The translations under genes were made by a program, and so were the position numbers. This document shows, one piece after another, positions 1 through 64,000 of a DNA stretch of 64,000 bases (positions are counted from its first letter, which is position 1; each line of letters starts with the position of its first letter). Source of the stretch: Nymphaea colorata (taxonomy: Eukaryota > Streptophyta > Magnoliopsida > Nymphaeales > Nymphaeaceae); the NCBI RefSeq assembly GCF_008831285.2, contig NC_045150.1, positions 6,088,001 through 6,152,000 of the forward strand, given 5' to 3'. Below the pieces are notes generated by a model. It saw only the letters and a program-made list of their open reading frames with translations. It ran no database searches and had not been told where the DNA came from.

Positions 1-824
1 AAATGTATAAAAATAGTTAAAATTAATGAGATTATCAGTTTGTCAAGACAAGAACTTTGCAGGTGTGAGGTGAACGTGTCAGTGTCACCCTCAACAGCGA
101 GGGTTGGGTATGATGCTGCCGCCGTCTATGGTGACAATTGGGTGCCTTGACTTCAACCCTTCCAGACATGGTATTGGGAGATAGAGTCGCCCTTTCTGTC
201 CAGCGATGAGGGTTGATGCTGTCAGCCTTTACCCTCACCATCTGGCATGAGGGCGACGCCACCAGACGGTGACGATTGTTTCCACTGACCCTCGCCATCC
301 TGGCTAGAGGCGATGTTTTTTTTTTTTTTGTCATTTCTGATTTGTCTATATATTTTAATATATTTTTTTAATAAACGGCCGATAGGAATTAGGTGCAAAA
401 ATTTAAGGGCCTATTTAGTTCAGCTCGAAAAATGAGCGGCTTTGTGTTGTTTGCCCAAATGTTGGGTATCATTTTTGTAGTTTTTGAAATAATTATTAAA
501 ATATTATAGATGCCTAGAAAGTTGAAAATCTATTAAAAAGTGTTTCTTCAAAAAGTTGTGAAAATATCACGATAACAAACACAATATTTTCGTGATTTTC
601 TGTTTTAGTTTATTTTCAGAATATCACAATTCTATCACCCTTCTTTCCACTTATTTCTCATTTTATATTTTGAAAAAAAATCGATATTTGTGAGTGCTTA
701 TAAGTCTTTTTTTACAATGACTTTATTCTTGAAGTAGTTTGAATAATTCCTTGTCTTTGTTTTCTGAATTCAAGTACTGAATCTCGCATAAAGAAATTTT
801 GGTCTTTCACATGCATCTTTCCAG
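1..824. other. Upstream intron sequence of the SEC23-like gene, no exon seen
   Basis: No coding exon is visible before the splice acceptor at 821-824. Positions 70-315 are GC-richer and hold several small imperfect palindromes with CCCTC on one side and GAGGG on the other. The rest is AT-rich with poly-T runs. It probably belongs to an intron of the SEC23-like gene, because the exon starting at 825 begins in the middle of a codon and has an acceptor before it. Confidence 0.4.
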
Positions 825-3800
825 GAACAGCCATTCTCTTAGGCGACGGCTAAGAATAAGGACACTGCAGTATAATGTGGCACAACATATAAATGAACTT
901 TATGATGGTGTGGACTCTGAAGTCGTCCTTTCCATTCTTGTGCACAAGGTTCTGACTTATTGTTTTTCACTTTTACTATCTGTTTGTGTTTTATACGTAT
1001 CTTTCATGCCAGTTTGTATGATTCAGTGACAACAGATTGCAGAGTCGAGGTGTTGATAGTGTTTATCCACTCGGAATTGTTTGCATCCAAAAGCATAGGT
1101 TGTATTTACTGATTTAGGAGTAAGATCATGTTCACAAATTGGCCAGATATCTTGAAATGTCCTGGTATTATTGCTGCTTTGAGGCCAGCCGATAATATTG
1201 GCCTAATGTCCTGCTATTGTCAAAACACCACCGAAAGCACAAACATCTCAACATTATTGCAACATTATTCTGAGACATTTCCAATATTTTCACGAGACTT
1301 TTGAGAAGGTCGTTTTCCAATATTTTTAAGCATGTAATTTTTTTTTCTTGTTTATGCTTCCAAAAAGTTTTTCTACTTATTCCTTCATAATTTTGCAAGA
1401 AAAGTTTTATGAAGCTATTATTTTCTAACCTCTTTTGTTTTCTATATTTTTAAGATTTTTCAAAATTTCCTCAATATTTTCTGGAGAGAAACCATGCTTT
1501 GTTAACAACTCCTGAGAAAAACCTTGCTGAGATATTGTGGCAAATGACTTTTGTGGTTATGGTCTATGGTAGGAGCTACAAGAATGCACAATTGTGTGTA
1601 GTGGCATGTACATGGTCATTGAAAATGGCATCTGTTTTAAATATTATGCTCCATGATGGTTTGCAAAGGTAGTTATTCTCATGCAACATGTCTTGCTATT
1701 ATTGTTTTACTAGAAGTATAGATATCTTAAAATGTCATCTTTTGTTGCATGCTGACTTGGAAAGAGCGTGCAACTCTCCTGAGATCTAAATAACTACTTA
1801 TGATGAAATAAAATCCCAGTTGCCCTTGCAATTACTGAACTTACTCATGCTATCTGTGTGGCATTTTGTCTTAACTATTTAGGAAAGCCTAAGGACTAGG
1901 CCTGTGTTCATTATAGGCTATAACCATGTCATCTTCATAGATTGTAGCCCTCTTCAGTTGATGAGTACTAGGACTATGTGTGGAAGCAGCATATTGAATA
2001 AATCTATGTGTTTCCTCTAGGAGCACAGTTGGTCATTCAAGTATTGGCTCAAGTCTCAACAGCAAATCAGCGAAATAGAATGAAACACAAATCTAATATG
2101 TTAAATAGGTTTCATGAACCAAATACATGAATTCCTATCTTCAAGCTCTCACAGAGCTAAACTCACATAAAGACATAAAAGATAAAACAGAAACTGAATT
2201 AGATTAACTGAAACAAGCTTCAAAAGCTTAGAAATACAAGAAGACACTGCCACTTAATATATACAGCAACGGACGAAGGAGCTAGCTCCAACAGCTAGCT
2301 CAAGTAGCCAAACATTGGCTGAGCCAAAATAAGAAGGAGAAAAGATACAAATCAAAATAAGCATACTGGAAAAATGTAAAAAAAAAAAAATGTAAATACA
2401 AAGATGAAAAGATGTACACATATATGTTTGTATATGAAGTACGTAAAATATGTACATAGAATTACACACATAAATCCCATATATATAAAGTATAATAAAC
2501 ACAAGGGGACACATGCAATTATAAACTGACAAAAACTCAAGGAAGAAAAGAATGCACAAAGGAGGTGTGACAACAGCAGCACTTGATGCCTTAAGTTTAA
2601 TTCTTTATTGTACAAAGCATTTTTTTTATATGGACAAAAACATCCCTGATGTATAGAACAATTTACAGTGTAATAATATTACATGTGCTCATGATGTCTG
2701 TAGACATGCTTGGATCTGGACAAATTTTCTAGATCCAAACACCTTGGACCCAGTAGCATCTTATCACCCTGGTTAAAGTTGTATATGGTCCTGCACTATG
2801 GATAATTTGTTCTCCAATAACCAAAATTGGTGTTTTGTTAGGCTTGGTGAACTAAATTAGCAACCTGGCTTTCTACCGGACCATGACATGGCTCAATGTC
2901 TTTGTTTTGACGTATTGTCTTATGAACTGCTGATATATCTTGATGTGTTTCATTGCAACGGTGAATTCAATGTTGAAGATAACATTAATAGTGCTCTGAT
3001 TGTCGCAGAACAATACAGATAAAAGGACTTTTTCTCTTAGGTGCCCTAGCCAACGTCGGACCCATGTAGCTTTACCAGTTCCTATTACCATGGACTTGTA
3101 CGACTACGAGGCTTCTACATTTCATTTTGCTAATAGCCGTTTGCCTTGGACTACTCCATGATACAAGGTTGTGTCCACTAAATATGCAATACCCAAAAAG
3201 AGATTTCCTCTTATGTGGATGTTTGACTCAACGAATAATGATTTCATGTTCTCTATTACCAAGTTTTTCCTGGAACAAGCTCATCATTTATGGACCTATG
3301 GTCCATTTTAAATATCTCATAATTCTTTTAACAGCATTGGCATGAATTGTCTTTGCGGCATGCATAAATTGGGATACGTGATTAGCATAATAAATAATGT
3401 CTGTCCTAGTAAAGTAATATGTTGAAGAATTATGATAATGCTCCAATTTCTAGTTGAGTCGTCATACAAGTCCCTGTCATACAAGGGGTATTTTTGTAGT
3501 CTCATTCCTGCCCTGCTTAATAGATTAAAACTTAAAAGTATACTTGTGTGGCATAAGATTCAAAATAACTCATTGTCTGTCCACTTTAACACAAGGAAGA
3601 ATCTAAATTCCTTTAAGTCTTTCATCTTGAAAACGCAATGTCATGGATGCAGAGCAATTTCAAAACACGTGGGTATATACGCACACTCATGCACACAAGT
3701 AATAATCTAAGATTCCACACAAATAAACAATGCATTCAACATTTGATAATTTATAAGTTATGAAGAAACTAACCGATGAAGTACAAAAGAAACAAACGTA

Positions 3801-6800
3801 CCAAAATATATCACATAGAAGTTTGTGAGAATGGTCTACAAAGTACAAACTTATTAAAAAAAATTGCCCGGAGAACACGTAGAAAGTACATAACCTAAAG
3901 AAAGAAGTAATATAAACGTAATGAAGTTACAACTTATGAAACAAAAAAAGTATAAATGAGACCTGATTTTACAATTGATTTTCATATTTATATGCATCTG
4001 AAAAGCGAAAACAAACTCAAACAGAAAATATGATAGAAATCTGATGAAACAACAGATGATCAGACATCAAAATCAGATTACAAGTGCCAAATCAGTTCAT
4101 AATTTCTTATTCATATGGTGAAACAACACTAAAGAGAGATCTGATATGGTGCAACACTAAAAAGAATCAGATTATAAACATGCACATAGATGCCCTTGCA
4201 ACATCCACATCTGTGTGAGACAGGGATTAGTCTTGTTATGGTCTTGAATGACCTATTATCCAACTTTCTTCTTTGACAACTTGGATAACAAGGGCATTAT
4301 ATGAGTAAATAATAAAGTAATAACAACTATTATTATTAATTATTATTATTATTAATATTCTTAATATATGCAGTTGATGAATACTGATATATCGAGAGAG
4401 AAGAAGAATGAGACAAATGATAAGCACGACACATTGTGAGATACACTCCAACCTCTTTCAAACCATCTGTTGAGAGAGAGGGTATCCGAAAGAATGTGGA
4501 CAGATTATGAGGCCACGTCTAACAGTTTCCAAAATGTATTTTGTAAGAGAAGGCAAAAAGCCCATAAATTAATGTTACAAAACATAAAATGGAAAAGGAT
4601 TGGACAATAACTAAGACTTGCCAAATGCATGTAGATTGGCCCGAACTAACAAATTAGTTGCTCGAATCGATCAACTAGCTGGTAACTTTGGTCTTATCAA
4701 TTTAGAGGCTAGAGACCTGACTAGCTACCAGACCCTAACTAGTGACTAGTTGTACCCAGTAACTAGCTTAACAAAGTAGGGACCAACCAATGGTTCCTGC
4801 CTCTCTTTTGTATGTATAAACAGTTACCTCCTTCTGTAATATGTTTCTCTTAGTAACACTAGTTATCTTTATTTTGTATTGTTCGTTATCACACTTTTGC
4901 TTTCAAGAGCCTTAATTTCTCTCCCTTTTTAAGATCTTGTGAACCTTTGATTTCTAGCTACTTCGAGCCTTATTGCTTGATTGAAGTATTGCAAATTTTG
5001 CATGTTTAAATGGCCACTGGTCTCTAAATTAAAGCCTACAATCTGATTGGCAAGTGCATACTTAAAGAGATACGGAACATTGTCATGGCCAAAATAGTGG
5101 GTCATTTTGGAACTTTTGAATTAAGCTGTCCTAGAGAAAGAAGAAAGTTATTCTCTTACCTTTTGAGGCACCAGATGCATTAACTTTCCAAAAATTGATA
5201 ACTGTCAAGCAATTGAAAGCAGAAAAGAAACATGAGTTTTGGATTATATTTGTGTTCCAATAGCTTGAATGAGAAAATTTGTTCAGTAAGCTGCTAATGT
5301 GTACTGGAAGAAAATCTTCAAGGTAATCAAAGTATTACAGAATTTCATATGTTAATGGGGATGACAACATGAATCTACTGCCTTGGACTTCACAAATGGA
5401 CACACCACTGTAATTGCATGGATGAGTCATTATATGCATCTTGCAGATCTTAAAGCTCCTGATGTATTAGATCAAATATATGGTTCTTTTTCTGTAGCTT
5501 GTTCAATTTCTGGAGTTGTCATGGTGATACGTACTTCCGAGATTATTTTTTTTTTTCAAGAAATGTCACCTTAAATTACTACAGAAAGATCTTCTAAAAT
5601 TTGCTGTGGTGGTTTGCTGCTATTTCTTCAGGTTATTCAAGTTTCTTTGGAGCAAGGCGTGAGGGAAGGCCGGATACTTCTTCGTGATTGGCTGGTTATT
5701 CTCTTGGCTCAGTATAATGATGCCTTCAAGCTTGAGTATTCTGAAAATACAAATTCAACATCTCGTGTAGATGTGGCCTTTTCACAATGTCAAGAATTGC
5801 AGCCATTACCTCGTCTTATATTTGCATTACTTCGAAATCCACTTCTTCGATTTCATGAAGAAGGTGTACATCCTGATTACAGGATATATCTTCAGTGTCT
5901 GTTCAGGTAGTCTTGACTGACTGACAGTTTCCTTTGTCTTTCTCATGACTACTCATACTATGGTTTTCTTTATGCTGATTGATCATTTGAATTACTGTTT
6001 AGAAGTAATCTAATCCAAGTAGAGAAAACAAGAAAGTTATAAATGAGTTAGCATATAGTGATTATATGGGTGTTATATGCATGTCTATTAGAATCTAACC
6101 TTTAGCCCTCATTTATTCTGATGTACATTGGTCCTAGGATTTTGCAGTCTTTAACTCTTAAATACTTGTCTGAGAAATCACACTTAAAGATATGAGGATG
6201 CCCTTCCAGTTATCTTGTGATTAAAGGTTTTATATTCCACTTTTAATGACAGTGCACTGGATCCAAGTTCACTCAATCGTGCAGTGTATCCTGTGTTAAC
6301 ATCATATGCTACTCCAGATAAACAAGCGTACCCACGGCATTCCTTGAGTCGTGCTGCTCTAGTAACTAGCGGGTGTCCAATATTCTTCTTAGACGCTTTT
6401 ACCACCCTCATTGTTTATTATTCTTCGACAGCTGATCCAGCACTACCATTTCCTCCTCCACAGGACTGTAAGTTGTAGTCTCCACTTGTTGCTCGTTCTT
6501 TGAGGCCCATGTATTATTGTGAAGCTTGCCACCTGATTATCTTTTTCTAGTATAAAGTATAATGAAGTTCTCAGACTATCACGGTTGAAGTTTCCATTGT
6601 ATTTATTGGTTAGCTGTTTTTGATACTTCAGGCCTGCTGTGAAGCTTTATCACAAGTATTGATCTGTGGGTTTTATTGGCAAAGTTTTCCTTGTATTAGT
6701 CCAAAAGTTTGTTTCTCTCAAGAAAACATGGGAATTCAGAAACTTGCAGCATATACAAATAATAGAAAAATTATGAATATGGGTTTTCTACTAATTTTTA

Positions 6801-7658
6801 ACATTCAGAATAGTTGTTAATATGTTAAAAGAAACAGAAAATAGAAAAAAATATATATATATTATAAAAATGTTTTAGAAAAAAGGAACAAAAATATCGC
6901 AGCATTTATGCAACGTTATATTTTCAAATATTTGTGTGTGTGTGTGTGTGTGTGTGTTTTGTTTAAATTTCTCTTGATTATGTCCATATTATAAAAAGAT
7001 TTATGAAAATTGTTTGTATCTACGGCAGTGACATGAAGGTAGGTAAGGAACATTCACAAACTGTGTTAAAAATTTACATTTATCGGGTCAAACTGTTTCA
7101 TTATTTAAACTGGTTTCTTCTTCAACTGTGTGAACCTATGCATGCAGTGTTAGTTGATGAAAAACTTAGCTTGATTTGCTCTAGTCTGCGAACTTTGAAA
7201 CAAAAAGCTTATGAGATCTTTTTTAACTGTGTGGACCTAGGCATGCTGCGGGAACTTATGAACTTAGTATATCTCTGCTCAGCATGCATTATTAATTCAA
7301 GAACCTAATGTTTTGTCAGTCAGCATGAATAAGTTGACTCCGAAAAATTCTTTGTGTTCTTTCTTTGTGAACCATGAATTCAAATTTCAAACTACGCATG
7401 CTTATGAGTGGGGTTGGTTGTTTTAGTAAACCATGTGCATTTTCAGGTCTTCTGCGAGCCACAATTAACAAACTGAAGCAAGAAAGAAGTGTCACTCCCA
7501 AGCTGATCTTAATCCGTGGAGGTCAGGATGATGTTTCTCCATTTGAGCATTTTCTTATCGAGGAGCAAGATGTTGATGGGAGTGGACTCACAAGTGGAAT
7601 GGGTTTTGTTTCCTTCCTTGAGGAGATCACTCGACATGTTCTGGACTTGATGAAATAA
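825..7658 (+). CDS. SEC23/SEC24-family COPII coat protein, C-terminal part (four exons, 5' end outside the window)
   Basis: Exons 825-948, 5632-5906, 6253-6467 and 7447-7658 join in frame (phases 0, 2, 1) and give 274 residues ending in ...VLDLMK and a TAA stop. SEC23 binds cargo and, as GAP partner of SAR1, builds the inner COPII coat at ER exit sites. Exon 1 (RRRLRIRTLQ...) looks like the end of the beta-sandwich. Exons 1-2 cover the helical region (LEQGVREGRILLRDWL). Exon 2 holds PLPRLIFALLRNPLLRFHEE, and exons 3-4 form the gelsolin-like domain (PRHSLSRAAL; LILIRGGQDD; LIEEQDVDGSG). The sequence resembles the divergent plant SEC23 branch (like Arabidopsis At4g01810, from memory) rather than canonical SEC23. 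The zinc-finger and trunk domains lie left of the window. Intron 1 is 4,683 bp and carries a Copia relic. The naming within the SEC23 group is less sure than the family. Confidence 0.82.
1165..1500 (+). repeat. Dispersed AT-rich repeat, copy 1
   Basis: The stretch shares an ordered series of words with 42985-43335: GCTGC..CCAGC near the start, a run of AATATT words, TTTTTAAGCAT, a T-rich block with TTTCCAAAAA, TTTTGCAAGAAAAGTT, and a TTTTTCAA block. Both copies lie in the same orientation inside introns of unrelated genes. Ends and class are not resolved. Confidence 0.5.
2873..3215 (-). pseudogene. Ty1/Copia retrotransposon RNase H relic
   Basis: Read on the minus strand, the piece shows the Copia RNase H order: GYCIFSGHNLVSWSS, then WVRRWLG, then FCDNQSTINV and MKHIKIYQQFIRQ. 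These match the usual GYCxFLG..LISWSSKKQ, LLxDNQSAI and RTKHIEIxxHFIRE blocks. A frame change is needed between the first and later blocks and the usual acidic residue after WSS is lost, so it is dead. It lies antisense in the SEC23-like intron. No LTRs could be paired with it. Confidence 0.75.
6932..6957. repeat. (TG)n microsatellite
   Basis: An uninterrupted TG run of about 12 units lies in the third intron of the SEC23-like gene. Confidence 0.95.
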
Positions 7659-9059
7659 TTGCAGCAAACCTCTTTTACATTGAAAAAATGTATGCTTAAG
7701 TGGAACTTCTTAAGGCTTACTCAACTAGGATACTCAAAGCGAATCATTTACATTTTATCAAATACGTCCAAATAATAGTTTTCTTGTTTCAACTTGGTGA
7801 TTGCTGATTTGTTGTTGATTTGCAGATATGTCATTTTTAGTCTTCTGCAGCTGTTGCTACTAGAGAAGCAGTTTTGACTGTTTCCAGTGTATAACCGATG
7901 GACCTTATGCTGGCTTCGCTTATCCTTTCATCATATATTCCATACAATTGAAGCAATGGTTGGTCTGGAGAAGATCAATATTGCACTGCATCTGCCCGTG
8001 CGTGAACATGAATTATGGCGTTGAAGGTTGTCTGCTTCTATGTCTATCCGTGATGCATTTAGTGGATTGACAATGTGCTCGTTTTATTTCTAGTTTCCCT
8101 TTGTTTAGGAGTTCATCTTCAATAGGGGACTCGGTTCGGCTGACAATATAGCAGTTCAGCAGGTGTGTGTTACTGCAGGCAAATATGCTGTATTTGTTTC
8201 AGATGCTTAATAAAAACCACAGCAGATTGTGTTTAGATTTTTGAGGATCGAGTTTTTTGTAAAGATTGCTGTGATGTTACTATTTTCATGTGTCACCTTT
8301 GTTTTTCTTATTGTAATTTTGGGGTTCAAGGGAGCCTTTGTACACTTGTGAGTGTTAACGGATGTTAAGGAACAGGGGAATTCATTTTCTTCTTCAAGTT
8401 CAAAGTCGTTTGACATTATTCGTTTAGAGATGATCAATTGCTTTCTTTGCACCATGAATTCCTTTGAGAAGCTGCGGTTAACACCAAATGGATTCTAACT
8501 TGTCCCCAAAATTTACGAAAAAAAGTGCTCTTGATTTTGGTGGAGGTGTCGGGTACAAGTTCTTACCATCACGACTATCTTTGGTGGAGGAGATGAACTA
8601 CCATCATGATCGATCGATCTCTCTCCCCCACACGCACAGGCTGAGTTAAAAAAATTTGCTTGACTACCAATTTTTTTTTTTCCATCCTCTGTTCCCTCTT
8701 TCAGACGAGGAGACGGTCGCTGCCTCCAGATACTGCTGGCGACAGGTTGGACAGGCATTGTCAGTGGTCCTAGGCCAGAGGGGGACGCTTCTCCGGCTGT
8801 CTCAGGGCAAAAAAAAAGCTCTACGTGGCAAATTAGGACAATTCTTTTTGCTTGAGGAGGCCGTCACCTCTCCTTTGTGTTGCCGACGACACTGGGTGGA
8901 ACGTCGCCTGCCGTTTAGCCAGTCGGTGACCCTCCCGCTGGATGTCGCAGGCACCGCGGAGTGAGGTGAGACAGCCTTTCACCTGTGGTGCTCGTAGGAT
9001 GATGGGCCTCTCCAATGACCAGTGCATTTTGTTTAGAATAAAAGGAGTGTAGTGAGAGA

Positions 9060-9111
9060 GACTCTCTCTCTCTCTCTCTATATATATATCTATATATATA
9101 TATATATACAT
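9060..9111. repeat. (CT)n-(TA)n compound microsatellite
   Basis: A run of CT units passes directly into TA units with small breaks. Confidence 0.9.
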
Positions 9112-10414
9112 TGTCAAGACTATTAATTTAAGAAGATTATATGGTAAAGATTAAATTAACAAACACAAAAACCAATTTGTATTTTCAAGAGACTAAAACA
9201 CTCATCAAATGAGGAACCAAAAGAGTATCCTTAATCGAGACACTTTGCCTCCTTTAATAAGTATTTCAGTCTCTTCAAAATACAACTAAATATATATATT
9301 TTTCAACTTAATATCTATCATCGGTTTTCCTTTTTAACCAATGACGTGGACAGTTTCCATCAGCTCTATCATGTAAAGGTCTGGTAACTTTTGTCATGAC
9401 CGCTGCTACAACAGTTTTTCTTCTTTTTTTTCCGTTGTTTACCATGGTTTTAGCCATGGCTAAAAACTTATTTACTTGATGGAATGTCAAATGTATGAAA
9501 GGCTAGTGCAGATGTAACAACGAGGAGTTTATAGACCAGAATTAAATCCCTAAAGACGGAAAATGATAAGGACAGGATTGCAACATATTCATTTATGAAC
9601 ACACTTAGGGCTAACATGCCTACTGGGCGTGCATCCAGTAGACATTTATTAATGATGCACTTCATGTCCATTTTGTATCTTGAAAATGTAGAAGTGTGGA
9701 CGTTGGAGAAGTCCAAGCCTGTCGCTTATCACTCCCTTTGCTAGTGATGTGCGCTAAACTCTATAAGGGTAATTTCCCTCTTTAATTAGCTGAACATTGA
9801 GCGGAGTTGGAAAAAGGTATGCTTATATAGGAAGAGAGATGCATCATTTTTTAATGCCATAGATTTGTTGTTTGCAAAGGGCAGGTACCATTACAGTGAA
9901 AATATGGAAGTCACCTTTTACTCTTTTAGTGCTCGACAATCTAATAAGTGAAGAAGTCGCATGTAGAAAGGTTGGTTTCACCAGATGGAGAAAAGCTTCC
10001 TATGAGAAAAACCAAATGGTTTTATTCCATATGGGCTTGACACCTGATTGTCCCTGCGAAAAAGTTTGAAAGTTGACATCAGATGCACAAGAAAAGGCAC
10101 AAACTCACACAGCACCTAGGCATGGAGTGATAAGACTTTTATTCTCAAGCATCAGGTTCCCTTACTCATTCCCCACATTTTAAGACCTACACTATGCTCA
10201 TGTGTTTTAACTATTTGATACCTGGACACAAACCTAAGCACATTCTTTACCCATCAGATATTATGCGTTCAACACAAAAGTATGAGAAGCACAAATGTGG
10301 TCCATATTGTCTTTATGTGGAGAAGTACATTTTTTCGAAGTTGCAGAAAGTCACAGTCGTGAGATTTGTTGCATCAATTATGAACCATTTTGAGTTGTAT
10401 TGTCATACAAGAAA

Positions 10415-10876
10415 TCATGATCTCTTTGGCAAGGAAAGAGTTGATTTAAAAAGCCTGTTGGTGGAAGCAGTCGAACAGTCCAAATTGTGACTAACAGATT
10501 GAATTGTTCATTTTCAGGCCTTAGTTCTGATCCAAAGACCAGGAAAATCACTTAAAATATGCTCTCGATGGAATCTAACACTTAGTTTTCAATTGCAACC
10601 AACGCTATCCTCTCAGGAGAGTTCCTTGAAGCAGTATATGGTGCTCGAGATGGATAAATCGCCCAACAAATCGCGATCTCTTTGGTCACGAAAATTTTGA
10701 TGTAAAAAGTCTGTTGGTGGGAGCAGTTGAACGGTCCAAATTACGACTTACAGATTGAACTGTTCATTGCCACTTTCTCGGATTCATATAAGATTAGAAA
10801 AATCACTAACAATATGCTGTTGATGGAATGTAACACTTAGTTTTTCATTTGAAACCAACGCATCCTTTCAAGAGAG
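10415..10876 (+). repeat. Diverged direct duplication, two units of about 210 bp
   Basis: About 10415-10627 and 10664-10876 share long blocks: GATCTCTTTGG, AAAA(A)G(C/T)CTGTTGGTGG, GCAGT(C/T)GAAC(A/G)GTCCAAATT, ACAGATTGAA(T/C)TGTTCATT, AAAATCACT, and AACACTTAGTTTT followed by AACCAACG. The units differ by roughly one base in six and have small indels, so the duplication is old. No protein is recognised. Confidence 0.8.
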
Positions 10877-11232
10877 TTGCTTTAGAGAGGATAAGGGGCA
10901 GAAGAAAGTAAGGTGGAAAAATCTCTCTACGAGGTTGAAGCACAAAATCTCACCCATCAGTAAAAGCAATCATCAATCTGTATGGAGACAACTGTAGAAA
11001 GAGCTTGATGCATAAGCCAGACCTGTTGACACTGTGGTGAGAGAATTGCAGAAAATGTTAACCTGAAAGAATACTCTGAGGTCATGACTTCGCTTGTTTT
11101 GGGGATGTTTCACGATCAAATACATCATGCTAAAAATTTAAGTATACAAAGCAAAGGAATATTTATCTTGCAACAGTGCATGCCGAAGTGGGAATATGAG
11201 AACTAGTGCTTCTTTACAGTGCATTCACATTG

Positions 11233-14200
11233 TCATCCTTGAATCCTAGCAATCTCCACCGATTTTTGAAGAGCCGCTAAGAGACTTTTCATTATCCTTG
11301 GCTCACCAGCAGGTGCTTGTTCTTTGAAGGCTCCATTCCTGAGTGCTCGGAAAACTGGACCAGAATCATCAGTTGCAGGAAAAACTAAACAGTCTATGTA
11401 AGTGTATTCTTCCGTCTTGCCATCTCTAATCCTGATGAAACCCAACCTAACTCCACCTTGTACCTTGTCTATCTAAGACCACATACATGTAAGAAAATGT
11501 AAGAAATTGTGCAGAAAGCTTGAAAGTTCAGCAACAGTATAAGAGTGAAGATGTGATATAGGACGCTGCAAGCACTAGGCATCACCATTTAACCGTAACA
11601 AGTTCAAAACACTAGCTGAAAGTCATCTGTTAATTATCATTAGCGCCTACTTATACTTGACAACTGAGATGGCTTGAAATGAAAACTGCAGGTTGACGTT
11701 TCACATACACGCACATGGTGGTTACAACAAAAGGCCATCATAAACAAGGATATGGTTCAAATACATGACATGCCAGGGCCAATGCTCATGAATGTGAATC
11801 TGCAAAGTAAATTGGATTCAAACGATTCAACATTGTGCAAAGTACGTATCTGCGTTTAGATTTGAACTTCACCAACAAATAGTTACAAAAGTAACAAGGA
11901 AAATGGACGTCATGACTTATGAAACTATGAACTAAAATAGAACAACTGAATTTTGTTAAAGTTCTACACATTTCTTAAAATCTAATACTGCAGATCATTG
12001 ATCATAGTTCATTTGACAAAAGCTAAGATAAACGCTTATGAAACCATTGGCTATTGATTGGTAAAATCCTATGAAAAATTAGGTGTGCGGTGCAATTGAG
12101 CAAATCAACTGTTGACTCGTAGAAAATCTGGATTACATTAATAGAGTTACTTTAAAAAATGAAAGTCATGTTATAATCTTCAGTTTTCATAATCCCTCTC
12201 TCTTTCTCTACATAAATATATAGATAGACACACACATACATGTGTGTAATGGGTTACAGAAAATATCAAAGAGCATACATGTGGAGCTGCAATAATAGTT
12301 TTATGGTGTTGCATAAGTTTCTAATTTTAAAATGCCAATCAGCCAATGGAAAAGAACAAAGAAAACTAAAAAAGTCACTATCTTTATTAACATTCCTTTA
12401 CTCGCAGCTCATATTAATTATAAGACGGCACCATAAAAAAGAAAGGTCATGGCCTCTGTCAATCAATTATGGATGACTATTCAAGATCATCTTTCCAGTA
12501 AAAAGTCTCAAATATGATAACTCAGCAGGGAAGTGTACTATGTACGACCAAACGTTCCTAGATATATGCCTTTTTATGCTGTCACTTGCATTTAAAAATA
12601 ACTTTAAAATAATTGCTGTCCAGTTTTCCTTGAGGGGCCGTTTGATGGATTGGAAACCTGGAATGGGAAAGAAGATTCTGGAAATAAGTTTCCTCGAATA
12701 AAGGAATGGGAAAGATCTTTTCCATTCTAATTTTGCTGTGTGTGTGATGACTGAGAAACAAATTTCCTTCAAACTTGTTTCTTAGTTTGATAACTAAGAA
12801 AGAAGTTTCAGGAAACTTGTTTCTTAGTTTGATAACTAAGAAAGAAGTTTCAGGAAACTTGTTTCTTAGTTTGGTGACATCTGGAAGGATACTCTCCAGA
12901 TATTTGTTGGAGCTCCAGGCCGGATTGTATAGTTTTAATTTCAAAATACAAACCAAAAGATTCTAAAAGCATAGTAGGTATAAAGGAAAAATAGAGAGCT
13001 CCAAGCAGTACTGTCCCAATTACCACCAGCCATTTCCTCAATAGCTGCTCTCAAACATAGTTCTGTGCCAATTACCACCTAACAAATAGAGAGCCTAAGC
13101 AGTAATTGCCATTACTAGGCAGGCAACAGTCAAAGGTACACCCCAAGCATCTTTAGGAGGAACAATGTTCAGATAAGAAAGTTATCAAGACATTCAAAAG
13201 GAAATCAGAAACCCATTTGTGTCAAATAACAATTAAGAATGTGCCAACATCACATGCTTACAATCTATAATAGTGCTTCACATTTGCTTATAGGGAATGC
13301 AATCCATAAGGGCAATGTTTGCTTGCTTGGAAATGTACTGTAGCTGCATCAAAAAAATTCAAATTTTCAGAAAAAGCAAACTCCCCATCAAACAATGGAC
13401 AAAAAATGTATCTGTTCAGATCATTTCCGGAATAAAAATAGGGCTCCTTTGTGCCACGTCTGCCTCCTCTTCACAGCCGCTGCATGCCGCGTCTGCCCGA
13501 CTCTTCACGCCGTGCAGCTGCAGTGGAAGCAGCAACCTGCAACATCCTCGACCGGCGATCGGGCAGGTAACTTTCCTGCTACCGATCTGTCTCTCTCTCT
13601 CCCTGTCCCATTATTTCCCCTTTTTTTCAATCGTCGCAATGCCCTGACATGCCTGTCGTCCGACATTTTTTTGTTCTCATGCCCTTGCTTGTGTTGCTCA
13701 TATGGCCATATGCTTGTGTTCCTAGCAGATAGTTTTGGCCTCCCACGACATACTGCTCCGACAACTAATCCAACCTGCTTCCCAAACTGTCTAGCATACC
13801 AGCGGCTACCAATCACTCGGCCGTCTTGCTCTTTGTATGTCCTTTGATTTTGTTTTGCTATTGAGAATGGTTTCGAGTTTGCTGGCCGTTTTTCGTTCTA
13901 CATTTCTTCTCTCCTTGTTGTTTTGGGCTTCTAATGTTTCATGGTTCCGTTTCTTGGGTTTCGATTTTTGGGGGTTTGGTTTTGGGATTGGCTGGCGACC
14001 CACAGACGTGGTACCTCTGATCATAGAAATCAAATTTTTCACAGTAATGTGGAGCAAAACAGCCACCCAACTATCTTGTTTAGAACTATGCCTTTCTGAT
14101 TTCTACTTTGATCAACAATGATTTAGAATAGCATTGCACCACTGCTTGTGCAAGCTCTTCTAACTGCAAAAGCTCAACTTTGGAACATCTTTAGTCTCTT

Positions 14201-17200
14201 CAAATTTTTTTGGTCTCTTCATGTTTGTTTTCTAAAGTCCATGAGGAACCTTCAGATGATGCAATTTTGAATGTTCTATTTCATCTAACATTTAGCATTT
14301 CAATGTATCCAAAATTCCCAGTAAAGCTGAATTTCTTATGGGAGCATGGTGAAAATGGTTAACTATTTGTGGGTTTGTTGCACTTCTTGTTGTCATTGGA
14401 AAATTTGGACCTTGATCCTTAACAAACAATATTGTTCATAAAAATCAAGTCTATTGGGCTGCTTGAGCTAGACATTTTGTAATGTTTGCATGATGAAACT
14501 TTTTATCAGTTGATTGGATTATAAAAGAGCAGGGAACATATGGTTGTTGGCTGGTTGAGAGCCTATAGCTAAGTCCTGGACTCGGCTACAAGCTGGCTTT
14601 ACTCAATTGTAGAGGATGATACCTATGGTGCACATCTTCAGCAACTTTTATGCCGAAGACACTGAAAATATGTAGTGACATTCCTTTATCATTTCTTGTC
14701 TTTCTTGTTTAAATTTTAGCGGAAGCAGCTCTTTCTTGCTCTTCTCCTTCAAGTTTTTCTTGCTTAGAAAGAGAGCACGAACTGGTCTTTCCCATTACTC
14801 CAACGAAAACCATCTTTGATAGTTATAGCTTTTCAGGGTCCTGATACCTAATCCGGAGGTCATATGGATGCTGGGAAATATTATGAAAACATCATATTTG
14901 GTTGCAGATGACTACTGATTTCATTTTTAACTTGTTTGAAAATGTGGTGAATGAAACCATTTGATATCTTTGTGAGTTTCATGTTTCTAAGTTGTTTTTT
15001 CTATTTGCGATAGTTATGAGAATGCAGTTGACTGCTCTACCTAAAATATTTCTTCTTTGCAAACTATTTTACTATCAATAAACACTTACAGTGATTTAGA
15101 AGTTGTTTTATGGTATATGACTTTTAGCCAGATTCTTGTATCTACTTACTATTCATGCATACTATCTTCTTGGAATTGTATTGTAGTAGTTATGGAAGGT
15201 TCAAGCATCTCAAGAAATGACAGTCCCATATGGAGTGATGCTCAACTAGAATATCTTATAAATCTTCTATTTCAGCAATCACGACTACCTGGCATGAAGT
15301 CTAGCAGTAATTTAAAGGGAAAAGTTTATAGGGCAATTGAACAAAAGATGATGGAAAAGTTTGGGCCAAAATTCACAACAGAAAAAATTAAGAACAAGTT
15401 GAAGAGTACAAAAGCATACCACAATATATGCAAGCAAATTTTGGCAACAAGCGGGTTTGGTTGGGACCCAACAAACAAGTGTGTAGATGTTGATAATGAA
15501 GTTTGGGCCGTCTACATTCAGGTAAGGATGGAAAGATTTAGTTGATGAAATTCATCATCATGTCAATTACTAGATCCAACATATGTGACTAAGAACCAAA
15601 TTGCAGAAATTCCCAGACAGTCGCAAATTCAAAGGAAGGCAAAAATGGAAATACTATGAGAAGTTACATGAAGTGTATGGCCAGTCAACTGCCACAGGTT
15701 GTGGCAGTTATAATTGTACTTCATAAATGATGACTGAAGAGTGTGAGGCTAATCCTGCACCTGAGATCCCTATAACCCATATCAATGATTTTGGGATAAA
15801 TGTTGATGAAAATGTATCCTCACACAAATGTTGAACAATAATTCTCCTATACCATCACCAACACACGGTCAACAAGATTCACAACCTACTGCATCAGAAA
15901 GTAGGACCACCAAATCATCAAACAAAGAGCAAGATTAAGTACAATTGACGAGCACTATCGAATGTTATTGCATGACATAGTCGATAGTTTTCAAACAATG
16001 ACAAACACATCTAGAGCACAAACAAACAACAAATGTGCACTCATATTGCGTGAAATGCTCAACGCGAGAGAGATTGATAGGAGCTTTGCTTAGAAGAGCC
16101 CTGACACCTATGTCACACGGGTATGGGTACGCGGACACGGCGAATTTTATATTCTAAAAAATTAAAAAGGATAATAAAATAAAAAAAATATTAAATTAAT
16201 AATTCACTCTTACAATCTCATAAGTCATAAGAAAGAAAGTCTCAGATTGTCAAACAAAACATTCTTCATCACCAATCTCATAAGTCATAAGAAAGAAAGT
16301 CTCAAACAAAACAAAGAATGTCAGGTTAGTAAAGTGGTTCGGATTGGGTCTGACCCAGACCCGATCCAAAACGTATCTTGTCGCGTCCAAGTGTCGGTAT
16401 CCAGGTGTCAGAGTGTCGACACCGGCACGTGGCCCATTTTGCCGTGTCCGTGTGACATAGCCTGACACTAATGAAGCATGGAGATATGCTGCTCACCTTC
16501 CTCAACCTTGAGCCCAATGAACGTGTGCCTTGGTTACTTGAAAATATCAATCATCAATAGTAAGTAGCATATATTCTCCTATAGCTTCATAATTCAATGT
16601 TGTGTTTGTTCTAACTTCTATACAATTCAAAACATGTTACTTAAGTTGCTTTATATTTCATACATATATGTTTGTTTTATGGCAGTTAATTCCTTTGGCC
16701 TTTCGCCTTTCGCCTTTGCATATACTTAACTTCTACACATATATGTTTGTGGACAAAAGCATCCAAACGCTAATGTACATAAAACTACAATAACATAATA
16801 ACATATTCATGTAAAGACCTAACATCAAAGCATCTAAGTTAAATACATAACCAAGCATTGCATTAGAGTATGCATAGAAGCCGCCACATATATTGAGTCA
16901 GGTACAAATCCACCACAACGAAAACAAAATTAACAAAGTCACAATGACCACCACATGAACAGATTTGAAACTGGTAATTGGCTGTCCAGCTGTCTTCATG
17001 TCAACCTTCAAATAATCATCCTTTTCTTCAAGTGTGTTAACACACATGTCATCCAAAATTTGTTGATTGTTTGAGGGGAGTTTGCTTTTTTGGAAAACTT
17101 GAAATTTTTTAATGCAGCTACAGTACATTTCCATGCAAGCAAAACATGCCCTGAAAGAAAGGAAAAAGTTGGAGGAAATAAAACGGAAAGAAAGAAAAAG

Positions 17201-17692
17201 GAAATAGAGCTAACCTTCAAAGGTTCTGGTAGAGGGAGATTTGCTCCTTGGCAAAGGCTATTCGCCCACTGTCAATTTATTTTACCAAAAAAAGCTGCTC
17301 AAGATTTTTGTGAGAAATTAACGAGAAAATAAATAAGAATGGAAGAACAACGAGAACAGAAAACACCTCCCTCCGTCTCTAGCTCTCTCTCTGACCTGAA
17401 AGAGCAGCCTCTCGAACCTTTGCAAATCGACGTCGGACGGCAGCTTCATCGTTCCCAAGGAGATTGGCTCACCGTAGCCGTCAGACCCGATTATATCTCC
17501 GGACGATGATCGGACGGTGGGGAGCAAATGTGCATGGCGGCCGTAAAAGCTACCTGACTGCTTCAGTTGGACGCCTCTTCCACCTTCACACGGTAATAAG
17601 AGAGCCCTCCCGCATGAAGCAGTTCCAGAGAGAGCGCGGTGGTGCCCGACGCGCGAGTGAAATGTGGGATTTGTAAATGAGAGAGCGGCCAT
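11233..17692 (-). CDS. Probable plastid-targeted protein of unknown function, three exons, 196 aa
   Basis: On the minus strand the exons are 17692-17396 (99 codons), 17268-17215 (18 codons) and 11472-11233 (79 codons plus stop). All junctions are GT-AG and phase 0. The ATG opens a Ser/Arg/Gly-rich, acid-poor leader of about 55 residues, typical of a chloroplast transit peptide. The mature part starts near SLGTMKLPSDVDLQRFERLL, runs through WANSLCQGANLPLPEPLK and ends with GGVRLGFIRIRDGKTE, YIDCLVFPATDDSGPVFRAL and PRIMKSLLAALQKSVEIA. I recall plant plastid proteins of unknown function with the same order, but cannot name a reaction. Intron 2 is 5,742 bp and contains a 3.8-kb DNA transposon, which separates the last exon from the rest. 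The complete frame suggests the gene is still functional. I am confident in the exon joins and less so in plastid targeting. Confidence 0.78.
12771..12876. repeat. 42-bp tandem repeat with a palindromic core, 2.5 copies
   Basis: Units begin at 12771, 12813 and 12855, and the third breaks off after about 22 bases. Each full unit holds CTTAGTTTGATAACTAAG, a 7-bp inverted repeat around TGAT. The array lies in intron 2 of the plastid-protein gene. A sequence at 12635 (GGGGCCGTTTGATGG) looks like a Tourist-type MITE end, but no partner end was found. Confidence 0.9.
15192..15726 (+). pseudogene. Myb/SANT-like ORF1 protein of the Harbinger-like element, damaged
   Basis: Exons 15192-15521 and 15607-15726 join at phase 0 (CAG|GTAAGG ... 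TTGCAG|AAATTC) into 149 residues. The first exon has a Myb/SANT-like domain (about residues 10-110: SPIWSDAQLEYLINLL, KNKLKSTKAYHNICKQIL, GFGWDPTNK). The second has the typical FPDSRKFKGRQKWKYYEKL block. PIF/Harbinger ORF1 proteins help the transposase bind ends and enter the nucleus; related host proteins are the L10-interacting MYB type. The TAA at 15724 is followed at once by ATG in the same frame, a further stop comes at about 15830, and ORF1-like sequence continues to about 16560. A 353-bp insertion at 16108 splits that tail. This is therefore probably a broken longer gene. Confidence 0.75.
16108..16460. mobile_element. hAT-like non-autonomous element, CTATGTCAC family, copy A
   Basis: The ends are CTATGTCACACGG on the left and CCGTGTGACATAG on the right, a 13-bp perfect inverted repeat. 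They are flanked by an exact 8-bp duplication CCTGACAC (16100-16107 and 16461-16468). Eight-base target duplications are the mark of hAT elements. The interior is AT-rich, with no coding frame, and holds a 32-bp direct repeat (16214-16245 and 16273-16304). It sits in the 3' part of the Harbinger ORF1 relic. Confidence 0.82.
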
Positions 17693-19401
17693 CTCTGTGC
17701 GAGAGTAGCAGAGAGAGACAGAGGGTGAGAGAAGGCAGATGGTGAAGGCAAGAAGATGCGGATTTCACAACGGCCACATGCTCGCTTCCTTTGGTTTCAG
17801 CGAGATCCATCCACCTGCTCTTTTAGAATATTTCATTTTGACGGCCAACTGACAATGAAATTTCAAAACCGGACCTTGTTTTCATATATTTGTAATAAGA
17901 AAGTGGCTTACGTTAAATTATACCATTTAGCCTAAGTCATATGAATGTGGGTATGGGTATGATTCAAGTATGGATATAGAGATATAAGTATGGATACGTA
18001 ACTTTAGAAAACATGGGTACAATATTTTCAAAATGAAAACAACATTTAAAGTGTTATCAATAGCTATATTGTATGTTAATGAATAATAACTTTAAAAAAC
18101 AGAAAAGAAAGTGAACTATAAAAAAATTAAATTATGTACTTTATCAAGTTGATTTGGGTTCGAGCTAAACGGCATTCGAGTATATCTAAATACCCATTTT
18201 AGGTATTGGTATCATAGCATAGACCTTATTAAAGTACCCATTTGGCACATAAAACCGAAGGAGATCGCATATTAGTTCGTACCCTCTCATGCACGGCCGT
18301 ATTATGATATGAATATAATGAAACCACCTTTTAAGTGCAAAAAATCTCCTAACAAGGGAACAATCAGAAAAACAGAAAAAAAGGTTTCTTCTCCATGAGA
18401 TGACAAATATATATATATATATATATATATATGCCCACAAGCATAAAACACTTTAACTAAAGTACACCAATTTAAAATCTAATTTGAATTATGCATGCTT
18501 TAAGCTGCACTACATTTCAACGTGGCATGAACATGCAAGCAATTAGATAAAAAGCCAGGGGTGCTAGTGATGAACAATGGAAATCCTTAGATGAAATCTG
18601 CTGTCTAAAAGTATCCTACCTATTCTTTTTTGTAGAGCATCTAGATCTTGAAGCTCCTTTGTGAATTTTATTGGCCTTGATGTGTTTCAGTAATCCTTCT
18701 TTAGAACATATATATGTGTTGCTTAGACTAATCTTTTTTCAATTTTTTCTTTGACTCTTATTTTCAATATTTTGAACAGATCTTAGGGTGAATGCATCCT
18801 TGTGGAGCATCAAACACATCACACCCCTATTCATGCACCCATGCAACTACTGGAACACTTTCCTGTGGTCTGCATGCATCGGGAGGATCCTCACATGTAT
18901 CAAAGTCACCACTGCTTGTTTGTGCATGCTCACATCTATTATAATACTTTCCTCTCGTGCATGTGCATCATGAATATCTTTGCATGCATCAAACTAACTT
19001 CTGTGCTATCCGTGTGTTGCATACATGATACATCCAATATAATACTTTGTTCAACTCTGTGTGCATCAAGGTCATCCTCTTGTGCATAAGAGAACTCGCC
19101 ATTGTTTGTTCATGTATGTGCATAAATACTGATACACTTCCTTCTTTTCTAAATGCATCTGTCTTTTCGAAATGAATCATACATATTATTCCTCGGATTG
19201 AAATAATCTACAATCACAAGTGCGTCGCCTGCATGGTTTTTATTCATCATGTAATTTCTGTAATTTTCATAATCAACAACACTCATGGCTGCATTTATAG
19301 TCTGCAATTGAGGTAAACACACTTACAATAGTAACAACATCTACAAAAGGTGGGATAACTTCTTTCTATTCGCTAGCTTTTCATGGTTACAACAGTAGCA
19401 A

Positions 19402-19437
19402 CATCTTATAGAATTTAATATAGTATTCTATAAGATG
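19402..19437. repeat. Perfect 13-bp inverted repeat hairpin
   Basis: CATCTTATAGAAT and ATTCTATAAGATG flank a 10-base spacer. A related but decayed copy (CGTCTTGTAGAGT...CATTCTACATAATG) lies about 108 bases downstream, so the hairpin is part of a duplicated unit. Confidence 0.9.
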
Positions 19438-20089
19438 CTCACATAAAACATTGGTTTCTTTAAAGTCACATGTAAGACTCAAACTCTACTAATGTTGCTA
19501 CAATGGTAATAGCGTCTTGTAGAGTTTGATACAGCATTCTACATAATGATTGCATTTACAATTACTATTACTTATTTGTACCGTCATATACAATAGTATA
19601 ATACTAACATATTGATAATATTATATACGAAAGCAACATTACATAGTGATACATTTAATGTTACATTGGCTCGGAGAGGAGAATTGAAAGCTCGGGGAAA
19701 ATGCTAGCCTTAAGGAAACCCATATTATTTCCTCTATGCGAATCTTCTAGGTAAGTTTTTTTCGATTTCTTGCATAAAAGAATATAATTATTTATAAAAT
19801 ATACTTTTTTTTTAAATTTTTTTAGTTTTTTTGCTTATCTTCCATACAACATATAACAGACAGATAAGTACTTGTGCGTTAAGGTAAATAAATTTCTACC
19901 CAATAGTTTTTATGTACCTTGTATGATTGTTTACAAAAGGAATCGTCTACAAGTAGATCGCTAAATGCTTCAAGCTCGGGGAAGGAAGCCGAGTCACAGG
20001 ATTAACAGGCGCGGAATCTAACGGGGCCTCCGTTCCGGCACCGCGGGTTCGTGAACTCCAACCCTATCGACTTGCCAGAACACAGAGAG

Positions 20090-20117
20090 AGCACGGGCGC
20101 GCGCGCGCGAGAGAGAG
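20090..20117 (+). promoter_or_regulatory. GC/GA repeat in the MMTAG2 5' leader
   Basis: The 28 bases before the ATG are a GCGCGC run followed by GAGAGAGAG. Such GA tracts in plant leaders are known binding sites for BBR/BPC factors; here this role is only inferred. Confidence 0.5.
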
Positions 20118-21722
20118 ATGTATCATCCTTCCAGGGGGGGCGTGCGCGGTGGCCGAGACCGTGAGTTATCCTTGTTCCTTCTTTCCTTTTTCTTTTTTTT
20201 AAAACGTTTCTCTGAAGCGATTCCCTTTTTTCTGCACTTGCTTATTTATTTGTTGGGCTGCTTGCTCTGCTTCGGTTCTTTTTCCTCTGCTCCTGTGGAT
20301 ATAGTCTGTTTAGTCCTCCCAATTCTATCTCTTGAACCTGGTTGTGAAAATCAAAGGTCCTAATCTGAGGATTAAACATGATTTAACAATAATTCTTTTC
20401 GTCCAAAAGTGAGTTTTCTTTTATTTTAATAAACTGCAGTTGTAATTTTGTGGGCGATTATTGATATTTGCTCCTTAAAGAGGCAAGTGATGATTGCTCA
20501 TGTAACTTTCGTTTGGTTTTAGGTTTTCGCGTGGATTAGTTTATGTTGTTTTCATGCTATGCGGTTTCTAGCCAAAGTTTCTTCAAATTCTAAGGAGTCT
20601 TACCTAGTTGTGAAAGTTGTTTGTTTTGCTTGATGGGAGGACGAATGAAAAATCGATGTGCCTTATTCTTGATTGAAAGATTTTGACAGAAAAATACTGG
20701 ATTTATGGCAACATCGAGATGCCTGTGGTCGTCTCCGGAATGCTCCTCTACTGGAGGTTTCTACATATCAATGAATTTATGGTTCTGTCACATCTACAAT
20801 CGGATGGAAGCACGTGTTGTATTTCTGAAGGAGTTGATCATGGTGTTGCGAAATTGTGCATGATTGTCTTACCCTGTGCACTATGCAGAGTTCAAGTGGG
20901 ATGACGTGAAGGCTGACAAGCACCGAGAAAATTATCTGGGTCACAGTGTTAAAGCTCCTGTAGGAAGATGGCAGAAAGGTATTTTTCCTTCTTTAACAGT
21001 GTCATTTTCTGAAATTTCCAGAAGCGTATAAACGTGTTACATTCAAAACCGAGCTCATATAGGTAGGTGAATTTCATCTGAATTTTATTGCTTATGTCTA
21101 GCTATTGACATTCTTTGAAAAAAGCTATAAAGCTATATCTGATTGTTTGATATGGTTCCATTTGAATCGATTGGTTTTACCCAGTTGCTTGGTGCCCCCA
21201 ATGCGTAAGGTTCTATCTTTCTGCTAAGACACTTAAGATGTGAATCATGTGATGAAGCTAATAGCAGCTTTTTCTAGCAGAAAGTTGTGTTCAGCTTTTC
21301 GCATTTCTGTTTTTACTAGGGGATGATATTTATATTGGTTAGGGATTCAGTAGCGTCTTATTTTTTTATATCTTGAGTACTGAAGATCTATGTAGACAAA
21401 TCCAAGAGTTGAGTTCTACTAATTAAGTAAAATAGTAGCGAAATTTTAGGAAACACCTAAAAGATGAACTTAAAAAATTTCTACTAGGGCCAATTTAAAT
21501 ATTTTTATGAGGGACTATTATAGAATTTAAAAAATTTCTACCGGGGCCAACTTAAGAAATGTTTAGTAGTGAAATACTAAGTCACATGGGTGCGCCAACC
21601 CGCATCGGTGTGAGGGCAGGTGCTGGTGCGGCCCGACACAACATCATTGATATATTGATTCAAGGTAATATTGATAAAAAAAAGTTTAAAAATATCACCA
21701 ACTAAAATTATTTATATGACAG

Positions 21723-21764
<42 letters not shown>

Positions 21765-24700
21765 CTCTCGCCGCACCCACACCCAATTTTTTTTAGGACT
21801 TGCCGCATCCTGCACTCGCACCTGCACCCATGTGACATAGGTGAAATCTTATTTTTAATAACTCAGGAGGTGAGGGCATGGCCCTTGCCAAGCACACACC
21901 CACCCCATTCCCCACCCGGCCCCCGCCCTGAAATTTGAATGATGTATCATCGGCATGAAGGCTGCCCCTGGCTAAAGATAAATACATCTAGGTTTAGCCC
22001 ACAATAAAAATATGGATTTTGGAGATACATCTTGATTCTTTGTTTTGGCTTTCTGTTTGTAATATGAGTATGTGAAGGGTGGATGGCATCAACAATGTTT
22101 TAAAAAGCGTATCGTAAGCCATATCGGTCTGGCTTTAAGATACGCTGTATCGTAAAATATCGTAACGTATCGTAACCGTATCGTTTTTTTTTTAAATAAT
22201 CAGAAAAAATATAAATAATTCTCAAAAAATAATAAAAAAAATCAATAAAAATTACCGTATCGTACCTGTATCGTGTCGTATCGTTGCCGTGTCGTAAACG
22301 TATCGTACGATACGGTGCCTGTATCGTAAATGTACGATACGTGGGGTGTATCGTATCGTATTTTACGTTCGATACGATACGGCTCCGTATCGTACGATAC
22401 GTACAACACTGGGCATCAGTGCTACCTTTTGAAAAACTTGAACATTGCTCCTCTATTTATTTTTTTTCATTTGGGAACTGGGACCTTAGACAGGGCCAAA
22501 TTACAAGATATCTCCTATGTTAGCTCTGATGGCTGCATCTAAGTCACCTCAATCATGGCTTCTATTTGTATTAACTCTGATGACAGCATCTAAGTCAGCT
22601 CAATCATGGCTTCTATTTGTATTATTGGAACCAGTACTTCTTTGTTTCTTGTTCTCTTTAGGAGGCTGGGAATTCTCAATCATAGTTAGAAATATAGTTC
22701 TTGGGTTTTCATCAGCAAGTTGGGTTCTAATCAGAAGTTTGGCTTTCTTTTGTTTCCTGGAAAATCTTAGGAATCCAAAAAATTATTAGAAAATGGCCTG
22801 TCCTAATCAATGGGCTTGATAGTAAAAGTGAAAAGTTCTGACATGCAAGGCCTTTGAAAGGGAAAAAAGTTAACAATTGGAAGCCCACTTCCATATGCCT
22901 GCTTGATTCTACCGTATCACTTAATTGGACGAACAAACTTGTACCGGAACAGAAATGATGTTTCAATTTGATCGTTTTTTCAATATCAAAATGGTCTGCT
23001 GTTTTTCTTACCATGTTTTCATTTTATTTCGATTTTTACGGTAAATTAGTCCTAACTCCTACGTCTTTTATTGAGAAGTAGTGATGGCTGCTTTACCATG
23101 TACTCCATTGCTCCTAATGCAAGATACTTCCTTCTAGTACATTTTATTTTCTCTCTGTTATGAGAACAAACAATAGAACCTAGCTTGGAAAGAACGGAAA
23201 GCTCAACTGGCCTAAGCTCTTTCATTTCCACATACACACTTAGTGTCATATGGAAGAAAATAGAACACTTCTAATTCTTCATTTGTCTAACTTATGGAAT
23301 TTAACAAAGAAAAATAAAAAGAAACCTAGAAAGGAATGAACATTTTCTCCTTTCTCCATCCAAAAAATTGCATTGAAGAGGTAGGAAAACCATCTAAATT
23401 GTTGCCCATGTTGCACCATCCTCTTTTCATGGTTTGAGAAAATGCACATGCCTTCCTCAATTATGAAATATAATGAATAGGCAGATGCCACTATGGGGTT
23501 TATCACGTTGGGTGCTTTGAAAACTAAAAACCATTTTCCACCATTTAAGAAAGAAGACAAATGGTTAATGAGAAAATGGGCTGCGGCCAAGAGGACAAAT
23601 CTAATTGCTTCATACTTTGTGAAGAGGGTATTTCTACTTTTGCATTATAATTTCAAATATGACATACCTGCCCAAGTAGACTTGTTTGTCATTATTAAAA
23701 AGTTATAGTATTATAACTTTTGTCCATCCATTACCCTTTCGCTGGGATCTAAATAGCGAGATTGAAAAATATGCAAAAGTCTACGTCACATGGGTATGGG
23801 TGCTGTTACAGGTACGGCCATATGGGTGCAGAGCAAATTCAAAAACCTTAGGTATAGGGATATGACTGTATAGACACACACACACACACACATGCATGCA
23901 CACATGCAGACACATACACATAAGAAGTTTTTAAACAAGCGACAAGTGTGTTATCTAAAGAAAGTCGTCACCTTGCTAAAGACAGCACCCGCTTGCCAGT
24001 TGTTAGAATGGCAGACTACTTGGACACTAAAGGTAGGAATCACTAGGAAAAGAGCCTTTGACTTTGGTCAAACTCAAAGGCTCTTTATCATGTATATGCA
24101 TGGTGAATAAAATTGCCCTAAGTTTTGGATGGTCATGGACTTTTGAGCCCAATAATTTATGGATTTGGCCTTGGGTGTGTTGATCGGACTCGACACGGTT
24201 AGAGCTGCACTTGAGGTGTGTCCCAAAGCCACACCTGTGTTGGGTTGTGTCGATACTGGTACACCACCTTTTACAAGTGTTTGTGTTACATGTGCAGGAA
24301 TCAATGAAAAATAATAAGCTATGAGTTTTCTGTAAATTTTCGTAAAAAACACTAGTACAAGTTTTAAGTAGTTGGTCGAGTTTTAGAGGAAACAAAAAAA
24401 CATTTGGAATATATACAAACATTATGTTTAAAATTTTAAAATTTTTGGGGGACTATATAAAAAATATCACAATATGTGGCAACATTTTCTTCAGAAATTG
24501 AAATTTTCAATAATTTTTAAAATATCATAATAAGTTCCTGGTTTGTCATTTCAGTTTTTTAGTATATGTCTATTCTCTCAATAAAGATAAAGCTAGGTAG
24601 ATGTGGTTTTCATTGTCTGGTTGTCTCTGGAGTTTGCTACTGAGATGCTTGCTTATGTTAATGGACATTGAGTCTTTTCTGTATATGTGTTTATGTATGT

Positions 24701-27700
24701 TTAACATCCCTATGCATTTAATGTGTGTCTCCACGTGTTTTTCTGTACAACTGGTTTCCTTCTTATGTATATATGTTTCTGTATATCTGATTGTGCTTCC
24801 ATATGTTTTCCATTGATTCTATTTTAGTCAACTGCCTTTGTCTGACTTATGATTTGAATAACTTAAGTCAGATGCATGTGTTTTTTCAGTCAGTTATGCT
24901 TTTAAATTTGTTTGGCTTCCACTTATTTTTTTCAAGACTGGAATGTGATTGTCATGCCTTTGTCTTTGCTAAAATCACTTCACGTTTGTGAAAAAATTCC
25001 TCGTTTATATCCTTTGTAATGTTGAATATATCTGTTCAACCATTTGTATAAGATTGTGATTTCTCATCTGTTGTGTACTTCCAGGCAAGGACCTCTTTTG
25101 GTACGCCAGAGACAAAAAGTCTGCAATGGCAGATGCTGAAGCTGCTAAAGAAGAAATAAAAAGGATCAAAGAGCAGGAGGAGCAAGCTATGCGTGAGATT
25201 CTTGGCATGGCTCCAAAAAGTGGCAGTCGGTCACAGGGCAGCCGCTTAGATAAACATGAATATGCTGAATTAGTTAAAAGAGGTTCCACCACAGAGGACA
25301 TAGGTGCAAGTCATGCTGAAGCAATACGGGTTCATGGTCTTGGTTTTTCTCGGTATATTGGACCTGTTAAATGTTTTAGAAAAGTTGAAAGTTATTTATC
25401 AGTACCATTTTTGCCTTGTTTTCTTCTGTTTCTCGAAAGCATATGACAGAAGACAAACAGAAATTTGTTGTGTCATTTTCCTGTTTTGATTTTTAGTGGT
25501 TGACTAGATTACAACTAGATTACCCTTTTGGAAATAGTTGCATCTTGTCTGAAGGAAATAGTGGTTGATAATTGATATAATGAGATCTCCTCTTTTATCC
25601 ATCACCTTTACCATTTCAAAAATTGTTCTTCCTGTATGCCCTTTGTTTAAGACATCACGTTTTTTACTGGTGAATATGTATGAACACGATTCTTTTTCAT
25701 TTTGATTTTGTTTCATGATTAGAATATTTCAAAAGCTGGTTTAGGTCTTCTGTTTTTTGCTATCTATTTTCTGTTATTCTGCTTTAGCCTTTAGACAATA
25801 AACTAGTTAGCTTGCCTGGCCTTGGCCTGGAACAAGTTATCGAATATCATGGAATATATGTTTAAAAGTTTTTCTTTTTTCTTGTGTTTGTGTTTTTATC
25901 AGAATAATGTGTACTCTTAGTGAATTAGGCGCTTCTGAATACCTTTCAGTTTAGTCACCTATGTATGTAAGTATAAAATCCGAAAAAAAAAGCAAAAATC
26001 AGAAAAAATCAAGAAAAATGTATTTAAAGGAACATTCATCATTCATGTATATGAATTATGAAGTATGAAGTATGAATATGAACAACAGATTCCAAAATAA
26101 GAAATCAAACATTCAAAAATCAAGATAACATACTAAGCAGCCCAAGCAGCCCAAGAGTATTTGATTACATCACAATTCATAAGTTCAGAAGTCAAAACAT
26201 ATAGACATAGTTATCATATTTCATAATTCAATAAAAAGCCTTGTCAATCATCATCTGCATCATCATCTTCATTCTTCATCATCATCTTCATTTTCTTCAT
26301 TAAGTGCCTCTTCATTTAGCAAAAATGAGTTATTTTTTACCTTCTTGGTGTTAGAAACCAAAAAACCCTCTTTCTCCAAGCTTCCCACCGTCCCGAGACT
26401 CCCCACAACGAGAAGTAAAGCTTCTCCACTGGCAATTCTTGATGCAAATAGAGAAAATCTCTCCCTCCCACGTCTCTTGCAGGGTTTACAAACAAGAAAA
26501 GAAAAAGAGAGGAGCGTAGGTTTCAAAATAAAACACAAAAAAGGGGCCGTCGGGCCCCTTTTTCATTTTACCCCCGTATCGTACGATACGCGTGCAATAC
26601 GCACGCGTATCGTGTTTCAAACACGTATCGTATAGGTTTTCTTGACCTATACGATACGTATCGTACGATACGGATGCGTTTCGTACGATACAGATAACAT
26701 TGCTTTCATGTTTCATTTTGAGACTGTTTTCATTATTTATTGAAGTCTCAAATTATTATGTAAAGGCAAATCTGTCTTCTTATGTACGTTGGACAGTTCA
26801 GTATGTTATTCTCTTTGAAGGTCCGAGCTTTGGAAATTTGTATTTGTTTAAGCAGCTAAACATATTGCAACATCAAGCAAGTTGCCTCCACGTGACCTTT
26901 GAAGTCCACGTGACCTTTGAAGTGCATTCTGGTTTTAACATTCATTTTCTTCATGTTAATATACTAAAAAGCTGGCTTCTATGTGCATTGCCTTCACATT
27001 GGTCCATTAAATAATTTAAATCTTTCATGAATTTGAAGATGAGAAAGTGATATGGCCTTTCGTCTTTCTTGCTAGAATCGTTGTTGCATCACCTTCTACT
27101 TTTGGATTTTGTGGTAGCATTGTCTTATACTTTTCCTGTTTTGTGTTTTACCTTAAAATGGACTGACATTATTATAAGTTAGCCATAGCATTCTTATCTA
27201 CCTTAAAATTGGTCAGTGTTCCCACATTTTACCTTGAAATTTCAAGAGGTCGGCCTGTCATTTAAGATTCTGATAAATTTTTTCAGAAAACAAGAGAAAA
27301 GTTCAGGTTTCAACTCTTACCTCGAAACAGGTGGATTAATTTTTTTTGCTGGAATTTTTTTTTAATAATTTTCTTTATAAAATGACCCAATGTGGGAACA
27401 CTATTCAACATATTCACGCATCGATATTGCTTCTGGACTAATGGTTTTCTTTAGAATTATGCTTGTTACCTTCTTACAAAGGACTAATGGGTTATGAAAA
27501 ACCACATAAGGACATCCCTTTTTGAGAGATAAAAGTGCAAAAGGTTATCAGAAATACTGTAAGCACCATTTTGAAAAGTTTTGATGCACAACACAGTATT
27601 TTGATGGTATAACTGCATTATTGATATATGTGGCGTAGATCTAAAAATGGGAGAGGGCATCCATCTATTTGGCTTATTAAGACTTCGTCAGCTCATTCAG

Positions 27701-30700
27701 CTTCATTTTTACCTCTAATTTCTCTCTTATCTCATTTCTTCCCTGTTTTCCGTGTTCTCTCTCTCTCTCTCTCTCCCCCCCCACCCCAAAAAAATTATTT
27801 TTCATGCCAAGAATTTCCTTTTTCCCTTATCTTTTACTTTCTTTATCATCTTTGAATGGTGCAGTATAGGTACTTTAGGTCCATGAAGACCTACATGCAC
27901 TAAGAGCATCCACAGAAGATAGTAGAGAGCTTCTACAGTGCTTGGTAGGCTGAAAATTGGTATTTTTTTTAGAAATGTTCTCATGCATCCCTAGATACAT
28001 CTTTATGTGGGAAACTTAGACATCCATGTGAAAATGAGCCATCTAGGAAAATTTTATTACATAAGAATATACAAACCTCTTGAAGACGCTTAAGTTGAAG
28101 GACCTGAACCAATCGTTAGAAGATCCTACAAGACAATTAAACCACCACAAGAATTTGTATCATATGATTCTTTTTCTTCAAAACATAGGGCATGTTTATA
28201 GGTTGTACATGCTTACAATGAATATAGCTCAATTAGTGAAGCAAAGGACCATCATCATTGACAGATGCCATGAACATTGACCTTGGAGCCCTTGAAAACT
28301 GCAAGACTTAGGAGGTTACGTTTCTCCCTGAAGAGGCAATGACTATGATGTAAATAGGTCTATAAAGTGAGGACAAAGAGCGATGGTTCCCTAGAAAGAC
28401 ATCAAGCTAGGTTGGTGCCTGAGGAATGTGCTAAAAAATATGGTGTGACTACTACAAGGAAACCGTTGCTCATGTTGCTAGAATGATTATGTGATGAAAA
28501 TGAGGCCTTGGGGACCGATATGAAGATTGGTTTAGGTAGGGCTCCGGCCTACTACGGGGCACCTATAGGGTTTAGTGTGTCGGACCCTGTGTAGTTGCTA
28601 TAGCATCTTTTAAGCACTGCCCATGTTTCAAATGAATGTCAAAAATGTTTTTCTAAATGGTGACTCGAGTGAAAAAGTTTATATGGATGCTCCTTATGGG
28701 TATGATATGCCTAAGTGGAAAGTCTGCTTTAGAAAAAGCATTATATGGTCCCAAACATGCTCCAAAAAGTTGGTTTGATAGATTTGGCAAAGCCATGTTC
28801 AGTCAAGGAGCTAAGTCTTGTTATTTTGATACTGCAATGTTTGGTAAGAATTGTTTTGCAGTTTTAGTTCAGTTTTAGTTATCTCTAGTGGTGCATGGGG
28901 CCATACCACCATAGTTTCATGCATACCATCTAAAAATGGTGTTTTAGCTGAGAGATTCCCATGACATTTTATTTCTTATAAAACTTACATGTTAGATTTA
29001 TCTAACAAAAATTTACTGTACTGGTGAAAAATTTTATACCTTTCATAATTAAAATAGGTTGCTATACACAAAAAAAAGGGAACCGATCTTTCTTCAACAG
29101 ACAGATGTATCCCTAGATTGATATTTTCTTCTTTAAAATGAGGAGTTCTTTCACACATAATTCCTAACGGAGTCTAGTAGTTGGGTGTGAGAAGATTTTT
29201 AAGCCAGGATAAAGAAAAGTATTTGAATCCCTTTTGTTATCAAACCTTTATAGTATGATATGAGGTGTATCACTCTATATTGTACAATATAGTCCTGTAT
29301 CGTGTGACATTGGTTGGTACGAGGCATTACTCCCTTGTAACTGTGGTAACTGAGTTACAAACTTGCAGTGTTGTACAATAAGAGGGCATTTCATTCTGAA
29401 AAAGGTGAAATAACACAATCATTTATGTGTTGGGAAATGAAAAATCACGTTCCATGGATGCTCTACATTGGGTAGTGCAACCATTCCAGTGTTGATGCGA
29501 ATGGAACCCCAGGTTGTTGTTCCCATTTCTGGGATGGCCAAAAATAGGAAATCAAGTGTCCTCTTTCAGTCTTAGCAACTGCTACATTGCATATTATATA
29601 ATGTTGTCGGGTACAGCATGGTATGTACAACACCTAATCATGCCTGTGAATGTTTGGATGTCTGAAATCTGTTTGTTGCTAAACAATTCCCTTTCCAGGC
29701 TTGTAATTCCTGCAAAATTGTTTTGAATAGCATGGGGATGTGTCATTCTTGCGATTTAAGGTTCTTCTAAGTACTGTCGTTAAGCATTTATATTAAGAAA
29801 TATATCTTCCTTCATTCACCGCATTGTATGTTTCAAAATTTGCTTGGCACATATTATTTTATCTATTCAATGACCTTTCAGTCCTCCCCACATTATTTGT
29901 TTTCTGTCTGGTTTATGGCTTTTGTTTTCTATATAACTATCTTCTGCTTTTAAACTATTAATCAATGTTGTCACTAGCATATTTATCGTGTATCGGTTAG
30001 GCCGACCTATACGCTGTATCATAACGTATCGTAAATGTATCGTAACATATTGTAAAATTGATTTTTTAATTAAAAAACATTAAAAAATAGTAAAAATAAG
30101 GAAAAATATCCAAAAAAAACAAGAACAATGTATTTCATATAAAAAAAATCATCACACGTAAAGAATATTAATGATTCATTATTCATCATTCACAAAACAT
30201 AGGCATATATATCAGCAACAAATTCAAAAAGTGAAAATTAAGAATAAGAGATTCAAAATAACATATTAAAACATCCATGATCCATCACAAATTTAAAGAG
30301 CATCTATCACGTATGAGTTTAGACTTTAGATTTTAGAGTGTTATAGAGTCTAGTAAACTACATCACGAGTTCATCAAATCGATGGTTTCTTCCAAAATAC
30401 AGCAATTTTTTGGAGGAATCAGCAAAATCTCTCCCTCTCACAGCCTTTAGAGAAGCTTAGAGAGAGGGAGAGAGGATCTCAGTTTAAAAGGATGACGCAA
30501 AAAGGGGCCTTGGGGTCCTTTTTCAAATTTTAACCCAATATCGTAAGATACGGGGTGTATCGTATGATACACCTCGCCATATCGTATGATACACCCGATA
30601 CGGGCATGATACACGGGCGTATCGCGTATCAAGCCTATATCGTTTAGGTTTTCTTCACCCAGACGAGTCGTATCATACGATATGGGTTCATATCGTACAA

Positions 30701-31064
30701 TACGGATAACACTGCTATTAATAGAGAAGAAAGTAGTGTCTTCTATCTGCTGCTGCCTGGTTTGAGTTTTTTATTGCTTGGTATCATAGTTCCAACTCTC
30801 ATTTACAGGGCTCCTCGGGTTGCCACAGACTTTGGTTGCGAACCTTCCAGTACCAGTGTGAAAGAGGCATCACCTGATAGGGCTGATGCAGCTTCACCAA
30901 AGTCACTGACCAAGAGTATGGAGGTGCCAGCACCTCAAAGCCACAAGAAGCGTGAGAGGAATGGCGCAAGTGAAAAACATGCAAAACGCCACCATTCTTC
31001 AGAAGAGAAGAAAAAACACAAAAAAGACAAGGGGAAGAAGTATCATTCTGATTCTGATGGGTAA
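20118..31064 (+). CDS. Multiple myeloma tumor-associated protein 2 homologue (MMTAG2 family), four exons, 218 aa
   Basis: Exons 20118-20160, 20889-20978, 25085-25352 and 30809-31064 join in frame (phases 1, 1, 2). The N-terminus [20 protein letters not shown], then [18 protein letters not shown] and DLFWYAR (residues 48-53), is the diagnostic MMTAG2 domain. It is followed by an acidic and basic helix (about 60-84, [19 protein letters not shown]) and a conserved [14 protein letters not shown] stretch. The tail from about residue 165 is Lys/Ser/His-rich ([13 protein letters not shown]), likely nuclear and phosphorylated. The human relative is a nuclear, RNA-associated phosphoprotein; the plant role is unknown to me. 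The ATG is chosen because it opens the conserved domain. Introns 2 and 3 (4.1 and 5.5 kb) hold several transposons, yet the coding frame is intact. Confidence 0.9.
21577..21840. mobile_element. hAT-like non-autonomous element, CTATGTCAC family, copy B
   Basis: The left end CTAAGTCACATGGGTGCG and the right end, read as reverse complement CTATGTCACATGGGTGCAG, form the inverted repeat. The flanking octamers GTGAAATA (21569-21576) and GTGAAATC (21841-21848) match at 7 of 8 bases. The centre is an (AT)n run (about 21724-21762). It lies in intron 2 of MMTAG2. Confidence 0.78.
22093..22411. mobile_element. CGTATCG-palindrome hAT-like element, copy 1 (319 bp)
   Basis: The element starts CAATGTT and ends AACACTG. 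It is flanked by GGCATCAA (22085-22092) and GGCATCAG (22412-22419), which match at 7 of 8 bases. Both arms are packed with variants of CGTATCGTACGATACG, so either half can fold on itself or on the other half. There is no coding content. It lies in intron 2 of MMTAG2. Confidence 0.82.
22521..22625 (+). repeat. About 51-bp tandem duplication
   Basis: Two adjacent units share CTCTGATG, CAGCATCTAAGTCA/GCTGCATCTAAGTCA and CTCAATCATGGCTTCTATTTGTATT, with only a few differences. The duplication lies in intron 2 of MMTAG2. Confidence 0.85.
23784..23891. mobile_element. Fragment of the CTATGTCAC family, left end
   Basis: CTACGTCACATGGGTATGGGTGC is a left end of the same type as copies A and B. It runs into a (CA)n microsatellite (23875-23891). 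No matching right end or target duplication was found, so it is probably truncated. Confidence 0.45.
25944..26702. mobile_element. CGTATCG-palindrome hAT-like element, copy 2 (about 0.76 kb)
   Basis: The right end (TACGATACAGATAACATTG) and interior match copy 3. Both have an A-rich block near the left, ATTCATCATTCA words in the middle, a GGGGCC..GGG(G)CCCC/TCC block before the palindromes, and AGGTTTTCTT(G/C)ACC between palindrome clusters. The base after the right end begins CTTTCATG. The left end is eroded: CTTTCAGTTTAGTCACC at about 25942 is the best candidate, so the target duplication is not proven. It lies in intron 3 of MMTAG2. Confidence 0.72.
28130..28880 (+). pseudogene. Ty1/Copia reverse transcriptase relic
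   Basis: Reading across several frames and stops, the stretch follows the Copia RT start: [31 protein letters not shown], then [10 protein letters not shown] and [16 protein letters not shown], and finally [19 protein letters not shown] with [14 protein letters not shown]. These correspond to the usual EAMxxELxALExNKTW, VKNAFLNGxLxEEVYM and LKKALYGLKQAPRxWFxRF blocks. The YVDD active-site block is not present. It is a sense-strand dead insertion in intron 3 of MMTAG2. Confidence 0.8.
29963..30714. mobile_element. CGTATCG-palindrome hAT-like element, copy 3 (752 bp)
   Basis: It starts CAATGTTGTCACTAG and ends GGATAACACTG. It is flanked by an exact 8-bp duplication CTATTAAT (29955-29962 and 30715-30722), which fixes both ends and points to a hAT-type transposase acting in trans. 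The left arm has CGTATCGTAAATGTATCGTAAC. The right arm has many CGTATCGTAYGATACR variants. The AT-rich centre has no coding frame. It ends 94 bases before exon 4 of MMTAG2. Confidence 0.88.
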
Positions 31065-31126
31065 AGTCTTAGAAGGAGCTAAGCAAATGATAATTCTGCA
31101 TTTTAGTTTATTCAGAACACATGTTT

Positions 31127-31590
31127 CCAGTCTATTCATTTAAACATGGATAGATAAGACTTGTACCTTGTAAGCATTTTCATTTTAAGTTCGAATGTAG
31201 CAAGAATGTTGTTTTTATGTGCTTATGTTGAAGTTCATGTAAAATCTCTTTGTAAGAAAGCCTTTCTGCCGATGCTAGGTGCAATATCCAAGTATGTGGT
31301 TTGGTTCAGGCAGGGATCCTCACACGATTATGGCGTCAGAAATATACCTTTGTACTGAACTTTTTTCCATTCAGTTCATTTAACATGTGTAGATGAGACT
31401 TGTATCTTGTATGCATTTTTAAGTTCAAATATAGCGAGATTGTTGTTTGTATGTGCTTGTTTTGAACTTCTTGTAGATTTCTTTGCAAGAAAGCTTCAGA
31501 TGCTAGATGCAAGTCCCAAGTAGGATGTTGGGTTCAGGCAGATCCTCACACGATTATGGCATCAGAAACAACCTTTGCATTGAAGTTTTG
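31127..31590 (+). repeat. Tandem duplication of about 230 bp downstream of MMTAG2
   Basis: Units 31127-31365 and 31366-31590 share GAGACTTGTA/AAGACTTGTA.CTTGTA.GCATTTT, AAGTTC.AAT.TAGC.AGA, TTGTTT.TATGTGCTT, AAGAAAGC, GATGCTAG.TGCAA and the long block CAGGCAG..GATCCTCACACGATTATGGC. It may belong to the 3' UTR. Confidence 0.85.
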
Positions 31591-31707
31591 ACCTCCAACG
31601 TGGTTTGATGTTCCAAGGTTTATCTTTCAGCAAGTGGATGATGCTTTTGTTGGCAATGCCGGATTTCTTATTGTTGCAGTAACGCATCCAAACTATTTGT
31701 TTATGCA

Positions 31708-31802
31708 TATAAAACTTGGCAGGAGTGACTAATTGCGGTAAGACATCAGAACTATTAAACTTGGCAGGAGTGGCTAATTGCGGTAAGACATCAGAACTAT
31801 TT
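31708..31802 (+). repeat. 45-bp tandem duplication
   Basis: AAACTTGGCAGGAGTG(A/G)CTAATTGCGGTAAGACATCAGAACTATT occurs twice with a single base difference. Confidence 0.9.
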
Positions 31803-33210
31803 GCCAAGACATGTCACAAACTTTCTTCCGGCTTTACTGGTGATTTTCTTTCTTGGGGATTAATAGAAAATTTTGTTGGGAAAATTTGAGGAAGTTCCTT
31901 GTGAGCCTTGCACTCATTTTTCTTACAAATTTGAGGAAGTTCCACTCTTCAGTAACAGACAAAGCTCCCACTAATCCTTTGTCCGCTAAGGGTGTCGTGG
32001 TTTATTGCATTTCAACTTATACATCAGTGACCCACCTTTTGCTGCACGTCTAGTCGCGTGAACCTTTTGATAGATTCTGATGACAACACGAGGTAAATAG
32101 AAATGGAGCTTCCACTTGTTGCCGTGAACAATCCAGTATCTTGTGTGGCCTGCAACCAGCGTCTCTTAAATTTCGTGATCAAACAGTTGGCCAATCTATA
32201 AACAAAATGGAAGTTTATATCATGAGCGCACTTGCACAAGCCACAATGAGTGGAAGCGCACGTTATAACAAATCCAAACTGCCTATGTGATCAGCGACTC
32301 AAAGCTTCTTGTCGACAAATAAAAGCAGATGACCGCTGCAACTCGATGATTAAAATGACCTTCAATCGGGACTTTGACTCCCCGTTTAAGGGAAGAGCGC
32401 TACCAGAGGAGGGAAGATAATAAAAGCTATAAAGACATCCACTATTAACTAACTCCATTGCGATAAGCCAGTGAATATCTGTTTTTTTCTCCTCTCGAAG
32501 ATGATAAAATAGCGATTAAACGTGGTAAATATCTCTTAAAACTCCCTAACTGGACTGGCCATTTTCCTTCAATTCCTGGCACTCGAGAGACCTGGAGTCC
32601 ACTGAAAGATTGGCTGAAGGTAGGTAAACATCCTTCCGTTCCCTGGGAAAGAACTGGAGACAAGATACCTAATTACCTTACCCGGGTAGGAAAAACATGA
32701 TCGGGATAAAAGACACAAAGCTATGAAACTCGGTGTACGACTTTTGCCGAAATAAAATGGCCTTACTATTTATCTATAGGAGTTACATATAATACCTGCC
32801 TGAATCAGCATATATGTGTTTTACTCTCCATAACTCTTCTTTAGCTGGACTTAGGCAGAATAGAGGAGGAAGTCTTAGTAGCATAGTAAAAATGCATTCT
32901 TCGTCATTACATTAACATTAATTTCATGACTCTTTATCTTTATCAAGAGGGGACCTAACGGCAAGAGGAAGCCCAGCAACCCTTCAAGCATGGAAAAGGT
33001 AGATGGAGTTGAGCCCACTTTTGACATTTAACGAGACATTTAGAGTTGGCAAACATAAACGATCTTTGTGCAAGTAAAACGAGCAATGAAGAGCAGTGTG
33101 CAACTTCTTATGAACCCTCTGCACGCTATCAATCACAGCAACCAGGAATTGTCAGTCTTTGTGCATATAAACAGAGCATTATACAATGCAAGAGAACATA
33201 ATGCAGCTTC

Positions 33211-34703
33211 TTAACATTTGAACCCTCGGCAGCCTATCAACCACACAATGAGTATAAATGCAAGAACAGATCCACCAACGATTAACTTGAGCCTGAGGTT
33301 TTGCAACCACATCCTCCGCCGCAGCTGCCTGCCTTGCCGCTGAAAGTTATCAGCCTGAGACAGGGAAAGGGGAAGGGAAAACGTCATCTAATAACTCAGA
33401 GTACTGCCTCTAAAATCAAACCAGAGACTAAGGAATCCACCCTTTACCTGGAATTGCAAGCTTTCAGTCTTATCCACAAGAAGTTCAATTTTTTCTCCAC
33501 GGTCCAAAACCTAAAGAATAGCAGAACCAATGAGAAAAGGAAATCAACTGAAATCTGCTATAGAATAACCCAAGTTGCACACCTGCCAGTTGCTACTGAT
33601 TTATATATCAAGAACAGCCCATACCACCAGGCTACTTGGGCAATATCCATTAACTAAGTATATACTTTTTTCTAAGACCCATGACTATTGACTATGAGGC
33701 GACAACTGCCATCAATCGACATCCAAATGCCAAAATTTCTAATTCTAATGTCAAACTATTCTTGTTTTATGCACTGCCCTTGTTGACTCATGGTGCATGG
33801 TTATGAAGGAGACCATCACAAGACCTAATGTCTCTGACATAATTGCCAAGCACTGTTATTAATGTTAACAATCTTACTATGGGTAGACGCTTTTTGGGGG
33901 AAAAAAAGATGGATCCTCCAGAATAATGCATTAGAGAAATACTAGTATTCGTTATACTCCTCCTAAAAAAGACAAGTTACGATAGACAAGTTTACAAGAA
34001 AAGCATAATTCAATAAGAAAGAAACAGAATTTGAAGTATTACAGTTTCATCAGCTGTATTCATCCCTGCATGATTAGGGACTCATGGATGTAGCGAAACA
34101 ATTGCTTGTTTCTAGGCAGAAATCTCATATCTTCATTAGTTGGGGGGTTGTTCATTGTGGTGCCTTGACTAAATGGCAGCAAGTAGTTCAAGAGCTTGAA
34201 AACGTAACGGATCTAATGTATGGAATTGATGTTGCAAAGCATGGTGATTCACTTGCAAAAAGGTCAACAATACGGAAGAGGTCTTAAGAGGAATTAGATG
34301 CTCTAGTTTCATCATATCTTAATAGAGGACCAGGTATTCCAGGCCTATAATTACTATTTGGCAATAAGACCATGTTCTAAAATTGAGTCTTTCTTTGGAA
34401 AACATAATAAAAGAAAAACATAAAAAGAAAGAAAGCAAACCAAGGTCCAACATATTGCCTCATATGGAACATGGGTGCAGCTGAAAAGGCCAAGCACCCA
34501 TGTCAACCAGCCTTAATTTTTGTATTTTTTAGGTATATTTTAGTATTTTTTGTACCTTTTAGGTATACAGGTGCAGGCCTGGACACGGCAGCCTCAATTT
34601 TTGTATTTTTAGGTACATTTTAATATTTTTTCTTCAGTAATACGTATTTTATGGATATAAAGTATAAGCAATGAAGTTATGTGTTTACTTACCTAAAATC
34701 TCA

Positions 34704-34758
<55 letters not shown>

Positions 34759-37007
34759 CCTCTGTACCCAACTTATTGAAAATTGCTAGGCACCCATACC
34801 CGTACCAGCACTCACATTGGCACCCTGCCCATGTGACAGGTTGCATTTTTGTGTCTCTATTTCTTCTCCCTCCTTGCAGGCTTGCAGCCACTGCTCTCCA
34901 CCTCCTGTTCAGCTAGATGAGCACCCCACCTTTTCCTTTTTCATCCTCAACACCTTTTTCTCCTTCTCCTTCTTCTTCCTCCTCCTTCCCATTGTAGACA
35001 AAATAATAGTCCTGTTGCCACCATTTCATGTTGCTTGAAGTTGGAAGGGTGCCACCACCTATCACTAAATAAAGCAGCTTAGCCATCACAAGCTAAGATC
35101 CCAACAACATACTGAACAAATACATCACGTTATTTTATTTTTATGTTATAAGAGTTGAGCCGGTTCAGTTCAGAGGTTAAAGCATCACATTTTTAAAGGT
35201 TGTGAAGGAGGGGAGTTGGTAAAGAAAGAGAAGGACATGGGAAGAGCTGGAGTTCACCTTATTACCTTTTGTAACATTATTTAAATTAATTTTTACTATT
35301 AAAAAGTTGGATCCATGGTCTTTTGGTGTCAGTATGACCAGCTGCACCTGACTCGCTGACCTGCCTGTGCACCCAAGTTGCATCTAACTTGAGAGCGGTA
35401 ACTGTTTTGGCAAGTTCATGGAAAAGACCAATGGAGTTGGAGAAGGCACGTCAACGAAGGACCATCTTGAACTCTGTCCACTTTGTGAAGCCTGATATTA
35501 AGATCATCTCCTGACCCAATGTTTGGCCCCAGACTTTATTTCAACCAGCTTTCGTCAATTATCAATGACAGGAGACTTTTAAAAAGTTATGTTGATTTCA
35601 TTTCAGTACATACATGGATTACCTAATTGTAGCTAAGATTCACCCAAGAATCACCATAGCATGACATTGACATTGACAGTGGTCCAATTTCCTAACATTA
35701 ACAACAGAGAAATACTTCAGAAATAGCTCTAATCGTGCTGGAATTATCTCATAATCACAAATCAGTAGTAGTAGACAATAATTTTAGAGAATTTTGTAGC
35801 AGCAAGCCTAAATATTTCATGGAATAAGGTAAACCAAGTAAGGAACCAGGAGTCTACTAAATTGAGATACAACTTGTAGAAATCCAACCCTTCAGCTGGA
35901 AGATTAACAGTGTCATACCTTCTCAATGTTGTCCATCATTATGCCTTTCACCTCAGTGATTTGGGCCTTCAATTTAGATAGCTTGCTCATCTCTTCTGGA
36001 TGACTCATGCAATAATTCATGTGCTCCTTGAGCTTAGGTCTGTTAATAAGAACAAAAATGAATAATGTTAACACGATAACAAAACATACAAACAAACAAG
36101 AAAAACATTAATAAGAGAAAAGTCATTAATAAGATCATCTCCACGAACACAACCCAAATTCTCGATCGAGATTGTATGCAATATTAAATCTGTCTTCAAA
36201 CAGATCATCATCCTCTTCTTCATCTTCAAGGGGGTGAGAACTTCCACTCCCAATACTAGCCCCATAGCGGTGCTTAAAATCATCTCTCACGCGTTCTAAG
36301 AAAACAAATGGCAGGGACCTCCCAACAGCTTCGTCGGCTACCACAAGAAAAACTGCAAAAGCAATCAAATGAAATAAATAACCCATGTGTATGGTTCTAA
36401 GATACTTGAGCTACTTCCATAAAAGGAGAAAGGTTAATTGTTTTAGGTTTCAGACTTCTCAAAACTGGAAAAAAAAAAGTTCCAGAAGGCCACCAAGTCC
36501 ATACTAGACCAATATGGTTTAAGGCTTTAAGCCACCAGTCCCTTGAACCAGCTCAGTTCTTAAAATTCAAACCAATTACAGCTTAAATACTAGGCCAATA
36601 TCGTTTAAGCCACCAGTCCCTTGAACCAGCTTGGTCTTTAAAATTCAAAGTTCAAACCCAATTACAGCTTAAAAAATTCAGAAGAATGGTGGCCCATACT
36701 TCATTTATCCACTTTATTTTTCATGGAAGTGTTCTTGCTTTACCAAAAGCTAGTCTGAAAGAATAGCTTTCGTCTAGAAACATATTGAATGGGAGGAGGG
36801 AATAATTTGTGCTATACCAAATCCATTATCCACGAGATAGTTGAAAGTGTGTCCATCACAAGAGTACGTGAACTTGTTGCTGTTTGAAGGAAGTTTTTGT
36901 AGGCACTGGATTGCAATAGTACTGAAGTTTCCAGTGAAAGATGTATGTTCAGCAAGTACAATAGTACCCTTTGAAACAAAACTGTATATCAAACCACGCT
37001 GATTCAT
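33211..37007 (-). CDS. VAMP727: VAMP727-type longin R-SNARE, five coding exons, 238 aa
   Basis: Minus-strand exons 37007-36818, 36352-36154, 36039-35919, 33510-33448 and 33354-33211 join in frame with GT-AG borders. Residues 1-100 form the longin domain ([35 protein letters not shown]). Residues 105-117 ([13 protein letters not shown]) are the acidic insert that sets VAMP727 apart from all other VAMP7 proteins. Residues 130-190 form the SNARE motif with the zero-layer Arg174 ([11 protein letters not shown]), and residues 213-233 are the tail anchor before a CRGFKC end. VAMP727 pairs with SYP22/VTI11/SYP51 in fusion of endosomes with the protein-storage vacuole. Length and exon cut points match the family. 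A CTTTCAG|GTAAAAGG donor at about 38164 suggests a non-coding first exon and an intron in the leader. Confidence 0.95.
34084..34287 (+). other. Uncharacterised open stretch in a VAMP727 intron
   Basis: An open frame of 67 codons ([10 protein letters not shown]...KRSTIRKRS) runs opposite to VAMP727 in its fourth coding intron. I recognise no domain, and it is most likely chance or an eroded transposon. Confidence 0.12.
34495..34842. mobile_element. Probable degenerate CTATGTCAC-family element
   Basis: The right end (GCACCCATACCCGTACC ... CTGCCCATGTGACAG) is typical of the family. An (AT)n run (34717-34752) lies inside, and the left part holds a doubled TTTTTGTATTTTTTAGGTA block. The left border at about 34495 (GCACCCATGTCA) is in the wrong orientation for a simple inverted repeat, so the structure may be two pieces. 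It lies in an intron of VAMP727. Confidence 0.4.
36503..36672. repeat. Tandem duplication of about 85 bp
   Basis: Two units share CTAG(A/G)CCAATAT.GTTTAAG, the block CCACCAGTCCCTTGAACCAGCT, TTAAAATTCAAA and CCAATTACAGCTTAAA. It lies in the first coding intron of VAMP727. Confidence 0.85.
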
Positions 37008-38271
37008 GGCTTGTTTAAGGGAGTCAAGCACATCCACAAACAACCTCGAAGTTCAAAAGTGTTGATAAGCCAACTATTTAGCAATAACAGTGAAGCAGGA
37101 CAGGAGAACCAGTGGCTCAAAAATGCCTTCTCACATGAACAGGGGCACAGATTCACCGACGAATATCTGCAATCACAAGACAATATCAGGATGAACTCAA
37201 TGTAGAAATAGCAGACAACGGTAAAGAATGCATTGCGAATGGGGGGAAGGTTGGGCGGGGTGGTGTGGTTGGTTACAAAAACTCATGTCTATGCATGACC
37301 AACTATACGAAAAATTGACGCCATTCATCTTATTATTTGACACCAAAGACGCTCGACGAGCTATGGATTCATCATAACCTTCCAGATAACCAAAACCTTG
37401 AAGACAAGACAAGCACATAGTCCACTTCACCATTGTCTCTCTAATCTATCCTTAAAATTTCGCTTCTGCCTGTAATCCACCAGACTTAACATAGACTCCA
37501 CGGTACATAAACCAGCCACTTCAGAAATGAAACAAGAATCATGGATTTTGCAAATTACACACGCTAATAGAATGAGTAACTAGACAAAAACAAACCACAT
37601 GGCCGTCACTAAAGCACTGAATCATACAAAAGTACATCAAGAAGTCATGGGCTACCACCGAAATTCAGGAAAGACAACTGAAAAATGAAAGGAAACAGTA
37701 CAAAATGAAATTTTTGATATAGTATAACGAAAAGATGTACCATTCACGACAGAATAAAAAATAAATACCATTTCTTATATTAGATTATCGACTTTTAAGA
37801 CAACAAAAAGGTTTATCCAAAGAAAGACATCCGGAGACTTCCATTTCCTTAAGAATCTCTCACAAAAAGGACATCAAAAATCGGAACGACTAGAGGAGAA
37901 GAAAAACGAAAACAAGAAATTCATCGAGTGAAGTAAAAAAAGTGAATTACACCATGTAAACAGCCCTGCGAGAATTTCCTACAGATATGCCAAAGTATTG
38001 GGGAAGAACACGAAATCAGAGTTATCAGGATTTTCCGAATCGAATCTTCGAAAATCAAGGGACTGCCTTAGAACCCTTCGTACCTTGGATGATGAACCCT
38101 AACTCGATTACTCCTCCATTCCTTGGATTCGAGAGAAAGAGAGAGAGAGTTCTTGCCCTTTTACCTGAAAGTTGGTTGGATCGAAGATCGATTTGAAGTA
38201 GCAAGCAGGGTTCCTCTGGTTGACGAAAACGGGCCCCGCCTCATTCCATATTTCTTAATCACGGTTAATGC

Positions 38272-38684
38272 TAGACTGAGCATCGGGCCGGTCCGGCCCG
38301 ATAAGGCTGGTCTCGGATCGGCCCAAAGACCGAAATCCGAACTCAGGGTGGGCATCCCGGCCCAATAAGGCTCGGCCCAACGTCCGAAATCCGAACCCAG
38401 GCCCGGCTCATACCCGAGCTAGGTTCTACCTGATTGAAATAAAAAATAATTTTGTTATAAAATAAAAATTTTGAATATAAAATACATTTTTAATAATTAG
38501 ATATATATTATTATTAAACAAAAAATAATAATAACATTTTAAAAATAATCTAATCGAATCAGGCCTCGGGCCCCATGGAGCCGACCCGGGCCGAGTTGAT
38601 TTCTTATCGAGCTGGCCCGTTCCGGCCCAAGCTCGGACCTGATCTCGTCGGGTATCAAGTACCTGGGCCCGATGCCCAAGCTTA
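38272..38684. mobile_element. hAT-like MITE with GGCCCGATGCCC-type ends
   Basis: The left end TAGACTGAGCATCGGGCC and the right end, read as reverse complement TAAGCTTGGGCATCGGGCC, are similar. The flanking octamers are GTTAATGC (38264-38271) and GCTAATGT (38685-38692), 6 of 8 matching. GC-rich arms with repeated GGCCCGATAAGGCT-like words surround an AT-rich middle. It lies just upstream of the probable VAMP727 leader exon. Confidence 0.68.
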
Positions 38685-38692
38685 GCTAATGT

Positions 38693-41600
38693 CCTTGCAC
38701 CATTCTGTTGTGGATCGGGTCAAATTCAATTTTGGATCTTTTGAACTGCAGAATTAGTAAAAGCTTTATGGTTTTCAGACAATGCCGATGTGTCCAGATC
38801 CAAAGCTTAATAATGGACAATTAGAGGGTGTTTGATAGCTGCAACAAAATGGTTTTCAAGCATGTATTCTAAAAAAGAAAAATAAAATAAAAATTTTGTT
38901 GTCCTGGAATTTCTTTTTTTTTGTTTTCTTTTATCAGGTTGAGTGGTTTATATGGACTGTGAAGAGTAATTGCCTCCCCCCTTGATGCCCATTACCTATA
39001 AGGTTTATAGAACTTGTGTTATGGCTTATTATGGTTTAGAGGATAAGCGAATCATAACAGCAACTACGAGATTGATCATAACAGCAACTAGGAGATTTGA
39101 ACCTCAGCCCCTTTAAAAGTGAACTGCCTTGCTGTTCAATTCGCTACAACCCCTAAAGGTTTCTGTTGTCATGTTTACTAGAGGACGATTCCATGTGCAA
39201 ATCCGTGGCACCTAACTGGTGCTGAAACACAGTTACCAAAACAATGTTCACTTGAATTATGAGACGTATTTGAAAGATTATTGAAAAATTATGGGCAGTT
39301 GTCACATATGATGAAAGCATGAGATGAGATGAAGGAATGTTCAGAATTCTAGTCGTTAGTCAGAATAATAGAGACCTGAGGGGGTTCGTGTAACGGACAA
39401 GGGCTGCCAATTTTTATTTTGAATTTTTGAAGTATCAACTTTTTGAGGTGCAAAAAGGGGGTCACTGATATTCAAGTTAAAGTATGGCAAAAGCAACATT
39501 CTGAGATGGCAAATCGTGTCTTATACTTTAAGAGGACAAAGAGGTTGGGTGAAAACTTTGGCTCTTTTCATGAGTGGTAGGACGTAAGTCCCTATTTGAA
39601 TGTCTGAGAGGCTCGCAACTTGTTGGTCCAATGAAAATATGAATGTGTGTGTGTATGTAAGAGAGAGAGAGAGAGAAAGAGAGGAAAAATCATCGAACAT
39701 TGCTGGCTAGTGCTAAGTAAACTCAGGGGATTCACATTTTACTTGGCTGAAAGTGTTCAACTGTGTTGGCCAACGTCCAAGGCAATCGGCGACACTAAGA
39801 AGGTATTTGAAAATATCGGTTGAAGGGTTCAACCAAAAGAAGCGGCGTCAAGAATTTTTTATTAGGAAGGTCAAACTGTAGTTTCAAAATTTTACCAGGG
39901 CAAAATATATTTTCAAAATTTTTAAATTGGCTAAGTGAAAACTTTTAAAAATTACATATAATCGTTTTTGAAAATTTGATCGAACCCTGGCTCCGCCCCT
40001 AGTTCAACCACACTAAGCTAAGGCACTAACCCTTGAAATTGTACTAATCTAAGGCACTGACCCTTGAAATTGAGGGATGAGGAGCAAGTCCTAAACAGCC
40101 TTGGTAACCCTTAGGTACATGGTGCACAGGACTTGGGAAAACTGAAAGTAAGCTAACTGAGATGAAGTGTCTGCAAATGACCATACTTTCATGGTGCAAG
40201 CGAGAATGGGAGTGACCTAGTGGAACAAACAAACTGACTAACAACTGGGATTGGGCAATTGTAACTTAGAATGAACTAAGGTTAGACTCATCATATTAGA
40301 GTGAACTTATTCTGAGCTTGGTTTGAGCTAAAGGCGCCAAATTAAGCTATAAATGGGGTGAAGTAGGTCTCACTTAGCTCAATTGAGCTTGGTTGAGTTA
40401 GTTTGGGGACTGATGAGCTAAAAAATGATATTTCTTAGGATCAAGGTGAGTCTAGTATGACCTTAATTGAGATTAAATTTTCTTTACTTTGACGATTATC
40501 AATGTTTCCTAAGGGGCTATTGGGAACTGTAACAGTATGTTATTGTTTTATGCATCTGCCCAAAAAAAACGGGACATATTAATGATTTTTTTAAAATCCA
40601 AACTATTTCTTGGGTTAGATACATGAGATAGTAACATAATGTTACTGTTACCGAACGGCCCCTAAAAGTTTATGAAGAATGAAACACAAAGCAGTAAAGT
40701 GGTATACACACTGACCTAGGTTGACACTAGCCTATAGAGGAGTGGGATTGTGCAGACTGAATCCATTTCTGGGTAAAGGATCAACAGAGATTTAAAACAG
40801 CTACAAAACAATTAGAAAAAATGACTTGGACAGCTTGAAGTAAAACAGGAAGATGGAAATTTTGAGGTGCTTACACAACTATGAACAATAAGGCAAGCTA
40901 TGAATTGGTGAAACTGTTGATTTGTGTAGGCTAATTCAGTATATCTATTGTATTTGCAGCTTAAATGAACAAACTATGTATACATTACCTAGCTTCTTGT
41001 TGCCATGAATACAACACCTTGCTGGCTGGTGGAGTTTGAGCCAGTTAGTTTGCTAAACAAGTCGAGCTCGAGTTGATGACTCCTTCATGTAATCAAGTCG
41101 GGTACGCTATTTGAGCTCAACTTGACTCCAGTATTGCCTGGTTCAATCAAGTTAGCAAGCTTTAACCAGTTCACAAGCTTCATCAAACTCATTTAAGCGA
41201 GCTTCAAATGAGCTTCGACGAGTCGTAATGAAGTTAACATAAAAGAAACAAGTTTACCAAGTCAAGCTCAACTCGACCTTAAGCTTATTTTATGGAGCTC
41301 GACTTGAGAGCTGGAGCTTGGCTCATGTTCAAGCCTAACTACAATGAATCCAACATGCTTGATGGCTAAGGTAACAGTGAATACAACTAAGCGCAGACTT
41401 TTATTTTTGCAGTACACAGGGACATTACGGTTGTTATAGCAACCTCAGTTGCTGGGTGTAAAATTCCGTTTGCACTAATGCGCATTGTTGTGAAACCATT
41501 TTTGTCCGTTTTTGGATTTCTTTTGGGTTTTGTTTTTCCGGAAATTAAAAAAAAGAGATAATTTTTTTTATATTTTTTAAATAAAGCCTACGTTTTCCAC

Positions 41601-42131
41601 AAGACCCACCAAATAAGAGCATAAGGTGATTTTTAACTTTTTTTTTTAAGTTCTCCATGATTCCAATATTAGTATCTATAAACAAATTATATTATTATCC
41701 ACCTGAGCGTCATAGACAAATTGGCAAGGAAAAAAGTTGTAATTCACCGAGACGCAATACTAGAAAATATACAACCAACTTTTTTTTATTTCTGAAGTGG
41801 AAATTTTCTTCAATACAGTTTTAATAAAAGTAGACAGATATAATTACAAATGTTTCCTTCTAAACTATAAGCAATAGGAGGCTGAGAAAGGAACATTTCC
41901 TCGTCTTTTCCTCGCGCTTAATTCCACCATTCCAGATTTCATTTAAGCGGCATTGTGAAAGCGAAGTGGAACGTCGGCCTGCAACACTCCCTCTCTTTTC
42001 GCACATGGTGATGGTGATAGCTCAGATATGGTTTTTTTTTTGCCACCACAAGGAGCATTTGATTGTCCAAAAGGTTACATGCTGAGTCTAAAGCCCAAGC
42101 CACAGAACAATGTATCTATCTCCAATTGTAT
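38693..42131. other. Intergenic region between ABCB29 and VAMP727
   Basis: No exon is seen. It contains a doubled ATCATAACAGCAACTA block (39051-39100), a (GT)n-(GA)n tract (39640-39690), an AT-rich relic around 39850-39990 of a type also seen at 61525-61640, a Tourist-like MITE (40513-40662) and gene-poor AT-rich sequence. Confidence 0.5.
40513..40662. mobile_element. Tourist-like (PIF/Harbinger) MITE, 150 bp
   Basis: The left end GGGGCTATTGGGAACTGTAACAGTATG and the reverse-complemented right end GGGGCCGTTCGGTAACAGTAACATTATG form the inverted repeat. The element is flanked by TAA on both sides (40510-40512 and 40663-40665), the standard Harbinger-type target site. Confidence 0.82.
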
Positions 42132-45100
42132 TTAACTTGCTTTACTTGCTGAATTGTGTTGCACATATTGACAATGTGAGGACTGAAATGATGAGTGTGG
42201 TATCTCCTGAAGAATTCCTCCTTCCAGAAGAAAAATTCTGTCTGCCATTAATATAGTTTCTGACCGGTGAGCAATAACAAGTACCTGAAGGGTCATCTTC
42301 AACATATCAAATGAATTAGGTATTTTTCATTCAAAGTGGAAAAAAGGGGTTGCCGATCCAAAGAAGACTTCTGACCAGATAAATTGCAGAGAAGGAACTT
42401 GGGCAAGATCTACAGACAACTCAGAAATAAAGATCAGCTCATGAGTGTGTCTAATACACTAGCATGTATCACATGAAATTATATATTTGATTGACGATCG
42501 ACTGTCACATGAAAAGATAGTAACTAATTCAACTACATGCCTACCTTACATGGGTTGTCATGCAACAATGGTCTATACAATGATCATTTATAAGTGCAAA
42601 AGCTTATTCTCAAACTCCTTTTTTCTTTAAGTTTATGAAACAAGCTGGCAAGCTACATTGTGTAATAGCAAAACTATATTCATCACAATACCTCTCACAA
42701 GTACATTCTTTTTCAGCATCCACATGACTTTGTAGCATTCCTGAAAGAATCACACAATCTGATACATGTTATCAGCAATGTTTCAAAATCCAGTGACTTG
42801 AGACTCGACTCAAAGTGGAAGGGCTTGTGACTCTCCAGGTCAACTCAGTGAGACCCGTTTTGGTTTCGACTATTTCATTTTTCTATGTCGTATATTTGTA
42901 TACGTATCTTAGTTTTTATAATTTATTATAATGTTAATATATTATACATTATAGTCACAACTATCTATGCTATTATGAAAGTATCCTGATATTATAGCTG
43001 CCTCCAAGCCAGCTCAGTATTAGAAAATTTTGCCAATATTCTTAATACCAAACGAAATATTCTGATACTAATGCAATATTAACAGATATTCTTAATATTT
43101 TCCTCACATGTTCAGAAGTTCTTTTTCATATTTTTTAAGCATTTGATTTATCCTTCTTTTGTCTTATTTTTGTTTCCAAAAAATTGTATACTTATTGTGT
43201 TATATTTTTGCAAGAAAAGTTATATAAAACCTGTGAGCTCACAACTTTTTTTCATGTCCATTAGATTTTTCAAGTTTCAAAGTTTCATAGGTACTGCTCA
43301 TATTTTCTCAGGAAAGCCTATATCTTGAAAAAACTTTTCGACAGAACCTTCGGAAATTGCCCATAATGTTATTGGTGACTGTTATCTCTAAATGCATGTA
43401 AAAATACAACTCCTACGTATTAACCACATCTTTAATATATCAATGTTACTAGTTTATGTGTAATGATGAAATCTTTAAAAAACAGATCTGCATATATATA
43501 TATATATATATATATTGTAGTGTAGATTATATAATTATATACCATATAGCATGTTTATGCAATATACACATACATTATCTACATAATGACTCAATTCTAC
43601 CAACATGTGACTTGATTGCCCTGTTCATAACGCAGCTGACTCACCCAAAACTAAGTCTTGTCAACTTCCCGAAGCCTTCATTGTCAAGCAGATGACCAAG
43701 TCAGCCTCAATTGACGTAAGTTTCCAAAAAGCTGGCTTTTAGTATTATCCATGCACTATAAGGTCTTGCTAAAAAAATAGCGCTATTGCTGTTCCCTGCA
43801 AAGTTGTTACTTCATGGAAAAGTAGTCATCCGCATGGCTAGAAAAAAAGATTATGACCACACCAGCTATAAAACTATTACCAGAGACATAAGCAAGGCAG
43901 CTACCATTAAAAGGGAATGTACAGAAACAATATTGTTGTCGATCTTCAAATGCAAGAGAAATAACCAGGAAGGAAAGGTGAACTTGCCGTGCGGTTGTGC
44001 ATCACTCTCTTTAAAGCCTGCCTCACCAATAACTCAGATTTGTCATCTAAAGCAGAAGTAGCTTCATCTAAAATTATTATTGAAGAATTTTGATATATAG
44101 CCCGTGCAATAGCTAGCCTGCACTCAACAAAAGAAAAAAATTCATCAAATTGGATTTATCAACCTCCTTAGATTTGATATCTGAGAAGTGCTGATTCCAC
44201 AAATCTTAAATCAATACAGCAAAAACGTGCTTCACTAAGACAAGTAAAGACCACCGTTGCTTCTGGCCTCCACTTAAAAGAGATCCACGCTGTCCAATGT
44301 TAGTATTGTAGCCATCGGGAAGTGCCATGATGAATTCATCAGCATTTGCAATCTTTGATGCATGTACAACTTTTTCCATGTCAATATCTCTCATCAAATC
44401 CCTATAAGCAATGTTTTCAGCAACTGTTCCTGCAAAAAGGGTCTGACAAACATTAAAGCTTCATAAGTTGAATGTGATGTTTGTGTGCAATGACATAAAT
44501 TATATCAGAAAATTAGGAAATTCAAGAAAGAGACATAAAAAAAGATGTCAACACAAAATATCCTACCTTTACAAGAGAACAAATGGTAAACAAATGGTAT
44601 TTTGATATGTAAAGTTATTTTCCTTTTATTCTTCAGCAATAGATGAAAGATATTCCATTTGTGTCTATCCCATTCACACAATTTACATAATAGGACAGAC
44701 TCAAGGAAATGTACAACAATTAAAAAATATGAAAACATAAGCCTCAGAGGAGATACATAGTTAAATATTGTTGATAAAATTAGAATATGTTAACCTGGTC
44801 ATATGTATGATTAAATCTTGTGGCCATCAACTGGACAAATTTCATGCTAAACTCAGATTACACACCCAAATATGAAGTCGTCAACTGAACTGTGATTACT
44901 ACTCAGATCTATGTATGCCTAATTCTAATGAGCCCATAACCAAATTAAAGTGAAACTATTTTGGTCATAATGACTGAATGCAACACTAAGACTACAAACC
45001 CCATAAACCCTCAACTGAACAGTGATCTCTGTTGAGGTCTAGGTATGTTTGACTGTAATGAACCTATAACCAAATCAAGGTGAAATAGCTGATCACACTT

Positions 45101-48100
45101 CTTCTTCCCAATATCCTACACCCATTCGTGGTTGGCAAACTGCCTTCTCTCTGTCCTTTAAGACACATGGTCGTTATAGTGAAATCCAATCCACCTTGCC
45201 CAATTGTTGCAGCCATTGAACTCCCAATACAATATCCGCTCCATCCATGGGCAGTGGGTGAGTTTTACCAAGAAGCGCTGCCCTTGTATTTAAATTAGCT
45301 GCTGGGAACATATACCTCTACATTGCAGAGAGTTCCCATTTCCCATGATCACCTTAAACTCCGGTTCTTCCACCTCGCACTGTTTTTTCACATATAGAAT
45401 TGTGGATGAATGCCGTATCCACCTCTTCCCTTACACGCGCATCAGCTATAGGAAATTACTACTAGACTACTAGTTAAGGCATTGAATAAGATTTTGGGTG
45501 GCCGCTCATGAGGGCTATCTTCCACTGTGCTAAATTCTTCATCTCCAGGAGGGGATTGTTTCTGCTTCTTCTTACTGTTCATCGACAAGATACATGTGAA
45601 ATCATTTTGCATGTGACCAGCCATCCATTTTTCATCACAACGAAAACATAATCCTCTTCTAGGTCGATCATTGATCTGTTCCTAGCTCAACCTTTTTACC
45701 AGCACCCGTCTATTTCCATTTTGTACCTTTGACACATTCAGTGACGGTACCATTGGATATATTTGGGGTAAAGTACCTTCAAAGTAGCAAACGCTGAAGT
45801 TCCAACATCCAAAAATGAAATATTGAATTGCCAATGATGAAGTTTCAAAAATGGCATGTGATGCATGTCTAGGCATATTGACGCATATAAATGACAATGT
45901 CGCACACTGCCTGACACTGACGCTTCATGTTTTTTGAAGTGTCCAGGCAACATAGGGACCAAAATGTAACCAAAAAGAGAATCATGCTCAATGAAATAAG
46001 AAAAAACATCTCCCACTTACTAGATCTTGGGGAACAAGAGCAATATGCTGCCTTAGGCTATCAAGCTTGATATTTCGAATGTCAATGCCATCTACAAGTA
46101 TATTCCCTGCACAAAGAATAAAAACCTCACCATAATTCCGTGCACAAACTTCAGAGGAATAAAAATTGAGAGAACCCCAAGTGTGTCCATTTCAGTCGAA
46201 ACATTAAGAAAGCCTAAAGAACAACCATTAACAGCCTTAAAAAAGCACTACCACTTTCATGCTAAAAAAATAACCCATAAATATCTCATGCGCACAGAAA
46301 ATGATCCAAACAATAGTTAAGGTTACAATATTAGGATTTTGGAGTGTAAAAAAAGAAGCAAAGAGAAGGCTCACCTTGAATAGGATCATAAAGACGAAGA
46401 AGTAGTTTGATGAGTGTTGTCTTCCCGCCTCCAGATGGGCCAAAAACAGCAACAATCTCTCCAGGCTCAATATGGATATTTAACTTATTTAAGATGAGAG
46501 ATGACTTTTCATTGTACTTGAATGAAACACCATGAAACTTTACACTGCCAACAATAGAATTTAAGGAAACAGCACCCTCTTCCTCCTTGACCTGTATTTC
46601 ATGAATATGAACCATAATCACAAATGCCATTCTCAGGAGTTTCTCCGCAAGGTTATTGTCGCTAGTGCTCCACCAGAAGTGGTTTTTCTCAGGAATTTTT
46701 ACAAATGTCTAAAGCCTTAGATTAAAAATTCCATAAATCGTAAAAATTTCCTTCCTTTCTTTTGTTTCCATTGTTTTTTCTCTTTCCTTGGGTGGGGTGG
46801 GGTGGTGGTATGTAGGGGCTTCGCTCTCTTCAAGGTGTCTCCACCTCCACCTTCCTTTTCTTCATTCCTTCCTTTTTTTTCCTCATTTTCTTCCTTTTTC
46901 CATAGCTTTTTTCATTTCTTTTTTTTATCTTTTCTCATTTCATCCTTCCTTTTTCCTTTTTCTCCTTTCCTTTTTACGTTGCAACAGACATCTCTTGGAA
47001 AACAAAAGGCGAAGATAGTACATGTTAAAACAAAACAAAAAAATCCTAAATCCAGATAGGGCCATTTCAGCTTTTCAAAGAACAGCTTTTCTGAGACTGG
47101 AATTCACAATAAATTTCTTTTAAGATATTTTCAAAATATCAGGAGATTTTTTTTTTATACTATAGCAATATTTTAGTAATCATCAGCAATCTGCAACTAT
47201 AACATGCATATTTAACCACATACATACATTATAATCAATTTTAATCAACCTCTTTTCAAAAAATCTGCCATACCAGACATAAAACAAAGCAAACTGATCT
47301 CTAGTTTTCACCTATAGTTCCTCAAATCAACATACTGACATCCAAAGTAGGGGTTGCAGCATGTTAAGAGAGGTATCTATCTGGCATGCCATTGGAAACT
47401 TGATGATGACAGACAGCCAAATTCTTTTATGAAAGACCATGTCCAAGCATGCAAAATTTTTCAACCATTTACTTGAAGCCATCAAACATTGTGAAAGAAT
47501 TCAGGAAAAGATTTTCTGTTTTATAACATATTATTTACGTCTTTTCACAAATATCAGTCGGAGTTCTGAGCTCCTACTTTTTCTCTAGCAATTTGAAGCT
47601 CCAAACAACATCAAATATGTCTACAAAAAAAATATTTCATGCCATCAAATGTCCCCCTAGAGGAGTTGACTGATTGCTTCAAAATCAACCAAACGTAAAC
47701 GAACAGACTTCTTTTCTTTTTCCTGAAACTCACTTAATGGTTTAAGATGCACTCCTACCATATCTTCAATTTGAAAATCCCCAGTACAAAATGTTCTATC
47801 ATGTTTGCTAACACGAAGAAATAGCACCATGTCACCATCAACACAGCTCTGAAAGATCACAGAAACTCATAAGTAATACCTGCGGAAGAAATGTTGTCAA
47901 ATCAAATAAGCGCTCTATTGCTGGTTCACCTTGTTTCATTTCATTGTATGCCTTTCCCACACCCTGTCAAAAAAATAGACTAGCTTTGAAAATCAATCAG
48001 TACAATGAAGAACAGTAACAACTTTAAAACTTAAACATATATGATGAAGACATGACAGGCTTAGCTTCAAAAAAAAGACAAACAAATCAACCTCAGAAAA

Positions 48101-51097
48101 AAAAATTAACTCAGAAAACAAAAGCATTATCTTTTTGTCATATTCCAAAAAGTAACAACATAAAGCTGCATAACTCACACGTCACCCTAAAAGTTTTTCA
48201 GGATCAAACCAACTAAACTTGATACCTTTTAAGGTTGGGCATGCTTGATCAACTCACAGAGTTTAATTGCTTGACTCAGTAGCTGCACAATTCAGATGTG
48301 AATTGGGCTCATTTGGCAGGCATAGACAGAGGATTTGAATTTTAGGTTCACCTTTAAAATGACACGTTTTCAGGATGTTTGGTGTGAAATATAGGCTTGG
48401 GAAAAAATTGTTTTCTGGGTACAAGGTAAGGCCAGATGCTCTGTGCCAATGTTAACTGCAACATATATGTTGCTGACCATGTCCAACACACGTCATTTTG
48501 TGTCTGCATCCACATCTGGTAGTATAAACTATAAATGCATGCTACAGCCTTTAAAATCCCCATGGCATTGCCAAGTGAGCAGGCAGCCAGGTTATGTTGA
48601 GAAAAACCAACTAGTTGAGTACGAGCCATCTGCAAGAGTATGATAGATTTGGCTCATAGCTCACGTGACTTCTTCTGCAACACCAAGGCTGGAAGGTGGT
48701 GGGTGTCTGTGTTTTTTCATCCGTTAGTAAATAGCAATTTGGATGGAAAAAGGAGGATATTATGGATTCAATTCCTTAAGGCATGACTCTTTCCTATGAA
48801 AGTTCTCGTTAACCTTCTTATAACGTTATAAACTTCCATGTTTATGTTCTCCACTCTAATTTTTTTCAAAAAATATTAACCATTTCCTACAGAGCTATGA
48901 GACAGAAAAATTCATTATAATGTATTATCTAAATTCATATCTTAATGTAATATGTTACATTTCAGTTAATTGTGTGAATTTGGTTGATGCATATATATTC
49001 ATGTTCCAGTATTTAATTTTCAAGGATGCATAAACCATCTGTATGCAAGCCTATTCAAATCTTGTTTTTCTTAATCATTTATATCATGTTAGTATTTCTT
49101 TATATTTTCTTTTATGTTCTTATTTTTAGATATTTTAAACATAAATTGAAAGTTCCAATCCCATTCAAATTTACTCTGAAATCCTGATTTAGATCCAATT
49201 TGGTTTTCTTGTGAGTTGCCAAATTGGACTATAACTGAAACAAAAGTGAAAGAAGAAAGACATGAAATGCAAATGTTAGCATATCTAAAAAAATGCATAT
49301 ATGCATATAATGACAACAGGTATTGCCTTTCTCAAATGCTATTAGAGTTTCTGCAACGTTTAGATGTGTTAAATTAAATACCTGGATGGGCTCAACCAAG
49401 AGAAACAAGCACATTACGAATGAGACCATCCTTGACCCATCAATTGTCCCAGAAGTGACCAAAAGGGACCCAATGCAAAATAATGAAAAGCCTCCCAAAT
49501 ACAAAAACTGTATGCCTAGCGGTATAGCAGCTTTCATTTTTTTCTTCTTCAGGCATTTCCGCAAGTCATCTTGTGCAAACTTTTGAAACCGTTTCATTTC
49601 ACAAGCTTCTGCACTATTAACCTTGACAAGAATCATCAAGCATAGGACCTAAAACATTGAAAAGGTATATCAGCAAACGAAGGCTAAACTTTCGAATGCA
49701 GTCACCACATTCCAAAGCCTGAAACTGTATAAGGAAAGAACATCAAGAAAAAACAAAGAAAGTATCAGGCCCTTTACAATTCAAAGACCATAAACAAATA
49801 AGCAAAAGGAGTAAAGCCACAATAGGCTCAAAACCTCAAGAACAAAGAAATATTGTTCTAAAAAGTTCTAGATGACCAAATAAAAGGCTTCCTGAGGGAA
49901 GTTATACCTCATTTAAATAAGAAGAAAGCCTGGCAACAGTAACATGTGCATCTCTTGATATTGCTCTCAGCTTTTTACCAAAATAGGCTATGACAAAAGA
50001 CAGACATGGAACAACCTACAATAGGTCAGCCATAAAGATCTTGAAACAAGCATTCACAAGATCGAAAAAGGGGAAGAGTATATGAACAGATGAAGAGAAA
50101 AAATCGACATGTCAATAAACTCAATCAACCAAGAAGAAATGCTTACCAGAGCAGTTGCCATGGAAAGTAAAGGGCTGATAGCTATCATTTTTATTGCCAT
50201 TGCAAATAATTGCAGCATACTGGGTATGGTTGTCTAAACAAAGGAGAAAAGACACTTATCAGGTACAACAATAATAAGCAATTTTTGACAAATTAATTCC
50301 TGACAATAAGCGTTTTCTAATATATTTAGCATTATTATTCATAAATGCATGTACATATCAGCATCTTCTGCATAGGCATATACAGACAGAAGCAACCACT
50401 GTCATCAAAAGTGAGACCTCCTACTAAGGGGTACGCAGTACCTTGTGAGAAAGGTGAACATTTTTATCAGAAAATTAAATAATTAAAATTGGAAATCAGA
50501 CACAAATTGGTCAAATCCCTAAAAAGGCTAATCACACATAGTCGAGACCATTTTCACAAATGTGGGCATCTTTTTTCAAAATATCACGTAAAAAATAACA
50601 AAGAAATATAGGAGCCATGGAAAAAACTGCCAAAATGAATATGTTGTGAAAATGTCATGTTTTTATAGTGATATTTTTGTGCGTTTCAAAAAAACCATTT
50701 TAATATATTTTAATTTTTTAGGTTTTCATTAACATTTTAATAGCTATTTTAATTTTTTATTGATGTTTTGGGAAAAAAATTAGTAGAAAACTCATAATTT
50801 TACAAAACTTCTACATATTTTATAGTCCTCAAGGTTTTCTTGAGAAAAAGTTCTTAAGTAATACCAGGGGATAGCCTAGCTAACAAAAGCCTGAGGTCAA
50901 TATTTGACACCAGTTGAAAGTAGTAATCTAGGTTAGCTACTAAAATATAATTAATAAAAAAATTGTAGAAACATAACAACTAAACTGTCAAAAGTAACAA
51001 AGAACATAAAATATCACCAATGACCCAAGTAAACCACATAGATACAGGTTCCCTACTGACAGCATTATTTTATACACTAATATATATGTATGTATAG

Positions 51098-51172
<75 letters not shown>

Positions 51173-51321
51173 ATTAACTGGCCAGGTTGGGTCAGGTCAT
51201 GCCGGGTCTCAAGGGCCTGGTAGGACCCAGGCCCATCTTTCTCTTTTTCATTTGACCCCAACATGCTTCACCAGCATGGGCAAGCGAACCAGCTGGCACC
51301 CAACGCAAGCCCACTTATATG

Positions 51322-51352
<31 letters not shown>

Positions 51353-53774
51353 GCAAAGAGGAACAGAGACTGCTCTAGCAACCCCTTTCTTCCTTTTTCT
51401 TTTTCAAAATCTCTTGCTCTTTCTGCTAAACAGGCTGCTAGCCTGGAAAAGCAGCTTGTCTCTATGGGTGGGAGACCAAGACGGAGCTGTTCTGGCATCT
51501 CCTCTTGTCATTCTGAGTTCTAAGTTTTCCGACAATGGCCATCTGGCCAGCCCTGACCCGTATGGGCCAGGTTTGGATAGTGAAAAAGACCTTAGGGCTG
51601 GTGCAATCCAGTAACTACGAGGACAGGTGGATGGGCTGCACATCCGGTTTGGTTAGCGGCGTCAACCGAAGCGGGTCAAAGCTTATCATTTTTATGTGCA
51701 CAAAACTAAACTATCTCTAATACAAGAAGTTCATATGTAAATAATATAGATAAATAAGGCTACTAAACAGTTAAATAGCCAAATTATTAATATACATATA
51801 TATACACACATATATATACATCCTCACCGCACTGGCACCCGCGCCCTTCACCCATGTGACAAAGCATCTAAGTTGTGTAATCCATATAGGAGGCTCCTAA
51901 TGCAACAACACTCCCAAAATTCGAGACTTAGGAGGACGGCAGTCTTCATATGTATTGTCACATCAGCAAACTAATCAAAAAGGTTTGCAAAACCATTCAA
52001 CGTGGCACCAAAGTAACAATTCAACCATTCTAAGATGCATTCGCTTTTATGAAATGGACAGACATAATCAAATTTTCAAGCATAGAAAGACCAGCATTCT
52101 TATCCAACCAAATGGACCCAAAGCCGTCGAGCAAAAAGGCTAAGTAACTAACATTTTTCCACATTAAGAGATTATTTATAATAGTAAGTTGAGGACAAAG
52201 GCAGAAATATGGAAATCATATCGGATCATAGGGAATTAAAGCTAATCTTGAGAACCACTTGCACTCAAGAGAGATGATCAAATTGTTGAAACACCAACTA
52301 AAAGATACCTAGGATCTCCAAGCCAGATAATGAACTAATGCCTGGAATAAGAAGAATGTAAAACTAGACATTAACAGGCCACAGTCATTATGTTCACTAA
52401 TTTGTTAACTTTATTATTAAACATGAAAATTGTAAAAGTAGCTAGTAGCTACTACCAGGCCATTCATTATCTTCACTAATTTGCCATTGATGTGCTTTCT
52501 ATATACTAACGTTATCATTAATTCCATCTGTAATTTAATCACTGTATTGGTCTTATTTTTCCTTCTACATCCTTATCCAACTTTACCATTAAATGTATCT
52601 TCAATATAAATCTCCATCAAACCTTTTAGTTTAAGCCACTTGAGCAAACACACTACAAATGGCGAGTCAGATCTGAAGAATAACAGCCTTAAACAAGAAC
52701 AATGAAGACCATTTATGACTTTCTAATGAAGTTGAAAGGGTAATTTCAGAACTATGTCAATCTACATAATCTCCTTAAACATGATGCAGTGTAGAACTGT
52801 AGATACTAGATACTTTTTCCAAAAACAATGGCGAATTGTCATCATGTCGTCAAAGCGTGTGAACCCCTTCATGCTCGTCAAGAAATTTCTAGGCGTGTTG
52901 TGGTTGAGCATGAGATTGGGGAATGGGATTGACACCACCGTTTGCACCGTATCCAATACATAGAAATAGAACAGCAAGAACATTCATCATATTTATAGCG
53001 AACAGCAAAACAATTAAAAGTTGATGTTACAATCTGTTCGTTTCAAAATGGAAATAGGTAGAGCGCCAATGTACTTGCCCGAGAGAGAGAGCGCGAGAGA
53101 GAGAGCGAGAGAGAGAGAGAGATTGCTCTTACGTGTAGAAGAACGTAAATAGTGTCTCCCAAATCAGCTGCCTCAGCAGCAATCCTATGAGCGATATCAC
53201 CGGGAGAAACCCCACCGCTCCCTTCGAAGCAGCCCAAATCCCAGTGCAGGACCCTCTGGAAGCAGTAAATCCTTATCCTGTAGCTCATGTTCAATGCTGC
53301 CTCCCAAAGAAATGCCTGATGCCAGTACAAGACCACCAATCGAACCAGAAGGAGCGCACCAGCGGTCATTCCCTCCCGCACCAGCCCACCCATTCCCCTT
53401 TGTGGCAACAAAGCCGATAGCTCCCCGGAGAGAGGGACGAGATTGGACAGGCAGACGACTGAGACGACGCTGCATGCCCATCCCTTGAGGACAAGCCGCC
53501 ACTCTGATAGCACGAACGGCGCAATGGTTTTCACGGCATCCAAATGTTGGGTTTTGCCAGCGGGGCAAGGATAATGGAGAGAGCTTGTTGGGAATGATGC
53601 GGGAGAGTTCGTGGGATCTAGGGCTTTCGCAACGATGAACGAGACGGCACGCTGGTGATAACCGAGAGAAGGGAGTGGCTTTCTCAGTGGACGATGAAAA
53701 CGACGATGATGATGACACCGGATGATCGCAGAGAGGGAAGATGCTGCAGATAGTGACAAGTCCACCATGACCAT
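42132..53774 (-). CDS. ABCB29: Half-size ABC transporter, ABCB29-like (TAP/ATM class, plastid-predicted), ten coding exons, 653 aa
   Basis: Exons (minus): 53774-53133, 50233-50147, 50015-49908, 49648-49382, 47963-47880, 46591-46375, 46106-46021, 44442-44255, 44117-43988, 42284-42132; all joins keep frame. After a basic leader comes one transmembrane domain (about 95-370, with [19 protein letters not shown] and [19 protein letters not shown]). One ATP-binding domain follows: Walker A GPSGGGKT (447-454), Q-loop PQD, signature LSGGQ (553-557), Walker B IIILDE (573-578) and H-loop His609. As a half transporter it should work as a dimer; substrate unknown. Order and wording match Arabidopsis ABCB29. 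The intron before the last exon has a GC donor (ACG|GCAAGT). The ATG at 53774 is preferred because the more upstream frame (53861) only adds a CT-repeat-encoded stretch. Introns total about 9.7 kb. Confidence 0.93.
42985..43335 (+). repeat. Dispersed AT-rich repeat, copy 2
   Basis: The stretch shows the same word order as 1165-1500, including GCTGCCTCCAAGCCAGCTCAG, repeated AATATTCTTAATA words, TTTTTTAAGCATTTGA, TTTGTTTCCAAAAAA and TTTTGCAAGAAAAGTT. It lies in the last intron of ABCB29. Immediately to its left (42776) is CAATGTTTCAAAATCC, which could be a hAT-like end, but no partner was found. Confidence 0.5.
45130..45710 (-). pseudogene. Ty3/Gypsy gag-protease relic
   Basis: On the minus strand the Gypsy order is readable: a zinc-knuckle-like [16 protein letters not shown], then an acidic linker ([12 protein letters not shown]). 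After a frame break come [31 protein letters not shown] and the WIGFHYNDH block. These correspond to GLCFKCDEKxxPGH, VxVGNGDxLxCxG, LPLEGxDVVLGVQWL and VxWDFxxLxM. Stops and shifts make it dead. It lies in sense orientation in an intron of ABCB29. Confidence 0.75.
47657..47849 (-). other. Orphan coding-like segment inside an ABCB29 intron
   Basis: On the minus strand an AG (CTTTCAG|AGCTGTGTTG) is followed by 63 open codons: [19 protein letters not shown], then [18 protein letters not shown] and [15 protein letters not shown], then TAG. The composition looks like a real hydrophilic protein, not like the AT-rich intron around it. It starts only 30 bases after the exon-5 donor at 47880, does not continue the ABCB29 frame and is absent from ABCB29 as I know it. 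It could be a captured gene fragment. I do not recognise the family. Confidence 0.35.
51090..51175. repeat. (TA)n-(GA)n compound microsatellite
   Basis: About 24 TA units are followed directly by about 10 GA units, in intron 1 of ABCB29. A second CT run lies at 51319-51350. Confidence 0.95.
51785..51864. mobile_element. CTATGTCAC-family right-end fragment
   Basis: The block CACCGCACTGGCACCCGCGCCC followed by TTCACCCATGTGACAAAG is the right end of the family. AT dinucleotides precede it. The left end is not found nearby, so it is a truncated copy or is broken by the GC-rich stretch at 51175-51700. It lies in intron 1 of ABCB29. Confidence 0.45.
53083..53125. repeat. (GA)n tract just after ABCB29 exon 1
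   Basis: Interrupted GAGAGAG on the plus strand reads as CT-rich sequence directly after the first donor of ABCB29. A second tract (53780-53798) lies directly before the ATG. Confidence 0.9.
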
Positions 53775-54267
53775 GTCGTAGAGAGAGAGAGAGAGAGACA
53801 GAGACAAAGACGCACGTCGAACGGTCGAAGTTACAGTTCCGCCGATAGAGATTCCCGACACTACCCAGTTGGTGAATCCATACCACGAGATTTGAATTAC
53901 GAGCTTGCCCTTCCAGCGCTACGCAGAAATCTCTAGGGATTAACATAAATACGTTCTCCTCGGACGGTGTGTTCGTTCTGTGTGCCCGATCAGAAAAATT
54001 GCACAAGAAAATATTGAATATTTTGAGAAATCAGTAAGACACTCATAAATCATAAATCGAGAGTTACACGATCCAAAAAGGAAGCTCTGGTAACTGCTGT
54101 ACAATCAGGAACAAAAATAGAGTTGAAACACCAAGCCAAAACCCAAAACAACAAACCATATGAAAAAGTACGCAGACTGTCAACCTTCAACAACCATTGA
54201 CTCAAATTAAGAACACTAGAACTAAAAAAAAATTAGTTGCCCAGAAGCTAGCTATCACCATTCAACT

Positions 54268-57200
54268 TCATCGCCACGCTTCAACACGTTCTGTCCTTGA
54301 ATTTATACGGCTTGCGATGGTTGGTTCCCTTGATTTCTCATATGCTGTTGCTGCTATTGTTCTAACAGTGTTTTGCCTGCTCACCGTTTTTCCACCTTTC
54401 CTTGCACTGGCGACATTTCTGCTTCTATGGCAACTGCCTTTAGTGCTAGTCTTTGATCCGCTTGTAGCAAGTTTTCCTCCATTAGTTGGTTTGCACCGAG
54501 ATGTTTTTTCCATCCGACATCCTTCAACAGTATCTCTACAAACATCAGCGCCGAATTTTTCTTCTTGACCTACACCATCATCTTCATCATTGACCAAAGT
54601 GCCGTTATTAAGCTCATTGGTTTCAGGCTCCGTCTGATATTCGTCTCCTTTTGCGCTTGCGCTTAAACAGTGTTGCGATGAACCGTGGTGACCGTTCTCA
54701 TTAGAAGGTCCTGAGTGGGTTGAGAATGCTGCTGCTTGAAGAACGGACTCCTGCCTTTCCCTTAGTGTCTTCAGAATCAACATTTTAAGAAAATTCATGA
54801 CTTGAACTGCATGCATCAGTGCAGTCAAGGGATCTAACACCTGCAATAAGGGAAGGCTGTTGACAGAAAGTACCAGAAGTAGACAGCACGAAAAAGAAAT
54901 TACAGAAAAATAAGTGGAGTTAGTGTATAACCTGAGTCATGTTTGGAGCAAATACCATAGCCACGTTGCGAGCATTCATCTTGTTTTGTTGCTCTTCTTG
55001 GGCAACATCAGCCATCAGGTTCACAGCCCAATCCAGTAAGGCTGCTTTAGTTGACGGCAGAAGCCTCACAAGCTGGACACAGTCTGCTTCAGCATTTGAT
55101 TGCATTACTTGTTCAGGTGTGAGAGAGTCTAACAGCCCTTCTGGAAGTTCCCTAAACCAAGCCTGAATGACCCACAAGAGAAGTTGATTACCCTAACTCA
55201 TGACTCAATGAAGCACACTCATAATTTCGAATTAAAGGACACAACGAGACACCATTAGAAACTATAAAAATTGGCTTACTACAGGTGGTCTATGTGCATG
55301 CTATTGCACAATCGCCAGGGAAGAGACTGTCCATAAGAACAACTTTAACGAGAACAAATTTAGCAAGTTATAAAATGAAATTTGTCTGCTGATAGAAGGC
55401 TTGGTAGAATCACTGGTCAATAGATGCAAACCCAGCACAACCATCTAAAAGAATTATGAATATAAAAAAGCTTTCCTGTGGGGCAAGAGAGAGAAAATTG
55501 GATAAATTCATGGATTCTGAAAAAGGTCCATGTTACCATAACATCCCATGAAGTTTAGAGGTACGGGGTTTTTTTTTCTTTCAGGGCAGCTGCAACAAGC
55601 AACAACACAAGTGGTAGAAAAGGTACAGTTTGGACCAAGAAAGACCTGTTTCTGACACCTCCTATTTTTTACATCTAAATCAGTATCCGCCCCTCCCAGT
55701 CGGAGAAGCTCAGAGATGGGGAAATAGTTATAACGGGAGTTCTACAAACTTGTGTCATGCCAATGAAATTCATTTTCCTTCTCACCACATGAAACAAATA
55801 AAGGTAACATAAATCCAGATCTAAAAGCAAGCATGAAGAACTATCATATGCATAAAAGATAAATATGAGAATGTCGAGAAGCTCATCTCAAATGGGGAAA
55901 AAAAATGATTTGGCAATCCAAGCATGGGTTTAAGGTCAAAAAAAGAAAACAAAAAGGAAATTCCATTTACAGGCCCATCTTCAGATACAAAAAACAAAAA
56001 AAGGCCCTTAATGGACCCAACTTTTGCCAACAACCGTCAAGTAAGGACCTGAAGGTTAAATTCTTTCATCTTCAAACGGCTGAAATTTATGTTTTCAGAA
56101 GTGTTTGTCCGCTCAACCAAGAAACGAAAGGATTATTATACTTAGCTGACCCTTTAACCGATTTTATGAGCTGATGTTTTGCCCCTATTTCAAAATCGTC
56201 AGCAAAGTAGGGCCATATCAGGAAATGCAGTTGATTTGGGTATTATGGCAAAAAAAGGTCGGCTCTATATGGAAGTCCAATAAAACGACCCAAGATCTCA
56301 TTTGCATCTCATAATTCTCTGCTGTCAAGTGTCAACATTACCTTTATTAATCCTGCCAAACAATGGACATCAATATTATCTGGTACAACGCCCTTGTTCA
56401 ATTGGTCCCTGACATACTCCTCTTGGCTGTTCTCTGGATTGATTCTAAATATTCCTTCAGCCTGCAGATTTCATCAGTCCAATTAAGAAAAAAGATAAGT
56501 TGTCCAATAAAAGAAAAACAGGAGAAAGCATACTTGAAGTCCTCCTTTATCATATAACTGTCTTTGCATCTGCAAAAGTATTGTTGGTACACTGTTCCCC
56601 CTAGTGTCAAAGGAGCATTGCATGGACTCTGTAGAGACTCCGAAGACACTTGCACTGCATAAAATGGACACCATGTTGATGTACTTTCAGAAATATGAAT
56701 ACATGAATCAAGTGGCAATGTCAGGTGATAGTCACCAGTACAGAGACACTCTGAAAATCAACATTTTAAGTGCTTAATAACAGGATAATCTGGAAATCAT
56801 CATATTGTGCTCAGCAGGAAAAGGAAAACTAACTTGCAAGTTGCAAGGATAGTGACACTTAATATGTGATACTAATGAAAAATGGTCAGTAATGAATAGT
56901 TTTCTTTGAATCCTGACTCCATCCAATCTTCAGTTTTTTCTGAAAAACTGTTCCTAGACAGAGTTCATCATTACACTGGCACTGTCTCACCATTCTCGAC
57001 TTCAAAAACTAGATCCCAAACAAACTCCGAGTCAGAGCCAGATCTGAGCTCCAACATCTCGTTTTTAAGTGCCAGATGAAATTTCTTAACTAGGATAGCT
57101 ATTCAACTTAGGGTATGCCCTATTCCAACTTAATAGTGAATTGCTAATAAACAAAAAAAGGTACACTGTGGAAACGCTCTTGCTGTATTTGAAAAAGCTG

Positions 57201-58482
57201 TTGTGATTTTGTAAGTCAGACAAGCCAAACATTGGATAACCCTTGATAGGGATTAGCAAATATACATTAATGCAGAATTATTTAAATAGAACACGTTTCT
57301 AGCAATTCTCATGGTATCATGATCTAATGATATGCTTTTTATAAGCACTTCGTACTTTTATGAAGTAATTCTTTTTTGTCAAAGGATCAGAAGAAAATGG
57401 GCATGGATCCTAATAACATATCTCTGGGGAAAAGCATTACTAGATTTATCTCATCAGCTATTTCATATGCCACTGCGTTAGATGATTCCATATGGAACCA
57501 TTATTTGTTTCAGGGTACAACGTCTCTTTTAGTTCAGAGGAATTGGGGTCAGGCAACAAATAGAATAATCCATTATCCGTTTGAAAAATAAAATGCAAAT
57601 ATTTCTAAAAGATTTGGTTTTCCTTGTTATTGTAGAGCAAGGAGGAGGCAGGTCTAATTTAACAATTAGAAATTTAATCAAAAAACCCCAAATAAGCTTG
57701 ACAGAATCCACCAAAAATTTAACCTTGTTATGCATTTTTTAGACAAAACAGGCTATCCTTTTTGGAGCTAACCACAGAGCATGAGCTCTGAGGAACCAAC
57801 TTTGCTCATTAAATAAGCTTCAAATGTTGTATCTAACGCATGGAATCCATCCAAGATGCACATTATAAACCATTCTTACACCGGCTAAAAGAAAATTTCC
57901 TTCTTATCCTACCACACTCGGGTTGAAAAAGAAAAACAATAACTTGAATCTATATTTCTAGCATGTAAAAAAGTGAAAAGCTGCCAGAGAAAACCAGATA
58001 GCCAGAATCACAAGATGAGCCTTAGAAAAATTGTACCATAATAGAACACCCCATGACGAATGATTATTAAGTTTCGACTGTTTATCAAATTTTACACAGC
58101 ATGCACTCGAGCACTCTATAACGGGAAACTGCTGTTTTATTAAACTCACAAACTTTTGGACTGCAGAAAAAATATAATCATGCATACGTTTCACATATCA
58201 TGTGCTACCAGGCACACGGACCCATAAAACACCATAGGAAATGTCAGCTAACAGTGTTTCTTAATCATAACCACGCAAATTCCTTATCAACGAACCCTTA
58301 ATTTGAAGAAGGAAAAAACAAAAAACCCAGCTTGTGCAGCAAGGAGGGTAAAAAGACACAGCATTTATGGAGGTTCTCAGTTCTCACTCACTAGAATGCA
58401 CGTCCATTAGCACCAGCAACTTACTAAAACTAAGAAAGGAAAATCAGTTTGACAAGACAAAATGCCAAACAGGCCCCTGCCA

Positions 58483-58516
<34 letters not shown>

Positions 58517-58994
58517 TAGGAAGTGGCTAAGAAGAAGACAAGGAAAACTTACCAACATAAAGGATGAAACTAAAACAACTGAAGAAATCCACACACCTGG
58601 CACTAGGGGCCCTCCTGGGGACCTCCGGCTCGAACTCCTCAGGCAACCCTAAAAAGCCATTGAACCTATCAAACGTGACATGGGCGACGTGCCTCACGTC
58701 CGTTGGCCACCCGATCTCCATTGAGCAGAGCTCCTTCCCTTCTGTCTTGCAGGCAACCATGGACTTCCTGAAGGCCTCCACCAACAGTGCCAAGAAGGAG
58801 ATGGTATTATCCCCACAGCCTTCCTCCTCCTCTTCCAAACTCACCTGTCCCAAATCTGCGCTGTTCACCAATATATTCGACGAACTCAAGTGGGCATGAT
58901 GGCCCTGCACTCCAACGCCACCACCATTGTCTGATGAGTGGAAAGGAGAGCTTGGGGATGAAGAAAACCGATGAGTCTGGAGCACCTCTGTCAT
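54268..58994 (-). CDS. ROP GTPase-activating protein (CRIB plus RhoGAP), five coding exons, 480 aa
   Basis: Minus-strand exons 58994-58597, 56654-56534, 56461-56342, 55162-54932 and 54840-54268 join in frame. The protein stops ROP (plant Rho) signalling at the plasma membrane by speeding GTP hydrolysis. After an acidic low-complexity N-terminus (LEEEEEG, 53-59) come the CRIB motif (about 94-117, IGWPTDVRHVAHVTFDRFNG) and the RhoGAP domain (about 133-325). The latter has the catalytic arginine finger Arg179 in AEGIFRIN and the conserved NKMNARNVAMVFAPNM (273-288). The tail from about 330 is Ser/Lys/Thr-rich and poorly conserved, as in other ROPGAPs. Length fits the family (450-500 aa). The ATG is the first in frame; CTTTTAG just before it suggests an intron in the 5' leader. 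It lies 494 bp downstream of nothing but ABCB29's leader, so the two genes run head-to-tail. Confidence 0.95.
58483..58516. repeat. (GA)n microsatellite in ROPGAP intron 1
   Basis: GAGAGAAAGAGAGAG... on the plus strand is a CT-rich stretch about 80-115 bases after the first ROPGAP donor. Confidence 0.9.
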
Positions 58995-59644
58995 GGCTGG
59001 CACCTAAAAGAAAGAAAATAGCGCTAAAAGGAAGGGGGGGAGGGGGGGAACGGAAGAGTAAGGATCAGATTGGGAGAGAGAAACAATGAAGATTGAGTTG
59101 GTTTGAAGGCACAGCTTCTCCTTTCCCCTTGGTTGGCTGATCTCTCTCTCGGAAAACAATTTGGTGGGTCGTGAGAATCATGAAGAGAGAGAGGAGGGTG
59201 CTGTTTGCTGTTGCTGAAGGTGTCTGAATGATCTTGGGAAAAGGATGAGCCGGGCTTTGATTTTGAATTTTGAAGAGACTTCTTAGGAAAAGCACAGCGA
59301 ATACTTTTCGTTATGCGTGTTGGCGTGAGAGAGCGGGGTGCAGAGTGAGAAGAGAGAGAAAGAAAAAGAGAGAGATGATCTTTTCCCTTGCCTTCTTGAA
59401 GATTGCAATTATTATCGTTATGATGACGATGAGGCTCCTAGTACCCCCACTCTTAGCGCTTATGTTTATGGCGTTCGCTCTGTTGGTGGACCTCCGCCAT
59501 TAACTTTTATCCCTTTTGCTTTTGTGTCCCGGAGCTCAGCTGGTCCTAAGCAGGGTTTCCGGTGACCTACAGTGTACCAACCAGATGGCTCAACATGCCT
59601 CATTCTCCTTGTCATTGTCATGTAATAAATACGTTCCTTTAGGA

Positions 59645-59645
<1 letters not shown>

Positions 59646-59708
<63 letters not shown>

Positions 59709-59750
59709 CATTTTATCGGCTCTTTCTCTCTCTCTCTCTCTCTCTCTAGG
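59646..59750. repeat. Long (CT)n microsatellite
   Basis: A CT run of about 29 units (59647-59704) is followed, after 20 other bases, by a second CT run (59725-59748). Confidence 0.97.
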
Positions 59751-60417
59751 CACCAAACTGGCCTACTGCACTGACCAACCGTAAAAGCATATTTCTTACA
59801 TTCAATAGAAAACGGAAGATGCCATTTGATTGTTCATGAAACGTACTACTTATAACTGAACTGGATTTGATAAGAGTTTGCATTTATCGAATCTTGTCTT
59901 CATCAACTCCCGGAACCAAGGTCGAGGAAATGCTGGTGTGGTCATTATGTCTGATTATTAAGCCGGATTAAACAGTCGGAGATCGTTGAGGTTGGTTTAC
60001 AACTTTATCTCAGCCTGCTGCTTTTTAAAGGACAGCTAAAAGGCCAGAGAATGGAAAGGTTGGGAAGAAATTGTGACCGTTTATGTTCGAGAAAAGAATG
60101 TTGTGGTCAGTTCCAGGGCAGATTTCACTGCACCGGCAAAGAAAAGCGTGGAAAGCAGAGGGAGAGGAGATGAAGTTCGAACGAAAATTGTGGATCTGAT
60201 AGCACATTTTTGAAAATTGAAACTATATGTTATTCTTGTACGAAGTAATGAAAGTGTGTATGTCTCGTTTTTGTTGGAAAGTCACCCCGATATCTCGATG
60301 CACCAAAGGAAACTTTTAAACGAAAATAGGTACATGTATCAACAAAAGTTGGGAGATACTGGAAATAGGCAACAAAACTTTTATCTCTCCCTCATTCACT
60401 TTACTTTTTCTCTCATG

Positions 60418-60556
60418 CTTCTTCTTTTTTCTTCTTTTTTTTGACAGCCATGAGCCATCCTCTCTACCTTAAGATGGGGGGGGGGGGGGGGGGGGGGTCT
60501 TTTTTCTTCTTTTTTTTAACAGCCATGAGCCATCTTCTCTACCTTAAGATGGGGGG
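60418..60556 (+). repeat. Tandem duplication of about 70 bp split by a 22-G homopolymer
   Basis: TCTTTTTTCTTCTTTTTTTT(G/A)ACAGCCATGAGCCATC(C/T)TCTCTACCTTAAGATGGGG occurs twice. The first copy ends in 22 consecutive G (60476-60497), the second in 7. Confidence 0.92.
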
Positions 60557-62742
60557 GATTTAAGGAGAAAAATGAAAGAAAATTTTCACGGAAAAAATGA
60601 CTTCAAAATGGTGATATCTCTACCTTGTGTCTTTTGGTGTTCGCCAGGGAGATACTGGAAAAGGTGATTAACATGCAAGATGAGGGCCCTTCTTAGTTTC
60701 TAAAACTGAAAACAGTAACCCCTCTCAAGTTAACCACCTCAACTGAGATCTTAATTTGGTACCTCAACTGTGATCTTAATTTGGTACCTGAGAGGTTGGT
60801 TGTAGTCATCATTTCAAATCCTCATGACATCAACTCTTTGTGCTGCAAAAAGAGGCAACCAACGTACAAGTTAAAACACAGTGGAAGTGGCTTATGTGTT
60901 CTGGAAAGCAAGCCATGTACCCTAAGAGAATGAAGGGTTAGAGTGAGAACTTTGGCCTTTAGCTGGCAGTAAATCTCCCAGCTCACCTGGAATTGTGATC
61001 TTAATTAGGATGAGCTTCGTTGCAAGGAGCAACCTTGTCTAGAAGCCTCTTTATCGGAGTTTTGAGGGTGGTTCATTATTTCTGATGCAACTCTGCTCGG
61101 GGGATCAGACTCAGACCACCCACTTTTAGTTCAATAAACAAACCGAAAACTGTACATGATCCCTAAGGACAAGACATGGTAGCAAAACAAAATCCCCTTA
61201 CAGAAGACTCAGGAGATAGATGTTCCATAGAAAAACATCATCAAATCAATAGCGTTTGCATAGGGATTTCACAGTAGAGTAATCGGGGTTGCAATTCAGA
61301 ATAACAATACGGTCCCTCCAATGGCTGATTTCCGTATAACATCCAATGAAGCAAGCACGCTGTTGGAGGGCAGCTCTATAAAAATGTCTCCATTTGTTAA
61401 TAGTGGTTGGCTTGTGCGGCACAAAATGTTGTAATCAGTTTAGGAGAAAGACGTCATCCCACATATATGCAGTCTTGATGACGATGCCCGCAGCAGAACT
61501 GGGCGGCAGGAACAAAGTCAAAAGAATTTTTAGTTGGAGAGGTCGAACTAAAAGTTTTAAAATTTAAAATTTTAACGAAGACTGAAACATAATTTTTTTA
61601 ATATTTTATATAAACTAAACTAAAAACGCCTCTCCATTTCTGCCGAGCAGCAAGGCAGCTCCTACTCAAAGGATCGGATATTTAAATCTCATTGTTGTTG
61701 TCACGTTTTGGTGTATTATTTTTATCGACTGCAAACAGTGGTAAGCGCATCACTCAAATTGAATGATACACGCCAAAGGCCGTTTCTTCTAACTAAACAT
61801 TAACAAAGAAAAATAAAGATGTTGAGTAAAGAGCAATATTTTCTGAGAGCTAAAGCCGTCGCCGAGTCCTCCCTTTATAGTTCGGTGACATAGAGACCGG
61901 TTTTGAAAGGATCATACCTGAGTTTTGGATATAAAACTAGCTACAACTCCAACTCGGTAAATTGCCATTACAGCAATGACCTTGAAAGCTGAACTCACAT
62001 GGCATGCCAACTCATGTACAACATATAGAGTTTGTGGTTGAGTACGTCGATGAGCAGTTTCTCGTTTTCTGCTTAATAAAATTGATGGGCTATGAGTGAA
62101 AGTTCAGCAAACCAGAAAGCCAGAGCACCAAGGTTCCCAAAAAATTGTACTATTTTTTCCCATCACCGTTTACATTACATTCTATTGGATTCATCTCCTT
62201 TTCCCCACTAATTTCTGCTGCATCCAGCAAATAATTCGCCGGAAGACCACAGAAGGCATTTCAGTTGCTACGTCTTCCCACTTTGTCACTTTGAAAATTT
62301 GTCCAAAGCAGAGGCCACACGCCATTGCTTATGTCTTCACCTTCAGTTACGAGAACAAGCACAAGCGTGGGCATTATCATCTACAGGGGTGAAATTAACA
62401 TCCGAGTGAGGTAAAACCGAGGGGCGTCAATTGTTGGTTGAAACTATTCCCGATGAGTTGTCATGCTCATTTATGGTCTAATGTATACAGATCTGTGTTT
62501 GTGTTGGTGCGGAAGACCTCATAGACGTTTAAAATGCAAGAAAAAACGCGGAGTCACGGGACATTTTATCGAAATATATATACTGGAATTAGGCCTTCCA
62601 GAACATATTTATTTAACATTGGACTAAAAAAGTATAATAAGCTGGTATAAAAGTTGGACAAGATGAAACGAAAATAAACACCTCAAACAACCAGATACTG
62701 GAAGGAAATTCAAGAGATGCACATATAATGCCAGCTTTTGCT

Positions 62743-62948
62743 TTTTCCCTCAGCAGCCAAGAACTGTCGTCATCCACTTATTGATGCAATCAACATCTTT
62801 AAATAGTCTCGCAGTACTAGTTAGCTCTCTCCTTGATCCCTGCAACATATAAAAGATAATGCAATATCAACATGATTCTTTCCTTGAACCATGAGTTGTT
62901 CGTCCACCAACTATACCTCGTACTGAACAAATTTAAGGTGCTGCACCT
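62743..62948 (-). other. Candidate terminal exons of an unknown minus-strand gene
   Basis: On the minus strand, ACTTCAG|GTGCAGCACC...CAGTACGAG|GTATAG gives a 30-base exon (VQHLKFVQYE). TATGTTGCAG|GGATCAAGGAG... continues in the same phase with GSRRELTSTARLFKDVD and a TGA after about 30 codons. The matching phase and good splice sites are the only support. No upstream exon was found and the product is not recognised. It could be an alternative 3' end of the amidase transcript or chance. Confidence 0.25.
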
Positions 62949-63781
62949 GAAGTACCAAATAAAAGAAGACTTGTTGAATTGCTGAAGCGTCAAGGACACA
63001 GGCTTGGTGAGTTATCAAACAGGTTGAACAAAAAACGTCACAAGGTCGAGAAAACAAGAAATACTTGTACAATTTGATTGGTAAAAGATTGAAATAGTAA
63101 CCGATCATGATCAATTGGACCTGCATATTGAAAAGCTTACAGTAGGGTCAACTACTAATTGCTGGTAGCATTTATGAAACAAGAGCAGAATGGGTTTTCT
63201 TTCTCCCAAGGAAAAATTCACTTGCCCACGAATATACAGCCGTGTGCATTTGCATGAAGAAACATAACAATACCTGGAATTCATACACAGAGGAAAGCTA
63301 GCAAGTAGTTTTAGTTTTAATTCCTAGAAGTGCCAATTCAAAGGCCGTACAAGTAGGGATGCATGATTCGATGGTCCATGTGCTCTATGGTTAAGCTTTA
63401 AAACACCTACATGGTCCTGCCCCACGGGTTGGGTTGCCTGCACCTCACCCACCCACCTAATTCCAAAAGGCAAGACACAGGCCAGTCCTTCCACCTTCTA
63501 GTTCATTTTGAACTGACTTCCTATAATTTGATAGGCAAAGGAGTAGACGGGGCCTATCAACAGGCACAGTTTAAACCAGATCCAGGCCAGGCTGGCCCTC
63601 AAGAAGATGGTTTAGGGTTGCTTCGATTGACTGAGACACATGGTGTCCAGTCCCACAGAAGACCGCTCAGGTCAGCATGAATGATGACTAAATATAGGCA
63701 CCCTCAGATTTTCATGCACAGCCTAGAACAAGAACCCTAGAATAAAGCATACCTGTTCACTATAAAAAGAGCTCTGGAAGC

Positions 63782-63957
63782 TTAAAGGCCTTTGTTGTGC
63801 CCATCTAATGATAGCAATACTTTGTACAAGTCTGGACGCCGATCCCTGAATATTCCCCAACCATGTCTCTGGGATTTTATCTCATCTAAGTTGAATTCAG
63901 CTACCACAACATCCTCATCTTTGTCATTAGCTGTTGCCACAAGCTGTCCAGTTGGAC
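63782..63957 (-). CDS. CPA: N-carbamoylputrescine amidase, last exon (5' part outside the window)
   Basis: The acceptor AATAG at 63958-63960 opens a 57-residue exon ending GHNKGL and TAA. It reads PTGQLVATANDKDEDVVVAE, then FNLDEIKSQRHGWGIFRDRR and PDLYKVLLSLDG. This is the C-terminal end of plant N-carbamoylputrescine amidase, a nitrilase-superfamily enzyme that hydrolyses N-carbamoylputrescine to putrescine, CO2 and ammonia in the arginine decarboxylase route to polyamines. The Glu-Lys-Cys catalytic residues lie in exons beyond the right edge. The RDRRPDLYKVL block separates it from beta-ureidopropionase and other nitrilases. The gene runs on the minus strand toward ROPGAP, about 4.8 kb away. 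Confidence 0.88.
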
Positions 63958-64000
63958 CTATTTATTGCATTAAACACGTAAAAAACGTTATCATTGTGCA

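Follow-up and report, generated by a model that had tools for sequence, protein, structure and literature searches.

Short intronic elements with palindrome-rich arms in an MMTAG2-like gene, probably a non-autonomous hAT-like family

Introduction

Three short elements with arms rich in one self-complementary 16-mer, CGTATCGTACGATACG, are found in two introns of a single gene within the window analysed here (the whole 64-kb stretch of DNA). They very likely arose by separate insertions and belong to a non-autonomous (MITE-like) family of hAT elements, which carries arrays of probable transposase-binding sites and, most clearly in copy 3, appears to be losing its CpG sites by decay. That all three occur in one gene may be a matter of local history; the survey covered one 64-kb window. 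The coordinates are collected in Table 1.

Table 1. Positions of the three copies, their flanking duplications and the host exon between them (numbered from the first base of the window)
Feature	Position	Strand	Remark or basis
Copy 1, array-rich MITE, 319 bp, CAATGTT...AACACTG	22093..22411	+	16-mers: two exact, a third at 3 mismatches
Copy 1, left target duplication GGCATCAA	22085..22092	.	7/8 match with the right one
Copy 1, right target duplication GGCATCAG	22412..22419	.	sequence
Host gene exon 3 (MMTAG2-like)	25085..25352	+	Pfam MMtag; splice sites read by eye; between the copy-bearing introns
Copy 2, left tip lost, right end AACATTG	25951..26702	+	16-mers of the right arm: two exact, a third at 2 mismatches
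Copy 2, possible decayed left target duplication CTTTCAGT	25943..25950	.	6/8 with CTTTCATG
Copy 2, possible right target duplication CTTTCATG	26703..26710	.	sequence
Copy 3, left target duplication CTATTAAT	29955..29962	.	8/8 with the right one
Copy 3, left arm: CAATGTT tip and direct half-sites	29963..30060	+	sequence
Copy 3, AT-rich interior, no recognisable coding sequence	30061..30530	+	translation; one open piece Pfam-scanned
Copy 3, right arm with end AACACTG; five palindromes, each 2-3 mismatches from the 16-mer	30531..30714	+	sequence
Copy 3, right target duplication CTATTAAT	30715..30722	.	sequence

Borders and superfamily

A preliminary description of this DNA had reported an exact 8-bp target duplication for copy 3 and a match of 7 of 8 positions for copy 1, and both are confirmed. 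The same word, CTATTAAT, stands on both flanks of copy 3 (29963-30714), and the match stops at 8 bp with no extension to 9 on either side. The words that flank copy 1 (22093-22411) are GGCATCAA and GGCATCAG. Random pairs of 8-mers from the window agree at 8 of 8 positions at a rate of 5e-5, at 7 or more at 8e-4 and at 6 or more at 7e-3. The window was also scanned blindly for YARNG ends, 7-bp TIRs and an 8-bp duplication, with 20 simulated sequences as the null. When the duplication had to be exact the only candidate was copy 3 (simulated mean 0.1, maximum 1), and when one mismatch was allowed there were 5 candidates, including copies 1 and 3 (simulated mean 2.45, maximum 5). The duplication of copy 1 is convincing because it is sited at the borders of the array and the tips, and not because of the blind scan.

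Copy 2 had been placed at about 25944-26702. Its right end at 26702 is good, but the left tip is absent and the pair of borders is not seen. The start is set at about 25951 because the best left duplication, CTTTCAGT, lies at 25943-25950. The 6 of 8 positions that it shares with its partner have a chance of about 0.7%, and the choice of place raises that chance.

YARNG is the tip consensus of hAT elements, and the ends CAATGTT/AACACTG fit it. These ends had been proposed for the whole family and they hold for copies 1 and 3, where the tips CAATGTT and CAGTGTT (the reverse complement of AACACTG) pair at 6 of 7 positions. Copy 2, however, ends in AACATTG on the right and has no CAATGTT tip on the left; the form present in all three right ends is AACAYTG. 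The hAT-like structure is supported, and membership in hAT is judged from the ends, duplications, subterminal repeats and length of the copies and not from a transposase. The 8-bp duplication is found in two of the three copies (8/8 in copy 3, 7/8 in copy 1, at best 6/8 in copy 2) and subterminal repeats lie near both ends in copies 1 and 3. All three are short, non-coding and AT-rich as MITEs are, with 34-36% G+C and lengths of 319-759 bp (copy 2 counted from 25944). What stands of the proposed hAT-like family is the duplications of two copies, the fitting tips and the short body without recognisable coding sequence; copy 2 shows only one of its two borders.

An origin from another superfamily with 8-9 bp duplications, such as Mutator-like elements, is quite improbable. 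It draws on the fact that the assignment depends on 8-bp duplications and a degenerate tip, with no transposase seen, but the match in copy 3 is of 8 and not 9 bp, the short tips are of hAT type, and a search at a 30-nt setting reported no long inverted repeat between the ends of copy 3.

The six-frame translations of the copies are broken and hold no detectable coding remnant. Five open pieces of the copies had no meaningful match in Pfam (best E 0.092, to an unrelated model), and none of the 33 stop-to-stop frames of at least 110 aa in the window had a hAT-type match, a length limit at which shorter remnants would be missed. A crude motif scan of the window for BED and dimerisation motifs gave one ERDFS match at 29452 on the minus strand and seven loose CCHC-type matches, all of which were judged to be chance. 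The pattern of an exact 16-mer followed by AACACTG within 30 bases occurred 0 times in viral contigs and 0 times in prokaryote genome contigs, where a plant element is not expected; in its exact form the pattern would also pass over elements such as copy 3. No match to copy 3 itself was found among plasmid sequences. In the literature, at least one of the words GTATCGTACGATAC, CGTATCGTACG, GTATCGTATCGTAT and ATACGATACGATAC appears in 3 papers, none with a transposon topic by title, and among the papers listed none was found on the 16-mer or the element family. The family may be catalogued already in repeat libraries.

The 16-mer and the anatomy of the arms

When up to 3 mismatches are allowed, the window has 11 matches to the 16-mer, all of them inside the three copies. 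In 100 dinucleotide shuffles of the window the mean at this cut-off was 0.01 and the maximum 1. With 0-4 mismatches there are 13 matches inside the copies and 0 outside, and with 5 mismatches the copies hold 5 and the rest of the window 6. All 23 exact occurrences of the half-site GTATCGTA/TACGATAC in the window fall within the copies, as do 44 of 55 when up to one mismatch is allowed. Perfect palindromes of at least 16 bp number 113 in the window (nested ones counted apart), and 107 of these lie outside the copies and 6 within; nearly all of the 25 outside ones that were listed are AT repeats. Long palindromes as such are therefore common in the window, and the confinement to the copies is a property of the word CGTATCGTACGATACG.

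The arms had been described as dense arrays of the 16-mer and its decayed variants. They are not uniform, and the left arms of copies 1 and 3 consist mostly of direct half-sites. Full palindromes are a feature of the right arms, where copy 3 has five (at 2-3 mismatches) and copies 1 and 2 have three each at up to 3 mismatches. Half-sites of the form GTATCGTA are present near both ends in copies 1 and 3 and in the right arm only in copy 2. The exact core TATCGT is found five times in forward and never in reverse orientation in the left arm of copy 1, where one reverse half-site appears at one mismatch, and three times forward and never in reverse in the left arm of copy 3. The division into a direct left arm and a dyad right arm is not clean, as the right part of copy 1 has a run of direct half-sites besides its palindromes (three at up to 3 mismatches). 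A helical phasing of the half-sites at 10.5 bp was considered, but none of five arms gave a significant result (p 0.06-0.85; forward sites only).

The copies can be aligned with one another over short stretches. The right ends of copies 2 and 3 are 76% identical over 121 nt, and these two copies share two further stretches of 76% over 87 nt and 78% over 55 nt. The right end of copy 1 is 82% identical to copy 2 over 49 nt and 82.5% identical to copy 3 over 40 nt, and the left arms of copies 1 and 3, together with the adjoining AT-rich stretch, agree at 73% of 117 aligned positions. Between copies 2 and 3 the palindrome columns are 81% identical (32 columns) and the other columns 74% (87 columns), which is no clear difference. 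Tandem Repeats Finder reported degenerate arrays with periods of 10, 11, 20 and 21 in the arms.

These comparisons bear on whether the arrays have a function. They could be a by-product of replication slippage or template switching in the ends, which would yield degenerate tandem repeats of 10, 11, 20 and 21 bp from which palindromes arise, with no binding role, and leave only the tips to matter for mobility. This reading is rather unlikely, but it accounts for the degenerate tandem periods and for the different array content of the copies, and it agrees with palindrome columns that are not clearly better kept than their surroundings and with Ds1 elements, which are described as still able to move without the Ac repeats (PMC3260210). 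However, four exact 16-mers persist in copies 1 and 2 even though each of these words has four CpG and the remainder of the two copies aligns in short stretches only, and the ends of other hAT elements are described as requiring sequence far past the tips (PMC10368747, PMC3260210). The half-sites and palindromes are, by analogy with other hAT elements, probably clustered sites for a transposase with BED zinc fingers.

Probable CpG decay

The five palindromes of copy 3 differ from the word at 13 places, all 13 of them on CpG positions (8 of the 16), and 11 of the 13 changes are C>T or G>A. With a simple null of equal mismatch odds at each position, the probability of this placement is 1.2e-4. 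At the same cut-off the three palindromes of copy 1 and the three of copy 2 have 3 CpG and 2 non-CpG mismatches in total, which are too few to judge. A looser set was made from non-overlapping best sites at up to 5 mismatches, with rows of 6 dropped and half-palindromes of the left arms included. In this set 34 of 42 mismatches fall on CpG positions, and 22 changes are C>T or G>A; for copy 1 alone, 15 of 22 are at CpG and 8 of these are transitions. The observed/expected ratio of CpG is 3.3 in copy 1, 1.1 in copy 2 and 1.3 in copy 3, against 0.51 for the window, which has 37.6% G+C.

The pattern of mismatches fits past CpG methylation and is clear in copy 3 only. The suggestion that the arms are targets of CpG methylation thus gains indirect support from the decay in copy 3, but the other two copies are not clear in this respect.

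Host gene and RNA folding

The host gene codes for an MMTAG2-like protein (Pfam MMtag, E 1.7e-9, from a scan of one exon's frame). Its other exons, read by eye from the translations, are exon 1 from about 20118, exon 2 at about 20885-20978 and exon 4 from 30809. With these exon coordinates, intron 2 of the gene holds copy 1 and intron 3 holds the other two, as had been proposed. The structure of the gene and its introns suggests a plant origin.

It had also been suggested that the arms could fold into RNA hairpins, and in silico folding is strong in all three copies, with z values against shuffles of -7.8 for copy 1 (100 shuffles), -14.4 for copy 2 and -9.3 for copy 3 (20 shuffles each). Such folding is what any palindrome array would be predicted to give, and it is at most compatible with a small-RNA role like that of the intronic Tam3 Stabiliser discussed below. 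It is improbable that the copies now regulate the host gene, through pre-mRNA hairpins with an effect on splicing or as nuclei of methylation in the introns. All three copies do fold far better than shuffles, and the last base of the exon 4 acceptor (30808) comes 94 nt after the end of copy 3. On the other hand, a good fold would be had from any array of palindromes, the copies have diverged and copy 3 is decaying, and no Rfam family matched in 21000-31500.

Known systems and a proposed mechanism

Ac/Ds of maize makes an 8-bp target duplication. The copies are similar to Ac/Ds, and to Ds1 in particular, in their short tips, in the presence of a repeated subterminal word and in the existence of short non-autonomous forms. 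The tips themselves differ, as does the word, which in the present copies is self-complementary, spans 16 bp as a palindrome and contains four CpG. The Ac transposase is described as binding cooperatively to AAACGG repeats in the subterminal regions (PMC3260210). Ds1 elements, with a length of about 400 bp, are described as sharing only the tips and a few repeats, most having fewer than 3 copies of AAACGG (PMC3260210). For Hermes of the housefly, two BED domains are described as binding a quasi-palindromic pair of subterminal repeats cooperatively, and the element makes an 8-bp duplication (PMC10368747). Subterminal repeats, palindromic pairing and the 8-bp duplication are thus common to Hermes and the copies, but for Hermes two pairs are reported to be palindromic and the binding word is AAGT (PMC10368747), whereas here the palindromes recur through the right arm. 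Among plant hAT MITE families, BniHAT-1 and BniHAT-2 of Brassica nigra are described as 666-673 bp long and AT-rich (70-75%) with an 8-bp duplication; the likeness to them is in size, AT-richness and duplication, and the difference is that the main text of that report mentions no palindromic arrays (PMC7385995).

By analogy with Ac and Hermes, the 16-mer could be a site for two fingers and the arrays could serve as collectors of transposase. An autonomous relative elsewhere would supply the hAT transposase, and its BED zinc fingers would bind the arrays with one finger per half-site and two per palindrome. In the sequence the GTATCGTA half-sites combine, chiefly in the right arms, to form the palindrome CGTATCGTACGATACG. 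The transposase would then gather on the ends, cut at the CAATGTT/AACACTG tips and insert the element with an 8-bp stagger. After insertion the CpG-rich arms may have been methylated and may now be decaying through deamination, a process that would be clearest in copy 3. Points that weigh against this reading are that no hAT transposase segment was found in the window frames of at least 110 aa, that copy 2 has lost its left tip and shows a match of only 6 of 8, that the half-sites have no significant helical phasing and that the palindrome columns are not clearly better kept between copies 2 and 3; the CpG signal, moreover, comes from copy 3.

A further comparison is with the Tam3 Stabiliser loci of Antirrhinum. 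According to a commentary, these are hAT copies, intronic at one locus, whose ends have transposase-binding motifs and whose hairpin RNA leads to small RNAs (PMC12449043). There, two elements lie head to head and the small RNAs were measured (PMC12449043), whereas the short copies described here fold individually. If the likeness went further, the intronic copies could be a silencing trap, in which the MMTAG2-like gene would transcribe the arrays, the hairpins would be diced and the small RNAs would direct CpG methylation to the arrays of autonomous relatives or block binding there, in the manner proposed for the intronic Tam3 Stabiliser. Such a trap is highly unlikely.

Conclusions

The copies appear to be a familiar kind of element with an unusual look, and they may represent a new family unless it has been catalogued already. 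As probable hAT-like MITEs in the introns of an MMTAG2-like gene, they may record a history of CpG methylation inside introns. If the 16-mer is a binding site, the family would provide a simple test of how the BED fingers of hAT transposases read palindromes, with half-sites that are mostly direct at one end and full dyads at the other. Otherwise, it would be a modest addition to plant repeat annotation.

Repeats and gene pieces

Besides the arms of copies 1–3, the short hAT-like elements in two introns of the MMTAG2-like gene, the window holds a further array built of a self-complementary motif. Close to this array lies a GGGGCCGTTTGATGG stretch, possibly where a different MITE begins. Two tandem duplications were also observed, one immediately 3' of the MMTAG2-like stop codon and the other about 110 bp to the right of copy 1. 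Pieces of other genes are present as well, and an open frame matches Pfam Myb_DNA-bind_3 (E 8.8e-17), a Myb/SANT-like DNA-binding domain known from plant genes and from the second protein of PIF/Harbinger transposons.

Features of the window, with positions
Feature	Position	Description
Sec23/Sec24 helical domain	5575-5910	gene piece
Self-complementary array	12630-12880	42-bp unit AAACTTGTTTCTTAGTTTGATAACTAAGAAAGAAGTTTCAGG; 2 identical copies and decayed ones
Myb/SANT-like frame	15045-15545	
DUF7148	17318-17764	gene piece
Head-to-tail doubling	22520-22621	51-bp unit, 92% identical
Internal stretch, copy 2	26538-26569	78% identical to that of copy 3
Internal stretch, copy 3	30499-30530	
Tandem duplication	31119-31568	~230-240 bp; pieces 79-96% identical
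ABC transporter ATPase segment	46331-46708	gene piece

Internal stretch of copies 2 and 3

Copies 2 and 3 have in common a G+C-rich, hairpin-like internal stretch that reads AAAAAGGGGCC... and then continues into a CCTTTTT side. This stretch may be left over from the parent element.
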